DNA of 39,442 nt, taken from contig JACVJK010000011.1 of the NCBI GenBank assembly GCA_015711955.1, positions 1 to 39,442 on the forward strand, given 5' to 3'. The notes below the pieces were generated by a model, which saw nothing but the letters and a program-made list of their open reading frames with translations, was not told the DNA's origin and did no database searches. Positions 1-39,442 of this stretch are shown here, piece by piece. Source of the DNA: Actinomycetota bacterium. Lineage in GTDB: Bacteria > Actinomycetota > Geothermincolia > Geothermincolales > RBG-13-55-18. Position 1 is the first letter of the stretch. Each line of letters opens with the position of its first letter. A program made the translations under genes and the position numbers.

Positions 1-49
1 CAGAGGAAAGGACGGCACTCTCGGGGATGGGGAATTCTGCAGCCCTTAC

Positions 50-1627
50 ATGACCCCGGAGGGCAAGGCCTTCGGGAGGACAGAGGAGAGCTTACAGATA
101 CAGCCCTCTGCTTACGGCCCCCTGTTGCGCAATCGTGATTTCCTCAGGCTTTGGGCCAGCCAAATGATCTCCGCCATGGGGGATTGGATCATCGTGGCGG
201 TGCTCTTTGCCTTCGTCGATCAGCTGGCAGGGGGGAAGAGCTATGCCATAAGCCTGATGATGCTGGCCAAGTTCCTTCCTGCCGTGCTCCTGGGATTCCT
301 GGCGGGAGTGTTCATCGATCGGCTGGACCGCAAGGCCACCCTGATCATCTGCGACCTATCGCGGGCCCTCCTTGTGATACTCCTGCCCTTCTCGCCCCAC
401 CTGGCCGTGGTCTGCCTCTTGGTTTTCGTCATCGAGACCTTCACCATCATCTACGGGCCCGCCAAAGACGCCAGCCTTCCGGATCTCATCCCCCAAGAGC
501 AGCTCCTAACGGCGAATTCTTTGAACATGCTCACCATCTACGCTTCCATGGCCTTTGGCACCGCCCTGGCCGGAACCATCATCTCCTTTTTGGCCTATCT
601 GGGGAGGGTGAACCCCGGCTTTTTCGGCAAGGTAGATCCCAACAAGGCGGCCTTTTTCGTGGATTCCCTCACCTTCGTCACCTCCGCCTACCTGGTCTAC
701 CGGATAACGGGCTTTCGAAAGAGAAGCCGGGAGGAACGAAGCAGGATAACCACGGGACAGGTGAGAGAGGATTTTCAGGAGGGGATCCGTTATCTCTGGG
801 GATATCCCCTCACCCGCGTGGTCCTCCTCATGGCCATGGTCTGCTTCTTGGGGGGAGGCACCATTTACGTCCTGGCGGTGGGTTTCGTCAAGTACGTGAT
901 GGGAGGGGGAGACGCCACCTTCATGTACGTGCTCACCGTGCTGCTTTTCGGCATGATGGCCGGGTCGGTGCTGGCGGGGGTTTTCAGGAATAGGCTGCGA
1001 AAGGAGAAGGTGGTGGGTCTTGCCACCTCTGGCTTTGGTCTGGGAGTGGTTATCTTCTCTTTGGTGGTGGCCCGTTGGGTCACCTTTCCGGTGGTCTTTT
1101 TGGGTGGGGTGTGCATGGGCTACGCCACTGTGGGCATGATAACTCTCCTCCACGAGAACTTGGGGGAGGAGTTTCGGGGACGGGCTTTCGCCACCCTGCA
1201 AGTGGTCATGAGGGCTTCCATCTTCGTCTCCATCATAGTGGCGGGGCCCCTGGCCGACCTGATCACCGCTTTGGGCAGGAGAATAGGGTTGCCCTCGGTG
1301 TCTTTGCTCATTTTTCGCTTCGGAGGGTCGTTCAGGGGTGAACTGGATGGCAGGGAGGTGGATTTCACCTATCTGCTGAACGGACCCCAACTGATCCTTC
1401 TGGTGGGAGGAATCCTCATCTTCGCCGCCGGCGTCTTCGGCCATCGCTCTTTCGGGCGGATGTTTTCCTCCCGAAACCATGCGGTCGATCGGAGTCTCTG
1501 CGAAGTGCCTCCCTCGGGCTCGGCCGCTTCTGCGAACGATGAGGTGGATCCTCGTATCGCGAACCCCTCGAGCGAGGGTGAGGGCGAAGGTTTGGGAGAA
1601 GGCGGGTCAGCTCGGCCGTCCGGTTGA
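50..1627 (+). CDS. MFS transporter (MFS_3 / drug or siderophore exporter type)
   Basis: The product is a 525-residue polytopic membrane protein of the major facilitator superfamily, probably a proton-driven exporter in the cytoplasmic membrane. A cytoplasmic N-terminus of about 25 residues leads into a first helix with the pattern RNRDFLRLW, typical of the MFS_3/enterobactin-exporter group. The loop after helix 2 carries motif A (GVFIDRLDRK, residues about 87-96). Further hydrophobic helices run to about residue 467. The last 55 or so residues are polar, rich in Gly, Glu and Ser, and look unstructured. The ATG at 50 has no good Shine-Dalgarno, so the start is uncertain. The substrate cannot be read from the sequence, and the neighbours give no clue. 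Confidence 0.88.
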   Translation: MTPEGKAFGRTEESLQIQPSAYGPLLRNRDFLRLWASQMISAMGDWIIVAVLFAFVDQLAGGKSYAISLMMLAKFLPAVLLGFLAGVFIDRLDRKATLIICDLSRALLVILLPFSPHLAVVCLLVFVIETFTIIYGPAKDASLPDLIPQEQLLTANSLNMLTIYASMAFGTALAGTIISFLAYLGRVNPGFFGKVDPNKAAFFVDSLTFVTSAYLVYRITGFRKRSREERSRITTGQVREDFQEGIRYLWGYPLTRVVLLMAMVCFLGGGTIYVLAVGFVKYVMGGGDATFMYVLTVLLFGMMAGSVLAGVFRNRLRKEKVVGLATSGFGLGVVIFSLVVARWVTFPVVFLGGVCMGYATVGMITLLHENLGEEFRGRAFATLQVVMRASIFVSIIVAGPLADLITALGRRIGLPSVSLLIFRFGGSFRGELDGREVDFTYLLNGPQLILLVGGILIFAAGVFGHRSFGRMFSSRNHAVDRSLCEVPPSGSAASANDEVDPRIANPSSEGEGEGLGEGGSARPSG

Positions 1628-1773
1628 GCGGGCTCCTCGGGGCCGACGTTTTCGACCCGGGGGAATCGATATCGGTGGGCGGGGAGGAGAAATTAGATTT
1701 GTTGCGGTGAGATAAGGATTCAAGGGATCAGGAGACAAAAGCTCAAAAGATTGAGGAAGTTCTGGTCGGAGGT

Positions 1774-2325
1774 ATGGAATTGCAGGGCAGCAGAAAGGTG
1801 CAGTTACCTTTAGCAGACGATGTGCGTTTTGGCCTGCGGGTGGGGGAAAGAATCCTCCTTCTTGGAGAAATGCTGGTGATGCGGGACCAGGCCCATCTCA
1901 GGGTAGCTTCTGGGATTTCCCGAGGTGAGAACCCGCCGGTGGATTTCCGATGCCAGCTGATATACTACGCCGGACCCACTCCTCCCCCCCCTGGCAGGGC
2001 GGCCGGCTCCTTGGGGCCCACCACGGCGTCGCGGATGGACGCTTACGTGCCCCTGATGTGCCGCCTCGGCGTGGTGGCTTTTTTGGGCAAAGGTCCCCGC
2101 TCCCCAGAGGCCCGGCGGGCCATGGCGGAGGCGGGAGCCCTTTACTTGGTGGCGGTGGGGGGAGCGGGCGCGCTGCTGGGAAGCAAGGTGAGGGAGCTGC
2201 GTGTCTTGGCCTACCCCGACCTGGGACCGGAGGCCATTTACCTGGCGAAGGTGGAGGACTTCCCCTGTGTGGTGGCTCAGGACGCGAGGGGAGGTTATCT
2301 TTTCTCCCATCTACCCGAGGGTTGA
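1774..2325 (+). CDS. Class I fumarase / tartrate dehydratase-type beta subunit, without its alpha subunit
   Basis: This 183-residue protein matches the C-terminal (beta) domain of iron-sulfur hydro-lyases such as class I fumarase and L-tartrate dehydratase. Signatures are IYYAGPTP, then SLGPTTASRMDAY (about residues 78-90), GKG (about 104-106) and a Gly/Ala-rich segment GGAGA. In the family this subunit supplies substrate-binding residues, while the alpha subunit holds the 4Fe-4S cluster. No alpha subunit lies in this window: an MFS gene is upstream and an acetoacetate decarboxylase downstream. GGAGG at 1768-1772 is almost touching the ATG at 1774 but sits 7 bases before an in-frame TTG at 1780, so TTG may be the true start. 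Activity is uncertain without a partner. Confidence 0.75.
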   Translation: MELQGSRKVQLPLADDVRFGLRVGERILLLGEMLVMRDQAHLRVASGISRGENPPVDFRCQLIYYAGPTPPPPGRAAGSLGPTTASRMDAYVPLMCRLGVVAFLGKGPRSPEARRAMAEAGALYLVAVGGAGALLGSKVRELRVLAYPDLGPEAIYLAKVEDFPCVVAQDARGGYLFSHLPEG

Positions 2326-2684
2326 GGATAAGCACGGCCCAGGTTAGGGGGATGTCTGACCGGCTCCTGGACCTTCACTGACAGACAGCCGTTTGCGCCG
2401 TACATTCCCTCAAAGGGACGGTTCGGGGCATCCTCGCGCCCGATGTCGAACGGAGGGACTTGAGGAGTTAAAAGGGACTCGTTAAAGGTTTTCGCCGGAA
2501 AACCCCACCTGCTTTCGCGCAAAATCGTGACGGGCAATCCCAAGGTGGATCGGGTCGGGTATTTCTTGAAGTCGGCCCCTCGATGGCCTAATATGGGAAA
2601 CGGAACTTATCTGTCAGTAACCTTTGGTCTCGGCGCTTCGAGTCGGCAGGTCTTGATGGGACGGAGTTAAGAGGGGGTGATACC
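2326..2684. other. Intergenic stretch with a promoter candidate
   Basis: This 359-base gap has no convincing ORF on either strand. The only structure I can support is the promoter candidate at 2566-2594. Confidence 0.5.
2566..2594 (+). promoter_or_regulatory. Sigma-70-like promoter candidate for the acetoacetate decarboxylase gene
   Basis: TTGAAG and TAATAT are separated by exactly 17 bases. Transcription would start near 2601 and leave an 85-base leader before the GTG at 2685. Each hexamer matches consensus at 4 of 6 positions. Found by eye. Confidence 0.4.
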
Positions 2685-3542
2685 GTGCACCACGATTTCT
2701 TCGAGGGCATCGAACAGGTAGAGGCCACCATGGCGGGGAAGAAGGCCAAGCTTCCCGTCTTCTACCGGAGCGCGAGGAGTTTCACCGCCATTTTCCCCGC
2801 CACGGTCCTGTCCTTGCGCCGGCTGCTTCCCGACTCTCGATACGTGCCCGCCCAGATAGCTCCCGGGGTCGGCGCAATACACCTCACCGCTTTCGAGTAT
2901 TACGACACCGACATAGAGCCCTACAACGAGTTCGCCATCGGCGTTTTGCTGAACGACCCCCAAGTCATGCCCATCCCTGGTTACAACTTGCTCCGACAGC
3001 TCCTCAACCTCACCTTCTACACCTATATACATCACCTGCCGGTCACCACTGAGATCGCCTTGCGGGGAGGTATTGACGTCTACAACTATCCCAAGTTCAT
3101 GGCGGAGATTGATTTCACCGACACCGAGGCCTCGGTGACCTGTGAGTTGAAGGAAAAGGGGGAGCTCATCCTACGTTTGGAGGGAAAGAAGGTCGACACG
3201 CCCCGAAGCGGGGTGATGAAGTACCTCTGCCACCTCTACCAGTACCGCCAGCCCCAAGGGGCCGAGTTCAAGGTTAACGCCATCCGTTACGCCATAGTTC
3301 CCGGGTTCGGCAAGGCTAGGCTGGAGCTCGGCGACCGCCACCCGGTGGCCTTGGAGCTCCGACAGACCCTCCTCTCCACCCAGCCGTTTATGTACATGTA
3401 CATGCCGGAGATCCAGTGCATCCTCTACGGCCCGGACAGGCTATCCCTCCCGCTCCTGGTGAGGCTGCTGCGAGAGAACATGGGCATACCAGTGGAGCGG
3501 CTGGCGGAAGAGCTGGCGAGGATGGTGACCGAGGAGAGGTAA
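2685..3542 (+). CDS. Acetoacetate decarboxylase family protein
   Basis: This 285-residue protein belongs to the acetoacetate decarboxylase (ADC) fold family. True ADC decarboxylates acetoacetate to acetone through a Schiff-base lysine. The YNYPKFMAEI segment places Lys137 where the family has its catalytic lysine, and DIEPYNEF (about residues 76-83) supplies acidic residues resembling the ADC active-site glutamates. Classical ADC has a Lys-Lys pair that lowers the pKa of the nucleophile. Here the next residue is Phe, so the substrate may differ, as in many ADC-like proteins. The GTG start is preceded by a strong GAGGGGGTGA. The gene lies before two acyl-CoA dehydrogenase genes, which is compatible with a role in short-chain acid metabolism, but there is no tight operon. 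Confidence 0.8.
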   Translation: MHHDFFEGIEQVEATMAGKKAKLPVFYRSARSFTAIFPATVLSLRRLLPDSRYVPAQIAPGVGAIHLTAFEYYDTDIEPYNEFAIGVLLNDPQVMPIPGYNLLRQLLNLTFYTYIHHLPVTTEIALRGGIDVYNYPKFMAEIDFTDTEASVTCELKEKGELILRLEGKKVDTPRSGVMKYLCHLYQYRQPQGAEFKVNAIRYAIVPGFGKARLELGDRHPVALELRQTLLSTQPFMYMYMPEIQCILYGPDRLSLPLLVRLLRENMGIPVERLAEELARMVTEER

Positions 3543-3776
3543 GAGCCCCATATTCCGGATAGCCCGGCTTCTCGCCGGCTAATCGACGGCGAGCGAAGTG
3601 GGGGGCGGGGGCTTGAGGAAGTTCGTTTTTGTCTTCGCGAGCTGGGAGACGAAGCGGGTCGTACGTAAAGGGCCGTTCTGCTCGACGAAAACCCCCGACC
3701 GAAGGAGTTCCCGATGCGTCTTTTGAAGATTCACGCCTGACGGGCGGGGAGGGCGAGTTAGAGGAGGTAATGGAGC

Positions 3777-5303
3777 ATGACCCGGGAAGACGTGGGCGGG
3801 GAAATCTGGCAGCCCAACCTGGAGGACATGACAGTGAGCCTCCAGGCCCTGGGCCGCCTTCCCCGAGGCATGGTGAAGGAGACCCGCAAGGCGTTAGACC
3901 ACGCCCGCCGTTTCGTGGATGAAGTGGTGCGTCCCCGAGCTCTGGAGTTGGACAGGCTGCTTCAGGAGGATCCACTTCATCTCCCTTGGGATCTGGTGGA
4001 GGAGGCGAATCGCTGGGGCCTTTACACCATGTTCCTTCCCCGGCTCTTCGGGGGCAAAGGATACAATTTACCAGCTCTTTCCTACGTTCTGGAGGAACTC
4101 GCATCCGCCTGCACCGGCATCGCCAACTTGGTGGGGGTTCACTATCTCGGGGTTGCCACCCTTACCGCCTCTTGGAACGTGAGGTTGATGAACCGGATAA
4201 TGCGGGAGACGGTGGAGGGGGAAAGGAACGGGAGGCCATGCCTCATATCCCTGGCCATCACCGAACCCGAGGCGGGCACCGACGTGGAGGAGGTGGAGCT
4301 GCTCAAGAGGGCCCGGGTCACTTGTCGCGCCGAGCGGGTGCGGGGAGGATACGTGGTGAACGGCCGCAAGATATTCATATCCAACGGCCATCTCTCCACC
4401 TGGCACATGCTGGTGGCCTACGAGGACCTGGAGCACCCCGAAAAGGGGACGGTCATGTTGGCGGTCAGGACCGGCACCAAGGGTTTCTCCTTCGGCAGGG
4501 TAGAGCACAAGATGGGCCAGAAGGCCTGCCCCGCCAGCGAACTGGTGTTCGAGGACTGCTTCATCCCCGATGAGAACGTCTGTTTCGACCCCTCTTACCT
4601 TCGGAAAATGGAAAGGGCAAGTAGTTACCTGGGAGGCCTGCGCCGGGACCTGGAGGGATACACCGCCCAGGTCATCCACTACGTGGTCTCCACCTCCCGC
4701 GCGGGGGTGGGGGGATTCGCCACCGGCGTGGCTCGGGGTGCTTTCCAGGAGGCACTGCGCTTCGCCCTGCAAACGGAGTTGGGAGGACGCCGTCTCATAG
4801 AACACGAATGGGCCCGATGTGTCCTGGCGGAGATGTACAAGAACGTGGCGCTGGCCCGCCTTTCGTACGTGGAGACCAATTATGCCAACTCCCTTTACGG
4901 GATGTTCAGGATATTGCTCTGGAAGCCCACCTATTACCTCATGAAACTGATGCCTCAGGTCTTCTTCGATAGGGTGCTGCAGCCCGTCCTCCGCTGGGAA
5001 GGAACCACCCATCTTTTCCGCTGGCTCATGATGGAAGGTCAGAAGGACGAGGAGATACAGCGGACCTCCGGATGGGCTTCCCTCTCCAAGTTCGCCGCCT
5101 CCGACTTCGGCCTGCGAAACTGCCAGTTGGCCTTGGAGCTCATGGGGAGGTCGGGGGTGAGGCACGAAATGGCGGTGGAAAAACACCTGCGGGACTCCAA
5201 GCTGTTGCAAATCTACGAGGGCACCAACCAGCTGAACCGGTTGAACCTGTTTCACTGTCTGGTGGCCCGAGATTTCCCCGAGCTTCGCACTTTCGACGAG
5301 TGA
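3777..5303 (+). CDS. Acyl-CoA dehydrogenase, long form
   Basis: This 508-residue flavoprotein oxidises an acyl-CoA to the enoyl-CoA with FAD. It shows the usual order of N-terminal helical domain, middle beta domain and C-terminal helical domain. Motifs seen are AITEPEAGTD (FAD/substrate contact), GYVVNGRKIFISNG, and the C-terminal IYEGTNQLNR, whose Glu occupies the catalytic-base position of most family members. It is about 120 residues longer than short- and medium-chain enzymes. The extra length is an insert between the middle and final helical segments (VETNYANSLYGM to EIQRTSG). GGAGG lies about 10 bases before the ATG at 3777. The next gene is a degenerate paralogue, so the two may work as a pair. 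Substrate unknown. Confidence 0.88.
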   Translation: MTREDVGGEIWQPNLEDMTVSLQALGRLPRGMVKETRKALDHARRFVDEVVRPRALELDRLLQEDPLHLPWDLVEEANRWGLYTMFLPRLFGGKGYNLPALSYVLEELASACTGIANLVGVHYLGVATLTASWNVRLMNRIMRETVEGERNGRPCLISLAITEPEAGTDVEEVELLKRARVTCRAERVRGGYVVNGRKIFISNGHLSTWHMLVAYEDLEHPEKGTVMLAVRTGTKGFSFGRVEHKMGQKACPASELVFEDCFIPDENVCFDPSYLRKMERASSYLGGLRRDLEGYTAQVIHYVVSTSRAGVGGFATGVARGAFQEALRFALQTELGGRRLIEHEWARCVLAEMYKNVALARLSYVETNYANSLYGMFRILLWKPTYYLMKLMPQVFFDRVLQPVLRWEGTTHLFRWLMMEGQKDEEIQRTSGWASLSKFAASDFGLRNCQLALELMGRSGVRHEMAVEKHLRDSKLLQIYEGTNQLNRLNLFHCLVARDFPELRTFDE

Positions 5304-5451
5304 GCCGCACCGCAGGGCTGGCGTTCGTTGAAGGGTCTATCGTGGGGGCATTCGCCGTGAGCGATGGCGGAGGCCTTTTGAGGTGGAGGATGGCAAAAAC
5401 CTTCGAGGGGGTCCTGGCCCCAAGGGGATGTTGAAAGGAGTGGCCTGGAAT

Positions 5452-6564
5452 ATGTTTTCCGAGGGTTCGGAGCAGCTGAGGCTCGCCGAGCGCCTTGCAA
5501 AGGAGTTCGCCCGGGGAGAGCTGGAGAGGAGGAAAGAGGAGCTGGAGAGCTTCCCGCCCCGCCCGGGTTTGCGCGAGGTCTTGGCGCGGGCCTGGGAGCT
5601 GGGGTTCTTCTCGCTGGGCCATGGGGAGGAGGCCGGCGACGGGGAGAGCTTAGCCGTCCTATGCGCCGTCCTGAAAAACGTCGCCGCGGTGGACGCGGGT
5701 TTCGCTGCCGCTCTCTTCACCCACATCTTCGCTTGCCGGATCCTGGATGAGGCGGGGCGGGGAAAGGCCAAACCCCCATTAAAGCCCCGGGAGGGATCGA
5801 GGCCCTGTTTGGTGGCATTTCCCGTCTTCGACCGACCGGTGGAGGCGGCCAAGGGCTTGAGGGCGGAAAGATGCGGAGGGGATTGGAGGTTGAGGGGCGA
5901 GGTAGAGTTATTGGTCCTGGGAGCTTTGGCCAGTTATGCCCTCCTCCCCGCCTTCCTCGGGGATGAGGAGATGGTGGCCTTCTTCCTATGTCCCGTGGGA
6001 GGGGAGGGATGGAGACAGGGTCCGCCCGTCATGGGGTTGGGCCTGAGGTCGTGCCCCGCGGTGGACATAGCCCTTCAGGACGTGGTGGCTGATCCGGTGG
6101 GGGAGTTGGGAATGGCCGAGGAATACTTCGGGAGGGCGGAGTCCTGGCTTTCCCCTGCGGCTGCCGCCCTGTGTCTGGGGGTCATGGAAGGGGCATGGGA
6201 AGAGGCGGCGGAATACGCGCGCCAACGGGTCCAGGGGGGCAGGGAGATAATCAAGTGGTCGGAGGTGAGGATGATGCTCTCCTCCATGGCCTTGGCTTGT
6301 CAGACGGTGAGGATGTTGATAGGCCAGGCGACGAGGGAGCTGGGGGAGATGGGAGAGGGCTTCGGCCTTTCCTCTCGGGCCTGCCTGCTGGTGGCCCAAG
6401 ACCTAGTAAGGGAGGTGACCTCCGACGGCATCCAGGTCCTGGGGGGCATCGGTTACATGAAAGACAGGGGTCAAGAGAAACGCTTTCGAGACGGACATCA
6501 CCTCCTGTCCCTCTTGGGTTCCCACCCCCTACGCCGCTTGGAGTTCTTGGGGCAACTCCTCTGA
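5452..6564 (+). CDS. Degenerate acyl-CoA dehydrogenase-like protein
   Basis: About 370 residues. The N-terminal helical region and a C-terminal segment (DGIQVLGGIGYMKD) are clearly from the acyl-CoA dehydrogenase family. The middle domain lacks the TEP-GSD motif, and the C-terminus lacks the YEGT-E catalytic glutamate: where it should be the sequence reads RFRDGHHLLSLLG. The protein is therefore probably not a normal dehydrogenase. It could be a structural or regulatory partner of the intact enzyme encoded just upstream, or a family member with another job. The ORF track opens at 5383, but AAAGGAG at 5434-5440 favours the ATG at 5452, and the protein from there begins at the normal family position. 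Confidence 0.72.
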   Translation: MFSEGSEQLRLAERLAKEFARGELERRKEELESFPPRPGLREVLARAWELGFFSLGHGEEAGDGESLAVLCAVLKNVAAVDAGFAAALFTHIFACRILDEAGRGKAKPPLKPREGSRPCLVAFPVFDRPVEAAKGLRAERCGGDWRLRGEVELLVLGALASYALLPAFLGDEEMVAFFLCPVGGEGWRQGPPVMGLGLRSCPAVDIALQDVVADPVGELGMAEEYFGRAESWLSPAAAALCLGVMEGAWEEAAEYARQRVQGGREIIKWSEVRMMLSSMALACQTVRMLIGQATRELGEMGEGFGLSSRACLLVAQDLVREVTSDGIQVLGGIGYMKDRGQEKRFRDGHHLLSLLGSHPLRRLEFLGQLL

Positions 6565-6736
6565 TCGTAGAGCGATTTTGTCCTCCCCCGGACGGGAAAT
6601 GGGGACTGGGCGTATAGGGACGGGCTCTCGTCTCCTTAGTGCACGGTCCCGGTTCCACCGGCGGATGAATTCGTCTCGGAACGTAAAGGGAAGTGCCGAC
6701 CGGGGCTTTTCGCTGCGGTTGCAAGGGGGTGCGCAG

Positions 6737-6765
6737 TTGTTAATCATACATTGGGGGTTTAGATT
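6737..6765 (+). promoter_or_regulatory. Promoter candidate for the methyltransferase gene
   Basis: TTGTTA, a 17-base spacer and TAGATT lie in a locally AT-rich patch. Transcription would begin near 6772 and run through the stem-loop at 6815-6841. By eye only. Confidence 0.35.
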
Positions 6766-6814
6766 ATATGGAAAAGGTCATGCCTGACGGGAGGCTGCTT
6801 TCTGTCCTGGGGCC

Positions 6815-6841
6815 GCTTTAAAGGGGCAAGGCCCTTAAAGC
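6815..6841. promoter_or_regulatory. Leader stem-loop before the methyltransferase
   Basis: GCTTTAA and TTAAAGC form a 7-bp stem. It continues through one bulged A into GGG/CCC around a 6-base loop, and only TTT follows. It could be an attenuator or an mRNA-stabilising hairpin. The short U tract argues against a full terminator. Confidence 0.4.
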
Positions 6842-6891
6842 TTTCCACGGTCGAGGGACCGCTCGTTATTGGGAATGTGAAAGGAGGAAAG

Positions 6892-7740
6892 ATGCCGCTG
6901 GATGCGGGAGAGCACTATGACCACATCACCGATGCCTGGATGCAGCTCATGGGGGACAACTTCCATTTCGGGTTCTTCGAGGAGGGCGAAAAGGACGTAG
7001 CCAAGGCCTCCGAGAGGATGGTAGATCGCATGCTGGAGCTGGTGGACCTGGACGAGGAGTCCCGCGTCCTGGACGTGGGATGCGGGATCGGGACCCCGGC
7101 CCTTCACATTCACCGCCGTTTCGGTTGTTACGTGGAGGGGATCTCTACCAGCCGCAGAGGGGTGGAGGAGGCGAATCGCCGCAGTCGGGAGATGGGATTT
7201 TCGGAGAAAGTGCGCTTCAGGGTGGCTGACGGGCAGGACAACGGAAGTCCCGATGCCTCCTTTGACGTGGTGTGGATCATGGAGGCCGCCCACCTCATGT
7301 TCGACAAGGCTCGACTGTTCTCGGAGTGCTATCGGGTCCTCAAGGACGGTGGGGTATTGGTGATGTGCGACATCGTCACCGCCAAACTTCTCCCACCCCA
7401 TAAAGGGTTGTGGCATTTCCTGCGGCGCCTCCCCGACTACTATAGGCTGCTCAAGGCTTGGGGACCCGCCCAGCTTCCCACCCTGGGCAACTACGTGGAC
7501 CGTTTGGTGGAGGCGGGTTTCGGGAGGGTGCTGGCGTTGGACATAACCCCATATGCGGCGCCCACTTTGTCCTGTTGGCGGGAGAACGCTCTTCCCTATC
7601 GAAACTCTGGCCTGGCCTCCATGTCCCCGGAAGAGGTGAACAACTTCATCAAGGCCTGCGAGATCCTGGACGGCTTTTTCCGCAGTGGCATCTTCGGATA
7701 CGGCATGATCCGGGCGGAAAAGGCCGAGGCTTTCGGGTAG
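6892..7740 (+). CDS. Class I SAM-dependent methyltransferase
   Basis: This soluble protein of about 282 residues has a Rossmann-type methyltransferase domain. SAM-binding motif I is VLDVGCGIGTP (about residues 59-69), followed by an acidic residue pair region and the later WIMEAAHLMFD and YRVLKDGGVLVMCD motifs. The overall pattern resembles small-molecule methyltransferases of the sterol, tocopherol and sarcosine/dimethylglycine group. The substrate cannot be assigned. The track's GTG at 6877 would put the AAAGGAGG sequence inside the coding region, so the ATG at 6892, 4 bases after GGAGG, is the better start. It stands alone between long intergenic gaps. Confidence 0.82.
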   Translation: MPLDAGEHYDHITDAWMQLMGDNFHFGFFEEGEKDVAKASERMVDRMLELVDLDEESRVLDVGCGIGTPALHIHRRFGCYVEGISTSRRGVEEANRRSREMGFSEKVRFRVADGQDNGSPDASFDVVWIMEAAHLMFDKARLFSECYRVLKDGGVLVMCDIVTAKLLPPHKGLWHFLRRLPDYYRLLKAWGPAQLPTLGNYVDRLVEAGFGRVLALDITPYAAPTLSCWRENALPYRNSGLASMSPEEVNNFIKACEILDGFFRSGIFGYGMIRAEKAEAFG

Positions 7741-8250
7741 AAGGCCGGGCGGCGGCGTCCCCCGGGGCGAGCGAGGTCAATTCGACCGTCGCAAGGGGAA
7801 AAGCGTCTCATTACGCCATGGCGCCCCTCTGACAACGCTCACTGCGAGGAGCGGATTCCCTCACGCGGTTCGAGGACATCGACCCGGAATCCGCGGGGGA
7901 GACTGATCTGGGTCGTGCCACCTCTGAGGGCAGGTGGCGCCGGCCCTGCCGCCCAGGCGTTCCATGCCTGCGACCCGCTTCATTGGGGATTTCCACCGGA
8001 TGAGCGGTCTACGTATGTGGTGTAATATTAACCTCTGGGAAACTCCAGGGGCTGTACCGACCCCGAGGACTTCCCTCTGACTAATGAAAACAGATGCCCG
8101 CCCCGCATTAAGATCGGTGGTGCCTCTTGGTCATAGCACGGGAAGCCGTTCGCGGGGCTGGATGGGAAAGGAGGGTAGGTCGAGAGGGCATCTCGCCAGG
8201 CCCAGGCCTTCCTCGAGGCGTTGGGAGGAAACGAAGGAGGACGGCACCCG
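7741..8250. other. Intergenic stretch with one long-loop inverted repeat
   Basis: This 510-base gap lacks a supported gene on either strand. GCGGATTCC (7851-7859) and GGAATCCGC (7886-7894) form a perfect 9-bp inverted repeat with a 26-base loop. CCTCTGG/CCAGGGG near 8032-8051 makes a weak second hairpin. No clear promoter for tmk was found. Confidence 0.4.
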
Positions 8251-8919
8251 GTGATGAACAGGTTACGAGGATCGGGAAAGAGAGGTTTTCTCATCACCTT
8301 CGAGGGTGTGGAGGGTTCCGGCAAGACCACGCAGATGAACATGCTCCACGCCCACCTTCTGAGACTCAAGGTGGACGTGATCGCCACCCACGAGCCGGGA
8401 GGCACCCGAATCGGCGAGGAGATACGACGCATAATCCTCAATCCCGTATTCGGGGAGATGCATCCCCTCACCGAGGCGGTGCTTTACGCCGCCGACCGGG
8501 CCCAACACGTCCAGGAGGTGATCAAGCCCGCTCTGGATGAGGGCAAGGTGGTCCTATGCGACCGCTACATAGATTCTTCCCTCGCCTATCAGGGGGTGGC
8601 TAGGGGCCTGGGGCTGGAGGCCATTCGGAATCTGAACGAGTGGGTGACTGGGGACCTTTATCCTGACCTCACCGTCCTCTTGGAGATCCCCTTTGAGGTG
8701 GGTCTGCAGCGGCTGCGCAAGAGGAGGAAAGCGTTGGACCGCATGGAGGGGCAGCCGGAGAGGTTCTACGCCCACGTGCAGGAGGCCTACCGCTCCCTGG
8801 CCAAGCTGTTCTCCGCCCGCTTCTTGGTCCTCAACGGGGCTGAACCTCCGGATCGCATTCACCATCGCATCATGCAGGAAGTCCTTTCACTGCTCGGGTT
8901 GCAGAGATCATCCGAGTGA
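8251..8919 (+). CDS. tmk: Thymidylate kinase
   Basis: The enzyme phosphorylates dTMP to dTDP in the cytoplasm. The protein has about 222 residues, normal for the family. It shows the P-loop FEGVEGSGKTT, the dTMP-site motif HEPGGTRIGE, the DRYIDSSLAYQG motif and the LRKRRKALDRME lid segment. GGAGG at 8236-8240 is 10 bases before GTG 8251 and 13 before ATG 8254, so either codon may initiate; the track's TTG at 8221 is unlikely. It is followed by holB and ricT, an order well known in Gram-positive bacteria. A spacing of 184 bases to holB suggests a loose transcription unit. Confidence 0.94.
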   Translation: MMNRLRGSGKRGFLITFEGVEGSGKTTQMNMLHAHLLRLKVDVIATHEPGGTRIGEEIRRIILNPVFGEMHPLTEAVLYAADRAQHVQEVIKPALDEGKVVLCDRYIDSSLAYQGVARGLGLEAIRNLNEWVTGDLYPDLTVLLEIPFEVGLQRLRKRRKALDRMEGQPERFYAHVQEAYRSLAKLFSARFLVLNGAEPPDRIHHRIMQEVLSLLGLQRSSE

Positions 8920-9103
8920 ACCCTCGTAGGGGGGCCTGCCTCCGGGCGCATGCGGGGGAGGGGAGCAACGCCAAGGTCACGCTGTCGGGTAACTCGACGC
9001 GATTGTCCACTTGAGTGGAGGGTGGGTATTCTTCTCGTATGGGGGATGAGACCCGATCAAGGCCGTCTCGACAAGAGACTCAAAAGAGTGGCCGAGGTTC
9101 GAG

Positions 9104-10288
9104 ATGCCCTCGGAAATGATGCGTCGTAAGGGAGGAGGCTATCCCTTGGCCGAACGGTGGGAAGAGGTCTACGGTCAGGAGGCAGCCATAGGGATCCTAA
9201 GGGGTTTTCTTAAACGAGGAGAGATCCCCCACGCTATGCTCTTTTTAGGCCCGAGGGGCGTGGGCAAGGCGACGGTGGCCCGTCTTTTCGCCGCCGCCTG
9301 CCTTTGCCCCTCTGGGGAGCCAGATGGTTGCCATACCTGCCGTAGGGTTCTGGAAGGGTTACATCCCGATTTTCATTACCTGGAACCGGTGGGCATCCAG
9401 ATCCGCAAGGAGCAGGTGGACGATCTGGAAAGGGCCCTGCACCTCAAGCCCGTGGAGGGAAGGTGCAGGGTGGCGGTGGTGGAGGAAGCGGGGGCCATGA
9501 ACATCCACGCTGCCAACGCTTTTTTGAAGACCTTGGAGGAACCGCCTCCAAGCACTTTCATCATCCTGGTGGCGGAGAGGGAGGAGGACCTGCTCCCTAC
9601 CTTGGTTTCCCGCTGTACCGCGGTGAGGTTCGCGCCCATTCCGGGAGGAGAGATAGAGAGGTATCTGGTGGAGGTGGAGGGTTTGGAGAAGGAGATGGCC
9701 AGGGACTTATCCCGATGGAGCGGTGGAGTTTTCGGAAGGGCGCTGAGTTGGGCCAGGGACGAAAGGAGGCTGAGCTTCCGCTTAGCGGGGGTGGAATTCG
9801 CGGCCCGAGCTCGTCGTGACAGCTTGGCCGATCTTCTCCTTCGTTTGGCGGAGATGCGCAGGGAGTGGGAAGCTCACTCCCATGAGAGGCGCAACGAAGG
9901 GACCGTCTTCTCCGGGGAGGCCTTGGACTCCCGTAGCCTGGCATTTCTCAGGAAAAGGCAGGAGGAGAGGGCCAAAAGGGAGGCTATGCGCCGCAGGATG
10001 GAGGCGGTGGGGGATTTTCTGGATGGAATGGCCTCATTTTACCGGGATATAATCGTCTATGACTTGGTGGAGGCAGGGGGTGGAAGCCCCCTGACTCATC
10101 TAGTGAACCGGGGGCGTTTCCAAGAGGTGGAATCCGAGGCCCTCATTTTGGGCAGGAAGAAAGCGGTGGAGAACTTGGCCCTGGTGGAATGGGCGCGAAA
10201 GGCCGTGGAGAGCAACGTGGATCCGGCGCTGGCCCTGGATGCCCTGGCGGCCGGACTCAAGGGATGGGCGGCGCTGGCCAGGCGATGA
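9104..10288 (+). CDS. holB: DNA polymerase III, delta-prime subunit
   Basis: This 394-residue clamp-loader subunit is an AAA+ family member. It carries Walker A GPRGVGKAT (about residues 49-57), a cysteine cluster C66, C68, C76, C79 that fits the clamp-loader zinc module, and the SRC sensor motif in TLVSRCTAVRF. It acts in the replisome with tau/gamma and delta. Start choice is open: the track's ATG at 9104 has only a weak GAGG, whereas GGAGGAGG at 9131-9138 sits 7 bases before an in-frame TTG at 9146, which would begin LAERWEEVYGQ, close to where the family normally starts. It lies in the tmk-holB-ricT cluster. Confidence 0.9.
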   Translation: MPSEMMRRKGGGYPLAERWEEVYGQEAAIGILRGFLKRGEIPHAMLFLGPRGVGKATVARLFAAACLCPSGEPDGCHTCRRVLEGLHPDFHYLEPVGIQIRKEQVDDLERALHLKPVEGRCRVAVVEEAGAMNIHAANAFLKTLEEPPPSTFIILVAEREEDLLPTLVSRCTAVRFAPIPGGEIERYLVEVEGLEKEMARDLSRWSGGVFGRALSWARDERRLSFRLAGVEFAARARRDSLADLLLRLAEMRREWEAHSHERRNEGTVFSGEALDSRSLAFLRKRQEERAKREAMRRRMEAVGDFLDGMASFYRDIIVYDLVEAGGGSPLTHLVNRGRFQEVESEALILGRKKAVENLALVEWARKAVESNVDPALALDALAAGLKGWAALARR

Positions 10289-10372
10289 CCGAAGCCCCAC
10301 ATGGCGCCTCGGGTGAGCCGGCCGTGGCCGGTCGGGGCGCGGGGAGCAAGACGAGGAGGGGTTCTCTCTGAC

Positions 10373-11245
10373 ATGCCCGTGGTGGTAGGGGTCAGTTTTC
10401 GGAAAGGCGGAAGGGTCCGTTTCTACGACGCGGACCGACTGGTCCTCCGGGTGGGGGATGAGGTGATCGTTCCCACTGAGAAAGGGACCGCCTACGGCAC
10501 GGTGGTCACCCCCCCTCGTCAGCTACCCGACTCTCCCAACGGGCCCAGGTTGGAGAAGGTGATCCGGAGGGCCACCGACCAAGACCGCCGTCAGATGGAG
10601 AAGAACGAGGTCCGTCGGGAGAGGGCGGTGCGCAAAGGGCTGGAGCTCATCGCCAAACACGGACTTCCCATGAAGCTGGTGGACGTGGACTTCCCCTTCG
10701 AGGGAGGTACCATCACTTTCTACTTCACGGCCGAGGGCAGGGTGGATTTCCGGGCCCTGGTGAGGGATCTGGCTTCCGCCCTCAAATCCAGGATCGAACT
10801 GCGACAGATCGGGGTGAGGGACGAGGCTAAGATGGTGGGAGGCCTGGGACCTTGCGGCCAGCCCCTTTGCTGTGCCCAGTTCCTCGACCAGTTCCACCCC
10901 ATCTCCATTCGCATGGCCAAGGAGCAGAACCTTCCCCTGAACCCCGCCAAGATCTCCGGGTTGTGCGGGCGCCTCATGTGCTGTCTCCGTTTCGAGTACG
11001 ACCAGTACCGGCGTTTCCTGCTGCGGGTCCCCGCGGTGGGAGAGGAAGTGGAAGTCCACGGGGCTCCTGCCCGGGTGGTGGCCCACGACGTCCTCCACGA
11101 GCGGGTTATCCTGGAGAGGGATAGCGGGGAGAAGTTGGTCGTGCCCGCCGAGTACTTCGGACCAGAGCCGGAGCTGGAAGACGTGGTGCCCGAGCCAGCG
11201 GAGGACGAGATCGTGGGGGACGAGGAGGTTTACGGGACCGGATGA
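10373..11245 (+). CDS. ricT: PSP1-domain protein RicT (YaaT)
   Basis: This protein of about 290 residues has the PSP1 C-terminal domain. In Bacillus its homologue forms an Fe-S-containing complex with RicA and RicF that tunes RNase Y, and it also affects sporulation and competence. The cysteine signature is complete: C161, C166, C167 in GLGPCGQPLCC and C198, C203, C204 in SGLCGRLMCC. The ATG at 10373 lies 13 bases after GAGGAGG, somewhat far, but the protein begins there at the usual MPVVVGVSFR. The track's 10301 start adds an unconserved basic segment. The acidic tail after about residue 260 is variable. Its place after holB is the classical one. Confidence 0.92.
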   Translation: MPVVVGVSFRKGGRVRFYDADRLVLRVGDEVIVPTEKGTAYGTVVTPPRQLPDSPNGPRLEKVIRRATDQDRRQMEKNEVRRERAVRKGLELIAKHGLPMKLVDVDFPFEGGTITFYFTAEGRVDFRALVRDLASALKSRIELRQIGVRDEAKMVGGLGPCGQPLCCAQFLDQFHPISIRMAKEQNLPLNPAKISGLCGRLMCCLRFEYDQYRRFLLRVPAVGEEVEVHGAPARVVAHDVLHERVILERDSGEKLVVPAEYFGPEPELEDVVPEPAEDEIVGDEEVYGTG

Positions 11246-11464
11246 GGGGCTTACACATCCGATCTTCCCTCCCTTTTCCCGTTCGTCCTCGATAGCGGGA
11301 AAGCGTCGAGTTCTTGGTGCCCGGGGAGGGAACGGGGGGTTCCAGCGGATCCCCGGTCGTTCGCCGCACGGGAGTCTCGTCCCCTCGCATGCCCCCCATG
11401 GTCCCCCGCTAATATAGCTGCGAGGACTTGTGGAACCCCGCTCCGTTTCAGTTGATGTCGCTTA

Positions 11465-11493
11465 TCGACAGCTCAATTACCTTGTGCTATATA
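11465..11493 (+). promoter_or_regulatory. Sigma-70-like promoter candidate for the oxidoreductase operon
   Basis: TCGACA (5 of 6 match), a 17-base spacer and TATATA (4 of 6) stand out in an AT-rich patch. Transcription from about 11500 would give a 240-base leader before the first gene, containing the palindrome at 11631-11644. Confidence 0.48.
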
Positions 11494-11630
11494 TCTTTAA
11501 CGGACAGAGGTCGGATTCCAGCCTTTGCCCTTGACCGGTGGCAAGGGAGGTTCGAGTAGAATCCTAAAAAACCGCTGAGTAGGGAGGGAGAAGTATTCCC
11601 CCGCGGTTAACCGGCCACAAGTCCCCTTTT

Positions 11631-11644
11631 CCCATCGCGATGGG
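11631..11644. promoter_or_regulatory. 14-base perfect palindrome in the operon leader
   Basis: CCCATCGCGATGGG is a perfect palindrome. Ten bases later comes a run of seven T. It could be an operator, or a small attenuator hairpin with loop CGCG. A shorter palindrome, GGTTAACC, lies upstream at 11605-11612. Confidence 0.4.
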
Positions 11645-11740
11645 GAGAGAGACGTTTTTTTCCTGCGGCGCTTGTAGGGCCAGGAAAGGCGCAGGAGGTC
11701 GGAGGGCTCGAGGAACTTCTGAACGTCGGAAGGGAAAGCC

Positions 11741-12340
11741 ATGGTGGAGATAAGGTTTCACAGCTTGGGAGGGCAAGGAGCGGTCACCCTGATCCATCTG
11801 CTGGCCATGGCCGGCGATCGCATGGGCCGGTTCGTCCAGGCCTTCCCCTTCTTCGGCGCGGAGCGCCGGGGCGCGCCCGTGAAATCTTACCTGCGGGTGG
11901 ACGAAAGGCCGATATACCTGCGGAGCCAGATTTACCGCCCCGATTACGTGGTGGTGATGAACCTCGGGCAGACGGAGATGGCCCTTTCCGAGGGCACCAA
12001 GGAAAACACCATATTCATCTTCAACGCCACCGAGGAGGAGGCCTCCCGGCTGAACCACATACCCTTCGAGGCCTACCGGGTGGACGCCACCTCCATTGCG
12101 CTGGACCTGGGCATGGAGGTGGAAGGGATGCCCCTGGTGAACATCCCCTTCTTGGGGGCCGTGGCTCGCGTGACAGGCTTGGTGAACATGGAGGCCATAG
12201 CGGAAGTCTTGAGGGAGAGCTATCCCCCGGACAGGGCGGAGGCGAGCTTGGAGGCGGCCCGGCGGGGCTTCGTCTCGGTGGTCAAGTTCAAGGAGGCGCA
12301 GGAGGAGACGGAGGACAGCAGGGCGCTGGCCGGAGGCTGA
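11741..12340 (+). CDS. porG: 2-oxoacid:ferredoxin oxidoreductase, gamma subunit
   Basis: This 199-residue subunit belongs to a coenzyme A-dependent 2-oxoacid:ferredoxin oxidoreductase (pyruvate or branched-chain type). The gamma domain signature [10 protein letters not shown] near the N-terminus and the [13 protein letters not shown] segment, which shapes the CoA-binding site, are both clear. It is the first gene of a gamma-delta-alpha-beta operon. The ATG at 11741 follows GGAAGGG. The substrate cannot be fixed from sequence alone; pyruvate, 2-oxoisovalerate and related acids are all possible, so the por symbol is provisional. Confidence 0.9.
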
Positions 12341-12374
12341 ACCGGATCCTCCCCGGAGAAAGAGGGCGAATGTC

Positions 12375-12695
12375 ATGGGACAGGATGAGAAAACGCGCAG
12401 GGTCGCATCCGTCCTGCCGGGTAGACCCCGGGAGGTGGGGGAGGAGATAGGCTTTCTCACCACCATCTCGGTGCCCTCGAAGGGCAGCGTGGGGTTGACC
12501 GGTACCTGGAGGACCTTCGTCCCGGTTCTGAGCCGGGAAAGATGTACGGGGTGCCTCATCTGCTGGGTTTACTGCCCTGAGGCCTGCATAACCCGGGAGA
12601 TAGAGATAGACCTCAATTTCTGCAAGGGGTGCGGGATCTGTGCCGAGGAGTGTCCTCGGGGAGCCATCGCCATGGTCAAGGAGGAGAAGCGTTGA
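12375..12695 (+). CDS. porD: 2-oxoacid:ferredoxin oxidoreductase, delta (ferredoxin) subunit
   Basis: This 106-residue electron-transfer subunit has two 4Fe-4S motifs: C57-x2-C60-x2-C63-x3-C67-P and C83-x2-C86-x2-C89-x3-C93-P. The first motif is unusual in having tryptophan (CWVYCP) and an extra cysteine at 71. The roughly 50-residue N-terminal extension before the clusters, ending in [10 protein letters not shown], is typical of this subunit. It passes electrons from the catalytic beta subunit to ferredoxin. Its TGA stop overlaps the TTG start of the alpha gene. Confidence 0.92.
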
Positions 12696-13903
12696 GGTTG
12701 GTGGAGACGGGAAACCACGTGGTGGCTCACGCCGTGCGCCTGGCCCGGGTGGAGGTGGTTTCCGCCTATCCCATAACCCCCCAGACCCAGGTGGTGGAGA
12801 AGATCTCCCGCTTCATCGAGGAGGAAGGGTTCGAGTGCGAGTACATACCGGTGGAGAGCGAGCACAGCGCCATGGCCGCCATGATCGCCGCCGCCGCTGC
12901 CGGGGTTCGCGCCTTCTCCGCCACCTCTGCCCACGGGCTGGTGTACATGTACGAGCTGCTCCACTGGGCGGCGGGCAGCAGGCTGCCCATGGTCATGGCC
13001 AACGTGAACCGGGCCCTGGGGCCGGGTTGGAACATATGGTGCGATCAGCAGGACACCATGTCCGCCCGGGACACCGGGTGGATCCAGATATACTGCTCCA
13101 CCCACCAGGAGATCCTGGACACGGTGATCCAGGCCTACCGGGTGAGCGAGGACCCCTCCGTGTTCCTGCCGGTGATGGTCTGCTATGACGCCTTCACCAT
13201 GTCCCACACCTACATGCAGGTGGATCTCCCCGACCAGGAGGCGGTGGACCGGTTCCTGCCGCCCTTCCGGTCACCCTGGAGGATGGACCCCCGCTTCCCC
13301 CTCACCCACGGCTCGGTGATATATCCCCAGGATTACGAGGAGACCAGGTTCTCCATCTACCGCGCTCACGAGGCGGCCAAGGAGGTCATCCGGCGGGCGG
13401 CGGAGGAGTACCGGGATTTGGTGGGCGGTTACCACGGGGACCTGGTGGAGACCTATTTCATGGAGGAGGCCGAGCACGCCGTGGTGGCGGTGGGGAGCCT
13501 GGCCCTGGAGGCCCGGGTGGCGGCAGAGGAGCTGCGCCGGGCCGGCCACCCCTGCGGGGTGGTGAGGATCCGCACCTATCGCCCCTTCCCATCGGAGGAG
13601 CTGAGGCGTTTGCTGGGCAAGATGCGTACCGTGGTGGTGCTGGACCGGGCGGTCTCCTTTGGGCTGGGGGGAATACTGGCGTCCGAGGTGAGGGCGACCT
13701 TGGGCGGCGAGGGGCCGAGGCCAGTGAGCGTCATCGCCGGCCTGGGGGGAAGGGACGTCCCTTACACTTTGATAGCGGAGAGAACCGAGGCGGCCATAAA
13801 GGGACAGGCCATGGAGGAGGAGTGGCCCACCCTGGCCTTGAGCGATCGCCATCGGGTAAGCAAGGAGGCCCTGAGGGCGCTGGGGGAGGTGAGTGAAGCT
13901 TGA
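12692..13903 (+). CDS. porA: 2-oxoacid:ferredoxin oxidoreductase, alpha subunit
   Basis: About 403 residues. The domain I signature [13 protein letters not shown] near the N-terminus, the [10 protein letters not shown] and FSATSAHGL segments, and a domain II end ([14 protein letters not shown]) identify the alpha subunit, which binds substrate and forms the core with beta. The track starts at 12629 inside the delta gene. The real start is almost certainly TTG at 12692: AAGGAGGAG precedes it by about 6 bases, and it overlaps the delta stop as TTGA. The stop in turn overlaps the beta start the same way, so the subunits are translationally coupled. Confidence 0.92.
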
Positions 13904-14862
13904 GGATCAAGGACCTTCCTGACGAGGAATTGCTCCTGCCCGGAAACGCCGCCTGCCAGGGATGCCCTTCCTCCATAGCCCTGCGCCTCGCCCTCAAGGC
14001 CCTGGGGAGGAACACCCTGATGACGGTGGTCGCCTCGTGCACCTCGGTGCTCCAGAGTCCCTTCCCCGCCTCCGCTCTCGGGGTACCGCTGCTGAACATG
14101 GCCTTCGCCACCGCCGGGGCCTCCGGGTCGGGCTTGGCCGCGGCGGTGGAGAGGCTGGTCAGGAAAGGCGTGTACGCGGAGAGGCCCACCGTCCTGGTGT
14201 GGGCGGGGGACGGGGGCACCTACGACATCGGGATCCAGGCCCTCTCCGGGGCGGCGGAGAGAAACGCCGACTTCATCTACGTGTGTTACAACAACGAGGC
14301 CTATTCCAACACCGGTACCCAGCGCAGCGGGGCCACCCCCTACGCCGCCTGGACCACCAACACGGTGTCGGGCAAGCGGGAGTGGCGCAAGGACATGGCC
14401 CAGATCATGGTGGCCCACGGGATCCCCTACGTGGCCACCGCCTCCCTGGCCTATCCCATCGACCTGTACGAGAAGTTCCTGCGGGCCAAGGAGATAAGGG
14501 GCACCCGCTACATCGAGGTCCTGGCCCCCTGCCCCCCGGGGTGGAAGTTCCCCTCCGGGCACACCATAAAGGTGGCGCGGCTGGCGGTGCAGACCGGGAT
14601 GTGGCTCCTCTACGAGCACCGGGAGGGTACCACCAGCTACACGGCGGGGACCCAGCGGTTGATCCAGGGAAAGGCCCGCCGGCTCCCGGTGGAGGAGTAC
14701 CTGAAGGTGCAGGGGAGGTTCCGCCACCTCTTCCACCCGGAGAGGGACGAGGGGCGCATCGCCGAGATCCAGCGGCGGGTGGACCGGGTTTTCGAGACCC
14801 TCGAGTTCACCTACCGCATGAGGGAGCATATAATGGATATCGAGATGCTTCCCCCCAGGTAG
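13900..14862 (+). CDS. porB: 2-oxoacid:ferredoxin oxidoreductase, beta subunit
   Basis: This 320-residue thiamine-diphosphate-binding subunit carries the GDGGTYDIG motif (about residues 103-111) and YNNEAYSNTGTQ (about 130-141) that bind the cofactor and Mg. Four cysteines, C19, C22, C47 and C211, match the ligands of the extra 4Fe-4S cluster in this subunit. The reaction is oxidative decarboxylation of a 2-oxoacid to acyl-CoA with ferredoxin reduction, or the reverse. The TTG start at 13900 overlaps the alpha stop (TTGA) and is preceded by GGGGGAGG. The stop lies 13 bases before tRNA-Thr. Confidence 0.93.
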   Translation: MRIKDLPDEELLLPGNAACQGCPSSIALRLALKALGRNTLMTVVASCTSVLQSPFPASALGVPLLNMAFATAGASGSGLAAAVERLVRKGVYAERPTVLVWAGDGGTYDIGIQALSGAAERNADFIYVCYNNEAYSNTGTQRSGATPYAAWTTNTVSGKREWRKDMAQIMVAHGIPYVATASLAYPIDLYEKFLRAKEIRGTRYIEVLAPCPPGWKFPSGHTIKVARLAVQTGMWLLYEHREGTTSYTAGTQRLIQGKARRLPVEEYLKVQGRFRHLFHPERDEGRIAEIQRRVDRVFETLEFTYRMREHIMDIEMLPPR

Positions 14863-14875
14863 GGCGAGAGGTCGG

Positions 14876-14951
14876 GCCGGCGTAGCTCAGCAGGCAGAGC
14901 GGCTCACTCGTAATGAGCAGGTCAGGAGTTCGAGTCTCCTCGCCGGCTCCA
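14876..14951 (+). tRNA. tRNA-Thr (anticodon CGU)
   Basis: A full cloverleaf can be drawn. The acceptor stem is GCCGGCG/CGCCGGC, the D stem GCTC/GAGC, and the anticodon stem GCTCA/TGAGC with loop CTCGTAA (anticodon CGT at 14909-14911). The variable loop is 5 bases, the T stem AGGAG/CTCCT with loop TTCGAGT, the discriminator base is T, and CCA is encoded at 14949-14951. All stems pair perfectly. It reads ACG codons. A run of six T follows at once. It may be co-transcribed with the oxidoreductase operon, which ends 13 bases upstream. Confidence 0.97.
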
Positions 14952-15007
14952 TTTTTTATGGGTTTAAACCGGGCGAAGGCAAGCCCGCGAGCGCGGGAGC
15001 CGTGGCG

Positions 15008-15211
15008 ATGGGCTATTACGACCTCTTCTACCTGTTCGAGAACGACCCCTCGGGCAAGGGCCCGGATTCCGGAGGCAGTCCCCGTGGGGCCGGAGGAGGC
15101 TTGACCACCGTGTGCCCCCGCTGCATCGCGCCCGTCCCGGGGCCGGTCCCGGAGACCGGCGGACGGCGGGCTTGCCCTGTCTGCCGGGCCCCCTTACTAC
15201 CCCGGGCGTGA
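15008..15211 (+). CDS. Small zinc-ribbon protein, function unknown
   Basis: This is a 67-residue predicted protein with two CPxC knuckles (C36/C39 and C56/C59), a spacing that fits a small zinc ribbon. The N-terminal YYDLFYLFEND segment may be a short helix, and the linker is Gly/Pro-rich. GGGAG at 14995-14999 precedes ATG 15008 by 8 bases; GTG at 15002 is an alternative. I do not recognise the family. High-GC random ORFs can look like this, but paired knuckles plus an acceptable ribosome site make a real gene more likely than not. Confidence 0.5.
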   Translation: MGYYDLFYLFENDPSGKGPDSGGSPRGAGGGLTTVCPRCIAPVPGPVPETGGRRACPVCRAPLLPRA

Positions 15212-15518
15212 GCCATTGACCCGACTTCGCCTTCCGTGCCCGACCGGGGCTTCGTCGAAGGCACTGGTCGCTTTGTGGGGTGCCTGCCGCGGGGCGGAAG
15301 CGACGTCCTCTGTTTTTCGCTCGTCCTGATGACCGTCCGCCGACTTGGTCGTAATAAGCGGTGGCGACGAGGCTGCGCCGTTCCCCCGCCCTTTTCACCG
15401 CTGGCCCGCGGCGGGGGACCGTTCGCCGAAAGGAGCGGATCACCCCTCCCGGCCCTGTCGATTTAGGAAGCGAGAGCCCAGAAACCCCTGAGATTTCGAG
15501 AAAAGGAGGCGATGAGAG
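15212..15518. other. Intergenic leader of the surface-protein locus
   Basis: This 307-base gap has no supported ORF. It contains a perfect 9-bp inverted repeat, TCCCCCGCC (15382-15390) and GGCGGGGGA (15410-15418), with a 19-base loop. This lies about 100 bases before the secreted-protein gene. No clear promoter hexamers were found. Confidence 0.4.
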
Positions 15519-16031
15519 GTGAAAGGGAAGATGAGGAAAGTGGGGCTCCTGCTGGGGGTCCTGGGGGTGCTGGTGATGTGCATGGGAGGGGCGGCCTACG
15601 GTGAAGTGGAACGGGGCGTGACCGTATCCGCCAATGTCCTGCCGGTGATCCGCCTCACCGTCTCGCCCGATAAGGTGGACTTCGGGAGCATGGACCCCGA
15701 GAACCCATCCCGCACGGTCGCGTTAGGGGCCACCGTGTCCAGCAACCGCTACTGGGAGCTGACGGTGACCAAGGACGGGGACCTTTATAATGAGGAAGAG
15801 AACTACAGCATCCCCTCATCCCAGCTGACCTTCAGCGTGACTTCCTCTGACCAGAGGGTCACCTCCACCGGAAGCGGTGAGTTCGGGACCGGCCCGAACG
15901 GCACCCTCGTGGCGGCGGGGAGGCGGGGCGGCAACATCGGCCTCACAGTGAACTACCGGCTGGTGATCACCTGGGACGACCCGCCGGGCCAGTACTCCGC
16001 CACCCACACCTACACCGCCATGCAGCCGTGA
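15519..16031 (+). CDS. Secreted WxL-like surface protein
   Basis: This 170-residue protein has a clear signal peptide (basic MKGKMRK, hydrophobic core, cleavage near AAYG, residues 25-28). The mature part is a predicted beta-sandwich. It opens with a VTVSANVLPVIRLTV strand pair, then a VDFG turn (53-56), then a Trp-x-Leu motif WEL (79-81) followed by TVTKDG. It ends with a strand that closes GQYSATHTYT. This order resembles the WxL domain of Gram-positive cell-wall proteins, but it is shorter and the second WxL motif is not obvious. No sortase signal or transmembrane helix is seen, so it is secreted or wall-bound. The GTG start at 15519 follows AAAAGGAGG by 9 bases. A strong terminator follows, and a DUF916-like gene is next. 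Confidence 0.7.
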   Translation: MKGKMRKVGLLLGVLGVLVMCMGGAAYGEVERGVTVSANVLPVIRLTVSPDKVDFGSMDPENPSRTVALGATVSSNRYWELTVTKDGDLYNEEENYSIPSSQLTFSVTSSDQRVTSTGSGEFGTGPNGTLVAAGRRGGNIGLTVNYRLVITWDDPPGQYSATHTYTAMQP

Positions 16032-16043
16032 GAGGAAGGGGTT

Positions 16044-16080
16044 GGGCCCGGGGCCCCGGCCCCGGGCCCTTTTCCTTTTT
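16044..16080 (+). terminator. Intrinsic terminator after the WxL-like gene
   Basis: GGGCCCGGGG and CCCCGGGCCC form a perfect 10-bp stem with a 6-base loop. TTTTCCTTTTT follows directly. It lies 12 bases after the stop codon. The DUF916-like gene downstream therefore probably has its own promoter or relies on read-through. Confidence 0.85.
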
Positions 16081-16257
16081 CCAAGCCATAACGCGACAGA
16101 CGAGTTCCGAGGTCCGCAAGTCCTCGCTCGAGATCGACCCTTTTCGGCCCGTGATCGAACGCCGCCAAGGGATAAAAGAGGCATACAAGGGAGAAGGGAA
16201 TCGAATCGGTGGGGAAGAAAAACCCCTTGAGGCCCGAACCCGCCCGGACGATATAGC

Positions 16258-17229
16258 ATGGAGATGAAGGCGATAACGGCTCTGGTATTGGTGTTGCTCC
16301 TGGCCCTCATGGGCCTCCCGCCCCAGGAGGCCTCCGCACAGGCCTTCGACCTCACCGTGCTTCCCGCCAAGAACGAGATCACCGCCGCGCCGGGCACGGC
16401 GCAGGAGTTCACCATCACCGTGCGCAACCACGCCGCGGAGGCCATGGACATCAAGGTATACCCCATGGACTACCACGTGACCCCGGAAAACCAGTTCGTC
16501 TTCCAGGAACCGGGCCACTACACCTACTCCTGCGCCACCTGGCTCCGCTTCCCGCGGGAGGTGCTGCCCATGGGCCCCAACTCCGAGGCCCGACTGCCGG
16601 TGCGGGTGGAGGTGCCCCCCGACGCCGAGCCGGGGGGGCACTACGCGGTGGTGTTCTTCGAGAAGGTGCTCACCCCGGAGGAGATCGCCACCGGGGCCCA
16701 GCTGGCACCCCGGGTGGGAGCCCTGGTGCTCCTCACCGTGCCCGGGGAGATCGTCCGGGAGGGGAGGATAAACTCCTTCCGGGTGGAAAGCGACTTCCTC
16801 TCCCTCTGGGGGCCTTCGGAGGCCAAGAGGGAGGGCTTCCCGGTGCGCTCCCTCCGCTACCGCCTGGAGGTGGAGAACCCGGGCAACGTGCACATCACGG
16901 TCAAGGCCTTCCTCCGCTACCGGCCGCTCTTCGGCCTCGGGCGGGGCGAGGTGGAGCTGGGGGAGATGACCATCCTGCCCGGGACGGTGCGCGTCTTCGA
17001 GGGCCTCCTTCCCGACCCCCCCGCCTTCGGGGTCTACCGGGCCGAGGCGCAGATCCTTTACGGCAAGGACCTCTTCACCTTCGACGTGGAGAGGAGGGCG
17101 TCCGCCGGTTTCTGGGTCATCCCGGTGCTGTGGATCGTCATCTTCGCCGCCCTGGCGGCGGGCCTCTACTGCTTGCTGCGCAGGCTTCGGGGCAGGATAC
17201 CCTGGAGGATCCGGCTGGAGAGGAAGTAG
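16258..17229 (+). CDS. DUF916-like membrane-anchored surface protein (WxL-interacting type)
   Basis: 323 residues. A signal peptide (residues 1-28, ending ASAQA) is followed by an Ig-like domain beginning FDLTVLPAKNEITAAPG. VPPDAEPGGHYAVVFFE (about 119-135) is a strong marker of DUF916 and related WxL-interacting proteins. A second beta domain covers about 190-285. A C-terminal helix (about 293-315) ends in a basic tail that stays inside the cell. The architecture matches the anchor partner of WxL proteins, which are thought to bind peptidoglycan and the WxL protein. Starts at ATG 16258 or 16264 both have weak ribosome sites. It lies 226 bases after the secreted WxL-like gene, beyond a terminator. 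Confidence 0.75.
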   Translation: MEMKAITALVLVLLLALMGLPPQEASAQAFDLTVLPAKNEITAAPGTAQEFTITVRNHAAEAMDIKVYPMDYHVTPENQFVFQEPGHYTYSCATWLRFPREVLPMGPNSEARLPVRVEVPPDAEPGGHYAVVFFEKVLTPEEIATGAQLAPRVGALVLLTVPGEIVREGRINSFRVESDFLSLWGPSEAKREGFPVRSLRYRLEVENPGNVHITVKAFLRYRPLFGLGRGEVELGEMTILPGTVRVFEGLLPDPPAFGVYRAEAQILYGKDLFTFDVERRASAGFWVIPVLWIVIFAALAAGLYCLLRRLRGRIPWRIRLERK

Positions 17230-17616
17230 GGGCCTTTCGGGCTTCCCCGTTTCCCCACCCTCTTGTCAGGCGAAAGGCCGGAAGGTCACCGGGGGTCATC
17301 CACGAGGTCGCGCTCTCCGTCTACCTTTCTCGCTTTGTGGGGACCGCTCACCTTTTAAGGTGGTGGGGAAGGGAATCGCGCGCATCGTCCTTGAGGGGGG
17401 CGTAGGAGGAACGGGCGACATGAGATACCTGCTCTGCCGGCTTTGGTCTTTGTTTTCAGGCGATAACCCGGGAAATGGAGAGGGATTAAAGAAGTGGGAC
17501 CGCGGCCGGAGGCCGCGGTCCCCGGAAAGAAGGGGCGTCGGAGGGGATTCGGTCGATTCGGTCAAGCCCTTCTCACATGGCCCGCTCTCCTTTCCCTCGC
17601 CGAGGCGCCGCCGTCA
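17230..17616. other. Convergent intergenic region
   Basis: This 387-base gap has no supported ORF. CACCTT-TT-AAGGTG (17349-17362) is a small inverted repeat. The long hairpin at 17496-17522 is listed separately. Confidence 0.45.
17496..17522 (-). terminator. 12-bp perfect hairpin, likely terminator of the minus-strand secreted gene
   Basis: GGGACCGCGGCC and GGCCGCGGTCCC pair perfectly around a 3-base loop. Read on the minus strand it is followed by ACTTCTTTAA, a broken U tract. It lies 95 bases beyond the stop of the minus-strand gene and may act in both directions. The weak U tract lowers confidence. Confidence 0.5.
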
Positions 17617-17844
17617 TCAAAGGGGCACCACCGTGGTCGTGCCTTGGCAGGTCAAAGTGGCCACCGGCACGTTGCTCCGCACCGTGCCGTCGGGGAGGAC
17701 CCGGATGCAGGTCCTCACCGTCACCCGCACGGTGACCCCGGCGGAGCTTCCGGCCAGGGCGGGGACGCAGGCGGTATAGACCGAAAGAACCGCCACGAGG
17801 ACCGTCACCGCTATCAACGCCATCCCTAGCGTCCTGGCCGGCAT
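17617..17844 (-). CDS. Short secreted protein related to the WxL-like protein
   Basis: 75 residues. The track opens much further upstream, but AAAGGAGG lies 8 bases before the ATG at 17844, and that start gives a perfect signal peptide (MPARTLGMALIAVTVLV, cleavage near PALAG). The mature peptide is only about 43 residues. Its opening GVTVRVTVRTCIRV resembles the start of the WxL-like protein encoded at 15519 (GVTVSANVLPVIRL). Two mature cysteines, C46 and C66, could form a disulfide. There is no WxL motif or anchor. It may be a minimal surface or secreted factor of the same locus. No known family is recognised. Confidence 0.65.
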   Translation of the reverse strand: MPARTLGMALIAVTVLVAVLSVYTACVPALAGSSAGVTVRVTVRTCIRVLPDGTVRSNVPVATLTCQGTTTVVPL

Positions 17845-18453
17845 CCTCCGCACCTCCTTTCCTCTCACTTCCTGAAACGGCATCTGGCTCCGCCGGGAGC
17901 ATAGGTCCGGGAGGTGATTGGGGACATCCCGCAGGGGGATTCCATGGAAGGGTGCCATGCGACACGTCGTCCTGCACTCGTGAAACCGCCGACCTTGGGA
18001 AGGACGGGCGCTTCTTGAAACGTCTCCTGGACACCAGACCCCCGGGGGGAGGGTGGCGCAAGGTAGGCTGGGGGCGGGGTGGAACCCATCGGCGCAGCAC
18101 CTAAGGCTGCCATCACCTGCGGGAGGAACCGCCGGTACCGGCCGACGCGAAAGCCCCATCACCCGGAAGCCGCCAAACCGCCACCCCCTTTTCGCCGGCC
18201 CCGAAAGACCGTGCCCCATGGCCGCGTCGGGGAAAAACTTAGAACGTCACCATCAGTTGATTATCCCCAAGTCGAGCCGCCTCTATCGGGGGCGGTCACG
18301 ACCATGGATGGCGGTACGGGAGGAAGCGGGGTGGATAGCGGGCGTTCCGGGCGGAAGGCGGGTTTCTCCGGGCTTTCTTTGGGTTAGCCTTTGTGGGAAC
18401 ATGGACCAAGGCAAGGTGGCTTCAGGAGGAAGCCGGAGGGGGTCAGAGGAAAG
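17845..18453. other. Divergent intergenic region between the secreted peptide gene and lgt
   Basis: This 609-base region has no supported ORF on either strand: the track ORFs here are Pro/Arg-rich and have no family features. I looked for a cyclic-di-GMP or other riboswitch core and did not find one. No promoter hexamers are convincing, although both flanking genes must be transcribed from here. Confidence 0.4.
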
Positions 18454-19275
18454 GTGAGACCGGTGCTTTTCCGCGTGGGGGGTATCACCGTATACTCCTA
18501 CGGGTTCATGCTCTTCCTGGCGTTCCTTGCGGGCATGTTCGTGACGGGACGGGAGCTAAAGCGGAGGGGATATGACCCGGCGGCGGTCTACCCGGTGGCC
18601 CTGGCCGCGGTGGTGGGGGGCGTGTTGGGTGCCCGGCTGTTCTACGTCGTGGGCCACTGGAGCGAGTTCTCGGGGAACTGGGGGGCGGTTTTCGACCTCA
18701 ACGTGCGGGGCCTGGTCTTCTACGGGGGACTGGCCCTGGCCTTGCCCCTCTGCCTTTTGGTCAACCGCCTCACGGGGGTGCCGGCGGCGGTCATGGCCGA
18801 CTCGGTGGCCGTGACCATGCCCCTGTCCCTGGCCGTCGCCCGGATCGGGTGCTTCCTCAACGGCTGCTGCGGGGGAAAACCCTCCGGACTCCCCTGGGCG
18901 GTTACCTTCCCGGGTTCCGCCGCGCCGGTACATCCCACCCAACTTTACGAGCTGGTCCTGGACCTGCTCCTCTTCGCCTTGATCCTCAGGGCGAGAAAGG
19001 GACTGAGGAGCGGATGGGCGGCCTTCCTTCTCTTCCTTTCCGGTTACGGGCTGGTGAGGTTCCTGGTGGAGTTCTTCCGTTACCACCCGAGGGAGGGCGG
19101 CACGGCGTTCTTCCAGCTTTCGAGCCTGGCCTTGCTCTTGGGTGGCGGGGTTCTCTTGTTCCTGAGGGAGAGGTCGGCCCGCCGTAGGGTTTCTCTCGCG
19201 TTGGACTCGGCCTCGGCCGGGGAGAGCGCCCCGGGAGGGAAGGATCCAGGACGGGAAGAGGAGGAGTTTAGCTGA
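18454..19275 (+). CDS. lgt: Prolipoprotein diacylglyceryl transferase
   Basis: This integral membrane enzyme, about 273 residues, transfers diacylglycerol from phosphatidylglycerol to the lipobox cysteine of prolipoproteins. It shows the N-terminal YSYGFMLFLAF segment, the Lgt signature ARIGCFLNGCCGG (from about residue 128) with its essential Arg, HPTQLYE (about 160-166), and a C-terminal GLVRFLVEFFR. Several transmembrane helices are visible. A roughly 30-residue charged tail after the last helix is variable. The track starts at 18391, but the GTG at 18454 after AGAGGAAAG gives the normal N-terminus. Confidence 0.93.
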   Translation: MRPVLFRVGGITVYSYGFMLFLAFLAGMFVTGRELKRRGYDPAAVYPVALAAVVGGVLGARLFYVVGHWSEFSGNWGAVFDLNVRGLVFYGGLALALPLCLLVNRLTGVPAAVMADSVAVTMPLSLAVARIGCFLNGCCGGKPSGLPWAVTFPGSAAPVHPTQLYELVLDLLLFALILRARKGLRSGWAAFLLFLSGYGLVRFLVEFFRYHPREGGTAFFQLSSLALLLGGGVLLFLRERSARRRVSLALDSASAGESAPGGKDPGREEEEFS

Positions 19276-19323
19276 GGATCCCCAGCGCGCGCCGCAGGAT
19301 CGGATGGGAAAGGGGTGCTGAGG

Positions 19324-19851
19324 ATGACGGGCGAAAAGGGAGAGACGATCTTCCGGGAGGAGCAGAGGGTTGCCGAGACGAGATGGGTGCTCCTCGTGTA
19401 TTTGGCGGCGCTGGCGGCTTGGGGTTCCCTGCTGGCGCAGGTGGTCCTGGGTTGGCCCGATAAAAGGAGGCAACCCTTGTGGCTCTCGGGACTTCTGGCC
19501 CTGGCGTTCGGGGTGGTCTTCCCGTTACTGTTCCGTGACTCCCGCCTGGTGGTGGAGGTGGACGAGGAAGGCGTGTCCTTCCGTTACCACCCTTTCCACT
19601 GCAGGCCCCACCGGGTCGAGGGGTCCGAGATCGTCTCGGCCCGGGCGGTGACCTACCAGCCGTTGCAGGATTTCGGCGGCTGGGGTATCCGCATCGGCCT
19701 GGGTCGGAGGAAGGCCTACACCGTCTCGGGCAACAGGGGCGTGGAACTGGAGCTCTCAAACGGTTGGAGGTTGCTGCTGGGGAGCCGCCGTCCCGAGGAA
19801 CTCTTGTCGGCGGTGCGCCAGATCACCGAGGTGAAAAGGCAGCCACGCTAA
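19324..19851 (+). CDS. Small membrane protein with a PH-like domain (DUF6141-like)
   Basis: 175 residues. A short charged start (FREEQR) is followed by two transmembrane helices (about 21-42 and 52-71). A soluble beta-rich domain then carries the FGGWGIRIG and KAYTVSGNRGVELEL patterns common in bacterial PH-like membrane proteins, and it ends LLLGSRRPEELL. Function is unknown. It lies 48 bases after lgt in the same direction and may share its transcript. ATG 19324 has GAAAGGGG at a suitable distance; the track's GTG at 19315 is less likely. Confidence 0.7.
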   Translation: MTGEKGETIFREEQRVAETRWVLLVYLAALAAWGSLLAQVVLGWPDKRRQPLWLSGLLALAFGVVFPLLFRDSRLVVEVDEEGVSFRYHPFHCRPHRVEGSEIVSARAVTYQPLQDFGGWGIRIGLGRRKAYTVSGNRGVELELSNGWRLLLGSRRPEELLSAVRQITEVKRQPR

Positions 19852-20007
19852 AGAACCTTGCGATCGGGTTTCACGCAAATCATCGCTCACGACCGAGTTG
19901 GTGACGAGCGTTATGTCCAGCTCCCACGGTAAATGACGTCCCCGCCAGGTTCCTGCGGAGCGAGCCCGGACAGTTGCCGGCGTTTCTCCAAGATTCTTTG
20001 GAGCCTA

Positions 20008-20036
20008 GTGATGTGAGTCCTTCCGGTTCACATCAC
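20008..20036. repeat. 9-bp perfect inverted repeat between convergent genes
   Basis: GTGATGTGA and TCACATCAC are separated by 11 bases. The repeat sits between the plus-strand PH-like gene and minus-strand mscL, where a two-way terminator is expected. Neither side has a U tract, so a protein-binding site is also possible. Confidence 0.5.
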
Positions 20037-20136
20037 CCCGCCGAAAGACGACGAAGAAAACGGCGGTCGGCGGCAGGGTCCGATCGCCGGCTCCCGGCGG
20101 ATTTTCCGATGAAGACGCCCCGGCCCCGTTTCGGTC

Positions 20137-20559
20137 TTATTTTTTGTCCAACTTCTCCAGGCGGAGGGCCTTGAAGCCGAAATACACCACGGCCAGGATC
20201 ACCACGAAGTCGATGAGGGCGCTGATGAAGGCCCCGTATCGGAAGACGGCGTTGTTTATGGTGAAGGTGAGGTCCCCTACATTTGCCTTCCCGGCCACCA
20301 TGGCGATTATGGGGCTGATCATGTACTCGATGAGCGATTTGACGAGGGAGCCCACGGCGGTTCCCACGATGAAGCCGATGGCCAGCCCCACCACCCCTTG
20401 CTTCCTCACGAAGTCCACGAACCCCCGCAGCGGCCCTTTCTTCGCGGCCTCCTCCTCTTTCTTCTTGGCCTCCTCGGCCACGGGATAGCCGCAGTTCGGA
20501 CAGGCCTTGGCGAGCCCCGAGATCCCCTTGCCGCACTCCGGACATTCGGTGATGGCCAT
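20137..20559 (-). CDS. mscL: Large-conductance mechanosensitive channel fused to an N-terminal zinc ribbon
   Basis: 140 residues. The C-terminal hundred are MscL, a pore that opens under membrane tension to release solutes. They comprise an amphipathic start GFVDFVRKQG, TM1 VVGLAIGFIVGTAVGSLV (about 56-73), a short periplasmic loop with NNAVFRYGAF, and TM2 ISALIDFVVILAVVYFGF (about 112-129). The first 24 residues hold CPEC...CPNC (C6, C9, C20, C23), a zinc ribbon, joined by a Lys/Glu-rich helix. Normal MscL has no such domain, and the C-terminal cytoplasmic helix is very short here. AAAGGAGGTGGGAG precedes the ATG. The single reading frame through both parts rules out two genes. Confidence 0.88.
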   Translation of the reverse strand: MAITECPECGKGISGLAKACPNCGYPVAEEAKKKEEEAAKKGPLRGFVDFVRKQGVVGLAIGFIVGTAVGSLVKSLIEYMISPIIAMVAGKANVGDLTFTINNAVFRYGAFISALIDFVVILAVVYFGFKALRLEKLDKK

Positions 20560-20690
20560 CTCCCACCTCCTTTATCCCATACGCCCAACCGCCGCCAGCC
20601 TTGCGCTCTGCCGGTCTCTCGATATGTATGCGACCTCCGTGGACGCTCAACGAACGCGACCAGGTAGCGTCCCATCGCCCGCGAGGCCCC

Positions 20691-21848
20691 TCAAAGCCCG
20701 TAGGAGCGGGCGATGATCTCCCGCATGATCTCCCGGGTGCCGCCACCGATGGGTCCCAGGCGGGCGTCCCGGAAGGCCCGGGCCAGGGGATATTCCTCCA
20801 TGTAACCGTAACCCCCGAAGACCTGCAGTGCCCGGTCCGCCACCCGGCAGGCCAGGTCGCAGGTGTAGAGCTTGGCCATGGCCACCTCCTTCACCGGGTT
20901 CTTCCCCTCCAAGTAAAGCTTGAGGACCCGGTAGGTGAAGGCTCTCCCCAGCTCGATCTCGGTGGCCATGTCGGCGAGCATGTGGGAGATGGCCTGGAAC
21001 TTGCCGATGGGCTTCCCGAAGGCCGTCCGCTCCTTGGCGTACTGGAGCGCCTTCTCGAAGAGGAACTGGGAGGTCTCCACCGCCGCCAGGGCAATGACCA
21101 GCCTCTCCCAGACGAAGTTGGCCATGATCTGGAAGAACCCCCGGTTGACCTCACCCAGCAGGGCGTCCCCCGGGACGCGGCAGTCCATGAAGGAGAGCTC
21201 GCCGGTGTCCGAGGCCTTCCATCCCAGCTTCTTCAGCTTGCGGGAGGTCTCGAAGCCCGGCGTTCCCCTCTCCACCACGAACTGGGAGATGCCGCCGTAG
21301 CCCTTGTCGGGGTCGGTCTTGGCCGCCACCACCACCCAGTCGCAGCGGACCCCGTTGGTGATGAAGGTCTTGGAGCCGTTGAGGATCCAGTCGGAGCCGA
21401 CCCGGCGGGCAGTGGTTCGGATTCCCGCCACGTCCGATCCCGCCTCAGGCTCGGTGATGGCCAGCGCCCCCACGCTCTCCCCCTTGATCCCCGAGACCAG
21501 ATATCTCTGCTTCTGTTCCTCGGTGCCGAACTTGCCGATCTGGGGCATGGCGATGGAGATGTGGGCCCCTATGCCCGCCGCCACCCCGGCGGAACCGCAG
21601 CGGGCCATCTCCTCGTGGAGCACCGCCTCCGCCACCGGGTCATCGTCGCCGCCGTATCTCTCCGGGAAGGACATGCCCAAGAACCCCAACTCTCCCATCC
21701 GGCGGTAAAGATCCAGGGGGAACTCCTCCGCCTCCTCCCAGTCGTCCACGAAGGGGACGATCTCCTTCTCGACGAACTCCCTCACGCTGCGGCGGAACTC
21801 GTGGTGTACGGGTTGGAAGATCTCGTGGTCCCGATGCACCTCGTTCAT
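20691..21848 (-). CDS. Acyl-CoA dehydrogenase, long-chain (ACADL-like) type
   Basis: This 385-residue FAD enzyme introduces the first double bond in beta-oxidation. It shows ALAITEPEAGSD (129-139), DWILNGSKTFITNG (about 153-166), RTAFGKPIGKFQ, and a C-terminal VFGGYGYMEEYP. The usual YEGT-Glu is replaced by IGGGTREIMRE. Instead Glu248 in NFVWERLVIA sits where long-chain and isovaleryl-CoA dehydrogenases carry their catalytic base, so the enzyme should be active on longer or branched acyl-CoA. GGGAGGGAG precedes the ATG. It lies 131 bases upstream of mscL on the same strand. Confidence 0.93.
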   Translation of the reverse strand: MNEVHRDHEIFQPVHHEFRRSVREFVEKEIVPFVDDWEEAEEFPLDLYRRMGELGFLGMSFPERYGGDDDPVAEAVLHEEMARCGSAGVAAGIGAHISIAMPQIGKFGTEEQKQRYLVSGIKGESVGALAITEPEAGSDVAGIRTTARRVGSDWILNGSKTFITNGVRCDWVVVAAKTDPDKGYGGISQFVVERGTPGFETSRKLKKLGWKASDTGELSFMDCRVPGDALLGEVNRGFFQIMANFVWERLVIALAAVETSQFLFEKALQYAKERTAFGKPIGKFQAISHMLADMATEIELGRAFTYRVLKLYLEGKNPVKEVAMAKLYTCDLACRVADRALQVFGGYGYMEEYPLARAFRDARLGPIGGGTREIMREIIARSYGL

Positions 21849-22132
21849 GCCTCTCCCTCCCTGTGGTCTTCATGCCTGCTCGCTCGCGGACCGGGAATGA
21901 GCCCCCATTCCCTCAAGGATGACATTTTCCACCTCATCCTGGACCAAGCCTTCCACGCGCCCGACTCGCTGCCACATCGTTTCGGGTCCTCGGCAAGGAT
22001 AAACGAAGCGTTGGCGCAAGCACTTAAGGCTTGTTGCGTGGCGAGACCTCGAGACATTCCCCTCAAAAGTTCGATTTGAGCAGGCTCGTCCTGCCCGACA
22101 CGCGCCTTTCCACTGCGGGGTTCCGCCCCTTG

Positions 22133-22161
22133 ATTATATACCTGAGGGGCGGGGCGTTTAA
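22133..22161 (-). promoter_or_regulatory. Minus-strand promoter candidate for the acyl-CoA dehydrogenase
   Basis: On the minus strand a perfect TATAAT (22138-22133) is preceded at 17 bases by TTAAAC, a weak -35. The -10 box lies in the loop of the CCGCCCCT/AGGGGCGG inverted repeat, so a protein bound there could control it. The start would be about 285 bases upstream of the gene. Confidence 0.35.
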
Positions 22162-22286
22162 TCCCTGGATGAAATTGGGAATAAGGATGGTATAACTGGG
22201 AGGGGTGGAGTTCCCAAAGGCAGTTCGGATGCTTGGCTGAGGATGGGGAGATCCACGAGGGGCTTCGCGTTTGGAGGCCATCGAGA

Positions 22287-22324
22287 CCATTAATTGTTGG
22301 GGAACCCATTAATTGTTGGGAAAC
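22287..22324 (+). repeat. Tandem 19-base direct repeat upstream of the response regulator
   Basis: Two adjacent copies of CCATTAATTGTTGGG(G/A)AAC differ at one base. The AT-rich core stands out in GC-rich surroundings. It lies 163 bases before the response-regulator start and could be an operator for a dimeric DNA-binding protein. Confidence 0.75.
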
Positions 22325-22486
22325 CCTAAAGTGGGGGGCTTGCGTTGCCCGAATAGATGAGAGTGGGAATCCGAATCCCTTGATGGCTTTCGTCTCATAT
22401 GAATAACCAGGGTTCCCGGTGCCCTTTCCGGGTCTCTTTCCGGGATAGGGGGTTTCCTTTTCGGCGTCTTCCGAGGAGGTAAGGGG

Positions 22487-22924
22487 ATGACCAGGGTGCT
22501 GGTGGTGGACGACGATCCCATGGTGACCCGGTTGGTCCGCATCAACCTGGAGCTGGAGGATTTCCAGGTGGAGGAGGCCTGGGACGGCAACACGGCCCTG
22601 AGGATGATGAGGGAGAATCCCCCCTCCGTCCTGGTGCTGGACATCATGATGCCCCGTATGGACGGTTGGGAGATATTGCGACAGGTGCGGGAAGACCCGC
22701 GCCTGAAGGACCTCCCGGTGGTCCTTCTCACCGCCAAGGTGCAGGACGAGGACATGGCCAGGGGTTGGAGGATGGGAGCCGACGGGTACATCACCAAACC
22801 CTTCAATCCGGTGGGCCTGGCCGACATATTGAGGGAGGTCCTTAGCCGCACCCTGGAGGAGAGGAGGAGGCTGCGGGAGGAGGAGCTGGACCGCCTGAGG
22901 GATCTCATGGAGGAAGAGGGATGA
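22487..22924 (+). CDS. Stand-alone response regulator receiver protein
   Basis: 145 residues. A complete receiver domain (about 1-120) has the acidic pocket VVDDDP (D8-D10), phospho-acceptor D52 in LVLDIMMP, T82 in LLTAK and K104 in ITKPF. All residues needed for phosphorylation are present. After the domain comes only a charged helix (LEERRRLREEELDRL) with no DNA-binding or enzymatic domain, so it should act through protein contacts, in the manner of CheY or Spo0F. No histidine kinase is nearby. GAGGAGGT lies 6 bases before the ATG. It is flanked by direct repeats on both sides. Confidence 0.92.
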   Translation: MTRVLVVDDDPMVTRLVRINLELEDFQVEEAWDGNTALRMMRENPPSVLVLDIMMPRMDGWEILRQVREDPRLKDLPVVLLTAKVQDEDMARGWRMGADGYITKPFNPVGLADILREVLSRTLEERRRLREEELDRLRDLMEEEG

Positions 22925-23333
22925 GCCCCTGGGGCAAGGGGGCAAGCCTCGGAGCTCGTTCTTCCCCTCCGGAGACGTGGCAGGTTTCGGGTCGATCACC
23001 AGGTTTCGGGTCGATCCTTCGTTTGACTGGAAACGGCCAGCGTCTTTCCATGAGACCCCAAAAGGCCCGGTGTCCTTCAGGGGGTTCTCGGGACAGCCTC
23101 ATTCCCGCTACGTCAAGGCGCGTCAAGGTCTTGGCGGCTGTGGGCCGTCGAGGTAGAAGTCGAGTTGATTTGGTCTTCTCCTGCGGGGACGGAAGGCGCA
23201 TTCCCGTTCCCTTGGCGTCGGTCCACATGGGTCTTCGCGGTGGCGGGGGTCCGTCGGCGCGGGGTTTGGGAGATTCCCTCTCGCGCCGGGCGATGAGGGC
23301 CTGAGGGGCTTCGGATGGCAGAAAGGAGGGGTC
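22925..23333. other. Intergenic region between the response regulator and dehydrogenase
   Basis: This 409-base gap has no supported ORF. It holds a direct repeat (22981-23018) followed at 23023 by TTGACT, a good -35, with a poor -10 (TTCCAT) 17 bases on. A short CGTCAAGG pair with 10-base period is at 23111-23128. Confidence 0.45.
22981..23018 (+). repeat. Tandem 19-base-period direct repeat downstream of the response regulator
   Basis: CAGGTTTCGGGTCGATC occurs at 22981-22997 and again at 23000-23016, a period of 19. It ends 6 bases before a TTGACT. This is the layout expected for an activator site upstream of a -35 box. Confidence 0.7.
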
Positions 23334-24317
23334 ATGCCCAGGATCGTGGTGCTCTCGCCCTTGCCGGAGGAGATGGTGCGGGGATTTTTCGTCGGGCAGG
23401 AGGGCGCGGAAAGCCTGGAGGTCTCCGTCTACCGTGGGGAACCGGGACCGGGACTGGTGGAGGCGGTGCGGGGAGCCGACGTCATCATCGGGGACTTCAC
23501 CTTCCGTTTGCCCATCGACGCCGAGGTGGCCGAGGCGGCGAGAGGATGCCGCCTGATACAGCAGCCCAGCATCGGTTACCAGCACATCGACCTGGAGGCC
23601 ACCCGAAGGGCGGGTATCCCGGTGGCCAACGTGGGAGCGGCCAACGCCGTTGCGGTGGCGGAGCACGCGGTGATGTTCATGCTCATGTTGCTCAAGAACG
23701 CGCTTTATTTTCACCACAAGACGGCTGAGGGCCAGTGGGCTCAGCAGGACATGTTCACCGTAGGATGCCGCGAGCTCCTGGGGAAGACGGTGGGCATCGT
23801 GGGGATGGGCCACATCGGGAGGGAGGTAGCCGTGAGGCTCAAGCCCTTCGGCTGCCGGGTGCTGTACCATGACCTCAGGCGGCTGGATCCCGAGCAGGAG
23901 AGGGAGTTGGGTGCCGATTACGCCAGCCTGGAGGATCTGCTGCGGACCTCCGACATCGTCACCCTCCACGTCCCCCTCACCCCCGAGACCCGGCACCTCA
24001 TAGACGGGGAGAGGATAGGGATGATGAAGGAGGGAGCGTACCTGATCAACCTGGCCCGGGGTGAGGTGGTGGACGAGGAGGCCCTGTACCGCGCGTTGAA
24101 AGAGGGGAGGTTGGCTGGGGCGGGTTTAGACGTCTTCTCCCGGGAACCGGTGGACCCGGACAACCCCCTGCTCCGTCTGCCCCAGGTAGTGCTCACCCCT
24201 CACACCGCCGGGGGCACCGACGAGAGCCGTTTGCGCATGATCCAGGTGACGGTGGAGAACGTGAGGAGGGTGCTTGCGGGGGAGAAGCCCCTGCACGTGG
24301 TTAACGGGGTGGAATGA
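23334..24317 (+). CDS. D-isomer-specific 2-hydroxyacid dehydrogenase
   Basis: This 327-residue NAD-dependent oxidoreductase interconverts a D-2-hydroxyacid and its 2-oxoacid. The NAD-binding motif GMGHIG is at 157-162, and D180 at the end of the second strand predicts NAD rather than NADP. The catalytic triad of the family is complete: R242 in NLARGE, E271 in SREPVD and H290 in LTPHTAGG. Substrate is not determinable; glycerate, lactate, phosphoglycerate-like or branched acids are possible. AAAGGAGGGGTC precedes the ATG. It lies 298 bases before a thiamine-diphosphate enzyme that also probably uses 2-oxoacids. Confidence 0.93.
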   Translation: MPRIVVLSPLPEEMVRGFFVGQEGAESLEVSVYRGEPGPGLVEAVRGADVIIGDFTFRLPIDAEVAEAARGCRLIQQPSIGYQHIDLEATRRAGIPVANVGAANAVAVAEHAVMFMLMLLKNALYFHHKTAEGQWAQQDMFTVGCRELLGKTVGIVGMGHIGREVAVRLKPFGCRVLYHDLRRLDPEQERELGADYASLEDLLRTSDIVTLHVPLTPETRHLIDGERIGMMKEGAYLINLARGEVVDEEALYRALKEGRLAGAGLDVFSREPVDPDNPLLRLPQVVLTPHTAGGTDESRLRMIQVTVENVRRVLAGEKPLHVVNGVE

Positions 24318-24333
24318 AATCGAAGGCAAGAGC

Positions 24334-24352
24334 GGCCGGATCGGCCCGTTTT
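24334..24352 (+). terminator. Weak terminator after the hydroxyacid dehydrogenase
   Basis: GGCCG-GAT-CGGCC forms a short 5-bp stem followed by CCG and TTTT. It lies 17 bases after the stop codon. Weak but well placed. Confidence 0.4.
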
Positions 24353-24457
24353 CCTCCTCCAGGGCCCAGAAGTCCAGGAAATAAGCCATTCGCCCTCACG
24401 TTTTGCCAGCCGGGGCGATCATCGGGGCGGTCAAAACGAAAGCGCGGCCACGCTGGG

Positions 24458-24484
24458 TTGTCCGAAAAGGAAATCCCATATCAT
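24458..24484 (+). promoter_or_regulatory. Promoter candidate for the thiamine-diphosphate enzyme
   Basis: TTGTCC, a short 15-base spacer and TATCAT (5 of 6 match). The start near 24490 would fall inside the first 13-base repeat, fitting a repressed promoter. The short spacer lowers confidence. Confidence 0.3.
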
Positions 24485-24511
24485 ATCTGGACACGAGGCA
24501 TATCTGGACAC
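24482..24511 (+). repeat. 13-base direct repeat upstream of the thiamine-diphosphate enzyme
   Basis: CATATCTGGACAC occurs at 24482-24494 and 24499-24511, exact copies with a 17-base period. It lies 105 bases before the gene and overlaps the promoter candidate, so it may be an operator. Confidence 0.7.
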
Positions 24512-24615
24512 CTGGCCGCGGTGGCCAAGGCGCCTGGAGGTGGAGCGGATGAGGTATTCCCAGCCGATTATGAAAAGCGCTCTTATGGACAGGGTCACGC
24601 AGGGGGGGTGAGGGG

Positions 24616-26286
24616 ATGGACTGCGCTCGCTTGGTGGCAGAGGCGTTGGTGTCCATGGGGGTGCCGAGGGTATACGGGGTTTGCGGGACCTCCAACGTGG
24701 CCTTTCTCGACGCCCTCTACGACCGCCGGGGACTGATAAGGTATATCTCCTGCCGGCATGAACAGGTGGCCGCCGCCATGGCCGACGCCGAGGGAAGGCT
24801 CACCGGAAAGCCGGGGGTCGCCCTCACCCATTCCGGTCCCGGGACCCTCAACGCCCTCATTTCGGTGGCCAACGCATACAAGGACTGCAGCCCCATGATC
24901 CTCTTGAGCGGAGCGGTGAAGCGCAGGCTCCGGGGGACCGACGGGATGCTGGAGGCGGATCACCGGGAGATCTTCCACACCCTGTGCCGGGCGGTTCTCA
25001 GGATCGAGAGGGGAGAGGAAGCGGCGGAGGTCATGGAGGAGGCCTATCGCCGAGCGGTATCGGGACCGCGGGGTCCCGTGCTGGTGGAGGTGCCCGAGGA
25101 CGTCTGGAGGGAGGAAGCGGGGGAGGGTGCCCCTTTCCGTTTCCACAAAGAACCGCCTCCCCCTTTCTCCCCAGAGAAGGCCGCTGAGGTGATGGATAGG
25201 ATGAGGGAGGCCTCCCGGCCCCTTCTTTTGGCAGGAGGTGGGGTGGCGGCCTCGGGTGCCTCTTCCCTCCTGGAGGAGCTGGCCTTGAGGCTTTGGGCCC
25301 CGGTGATCACCACCGGCAACGGGCGGGGGGTCCTGCCCGAGGACCACCCCCTTTGTTTGGGGCGAGCGGGATTCGGGGGAGGAACCGTCCCCGCCGACGC
25401 CGCCCTGTCGGAGGCCGACCTGATCCTGGGAATTGGCTGCACCCTGTCCGATGCCCTAACTTACGAGTACACTCTCCCCATCAAAGGGGAGGCGATCTTG
25501 GTGAACATTGACCCCGGGGCGGCCGGTGGCTCGCCGTATCCCGTGCGCGAGGTGATCCCGGCGGATGCCGGGGAGTTCCTGTCCGCCTGCCTGGAGTGCT
25601 TGGGCGGCGAGAGACCCTTGGCCCGAAAAGAGTGGTGGGGTTTCCTGGAGGAGAAGCGGCGCCAGTGGGAGGGGCTCCTCCGCCTGTCTTCCTCCTCGGA
25701 CAGGGTGCCCCTCTCCGGAGGACGGGTCGTAAGGACGCTGGCCCGGTTGCTCCCGGAAAGGAGAGTGGTCACCGCCGGCATGGGCACCCACGTGCTCTAT
25801 GCCATCGATTTCATTCCCTGCCTGGAGCCCTTCTCCTACCTTTCCGCCGCCAACTTCGGGGCCATGGGCTTTGGGCTGCCCGCCGCCATGGCGGCGGCGC
25901 TCATATACCCCGACCGACCGGTGGTGGCGATACTGGGAGACGGGGAGTTCATGATGACCCTGCAGGACCTGGAGACGGCCTGCCGGGAGCGGATACCGGT
26001 GAAGGTTCTGGTTATGAACGACTGCATGTACCGTGTGCTGTACCTGCGTCAGAAGTTGCAGTTCGGGGGCCGGGTGCTGGGAACCTGCCACGGGAACCCG
26101 GATTTCGCCGCGCTGGCCAGGACCTTCGGGGCGGAGGGGTTCACGCTGCGGGAGCCGGCAGAGGTGGAGGGGATACTGGAGCGAACGCTGAGAAGCACGA
26201 ACCCGGTGGTGGTGGACGTGATCATCGACCCCGACGATCTTCCCCCCACCGACCTGGAGGCCACCCTCAGGATGAGCATGGAATGA
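24616..26286 (+). CDS. Thiamine-diphosphate-dependent enzyme (acetolactate synthase / 2-oxoacid decarboxylase family)
   Basis: 556 residues with the three-domain layout of this family. The N-terminal pyrimidine-binding domain has the catalytic Glu49 in SCRHEQ and the THSGPGTLN segment. The central domain spans about 190-330 (LLLAGGGVAAS). The C-terminal domain has GDGEFMMTLQ (about 440) and, 26 residues on, the NDCMYR end of the cofactor motif. The lack of a recognisable FAD-binding segment argues against a classical acetolactate synthase. It probably decarboxylates or ligates a 2-oxoacid; a sulfopyruvate or benzoylformate-type activity is possible. The ATG at 24616 follows a G-rich GGGTGAGGGG. 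Confidence 0.88.
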   Translation: MDCARLVAEALVSMGVPRVYGVCGTSNVAFLDALYDRRGLIRYISCRHEQVAAAMADAEGRLTGKPGVALTHSGPGTLNALISVANAYKDCSPMILLSGAVKRRLRGTDGMLEADHREIFHTLCRAVLRIERGEEAAEVMEEAYRRAVSGPRGPVLVEVPEDVWREEAGEGAPFRFHKEPPPPFSPEKAAEVMDRMREASRPLLLAGGGVAASGASSLLEELALRLWAPVITTGNGRGVLPEDHPLCLGRAGFGGGTVPADAALSEADLILGIGCTLSDALTYEYTLPIKGEAILVNIDPGAAGGSPYPVREVIPADAGEFLSACLECLGGERPLARKEWWGFLEEKRRQWEGLLRLSSSSDRVPLSGGRVVRTLARLLPERRVVTAGMGTHVLYAIDFIPCLEPFSYLSAANFGAMGFGLPAAMAAALIYPDRPVVAILGDGEFMMTLQDLETACRERIPVKVLVMNDCMYRVLYLRQKLQFGGRVLGTCHGNPDFAALARTFGAEGFTLREPAEVEGILERTLRSTNPVVVDVIIDPDDLPPTDLEATLRMSME

Positions 26287-26626
26287 CAAAGGGCTGGGTC
26301 GAACCGGACCTTCGGGACCTGCTTCCGGAGGCGTGTGGTCCCTGGAAAGGCCGAAGGGGAAATGACGTCACTCCGAAAGAAGTGCTTACAGGAGGGTGGT
26401 GGCGGCAAACCTGAGGTCTGCTACCGACGAATCCCGGGCTTCAGGGCAAGGAAGGGATGTCTTCCGGTACGAGGGGGTTTTCTCGGGGTTGTTGGGGGAT
26501 GGGCTGCCGGGAAATCCCGTCAGCGGTTAGAATTTTTTCCCGTAAGCGCCTTGTTTGAGGGTGAAAATTTCCGTGGGGTTCGTCGGTCTGAGCCGGTGAA
26601 TGGATCGCGGGGCAGGAGGGGTAATT
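26287..26626. other. Intergenic region after the thiamine-diphosphate enzyme
   Basis: This 340-base gap has no supported gene. The track ORF at 26335 is Gly/Arg-rich and lacks family features. A terminator candidate (26503-26538) is the only structure seen. Confidence 0.4.
26503..26538 (+). terminator. Terminator candidate
   Basis: GCTG-C-CGGG AAAT CCCG-T-CAGC forms an 8-bp stem with one mismatch. TTTTTT begins 8 bases later. That distance is longer than ideal, and the site is over 200 bases beyond the stop codon. Confidence 0.35.
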
Positions 26627-27034
26627 TTGACCGTGGAAGGGATGTTTGAGGTCAGGACCACCTCCCGGGTCCAGTTCCTGGACATAACCTCCGCCGTACA
26701 GCGAGAGGTCACGTCCTCGGGGGTGACCGAAGGGGTTTGTTGGGTTTACGTGCACCACACCACGGCAGGGGTGACCATCAACGAGAACGCCGACCCCTCG
26801 GTGGTGGAGGACATCATCCGGACCCTGGAGCGGTTGGTTCCGATGAGGGGGGACTACCGACACGCGGAGGGGAACTCGGACGCCCACATCAAGGCGAGCT
26901 TGATGGGCTTCTCCCAGGCCATACCGGTGAGGGACGGCAAGTTGGCCCTGGGCACTTGGCAGGGGATTTTCCTTTGCGAGTTCGACGGACCCAGGCGCCG
27001 GAAAGTGTCGGTGACGGTCACGAGCGCACCTTGA
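26627..27034 (+). CDS. YjbQ (UPF0047) family protein
   Basis: About 135 residues. The family forms a trimer with metal-binding histidines; Escherichia coli YjbQ has weak thiamine phosphate synthase activity, but the real role is unknown. All signatures are present: VHHTTAGVTINENAD, YRHAEGNSDAHIKASLMG, and GTWQGIFLCEFDGPR near the end. AGGAGGGG at 26614-26621 points to the in-frame TTG at 26627 as start, rather than the track's 26600 start. It lies 35 bases before the SAM hydrolase gene, so the two are probably co-transcribed. Confidence 0.9.
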   Translation: MTVEGMFEVRTTSRVQFLDITSAVQREVTSSGVTEGVCWVYVHHTTAGVTINENADPSVVEDIIRTLERLVPMRGDYRHAEGNSDAHIKASLMGFSQAIPVRDGKLALGTWQGIFLCEFDGPRRRKVSVTVTSAP

Positions 27035-27069
27035 TTTGCTGGGTTTGAACCGGTGAGGGGAGGAAGAGG

Positions 27070-27903
27070 ATGGACGAGTCCGTCCTGGAGCACCCGTTGA
27101 TCACCTTCACCAGCGACTTCGGTCTGCGCGAGGAATGGGTGGGGGTGGTGAAAGGGGTTATCTACTCCATTAACCCCAGGGCCAAGGTCATAGACATCAC
27201 CCACGAGATACCCCCCATGGACATCGGTAAAGGGGCCTTCGTGCTTGCGGCGGCCCTTCCCCACATGCCGGTGGGCGTTCATTTGGCGGTGGTGGATCCG
27301 GGAGTGGGAACAGATCGGGGGGCCCTGGTTCTGGAGGCGGAGCGAGGGGATCTTTTGGTAGGGCCCGATAACGGGCTCTTGCTGCCGGCGGTTCGACGCT
27401 TGGGGGGGATTCGCCGCTGTTTCTTCATCGAGAACCCCGCCTTTTTCCGGCAGCCGGTGCATCCCACCTTCCACGGGCGGGATATCTTCGGGCCGGTGGC
27501 CGCACACCTCACCTTAGGCTTTCCCCTGGAGAAGCTGGGAAGGTTCGGGGACGTGAACGGATTGACGGAGCCGCCGTGGGGTCCGGCCAAAAGGGGAGAG
27601 GGTGCGGTTTATGCCCAGGTGGTGGACGTGGACCGTTTCGGCACCCTCAGGCTCAACGCCCAGCCTGACGATCTATCGGCGTTGGGGGTGAGAAGGGGCG
27701 ACGAGCTTTTGATCATGGTGGCGGAGGAGACCTTCAGGGCGCCCTACTTGAGGACCTTCGGCGAGGTGGAGAGAGGAAAGCCATTGGTGTTCGACGATTC
27801 CTCCGGGTTCTTGGGAGTGGCTCTCAACGGTGCCGATCTTGCCTCTCGATTGGGGGCAAAGCCGGGCGACGCGGTGATAATATACGTGCCTGCCGCTCGA
27901 TGA
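27070..27903 (+). CDS. SAM hydrolase / SAM hydroxide adenosyltransferase (DUF62)
   Basis: This 277-residue enzyme cleaves S-adenosylmethionine to adenosine and methionine using a water-derived hydroxide. It relates to fluorinase and chlorinase. The catalytic triad is D76 in VVDPGVG, R83 in TDRGALV and H135 in TFHGRDIFGP; these spacings (7 and 52) equal those of the archaeal enzyme PH0463 (D68, R75, H127). SDFG at 15-18 and GPDNGLL complete the N-terminal domain, and the C-terminal domain is a beta-barrel. The chloride/fluoride-binding insert is not evident, so it is a hydrolase, not a halogenase. GGGGAGGAAGAGG precedes the ATG. Confidence 0.93.
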   Translation: MDESVLEHPLITFTSDFGLREEWVGVVKGVIYSINPRAKVIDITHEIPPMDIGKGAFVLAAALPHMPVGVHLAVVDPGVGTDRGALVLEAERGDLLVGPDNGLLLPAVRRLGGIRRCFFIENPAFFRQPVHPTFHGRDIFGPVAAHLTLGFPLEKLGRFGDVNGLTEPPWGPAKRGEGAVYAQVVDVDRFGTLRLNAQPDDLSALGVRRGDELLIMVAEETFRAPYLRTFGEVERGKPLVFDDSSGFLGVALNGADLASRLGAKPGDAVIIYVPAAR

Positions 27904-28122
27904 TGGTGGTGCCGTGGTCTATCCTTGGCAGGGCGATGCTGGATGGAACGGGTGTTGAAGTTAAGATCATAACCAGACAGGCGACGTTGAAGGACCAGCC
28001 CCCGATCGTTAGTATCGGCTCGCCTCCTTCATGGGGCAAACCAGCAGGAGTCCTGCCAAGCCGTCCCAAAAGGGGTTTTCCGCGGGCGATAAGGGTCCAA
28101 ACGAGATAGGTCGTGGGAGGTG

Positions 28123-28326
28123 ATGAAGATCAAGGAGTGCAAGAACTACGAGGAGAACATGAGAAAGTGCAACTGCACCTATGAACCTTGTTCCCGCAAA
28201 GGGTATTGCTGCGAATGCCTGCACTATCACAGAACCATGGGGCAGTTGCCGGCGTGCTTCTTCCCTCCCGAGGTGGAAAGGACCTACGACCGTTCCATTG
28301 CGAGGTTCATCCAATCTCGGAGGTGA
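28123..28326 (+). CDS. Small cysteine-rich protein (DUF6485 family)
   Basis: 67 residues with eight cysteines (6, 16, 18, 23, 29, 30, 32, 45), including CNC, CCEC and PACFFP patterns typical of DUF6485, a family common in anaerobes. It probably binds zinc or an Fe-S cluster; its role is unknown. The site GGGAGGTGATG puts GGAGG only 2 bases before the ATG at 28123, unusually close. GTG at 28120 overlaps the site itself. It lies 58 bases before the thiolase gene and may share its message. Confidence 0.85.
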
Positions 28327-28384
28327 GTCGGGCGGGGCAACGTGGTGAAAAGGCGGCGGACGACGGTGACGCAAGGAGGGTGAC

Positions 28385-29557
28385 ATGGAAGAGGTATACA
28401 TCGTGGCAGGGTGCCGTACCCCCATCGGGAGGTTCGGGGGATCCCTCAAGGACTTTAAGCCAGTGGACCTGGCCGCCCTGGTGATAAAGGAGACCTTGCG
28501 CAGGGCCGGTTTGGAGGGAAAGGACTTGGACGAGATCATCTTCGGGCAGGTGGCAGTGCGGTATGACGAGCTCTGCATGCCCTCCCGCGTAGGTGCCCTC
28601 AAGGCGGGAGTGCCTTACACGGTGCCGGCCAACATGGTGGGCAGGGCCTGCGGTTCGGGGATGCAGGCGGTCATCGACGCCACTAGGGCCATAAAGATGG
28701 GCGACGCCTCGGTGGTGCTCGCCGGAGGCGTGGAGAGCATGAGCAACATCCCGTATTACAACGATGACCTGCGCTTCGGGAAGAGGATGAGGGCCAGCGA
28801 GCTCAAGGACGGCCTCACGGACATCCTCACTGACCCTTACAACGGACTGATCATGGGCCTCACCGCCGAGAACGTGGCCGAACGCTACCAGGTCTCTCGG
28901 GAGGACCAGGACGCCTACGCCCTGGAGAGCCAGCGCAGGGCCCAGGCGGCCATCGCCGCCGGAAAGTTCCGTGATGAGATCGTGCCGGTGGAGGTGGAGA
29001 CCCGCAAGGGAAAGGTGGTGTTCGACACCGACGAGCATCCCCGGCAGACGACCTTGGAGGAATTGGCGAGCCTGTCCCCGGCCTTCAAGAAGGACGGCAC
29101 GGTCACCGCTGGCAACGCCTCCGGGATCAACGACGGGGCGGCGGCGGTCTTGCTCATGAGCGAGAGCAAGATGAGGGAGCTGGGCAAGGAACCCTTGGCC
29201 AGGGTGGTCTCATACGCCTACGCGGGGGTGGACCCCGACATCATGGGCATAGGGCCCGTTTACGCCGTCCCCAAGGCGCTGGAGAAGGCGGGACTCAAAT
29301 TGGAGGAGATCGGGGTGGTGGAACTGAACGAGGCCTTCGCCGCCCAAGCCTTGGCCTGCATCCGGGAGTTGGGTCTCGACCCCGAGCGGACTAACATCTA
29401 CGGAAGCGGCATAGCCCTGGGTCATCCAGTGGGAAGCACAGGGGTTCGGATAATTCTCACCCTTATAACGGCCATGAAGGACCTGGGCGTGCGCTACGGC
29501 CTGGCCACCCTCTGTTGCGGAGGCGGCCAAGGGGTGGCGGTGATCCTGGAGAGGTAA
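28385..29557 (+). CDS. Acetyl-CoA C-acetyltransferase (thiolase)
   Basis: This 390-residue thiolase condenses or cleaves acyl-CoA with acetyl-CoA. Catalytic residues are C89 in [10 protein letters not shown]347 in [10 protein letters not shown] and C377 in TLCCGGGQG, matching the bacterial thiolase pattern (C89, H348, C378). NEAFAAQ and GGVESMSN are also present. The doubled Cys at 377-378 replaces the usual Cys-Ile. In this organism it would serve butyryl/acetoacetyl metabolism or beta-oxidation, in line with the dehydrogenases in the window. AAGGAGGGTGAC precedes the ATG, and a terminator follows. Confidence 0.95.
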
Positions 29558-29603
29558 GGGTAAGCCCAGATCCCCGATCTCGCAGGGCTGAACGGATTTA
29601 CCT

Positions 29604-29629
29604 GAGGAGGGGTTAACCCCCTCTTTTTT
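29604..29629 (+). terminator. Intrinsic terminator after the thiolase gene
   Basis: GAGGAGGGG TTAA CCCCCTC is a G+C-rich stem with one mismatch, followed directly by TTTTTT. It lies 47 bases after the thiolase stop. Confidence 0.8.
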
Positions 29630-29650
29630 GGTTCGTATGATAAACTTATC

Positions 29651-29680
29651 TTGATTAAATACAAATTTAATTGTTATATA
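29651..29680 (+). promoter_or_regulatory. Promoter candidate for the cobalamin cluster
   Basis: TTGATT, an 18-base AT-rich spacer and TATATA (or 17 bases to TTATAT). This is the most AT-rich patch in the region. Transcription would start near 29687, leaving a leader of about 300 bases before cobU. Confidence 0.5.
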
Positions 29681-29990
29681 GGGAAGCATCCTCGAACGGG
29701 AATCAGTGGCCATGATTGGCCGCCGGCCCGCGTGTCGCGGTTGAAGTGAGAGGGAAGTCGTTCGGGGCGGAACTCGACCCGAAGTGGAGCCGAAAAGGGT
29801 CACCGTAATTGAGTCCCACGAGGTGAATGCCGCACATGCCCGCAGCGATGATGGCCAGCAGTATGTGGGGCAATACCCTCGTGCGGGAGGCCTCAGGCAG
29901 ACGAACCGCAGGAGGGCTCGGCAGAGGAAGTTGGAGGGCGAGGACGTGGAGGCAGAGGCAGGGACCCGAAAAGGAAGCGAAAAGGACTCG

Positions 29991-30704
29991 GTGCCTCATG
30001 GCTTCCCCGGGGGCAAGACGTTCCTCCTCTTGGGGGGCGCCCGGAGCGGCAAGAGCGCCCTGGCCGTCTCCCTGGCCCGGCAGCTGGGAGGGAAAGTGAT
30101 CTTTCTGGCCACCGCCAGGGTCATAGACCCCGAGATGGAGGAGAGGGTTTCGAGGCACAAAGAGGAAAGGCCCCCGCACTGGAAGACATTGGAGTGGGAT
30201 GGCGAGAGTTTCCCGGGCCTTCCCGAGAGGGTGGAGGTGGCACTTCTGGACTCGGTAACCCTCCTTTCCTCCGACCTTTTGACGCGGGCGTGGGAAGCAA
30301 GCCCGCCGGAGGGGGGGCGGACGAAGGCCTACATGGAGCTGGTGGAGGAAGTGGCCCGGCGGGCCCTTGAGGTGGTGGAGGACCTGAGGCGCCGGTCCCG
30401 TTACCTGGTGCTGGTGGGCGACGAGGTGGGGATGGGTTTGGTGCCGGAGGATCCCCTGGCCAGGGCCTTCAGGGACCTGTGCGGTCTGGTCTTGCAGAGG
30501 ATCGCATCCTTTGCGGATCGGGTATGGCTGGTGGTGGCAGGGCTGCCCATGCTATTGAGGGATGGGGGTCATTGTCATGCGGGGCAGGGTCTTTCCTCGG
30601 AAGATGGCGACTGGGCTCCGGGAGGGCGTTATCTCGGGAAAGAACTCGGGATCATGACGGACGTCGAAGACCCTGTGAGGCATCGAAGGGGAGGAAGGAC
30701 ATGA
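29991..30704 (+). CDS. cobU: Adenosylcobinamide kinase / guanylyltransferase with a C-terminal extension
   Basis: This 237-residue bifunctional enzyme phosphorylates adenosylcobinamide and attaches GMP to it. The P-loop GGARSGKS is at 15-22, followed by the RHKEERP segment with the guanylate-accepting His, VALLDSVTLL, and GDEVGMGLVPEDPLARAFRDL. The family normally ends near VVAGLP plus a few residues, about residue 190 here. This protein runs on for 47 more residues, rich in Gly, Asp and Arg. The extension is in frame and its TGA overlaps the cobT ATG as ATGA, so it is translated. The track's 29784 start lacks support; GTG 29991 follows AAAGGA. Confidence 0.9.
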   Translation: MPHGFPGGKTFLLLGGARSGKSALAVSLARQLGGKVIFLATARVIDPEMEERVSRHKEERPPHWKTLEWDGESFPGLPERVEVALLDSVTLLSSDLLTRAWEASPPEGGRTKAYMELVEEVARRALEVVEDLRRRSRYLVLVGDEVGMGLVPEDPLARAFRDLCGLVLQRIASFADRVWLVVAGLPMLLRDGGHCHAGQGLSSEDGDWAPGGRYLGKELGIMTDVEDPVRHRRGGRT

Positions 30705-31756
30705 GTATTTTGGAGAGGACGCTTTCCCAAATCGAGGAGCTGGACGGCCGGGCCATGGAGATGGCCCGCAAGAGGCAGGATTCCCTTACCAAGCCCCAAG
30801 GTTCCCTGGGGGCGCTGGAGGAGATCTCGGTCCAGCTGGCGGGCATCTTCGGCCGACCCCTTCCCCCATTGGGGAAAAAGGTGGTCATCGTCATGGCCGG
30901 GGATCACGGAGTGGTGGAGGAGGGGGTCAGCCTGTTTCCCCAAGAGGTCACCCCTCAGATGGTGCTCAACTTCCTCCGAGGCGGGGCCGCCATCAACGTC
31001 CTGGCCCGCCATGCCGGGGCAGAGGTGCGGGTGGTGGACGTAGGGGTGGCCGAAGACGTCGTCGGCGAGGGGCTCATCGTTCGCAAGATCAGGAGGGGAA
31101 CCGCCAACATGGCCAAAGGTCCGGCCATGTCCAGGGAGGAAGCCGTACGGGCCCTGGAGGTGGGCATCCAGGTGGCCGAGGAGGAGGTAGAGGCTGGAGC
31201 CCTCTATCTGGCCACCGGGGACATGGGCATCGGTAACACCACCCCCTCCAGCGCCATCACGGCGGTGCTCACGGGGACGGATCCCGAGGAGGTAACCGGC
31301 CGGGGCACGGGCTTGGACGACGAAGGCCGCAAGAGGAAGGTGGAGGTGATCCGGCGGGCCATACGGGTCAACCAGCCGGACCCGGAAGATCCCCTGGACG
31401 TCCTTTCCAAGGTGGGAGGACTGGAGATCGCGGGCATCGCCGGTGTGGTCCTGGGGGCTGCGGCCCGACGCAGGCCGGTGCTGGTGGACGGGTTCATCTC
31501 CGGAGCGGGGGCGCTGGTGGCGGCGGCTCTCGCTCCCCGGAGCAGGGATTACATGATCGCTTCCCATCTGTCCCAAGAGGCGGGTCACCGCGCGGCGCTG
31601 GGCAGGCTGGGCCTCAAGCCCTTGATCCACGCCGACATGAGGCTCGGGGAGGGCACGGGAGCCGCCCTGGGCTTTCTGCTGGTGGAGGCGGCGGTGAAGA
31701 TCATCTCCGAGATGGCCACTTTCGATGAGGCGGGAGTGTCCGGTCCGGTAAGCTGA
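30701..31756 (+). CDS. cobT: Nicotinate-nucleotide:dimethylbenzimidazole phosphoribosyltransferase
   Basis: This 351-residue enzyme makes alpha-ribazole phosphate, the lower-ligand nucleotide of cobalamin, from NaMN and a benzimidazole. It shows KPQGSLGALEE near the N-terminus, VMAGDHGVVEEGVS, GDMGIGNTTPSSAI, and the catalytic Glu317 in RLGEGTGAAL at exactly the Salmonella position. The start ATG overlaps the cobU stop (ATGA). The track begins at 30479 inside cobU and should be trimmed to 30701. A 149-base gap follows before cobS. Confidence 0.95.
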   Translation: MSILERTLSQIEELDGRAMEMARKRQDSLTKPQGSLGALEEISVQLAGIFGRPLPPLGKKVVIVMAGDHGVVEEGVSLFPQEVTPQMVLNFLRGGAAINVLARHAGAEVRVVDVGVAEDVVGEGLIVRKIRRGTANMAKGPAMSREEAVRALEVGIQVAEEEVEAGALYLATGDMGIGNTTPSSAITAVLTGTDPEEVTGRGTGLDDEGRKRKVEVIRRAIRVNQPDPEDPLDVLSKVGGLEIAGIAGVVLGAAARRRPVLVDGFISGAGALVAAALAPRSRDYMIASHLSQEAGHRAALGRLGLKPLIHADMRLGEGTGAALGFLLVEAAVKIISEMATFDEAGVSGPVS

Positions 31757-31905
31757 TTCAGCATCCCGAGCCCAAGAGGGATTCGTTAACTCCGTTCGGG
31801 ATTGTCGAGGGCTTCGCGGTGAGGTGAGACGATCTCCGGCGGCGATGGGTGATGTAAAGTGGCGACCGAGCAGATGCGACCTCCAGACCGCTTGCATCCG
31901 TATCC

Positions 31906-32718
31906 ATGAAAGCATCCAAGTGGAATCCGACCCGTTCCCTCAGGCTCGCACTGAGCTTCCTCACCATTTTCCCGGTGGCCGGCACGACCGAGCCGGAAGA
32001 AGAGGACTGGAGATGGGTGTCGGCCTTTTTTCCCCTGGTGGGAGCCTTTGTGGGGACGTTCCTGTTGGCGGCGGATCGAGTGGGGAGGTTGCCCGGGGAG
32101 GATTGGAAGGCCTTCTCCGCCGCCCTGGTCATGGTGGTCAATTTCCTGTTGACGGGGGGGATGCACCACGACGGGCTTGCGGACGCCGCCGACGCCTTTT
32201 TGGGTTCCCGGGGCAGAGGCGAAAGGCTCAGGATAATGAAGGACACCTCGGTGGGGGCCTTGGGGGCGGCCTCCCTCTCCCTTTACCTCATCTCGGTGTG
32301 GACCCTCCTCAATCTGCTTCCTTCCGGTCCTTCCTGGGAGGGTTACAGGGCCGCTTCCCTCGTCTTCTTTCCCGCTGGCGGAAGGGCGGTCACGGCCTAT
32401 CTTTGCGGTCGTTGTCCCTATGCCAGGGAGAAGGGCATGGCGTTGGGGGTGGTGGGATGCGCGGGCGGCGGACAGTTGTTGGTCGCCGTCGCCCTCAATC
32501 TCTTCCTCGCCACGCTCCTGTTCTGGTTCTTGTGTTCGTCGGTTTTGGCGGGCACGGCGCTCACGGCCTCCCTCGTCCTCTTCGCGGAGGTGCTGGCCCG
32601 GTTTCTGAACAGCTCTTTGGGAGGGGTAACCGGGGACGTGCTCGGAGCGGCGGGACTGCTCGGGGAGGCGCTGGCCCTCTTGCTTCTGGCCCCCGGCTTC
32701 ATCGCCCGTCTTCCCTGA
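31906..32718 (+). CDS. cobS: Adenosylcobinamide-GDP ribazoletransferase (cobalamin synthase)
   Basis: This 270-residue integral membrane enzyme joins AdoCbi-GDP to alpha-ribazole (phosphate), the last assembly step. The hallmark metal-binding segment GGMHHDGLADAADAF (about residues 84-98) is followed by KDTSVGALG. The second conserved block, GGVTGDVLGA, is near the C-terminus, with several hydrophobic helices between. The ATG at 31906 has no Shine-Dalgarno that I can see. No better in-frame start exists upstream, so translation may be weak or depend on context. Confidence 0.93.
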   Translation: MKASKWNPTRSLRLALSFLTIFPVAGTTEPEEEDWRWVSAFFPLVGAFVGTFLLAADRVGRLPGEDWKAFSAALVMVVNFLLTGGMHHDGLADAADAFLGSRGRGERLRIMKDTSVGALGAASLSLYLISVWTLLNLLPSGPSWEGYRAASLVFFPAGGRAVTAYLCGRCPYAREKGMALGVVGCAGGGQLLVAVALNLFLATLLFWFLCSSVLAGTALTASLVLFAEVLARFLNSSLGGVTGDVLGAAGLLGEALALLLLAPGFIARLP

Positions 32719-32736
32719 ACGTGAGGGTGATCGGAC

Positions 32737-33753
32737 GTGACGAGCTGCGTCGGCGGCAGCCCCATAGATAGGAGGAGGTTCTGCCTGGACCTGCTTGCGG
32801 CCTTCCTGCTGGACCGTGGGTTGGGGGATCCCCAGGCCTGGCCTCATCCGGTGAGGGTGTTAGGCCGTGCGGTGAAAAGGGCGGAGGGGTTGGCGAGGAG
32901 GCACGCAAGAGGTCCGAGGGGGGAGAGGGCCGCAGGGAACCTGATGGTCCTGGCCATGATCACCCTCTGCTTTACCGTGGGTTTGGTGGTGGACGAACTG
33001 GCACGCCGCATCCCTCTGGCCCGACTGGTCCGGATATACCTCCTTTACGCCTGCCTGGCCTCCAAGGAACTGGAAAGATGCGCCCTCAAGGTGGCCTATT
33101 CCCTCCGAGGGGATAACGAGCAGAAGGCGAGGAGGGAACTGGGAAAGATGGTGGCCAGGGACACCGATGGCATGGGCTCTGAGGCCATATGCCGGGCAGC
33201 GGTGGAGTCCACGGCGGAGAACACGGTGGACGGAATCCTGGCCCCCTTGTTCTACGCTGCCTTGGGCGGCCTTTCGGGCGCCTTGGCACACAAAGCCGCC
33301 TCCACCATGGACTCCATGCTCGGATACCGGCAACCCCCCTACACCCACCTGGGATGGGCGCCGGCCCGCCTGGATGACCTCCTGGTTTTCCCCGTGGCCA
33401 GGTTGGCGATACCGGTAATCGCCTTGGCTTCCGCCGTGGCGGGAGAGGATTGGCGGGCGGCGCTGAGAGTGGGGTGGAGGGACCGACTCCTGCACGAAAG
33501 CCCCAACAGCGCTCACGGGGAGGCCGCCTACGCTGGGGCTTTGGGGGTGGCTTTGGGAGGAAATGTCAGTTACGGGGGGAGAGTGGTGGTGCGGCCGGTG
33601 ATCGGTAAGGAGGGGGATCCCCCGGGATGGGCGGAAGTGGTGAGGGCAGCACGACTCTGCCGCACCTCCTCCTGGGTGGCCATGGGACTGGTCGTGGCCG
33701 CGTGCCTGGGTAGCGAAGCGATCATTCGGATGGCGGGAAGACCTGGCGAGTAA
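32737..33753 (+). CDS. cbiB: Adenosylcobinamide-phosphate synthase
   Basis: This 338-residue membrane protein attaches (R)-1-amino-2-propanol phosphate (or aminopropanol) to adenosylcobyric acid. The family N-terminus LLDRGLGDPQAWPHPVR, the strong block AAVESTAENTVDGILAPLFY, and TMDSMLGYRQPPYTHLGWAPARLDD are all present, with hydrophobic helices at about 68-85 and near the C-terminus. The GTG start at 32737 is 18 bases after cobS and follows GAGGGTGAT. The aminotransferase-fold gene 8 bases downstream makes its amino-alcohol substrate. Confidence 0.95.
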   Translation: MTSCVGGSPIDRRRFCLDLLAAFLLDRGLGDPQAWPHPVRVLGRAVKRAEGLARRHARGPRGERAAGNLMVLAMITLCFTVGLVVDELARRIPLARLVRIYLLYACLASKELERCALKVAYSLRGDNEQKARRELGKMVARDTDGMGSEAICRAAVESTAENTVDGILAPLFYAALGGLSGALAHKAASTMDSMLGYRQPPYTHLGWAPARLDDLLVFPVARLAIPVIALASAVAGEDWRAALRVGWRDRLLHESPNSAHGEAAYAGALGVALGGNVSYGGRVVVRPVIGKEGDPPGWAEVVRAARLCRTSSWVAMGLVVAACLGSEAIIRMAGRPGE

Positions 33754-33761
33754 CTCTACTG

Positions 33762-34940
33762 ATGGGACACTCATCTTATGGTACGAGGACCGAGGCCTTG
33801 ACCCGAGGTGGCGAAGGCTTGGGGGTCCGCCCCCTCGAGGGGTTCCCTGGGCACGGAGGGGACTTGCGCTGGGCGGCCGCCCGCTACGGTAGGCATGACT
33901 TTCTCGACCTCAGCTGCAGCCTCAATCCCTTGGGCCCCCCGGGACCATCGGTGAGGGCCGCCCGGCGGTCGGTGCGGCGTTCCTCCCGCTATCCCGACCC
34001 CTCCGCGGATCCCTTGAAGGTTGACCTTTCCCGCTGGTTGGGGGTGGATTTCGAAGAGCTGCTGTTGGGCAACGGCAGCACCGAGTTGATCCATCACCTG
34101 GTCCTTCACCTTCGACCGAGATCGATGCTCATGGTGGAGCCGTGCTTCTCCGAGTACCGGAAAGCGGCTCAGCGAGCGGGATGCCGGGTTGAGTCATATC
34201 TCCTGCGACCGGAGGAGGGTTTCCCATTGCGGCTGGACCATTTGGTGGCGAGGCTGGACGAGGGGTATGACCTGTTGGTCCTGGTGAATCCCTCCAGCGT
34301 CACCGGGAAACTATACGAGGAAAGGGAGATCGTGGAGCTGGCGGCCGCGTCGGCGGAGCGAGGGACCCTCGTGCTCTTGGACGAGAGCTTCATGGGTTTT
34401 TGTCTCGACCCTCAAGCACTCACCCTTAGGGCGCGATGGGTGCCCAAGTTCGGGAACGTCGTCAGGCTTTCCACCTCCACCAAGCTGTTCGCCCTGGCCG
34501 GGCTGCGGGGACCCGGCTGGTTGGCGGGGCCGAGGGACCTGGTGAGACAGTTGGAAGAAGCCCTTCCCCCCTGGAGGGTGGGGGAGCCGGCGGCGGCCGC
34601 CCTCCGGGCGGCCTTGAGGGACCGCGGTTACCTGGAGAGGACGAGAAGGCTCGTTCCCCGCTGGAGGAGACTTTTGGAGGACGGGCTGAGGGAGTTCCCG
34701 CTCCAGCTCTACCCGTCCCAAGCGAACTTCATCTTGCTGCGGTCAGGGCGTGGGGATGAGGCCTACGGGTTGGTGGAGCACCTGGGAAGACGGGGAATCC
34801 TGGTGCGGTGGTGCGCGGATTTTCTCGGGTTGGGACCCCAGTTCATCAGGGTGGCGGTGGCTAGGCCCCGCCACATCCGACGCCTGCTCCGGGAGGTGCG
34901 CTCGTACTACGAGAGGGCGGGTAACCTCCCCGGGAGGTGA
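33762..34940 (+). CDS. cobD: Threonine-phosphate decarboxylase (CobD/CobC type, PLP-dependent)
   Basis: 392 residues, aminotransferase fold type I. It decarboxylates L-threonine O-3-phosphate to the aminopropanol phosphate used by CbiB. Features are HGGDLRWAAARYG, SCSLNPLGPP, LLGNGSTELIH, NPSSVTG (the usual family form is NPNNPTG), LLDESFMGF, and the PLP lysine in STSTKLFALAGLR. Histidinol-phosphate aminotransferases are close relatives, but the location inside the cobalamin cluster and the HGG start favour this call. The first 30 or so residues before HGGDL are extra and low in similarity, so the true start may be a later TTG. The ATG at 33762 has a poor ribosome site. Confidence 0.88.
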   Translation: MGHSSYGTRTEALTRGGEGLGVRPLEGFPGHGGDLRWAAARYGRHDFLDLSCSLNPLGPPGPSVRAARRSVRRSSRYPDPSADPLKVDLSRWLGVDFEELLLGNGSTELIHHLVLHLRPRSMLMVEPCFSEYRKAAQRAGCRVESYLLRPEEGFPLRLDHLVARLDEGYDLLVLVNPSSVTGKLYEEREIVELAAASAERGTLVLLDESFMGFCLDPQALTLRARWVPKFGNVVRLSTSTKLFALAGLRGPGWLAGPRDLVRQLEEALPPWRVGEPAAAALRAALRDRGYLERTRRLVPRWRRLLEDGLREFPLQLYPSQANFILLRSGRGDEAYGLVEHLGRRGILVRWCADFLGLGPQFIRVAVARPRHIRRLLREVRSYYERAGNLPGR

Positions 34941-35010
34941 CGGCGCGGGTGACCCACTTTTCGGGGGGCGCATGGCTATGCAAAGAATCAGGCCAGGAGA
35001 GGGGGAGAAA

Positions 35011-36552
35011 ATGAAAGGCGAGGCAAGTTGCATCATGATACAAGGCACCTCTTCCCATGCCGGAAAAAGCGTCATGGTCGCCGCCCTGTGCCGGATCTTG
35101 CGGCGGGACGGATTCCGCGTGGCGCCTTTCAAGGCCCAGAACATGTCCCTTAACTCCTGGGTCACCCCGCAGGGAGGAGAGATTGGGAGGGCCCAGGCCC
35201 TACAGGCCCAGGCGGCGGGAATTGAGCCCCATACGGACATGAACCCCATCCTGCTCAAACCCGCCGGCGACGCGCGGAGCCAGTTGGTACTGGAGGGAAA
35301 GCCGGTGGGCCATTTCCGGGCGGACGAGTATTACCGGCTGCGGGAGGAGTTGTTCCCGCGAGTGCTGGCCGCCCTGGAGAGGCTCAGGAGGCGCTATCAG
35401 GTGGTGATCATCGAGGGGGCGGGAAGCCCGGCGGAGATCAACCTCATGGACCAGGACATGGCCAACATGGCGGTGGCCCAGGAGGTGGGAGCCCCGGTGC
35501 TCCTGGTGGCGGACATCGACCGGGGAGGCGTCTTCGCCTCCGTGGTGGGCACCTTGGAGCTCCTCCCCATGGGTCAAAGGGACCTGATTCGGGGAGTGGT
35601 CATAAACCGCTTTCGGGGGGATCTCCGCCTACTGCGAAGTGGGCTGGAGATGCTGCGGTCCCGGACCGGGGTGCCGGTGGTGGGGGTGGTGCCCTATCTG
35701 CCGTGGTTGGAGTTGGACGAGGAGGACTCGGTGAGCCTGGAGGAAAAAGCGGTGAGTGCGCGCGAGCGCGCGAGAAGCGAGCCGGGGGCGGTCACGGTGG
35801 CGGTGGTACGCCTTCCCCGCCTCTCCAACGCCACCGACTTCCAGCCCCTGGAAGCGGAAAGGGGGTTGAGGGTGCTGTACGCCCATAGGCCTAAAGACCT
35901 GGAGAAGGCGGACGCCGTGATCCTTCCCGGCACCAAGAGCACCTCGGACGACCTGCGCTTCCTCCGGGAGACGGGGTTGGACAGGGCGGTCATGGAGGCG
36001 GCGCTGCGGGGAAAGCCGGTTATCGGCATATGTGGAGGTTATCAGATGCTGGGTTTCGCCGTGAGGGACCCACTGGCAGTGGAATCGGGAGAGAGGGAGG
36101 TGGAAGGCCTGGGCCTCCTTCCCTTGGTCACGGAAATGGAAAGAGAAAAGATCCTCTTCCGGGTGAAAGCGGCGGCCCGAGAGCCGGTCCCATGCCTGGG
36201 CTTGGACGAGAGCACGCCGCCTTTTTCCGCCTACGAGATCCACAAGGGGAGGTCGGTGGTCTTCGGTAGGTCCCCCCTTCTGATACTGGATAGGGGCGGC
36301 CGGAAGGCGATGCAGCAGGAGGGAGCCCAGAGGGGGGACGTTCCCGTCTTCGGGTGCTATCTCCACGGGCTTTTCGACGATGCCCACGTGAGGCGGGGAT
36401 TTCTGCGGGCTCTGAGGGGGGCAAGGGGTTTCGAGGTCGACGGGGCTGCTGTTTCGTGGAGCGAGAGGAGGGAAGAGGTGTTGGACCGCCTCGCGGAAGC
36501 GGTGAGGTCGGCCGTGGACATGGGATACGTATACCGTCTGCTGGACCTTTGA
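35011..36552 (+). CDS. cobQ: Cobyric acid synthase
   Basis: This enzyme of about 513 residues amidates four side chains of adenosylcobyrinic a,c-diamide using glutamine and ATP. The N-terminal ATP-binding domain starts MIQGTSSHAGKS and includes FKAQNMSLNSWV and EGAGSPAEINL. The C-terminal glutamine amidotransferase domain has the nucleophile Cys in GICGGYQMLG and the partner segments YEIHKGR and CYLHGLFDD. The track's start at 34750 is inside the previous gene. ATG 35011 sits just after GGAGAGGGGGAG and gives the normal N-terminus; ATG 34972 is a second option. Confidence 0.95.
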   Translation: MKGEASCIMIQGTSSHAGKSVMVAALCRILRRDGFRVAPFKAQNMSLNSWVTPQGGEIGRAQALQAQAAGIEPHTDMNPILLKPAGDARSQLVLEGKPVGHFRADEYYRLREELFPRVLAALERLRRRYQVVIIEGAGSPAEINLMDQDMANMAVAQEVGAPVLLVADIDRGGVFASVVGTLELLPMGQRDLIRGVVINRFRGDLRLLRSGLEMLRSRTGVPVVGVVPYLPWLELDEEDSVSLEEKAVSARERARSEPGAVTVAVVRLPRLSNATDFQPLEAERGLRVLYAHRPKDLEKADAVILPGTKSTSDDLRFLRETGLDRAVMEAALRGKPVIGICGGYQMLGFAVRDPLAVESGEREVEGLGLLPLVTEMEREKILFRVKAAAREPVPCLGLDESTPPFSAYEIHKGRSVVFGRSPLLILDRGGRKAMQQEGAQRGDVPVFGCYLHGLFDDAHVRRGFLRALRGARGFEVDGAAVSWSERREEVLDRLAEAVRSAVDMGYVYRLLDL

Positions 36553-36923
36553 GTTCGTCGTAACTCGGAGGACTTCCCGCCGTCTTCCTCAAGGCGTTTC
36601 CCCAACTCCAGTGACTTTCCCCATCTCGGGTCGCGGCCTTTCCCTCTATTCACCGGAAGGGCGTACGAACCCGCTCCCTGGCAATATGCAAGAGGCCCGG
36701 AGCCTTCGCCATCCCACCTCGTGCCCTGGGTGTACCCACTGCGTGAACCTCCCGCGTGGAGGAAATGAGATTCCTGGGTTGGCCCCGGCGATAGCGTTGG
36801 CGGTCCAAGCCCATGACAGACGAGGATCAAGGGGGTCTTGTTCCGCGTCTCTCAGGTGGTGTAGGGAGCGAAAGCTTGTTATCATCCCGCCGAACGGTTT
36901 CTATAGTCCCCTCGCTGGCGGGG
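36553..36923. other. Intergenic region after cobQ
   Basis: This stretch of about 370 bases is without a confident gene. GAGTT/AACTC (36551-36566) is a weak hairpin at the cobQ stop. The track extends the next frame up to 36813, but with no ribosome site. A promoter candidate at 36879-36907 is listed separately. Confidence 0.4.
36879..36907 (+). promoter_or_regulatory. Promoter candidate for the membrane glycosyltransferase
   Basis: TTATCA, a 17-base spacer and TATAGT (5 of 6 match). A start near 36914 leaves only about 10 bases before the ATG at 36924, so the message would be nearly leaderless. If real, it rules out the longer track start at 36813. Confidence 0.42.
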
Positions 36924-39125
36924 ATGGAGGTGAGAGGGCCTTTGATCTGGCTCAGGGCTTTATTTTTGCTGCTTTCCTTCGCGCTTCCCGGATGGGGCCT
37001 CGTGTCCGCGCTCCGGCCCCGCCTGCGGCGGGAGGAGGTGCCCTTCGTTTTGATGGCCTCCGGGGCCGGCCTCAACGCCCTCTTGGCCATGGGGTTGGGT
37101 CTGGCGGGCATCTTTAGCCTTTGGAACCATCTTTTGGGGATGGGCTGCCTCTCTGCTCTTCTTTTGTGGGTGGGCAGGGGAAGGATCCGTTGGCCGCTGG
37201 AAGCGGGCGGGCAGGCATGGCTCATCTCCCTGATGGTGGTCCTCGTGGCCCTGGCGGCCTCCCTTCCCCCGGGTAGGACCGTCTTCGGCTGGTCGGACGT
37301 GGGGGTCTACCCCTGCATAGCCGCCTACCTCCAGCGGGAGGGATCCATCCATATGGAGGTGCCCACGGTATGCGAGGTGTCCTCGGAGAGGAGGGATCTG
37401 GTCTACAGCTTCCAGGGGACACGAGGCCGCCCTTTTCTCGCTTACGAGAACAAAGCCTATTTCATAACAGATTTTGAGAGAGGGAAGGTGGTGCCTCAGT
37501 TCTACTACCTCTGGCCTTCTTTCTTGGCCTTCTTCGCCGCCTTCCTTGGGAGGCAGAGCCTGTTCTTCGGGGTGACGGCGGCGGCGGTACTCTCTCTCTG
37601 GGGCTTCTTCCTGCTCTCACGCAGGATATTGGGGGAGAGGATGGGTCTTGCCGTCACGACGCTTCTGGCCTTAAACCCCCTTTTCGCCTATTTCTCCAAG
37701 TACACCACCTCGGAGATGATGAATTTCTTCCTGCTCATGGCGGCGGCGATGACCGCCTGCGCATATTTGGAGGTCACGGAAAGGAAAGGGAACCGAAAGG
37801 TTGGGGACGGGATACGAGAGGCCCTGCTCTCGGCCTTTTTCGTCCTCCTCTGCTTTCTGTGCCGGGTGGATTTCATCCTGTTCATCCCCCCTCTTCTTCT
37901 GTTCATGCTGGCACGGTGGGTAAGCGGGAAATTTTGCCGGGCGGACGCTGCCTATCTCTGCTGCTCTCTTGCGGCCTTGGGATTTTCCACTTTGGTGGGA
38001 TGGGGTTTTTCCCGTCCCTATGTCCACGAGCTCTGGCTGTCCTTTCGCGGTCACCTCTTAACCCTGGCGACCCCCTGGGGCCTTTTATCGGCCCTGGCGC
38101 TACTCGCGGCGGCTGTGGTGGCGAGAGCCCTCTTCAAGAGGTCCTCGAAAGGGCTTTCGCCCAGGGCTTTGAGGGCGCTGGGAAGATGGGTCCCCCTTCT
38201 CTTGTGGGCGTCGGCTGCGTCGATTTTCCTGTACCTTTACGCGGTGAGGCCCGAAAGGCCGTCCCCCGAGGCATGGTACGGGGTCATCAGCGCGGCTAGA
38301 GGCCCCAGTTACAAGAACCAGGCCTTCCTCAGGTGGGGATGGTATTTCTCGACCTTGGGACTCGTGTTGATCTACGCGGGCTTCGCCGCCTGGTTATCGC
38401 GGAGGCGCCCCGCAGGCTCCCTATTCTGCGGATTGGTGGGGCTCGCCTTCGTGCTCTTCTACTCCTACGACCTCCACTGCACTCCCATCCACATGCTCAC
38501 CATGCGGCGTTTGGTGCCGGCGGCTCTCCCCTTCTCGTTGTTGGCTCTGGGCATGGCATTGAAGGAATTGATGATATGGTCGTCCCGGATCTTCCGGGGA
38601 CTATCAAGACCTCGACTCCCGGGAAAGGTGACCGCGGGGGCGGTCATGTTCTACCTCATGCTCTATTCCTTCCACGCCGGACTTCCGGCGGTGGGCCTAT
38701 CGGAAGGAGGCAATCAGCTGGAACTGTGCCGGGAGGTGGCGGAAGAGACGGGAGCGGGTTCGGTGGTGCTTTTGGACTACCACCTGGGGGACTTATTCGG
38801 CCCGCCCCTGAGGTCCTTCTACGGGGTGGAGAACGCCTGGCTCATGGACAACTCGTTTATGGTCGAGGGCGATTTCCGCGGACTCCTTGAGGACCTTGGG
38901 TGGGAAGGGAGGGAGGTGTACCTCCTTTGGAGGCCTAACATGTCCGGGCCTATACCCCCGCAAGCGGTGGAGGTGCGGGTTGAAAGGGTGGGAAGTTGGC
39001 TTTCTCAAGAATTGATGGTGGAGAAGACCTTCGACAGGAGGCCCTCCCGAAGGACCCTTTACTCCTACACAGTGGAGCTTTATCGTCTGATTCCTGCCAC
39101 GGCGCCGAAAGGACGCCCCCAATGA
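36924..39125 (+). CDS. Large multi-spanning membrane protein, GT-C glycosyltransferase-like
   Basis: About 733 residues with a dozen or so hydrophobic helices over the first 590, then a soluble C-terminal part (from about residue 600). The segment FGWSDVGVYPCIAAYL between early helices places an Asp in the first external loop, as in GT-C/GT39-type enzymes that use polyprenyl-phosphate sugars. KYTTSEMMNFF and ALNPLFAYFSKY are also typical of that group. It would act at the outer face of the membrane. Donor and acceptor are unknown. The ORF track begins at 36813, but those 37 residues lack membrane character and have no ribosome site. It is unrelated to the cobalamin genes. Confidence 0.7.
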   Translation: MEVRGPLIWLRALFLLLSFALPGWGLVSALRPRLRREEVPFVLMASGAGLNALLAMGLGLAGIFSLWNHLLGMGCLSALLLWVGRGRIRWPLEAGGQAWLISLMVVLVALAASLPPGRTVFGWSDVGVYPCIAAYLQREGSIHMEVPTVCEVSSERRDLVYSFQGTRGRPFLAYENKAYFITDFERGKVVPQFYYLWPSFLAFFAAFLGRQSLFFGVTAAAVLSLWGFFLLSRRILGERMGLAVTTLLALNPLFAYFSKYTTSEMMNFFLLMAAAMTACAYLEVTERKGNRKVGDGIREALLSAFFVLLCFLCRVDFILFIPPLLLFMLARWVSGKFCRADAAYLCCSLAALGFSTLVGWGFSRPYVHELWLSFRGHLLTLATPWGLLSALALLAAAVVARALFKRSSKGLSPRALRALGRWVPLLLWASAASIFLYLYAVRPERPSPEAWYGVISAARGPSYKNQAFLRWGWYFSTLGLVLIYAGFAAWLSRRRPAGSLFCGLVGLAFVLFYSYDLHCTPIHMLTMRRLVPAALPFSLLALGMALKELMIWSSRIFRGLSRPRLPGKVTAGAVMFYLMLYSFHAGLPAVGLSEGGNQLELCREVAEETGAGSVVLLDYHLGDLFGPPLRSFYGVENAWLMDNSFMVEGDFRGLLEDLGWEGREVYLLWRPNMSGPIPPQAVEVRVERVGSWLSQELMVEKTFDRRPSRRTLYSYTVELYRLIPATAPKGRPQ

Positions 39126-39128
39126 GTT

Positions 39129-39146
39129 ATTACCATATATTACCAT
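39129..39146 (+). repeat. 8-base direct repeat with 10-base period, next to a -35 box
   Basis: ATTACCAT appears twice, 10 bases apart, ending 9 bases before TTGACT. Such spacing places both copies on the same face of the helix. Confidence 0.55.
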
Positions 39147-39155
39147 CAAATTTAT

Positions 39156-39184
39156 TTGACTGTATTAAACTTTTGGTGTAAGGT
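39156..39184 (+). promoter_or_regulatory. Promoter candidate for the gene starting at the window end
   Basis: TTGACT (5 of 6), a 17-base spacer and TAAGGT (3 of 6). It would give a leader of about 230 bases to the GTG at 39423. Confidence 0.33.
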
Positions 39185-39422
39185 AATCGGTGACGAGTCT
39201 TCGACGGTCTCGAGCCTTGAGAGGGAGTGCCTCACCCTTGGTCTTCTTGACGGAAGCCCTGGAAAAGTCGCCATTGTTTTCGGACGATTCCTCTTAACCT
39301 GCTCGTGGACGGGAACGCAGGGTTCTGATGGGAGTTGCCAGGGACGAGGCAGGGAGAGATGAGTGCGGACCGGGTTTTCCTTTAACGATTTTGGCTTTCG
39401 ACGCGTGGAGGAGGTGACTTTC

Positions 39423-39442
39423 GTGGTAAAAGGCGTGAGTTT
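39423..39442 (+). CDS. Start of a gene cut by the window edge
   Basis: GGAGGAGGTGA at 39407-39416 is followed after 6 bases by GTG GTA AAA GGC GTG AGT. Only six codons are visible, so nothing can be said about the product. The strong ribosome site makes a real gene likely. Confidence 0.6.

Follow-up and report, generated by a model that had tools for sequence, protein, structure and literature searches.

In gut Firmicutes, WxL systems have been described as tools that act at the cell surface in virulence and host binding (PMC10599100). In these bacteria the genes are arranged in clusters with the order large WxL protein, small WxL protein, WxLIP (PMC10599100, PMC9772566). For the WxLIP-WxL pair of Enterococcus faecium, complementation of beta-strands was predicted with AlphaFold, and the transmembrane helix of WxLIP has been proposed to enter host membranes (PMC10599100). 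Among the papers searched by title and abstract, none was relevant to WxL in Actinobacteria or to WxL with donor strands.

Here we describe a divergent locus of this type in an actinobacterial genome. It lies within a contig fragment of 39,442 nucleotides, the whole of which is called the window below, and it contains three genes, A, B and C, all confirmed as open reading frames. Genes A and B constitute a real, conserved, divergent actinobacterial system of the WxL/WxLIP type. The relationship to WxL and DUF916 suggested in a preliminary description of the window is correct, with considerably stronger support for B than for A.

The locus and its proteins

Gene A (15519..16031, plus strand, GTG start) is preceded by the ribosome-binding site AGGAGG (15504..15509, plus strand), read from the sequence, and encodes a secreted small WxL-like protein of 170 amino acids with a signal peptide at approximately residues 1-28. 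It is followed by an intrinsic terminator (16044..16080, plus strand) found by consensus scan, where an 11-bp perfect G+C stem (16044-16054 / 16059-16069) precedes a T tract. Gene B (16258..17229, plus strand) starts after an intergenic gap of 226 bp and encodes a WxLIP-like protein of 323 amino acids. Terminator-like hairpins are located 3' of A in several relatives too, and thus A may be produced in excess of B. Gene C (17617..17844, minus strand) encodes a secreted microprotein of 75 amino acids, about 43 in the mature form. It was initially listed as a third small secreted protein of the cluster. The protein is present, but its gene is on the minus strand, convergent with B, and thus outside the A-B transcription unit. 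There is no convincing LPXTG protein near the A-B locus, as had been noted before; the source genome does encode two sortases. A tRNA-Thr gene (CGT; window 14876-14951) is situated between genes resembling 2-oxoacid:ferredoxin oxidoreductase and the A-B locus.

Protein B can be assigned with high confidence as a homologue of WxLIP (DUF916+DUF3324). This follows from the fold match, the profile-profile comparison and the architecture, which bear out the earlier reading of B as a membrane-anchored DUF916-like partner. In the AF2 model (pLDDT 86), a signal helix leads into two beta-sandwich domains, and a transmembrane helix follows at residues 290-313. Among 350,542 PDB chains searched with Foldseek, the best match of this model is the E. 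faecium WxLIP 9i25_C (E 9e-12; 277 columns covering both domains), and 9i1y_A ranks second. Independently of the fold search, EfmWxLIP1 was top-ranked, weakly (E 0.11), in a profile search of PDB sequences. Comparison by hhalign with an alignment of Firmicutes WxLIPs built from annotated plasmid loci gave 97.1% over 225 columns; for mature B the score was 62.9, the maximum of 100 shuffles being 22.6.

The N-terminal domain of B (approximately residues 29-165; 16342..16752, plus strand) is the equivalent of DUF916 / WxLIP_PGBD, and the second beta-sandwich (approximately residues 166-286; 16753..17115, plus strand) that of DUF3324 / WxLIP_HBD. They are followed by the transmembrane helix and a strongly basic C-terminal tail, presumably cytoplasmic (17116..17226, plus strand). 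The signal peptide and the C-terminal helix are also seen in hydropathy and predicted helices. A net-basic segment after a transmembrane helix usually marks a cytoplasmic tail; it is present in 17 of 18 B relatives, the exception being L035. The motif NQIDKxxxYFDLK, known from the WxLIP N-terminus (PMC10599100), is absent from B, which has FDLTVLPAKNEITAAPG.

Searches with the Pfam WxL and DUF916 models, proposed earlier as a check, matched neither A nor B above the cut-off. For B, PF06030 scored 12.4 bits versus the curated 27.3, and sub-threshold matches to this model occur in most B-bearing genomes of the class (best 5.6e-4, always under the cut-off). PF13731 (WxL) did not match A above the cut-off, and across the class genomes the Pfam WxL model found nothing convincing. 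Even at E 10, none of the three proteins had more than noise-level matches in Pfam and NCBIfam.

Several variants of B were observed. In genome G025 it is split across two overlapping frames (L039:9158-10242), a frameshift that is either real or a sequencing error. A partial duplicate of the transmembrane region directly follows B in G019, a genome of the same genus (L025:9648-9941). Contig C36 of the source genome (G000) carries a stand-alone short B paralogue of 204 amino acids with one beta domain, a transmembrane helix and no A-like neighbour (L086:4704-5315).

Protein A is, judging from its sequence, probably a divergent WxL relative outside the family definition. The VDFG (residues 53-56) and Trp-x-Leu (W79-E80-L81) motifs pointed out in the preliminary description are real. 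W-x-L arises in 15.5% of shuffles of A (170 residues, two of them Trp), and thus the bare motif is weak evidence by itself. It is the conservation across relatives that raises the first motif above chance: its W is retained in 37 of 39 relatives and Leu at +2 in 29 of 39. The second W is absent from all 39 A-like domains, being replaced by Y (28), F (8) or C (3), so that A does not have the two Trp-x-Leu motifs of the family; its second motif region is YSATHTYTA, with Y165 in place of W. The D-R pair before motif 1 and the D-R-G turn are absent as well. The loss of W is not unique to A, since L150, a Firmicutes protein weakly recognised as WxL, has Y in both motifs.

Profile-profile comparison of A with Firmicutes small WxL proteins gave 92.5%. 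Both motif regions are aligned, W79-E-L with the first WxL and YSATHTYTA with the second-motif segment YxTTLTWxL. The mature domains alone score 34.4 (61.7%), exceeding the maximum of 21.8 in 200 shuffles; the cross-controls A1-A4 and A2-A3 gave 5% and 1%. When distant members were added to A and large WxL proteins to the Firmicutes set, the profile score went down to 67.6%, and thus the link depends on the close families. Streptomyces-like proteins recognised as WxL match the Firmicutes WxL and not profile A1, so they provide no stepping-stone sequence between A and WxL. The WxL identity of the 170-residue protein stands in the sense of a divergent relative found by profile-profile comparison, and fails by the Pfam model and the second motif.

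One alternative is that B is a true WxLIP homologue and A an unrelated secreted beta-sandwich, for instance DUF4402-like, occupying the neighbouring slot. Pfam WxL misses A, and one relative of A matches DUF4402 weakly (E 0.005). The model of A is beta-rich with moderate confidence (pLDDT 71), and its top 50 PDB matches are generic beta folds with no WxL among them; the solved WxL domain was not retrieved with this model. However, the co-linear match to the WxL profile exceeds all shuffles and the first WxL motif is conserved. Moreover, A has the gene position of a small WxL protein, and there are large proteins that end in an A-like domain, an arrangement known from WxL clusters. We consider an unrelated A unlikely.

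Spread of the pair and related proteins

Of the 31 class genomes searched, B was found in 17 (search with B) and A in 18 (A profile). Gene A is directly upstream of B in all 14 class genomes with an assembled junction. The genomes G020, G027 and G006, where B starts within about 260 bases of the contig start, were left out of this count. An A-like gene also precedes B at six loci outside the class (L087, L088, L089, L090, L093, L097), so the gene pair that was to be sought in related genomes is indeed found there. The proteins are 65% (A), 81% (B) and 58% (C) identical to those of a same-genus relative, and the divergence of A and B from this relative is highest at third codon positions. At L037, three tandem A genes are located ahead of one B.

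Homologues of B are present in 76 of 397 sampled Actinomycetota genomes, and the statement that such clusters are known mainly from Firmicutes needs to be amended. In the tree of B, the class falls into its two main families, with 17 of 18 class sequences in one supported clade; this suggests that inheritance has been mostly vertical. Firmicutes and actinobacterial WxLIPs lie on opposite sides of a fully supported split in the unrooted tree, which supports the suggested separate branch.

The system was initially described as minimal and reduced. This is true only locally; the window contains one A and one B. Elsewhere, many of these genomes encode proteins of 555-1238 amino acids with a C-terminal A-like domain. 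There are two in the source genome: one at C53, which contains a Big_5 domain and has a short transmembrane-bearing B paralogue ahead of it, and another at C4. In G020, G028 and G030 a large A-domain protein adjoins the A-B locus (A of G020 is lost at the contig end). A full three-gene cluster, mirroring the large WxL - small WxL - WxLIP cluster of Firmicutes, is found at L089: a gene for a subtilase that ends in an A-like domain is followed directly by those for a small A-like protein and B. The relatives L033, L040 and L089 encode A-like proteins. Thus the system is not truly minimal. The subtilase (L089:5278-8545) is a candidate non-covalently wall-anchored protease.

Relatives of C were found by iterated search at 13 other loci, mostly convergent with B. 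The mature consensus is roughly VSVxVxIxPCVRVxxDGTVxSNVxV...LTVIAR. It aligns with the first (N-terminal) strand of A with the score 18.6, the shuffle maximum being 15.4. As this likeness is slight and merely 16 columns align, C was rejected as a fragment of A, and the similarity is kept as a hint. Possibly, C belongs to this system as a peptide that carries a strand.

Proposed mechanism and a possible diderm link

The reading that we favour, and think rather likely, is that A-B represents a divergent WxL/WxLIP pair of actinobacteria, in which B holds A non-covalently at the surface by strand complementation. As its predicted topology suggests, B would be exported and kept in the cell's own membrane by the C-terminal helix and the basic cytoplasmic tail. 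By homology with the E. faecium pair, the DUF916-like domain of B would bind A, most likely lending a beta-strand that completes the A sandwich. A would thereby be retained at the wall-membrane interface with no need for a sortase. The large proteins with C-terminal A-like domains would be displayed likewise; of their two loci in the source genome, C53 includes a shortened B paralogue. The microprotein C is a conserved companion, possibly strand-bearing.

An alternative mechanism makes A a pilin-like subunit and B its chaperone, that is, a monoderm cousin of chaperone-usher systems. B would donate a strand to complete A, the A subunits would then polymerise into a fibre by donor-strand exchange, and C would act as a cap or free strand. 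After WxLIP, B is closest in fold to the chaperones CfaA and CsuC, the weak fold matches of the A model include Dra/AfaE pilins and Ena2A fibres, and the tandem A genes of L037 could be viewed in the same light. In addition, 2 of 60 sampled Methylomirabilota genomes encode a B homologue without a transmembrane helix (93 bits with the B profile; 99.2%), and the gene order there, conserved between the two, is small secreted beta protein, B homologue, barrel-like protein of ~830 amino acids, small secreted beta protein. The reading of the ~830-residue protein as an outer-membrane barrel is made from its sequence; Pfam gave no match for it. However, B is membrane-anchored and ushers are absent in monoderms. 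No usher was seen near the A-B pair, and the barrel-like gene occurs solely beside the Methylomirabilota B homologue. The small secreted proteins of these diderms were considered as A homologues and rejected (10%, short alignment). Such a fibre seems improbable. The Methylomirabilota clusters (L024:3421-8896, L160:1036-5822) are in themselves a possible undescribed chaperone-usher-like system.

The observations suggest that B homologues and chaperone-usher-like systems share an origin. One scenario, doubtful at present, is that WxL/WxLIP pairs represent, in monoderms, an ancient system of chaperones and subunits. Proteins of the B type would then come from (or be ancestral to) diderm chaperones that are found together with an usher-like barrel and small beta subunits; the actinobacterial A-B-C locus would be an intermediate form in which C supplies a free strand for complementation.

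That A and B are chance neighbours with no functional link, as the 226-bp gap and the terminator between them in the window might indicate, is contradicted by their adjacency in every testable class genome, as well as in several families elsewhere in the phylum, and is extremely improbable.

For the surface-display pair preferred here, WxLIP homologues with a transmembrane helix and strongly basic tail across deep Actinomycetota, lineages known from metagenomes, suggest that the helix serves as an anchor in the membrane of the cell itself and that WxLIP originally functioned in non-covalent surface display rather than host contact. Sequences bridging WxLIP and diderm chaperone-like proteins make the origin of WxL testable. 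The pair is missed by standard databases, yet recurs over much of Actinomycetota.

Comparison with known systems

The WxLIP of E. faecium, EfmWxLIP1 (PF06030 + PF11797; PDB 9i25/9i1y), resembles B in the signal peptide, the order of domains and the C-terminal transmembrane helix. The lengths are similar (337-365 versus 323 amino acids), and the WxLIP gene, like B, is directly 3' of a small WxL-type gene, an arrangement also seen in several Firmicutes loci. On the other hand, the identity is about 14%, and B is under the Pfam cut-offs and without NQIDKxxxYFDLK. The chaperones CfaA and CsuC share with B two Ig-like domains (fold matches with E 5e-11 and 1e-9), but are periplasmic, soluble and paired with ushers, whereas B is membrane-anchored in a monoderm.

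The Firmicutes small WxL proteins (PF13731) are, like A, small and secreted, with a C-terminal domain in which the first W-x-L is followed by a beta-strand, and with the shared end segment G-x-Y-x-A-x-x-x-Y/W. A differs in the substitution of the second W by Y/F/C, in lacking the D-R-G turn, and in being shorter (~140 amino acids in the mature form).

The Streptomyces-like WxL/DUF916 pairs (L098-L100) have in common with A-B the phylum and the type of partner; in L099 and L100, DUF916 scores above the cut-off of Pfam. However, their WxL domains match the Firmicutes WxL (85.9-95.1%), are not matched by the A profile and belong to another branch of the tree. At L099:5583-8264, in a 7-Mb actinomycete, a protein with an HtaA domain (haem-binding type) and a C-terminal WxL-like domain is encoded directly upstream of the DUF916 protein.

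Finally, compared with the Csc / WxL clusters of Lactobacillus, Enterococcus and Listeria, the cluster in the window has no large WxL and no LPXTG protein, and has the convergent microprotein C in addition. Common to both are the core of a small WxL protein and WxLIP and the large proteins with C-terminal WxL-like domains, which are here encoded elsewhere in the genome or contiguously with the pair in relatives.
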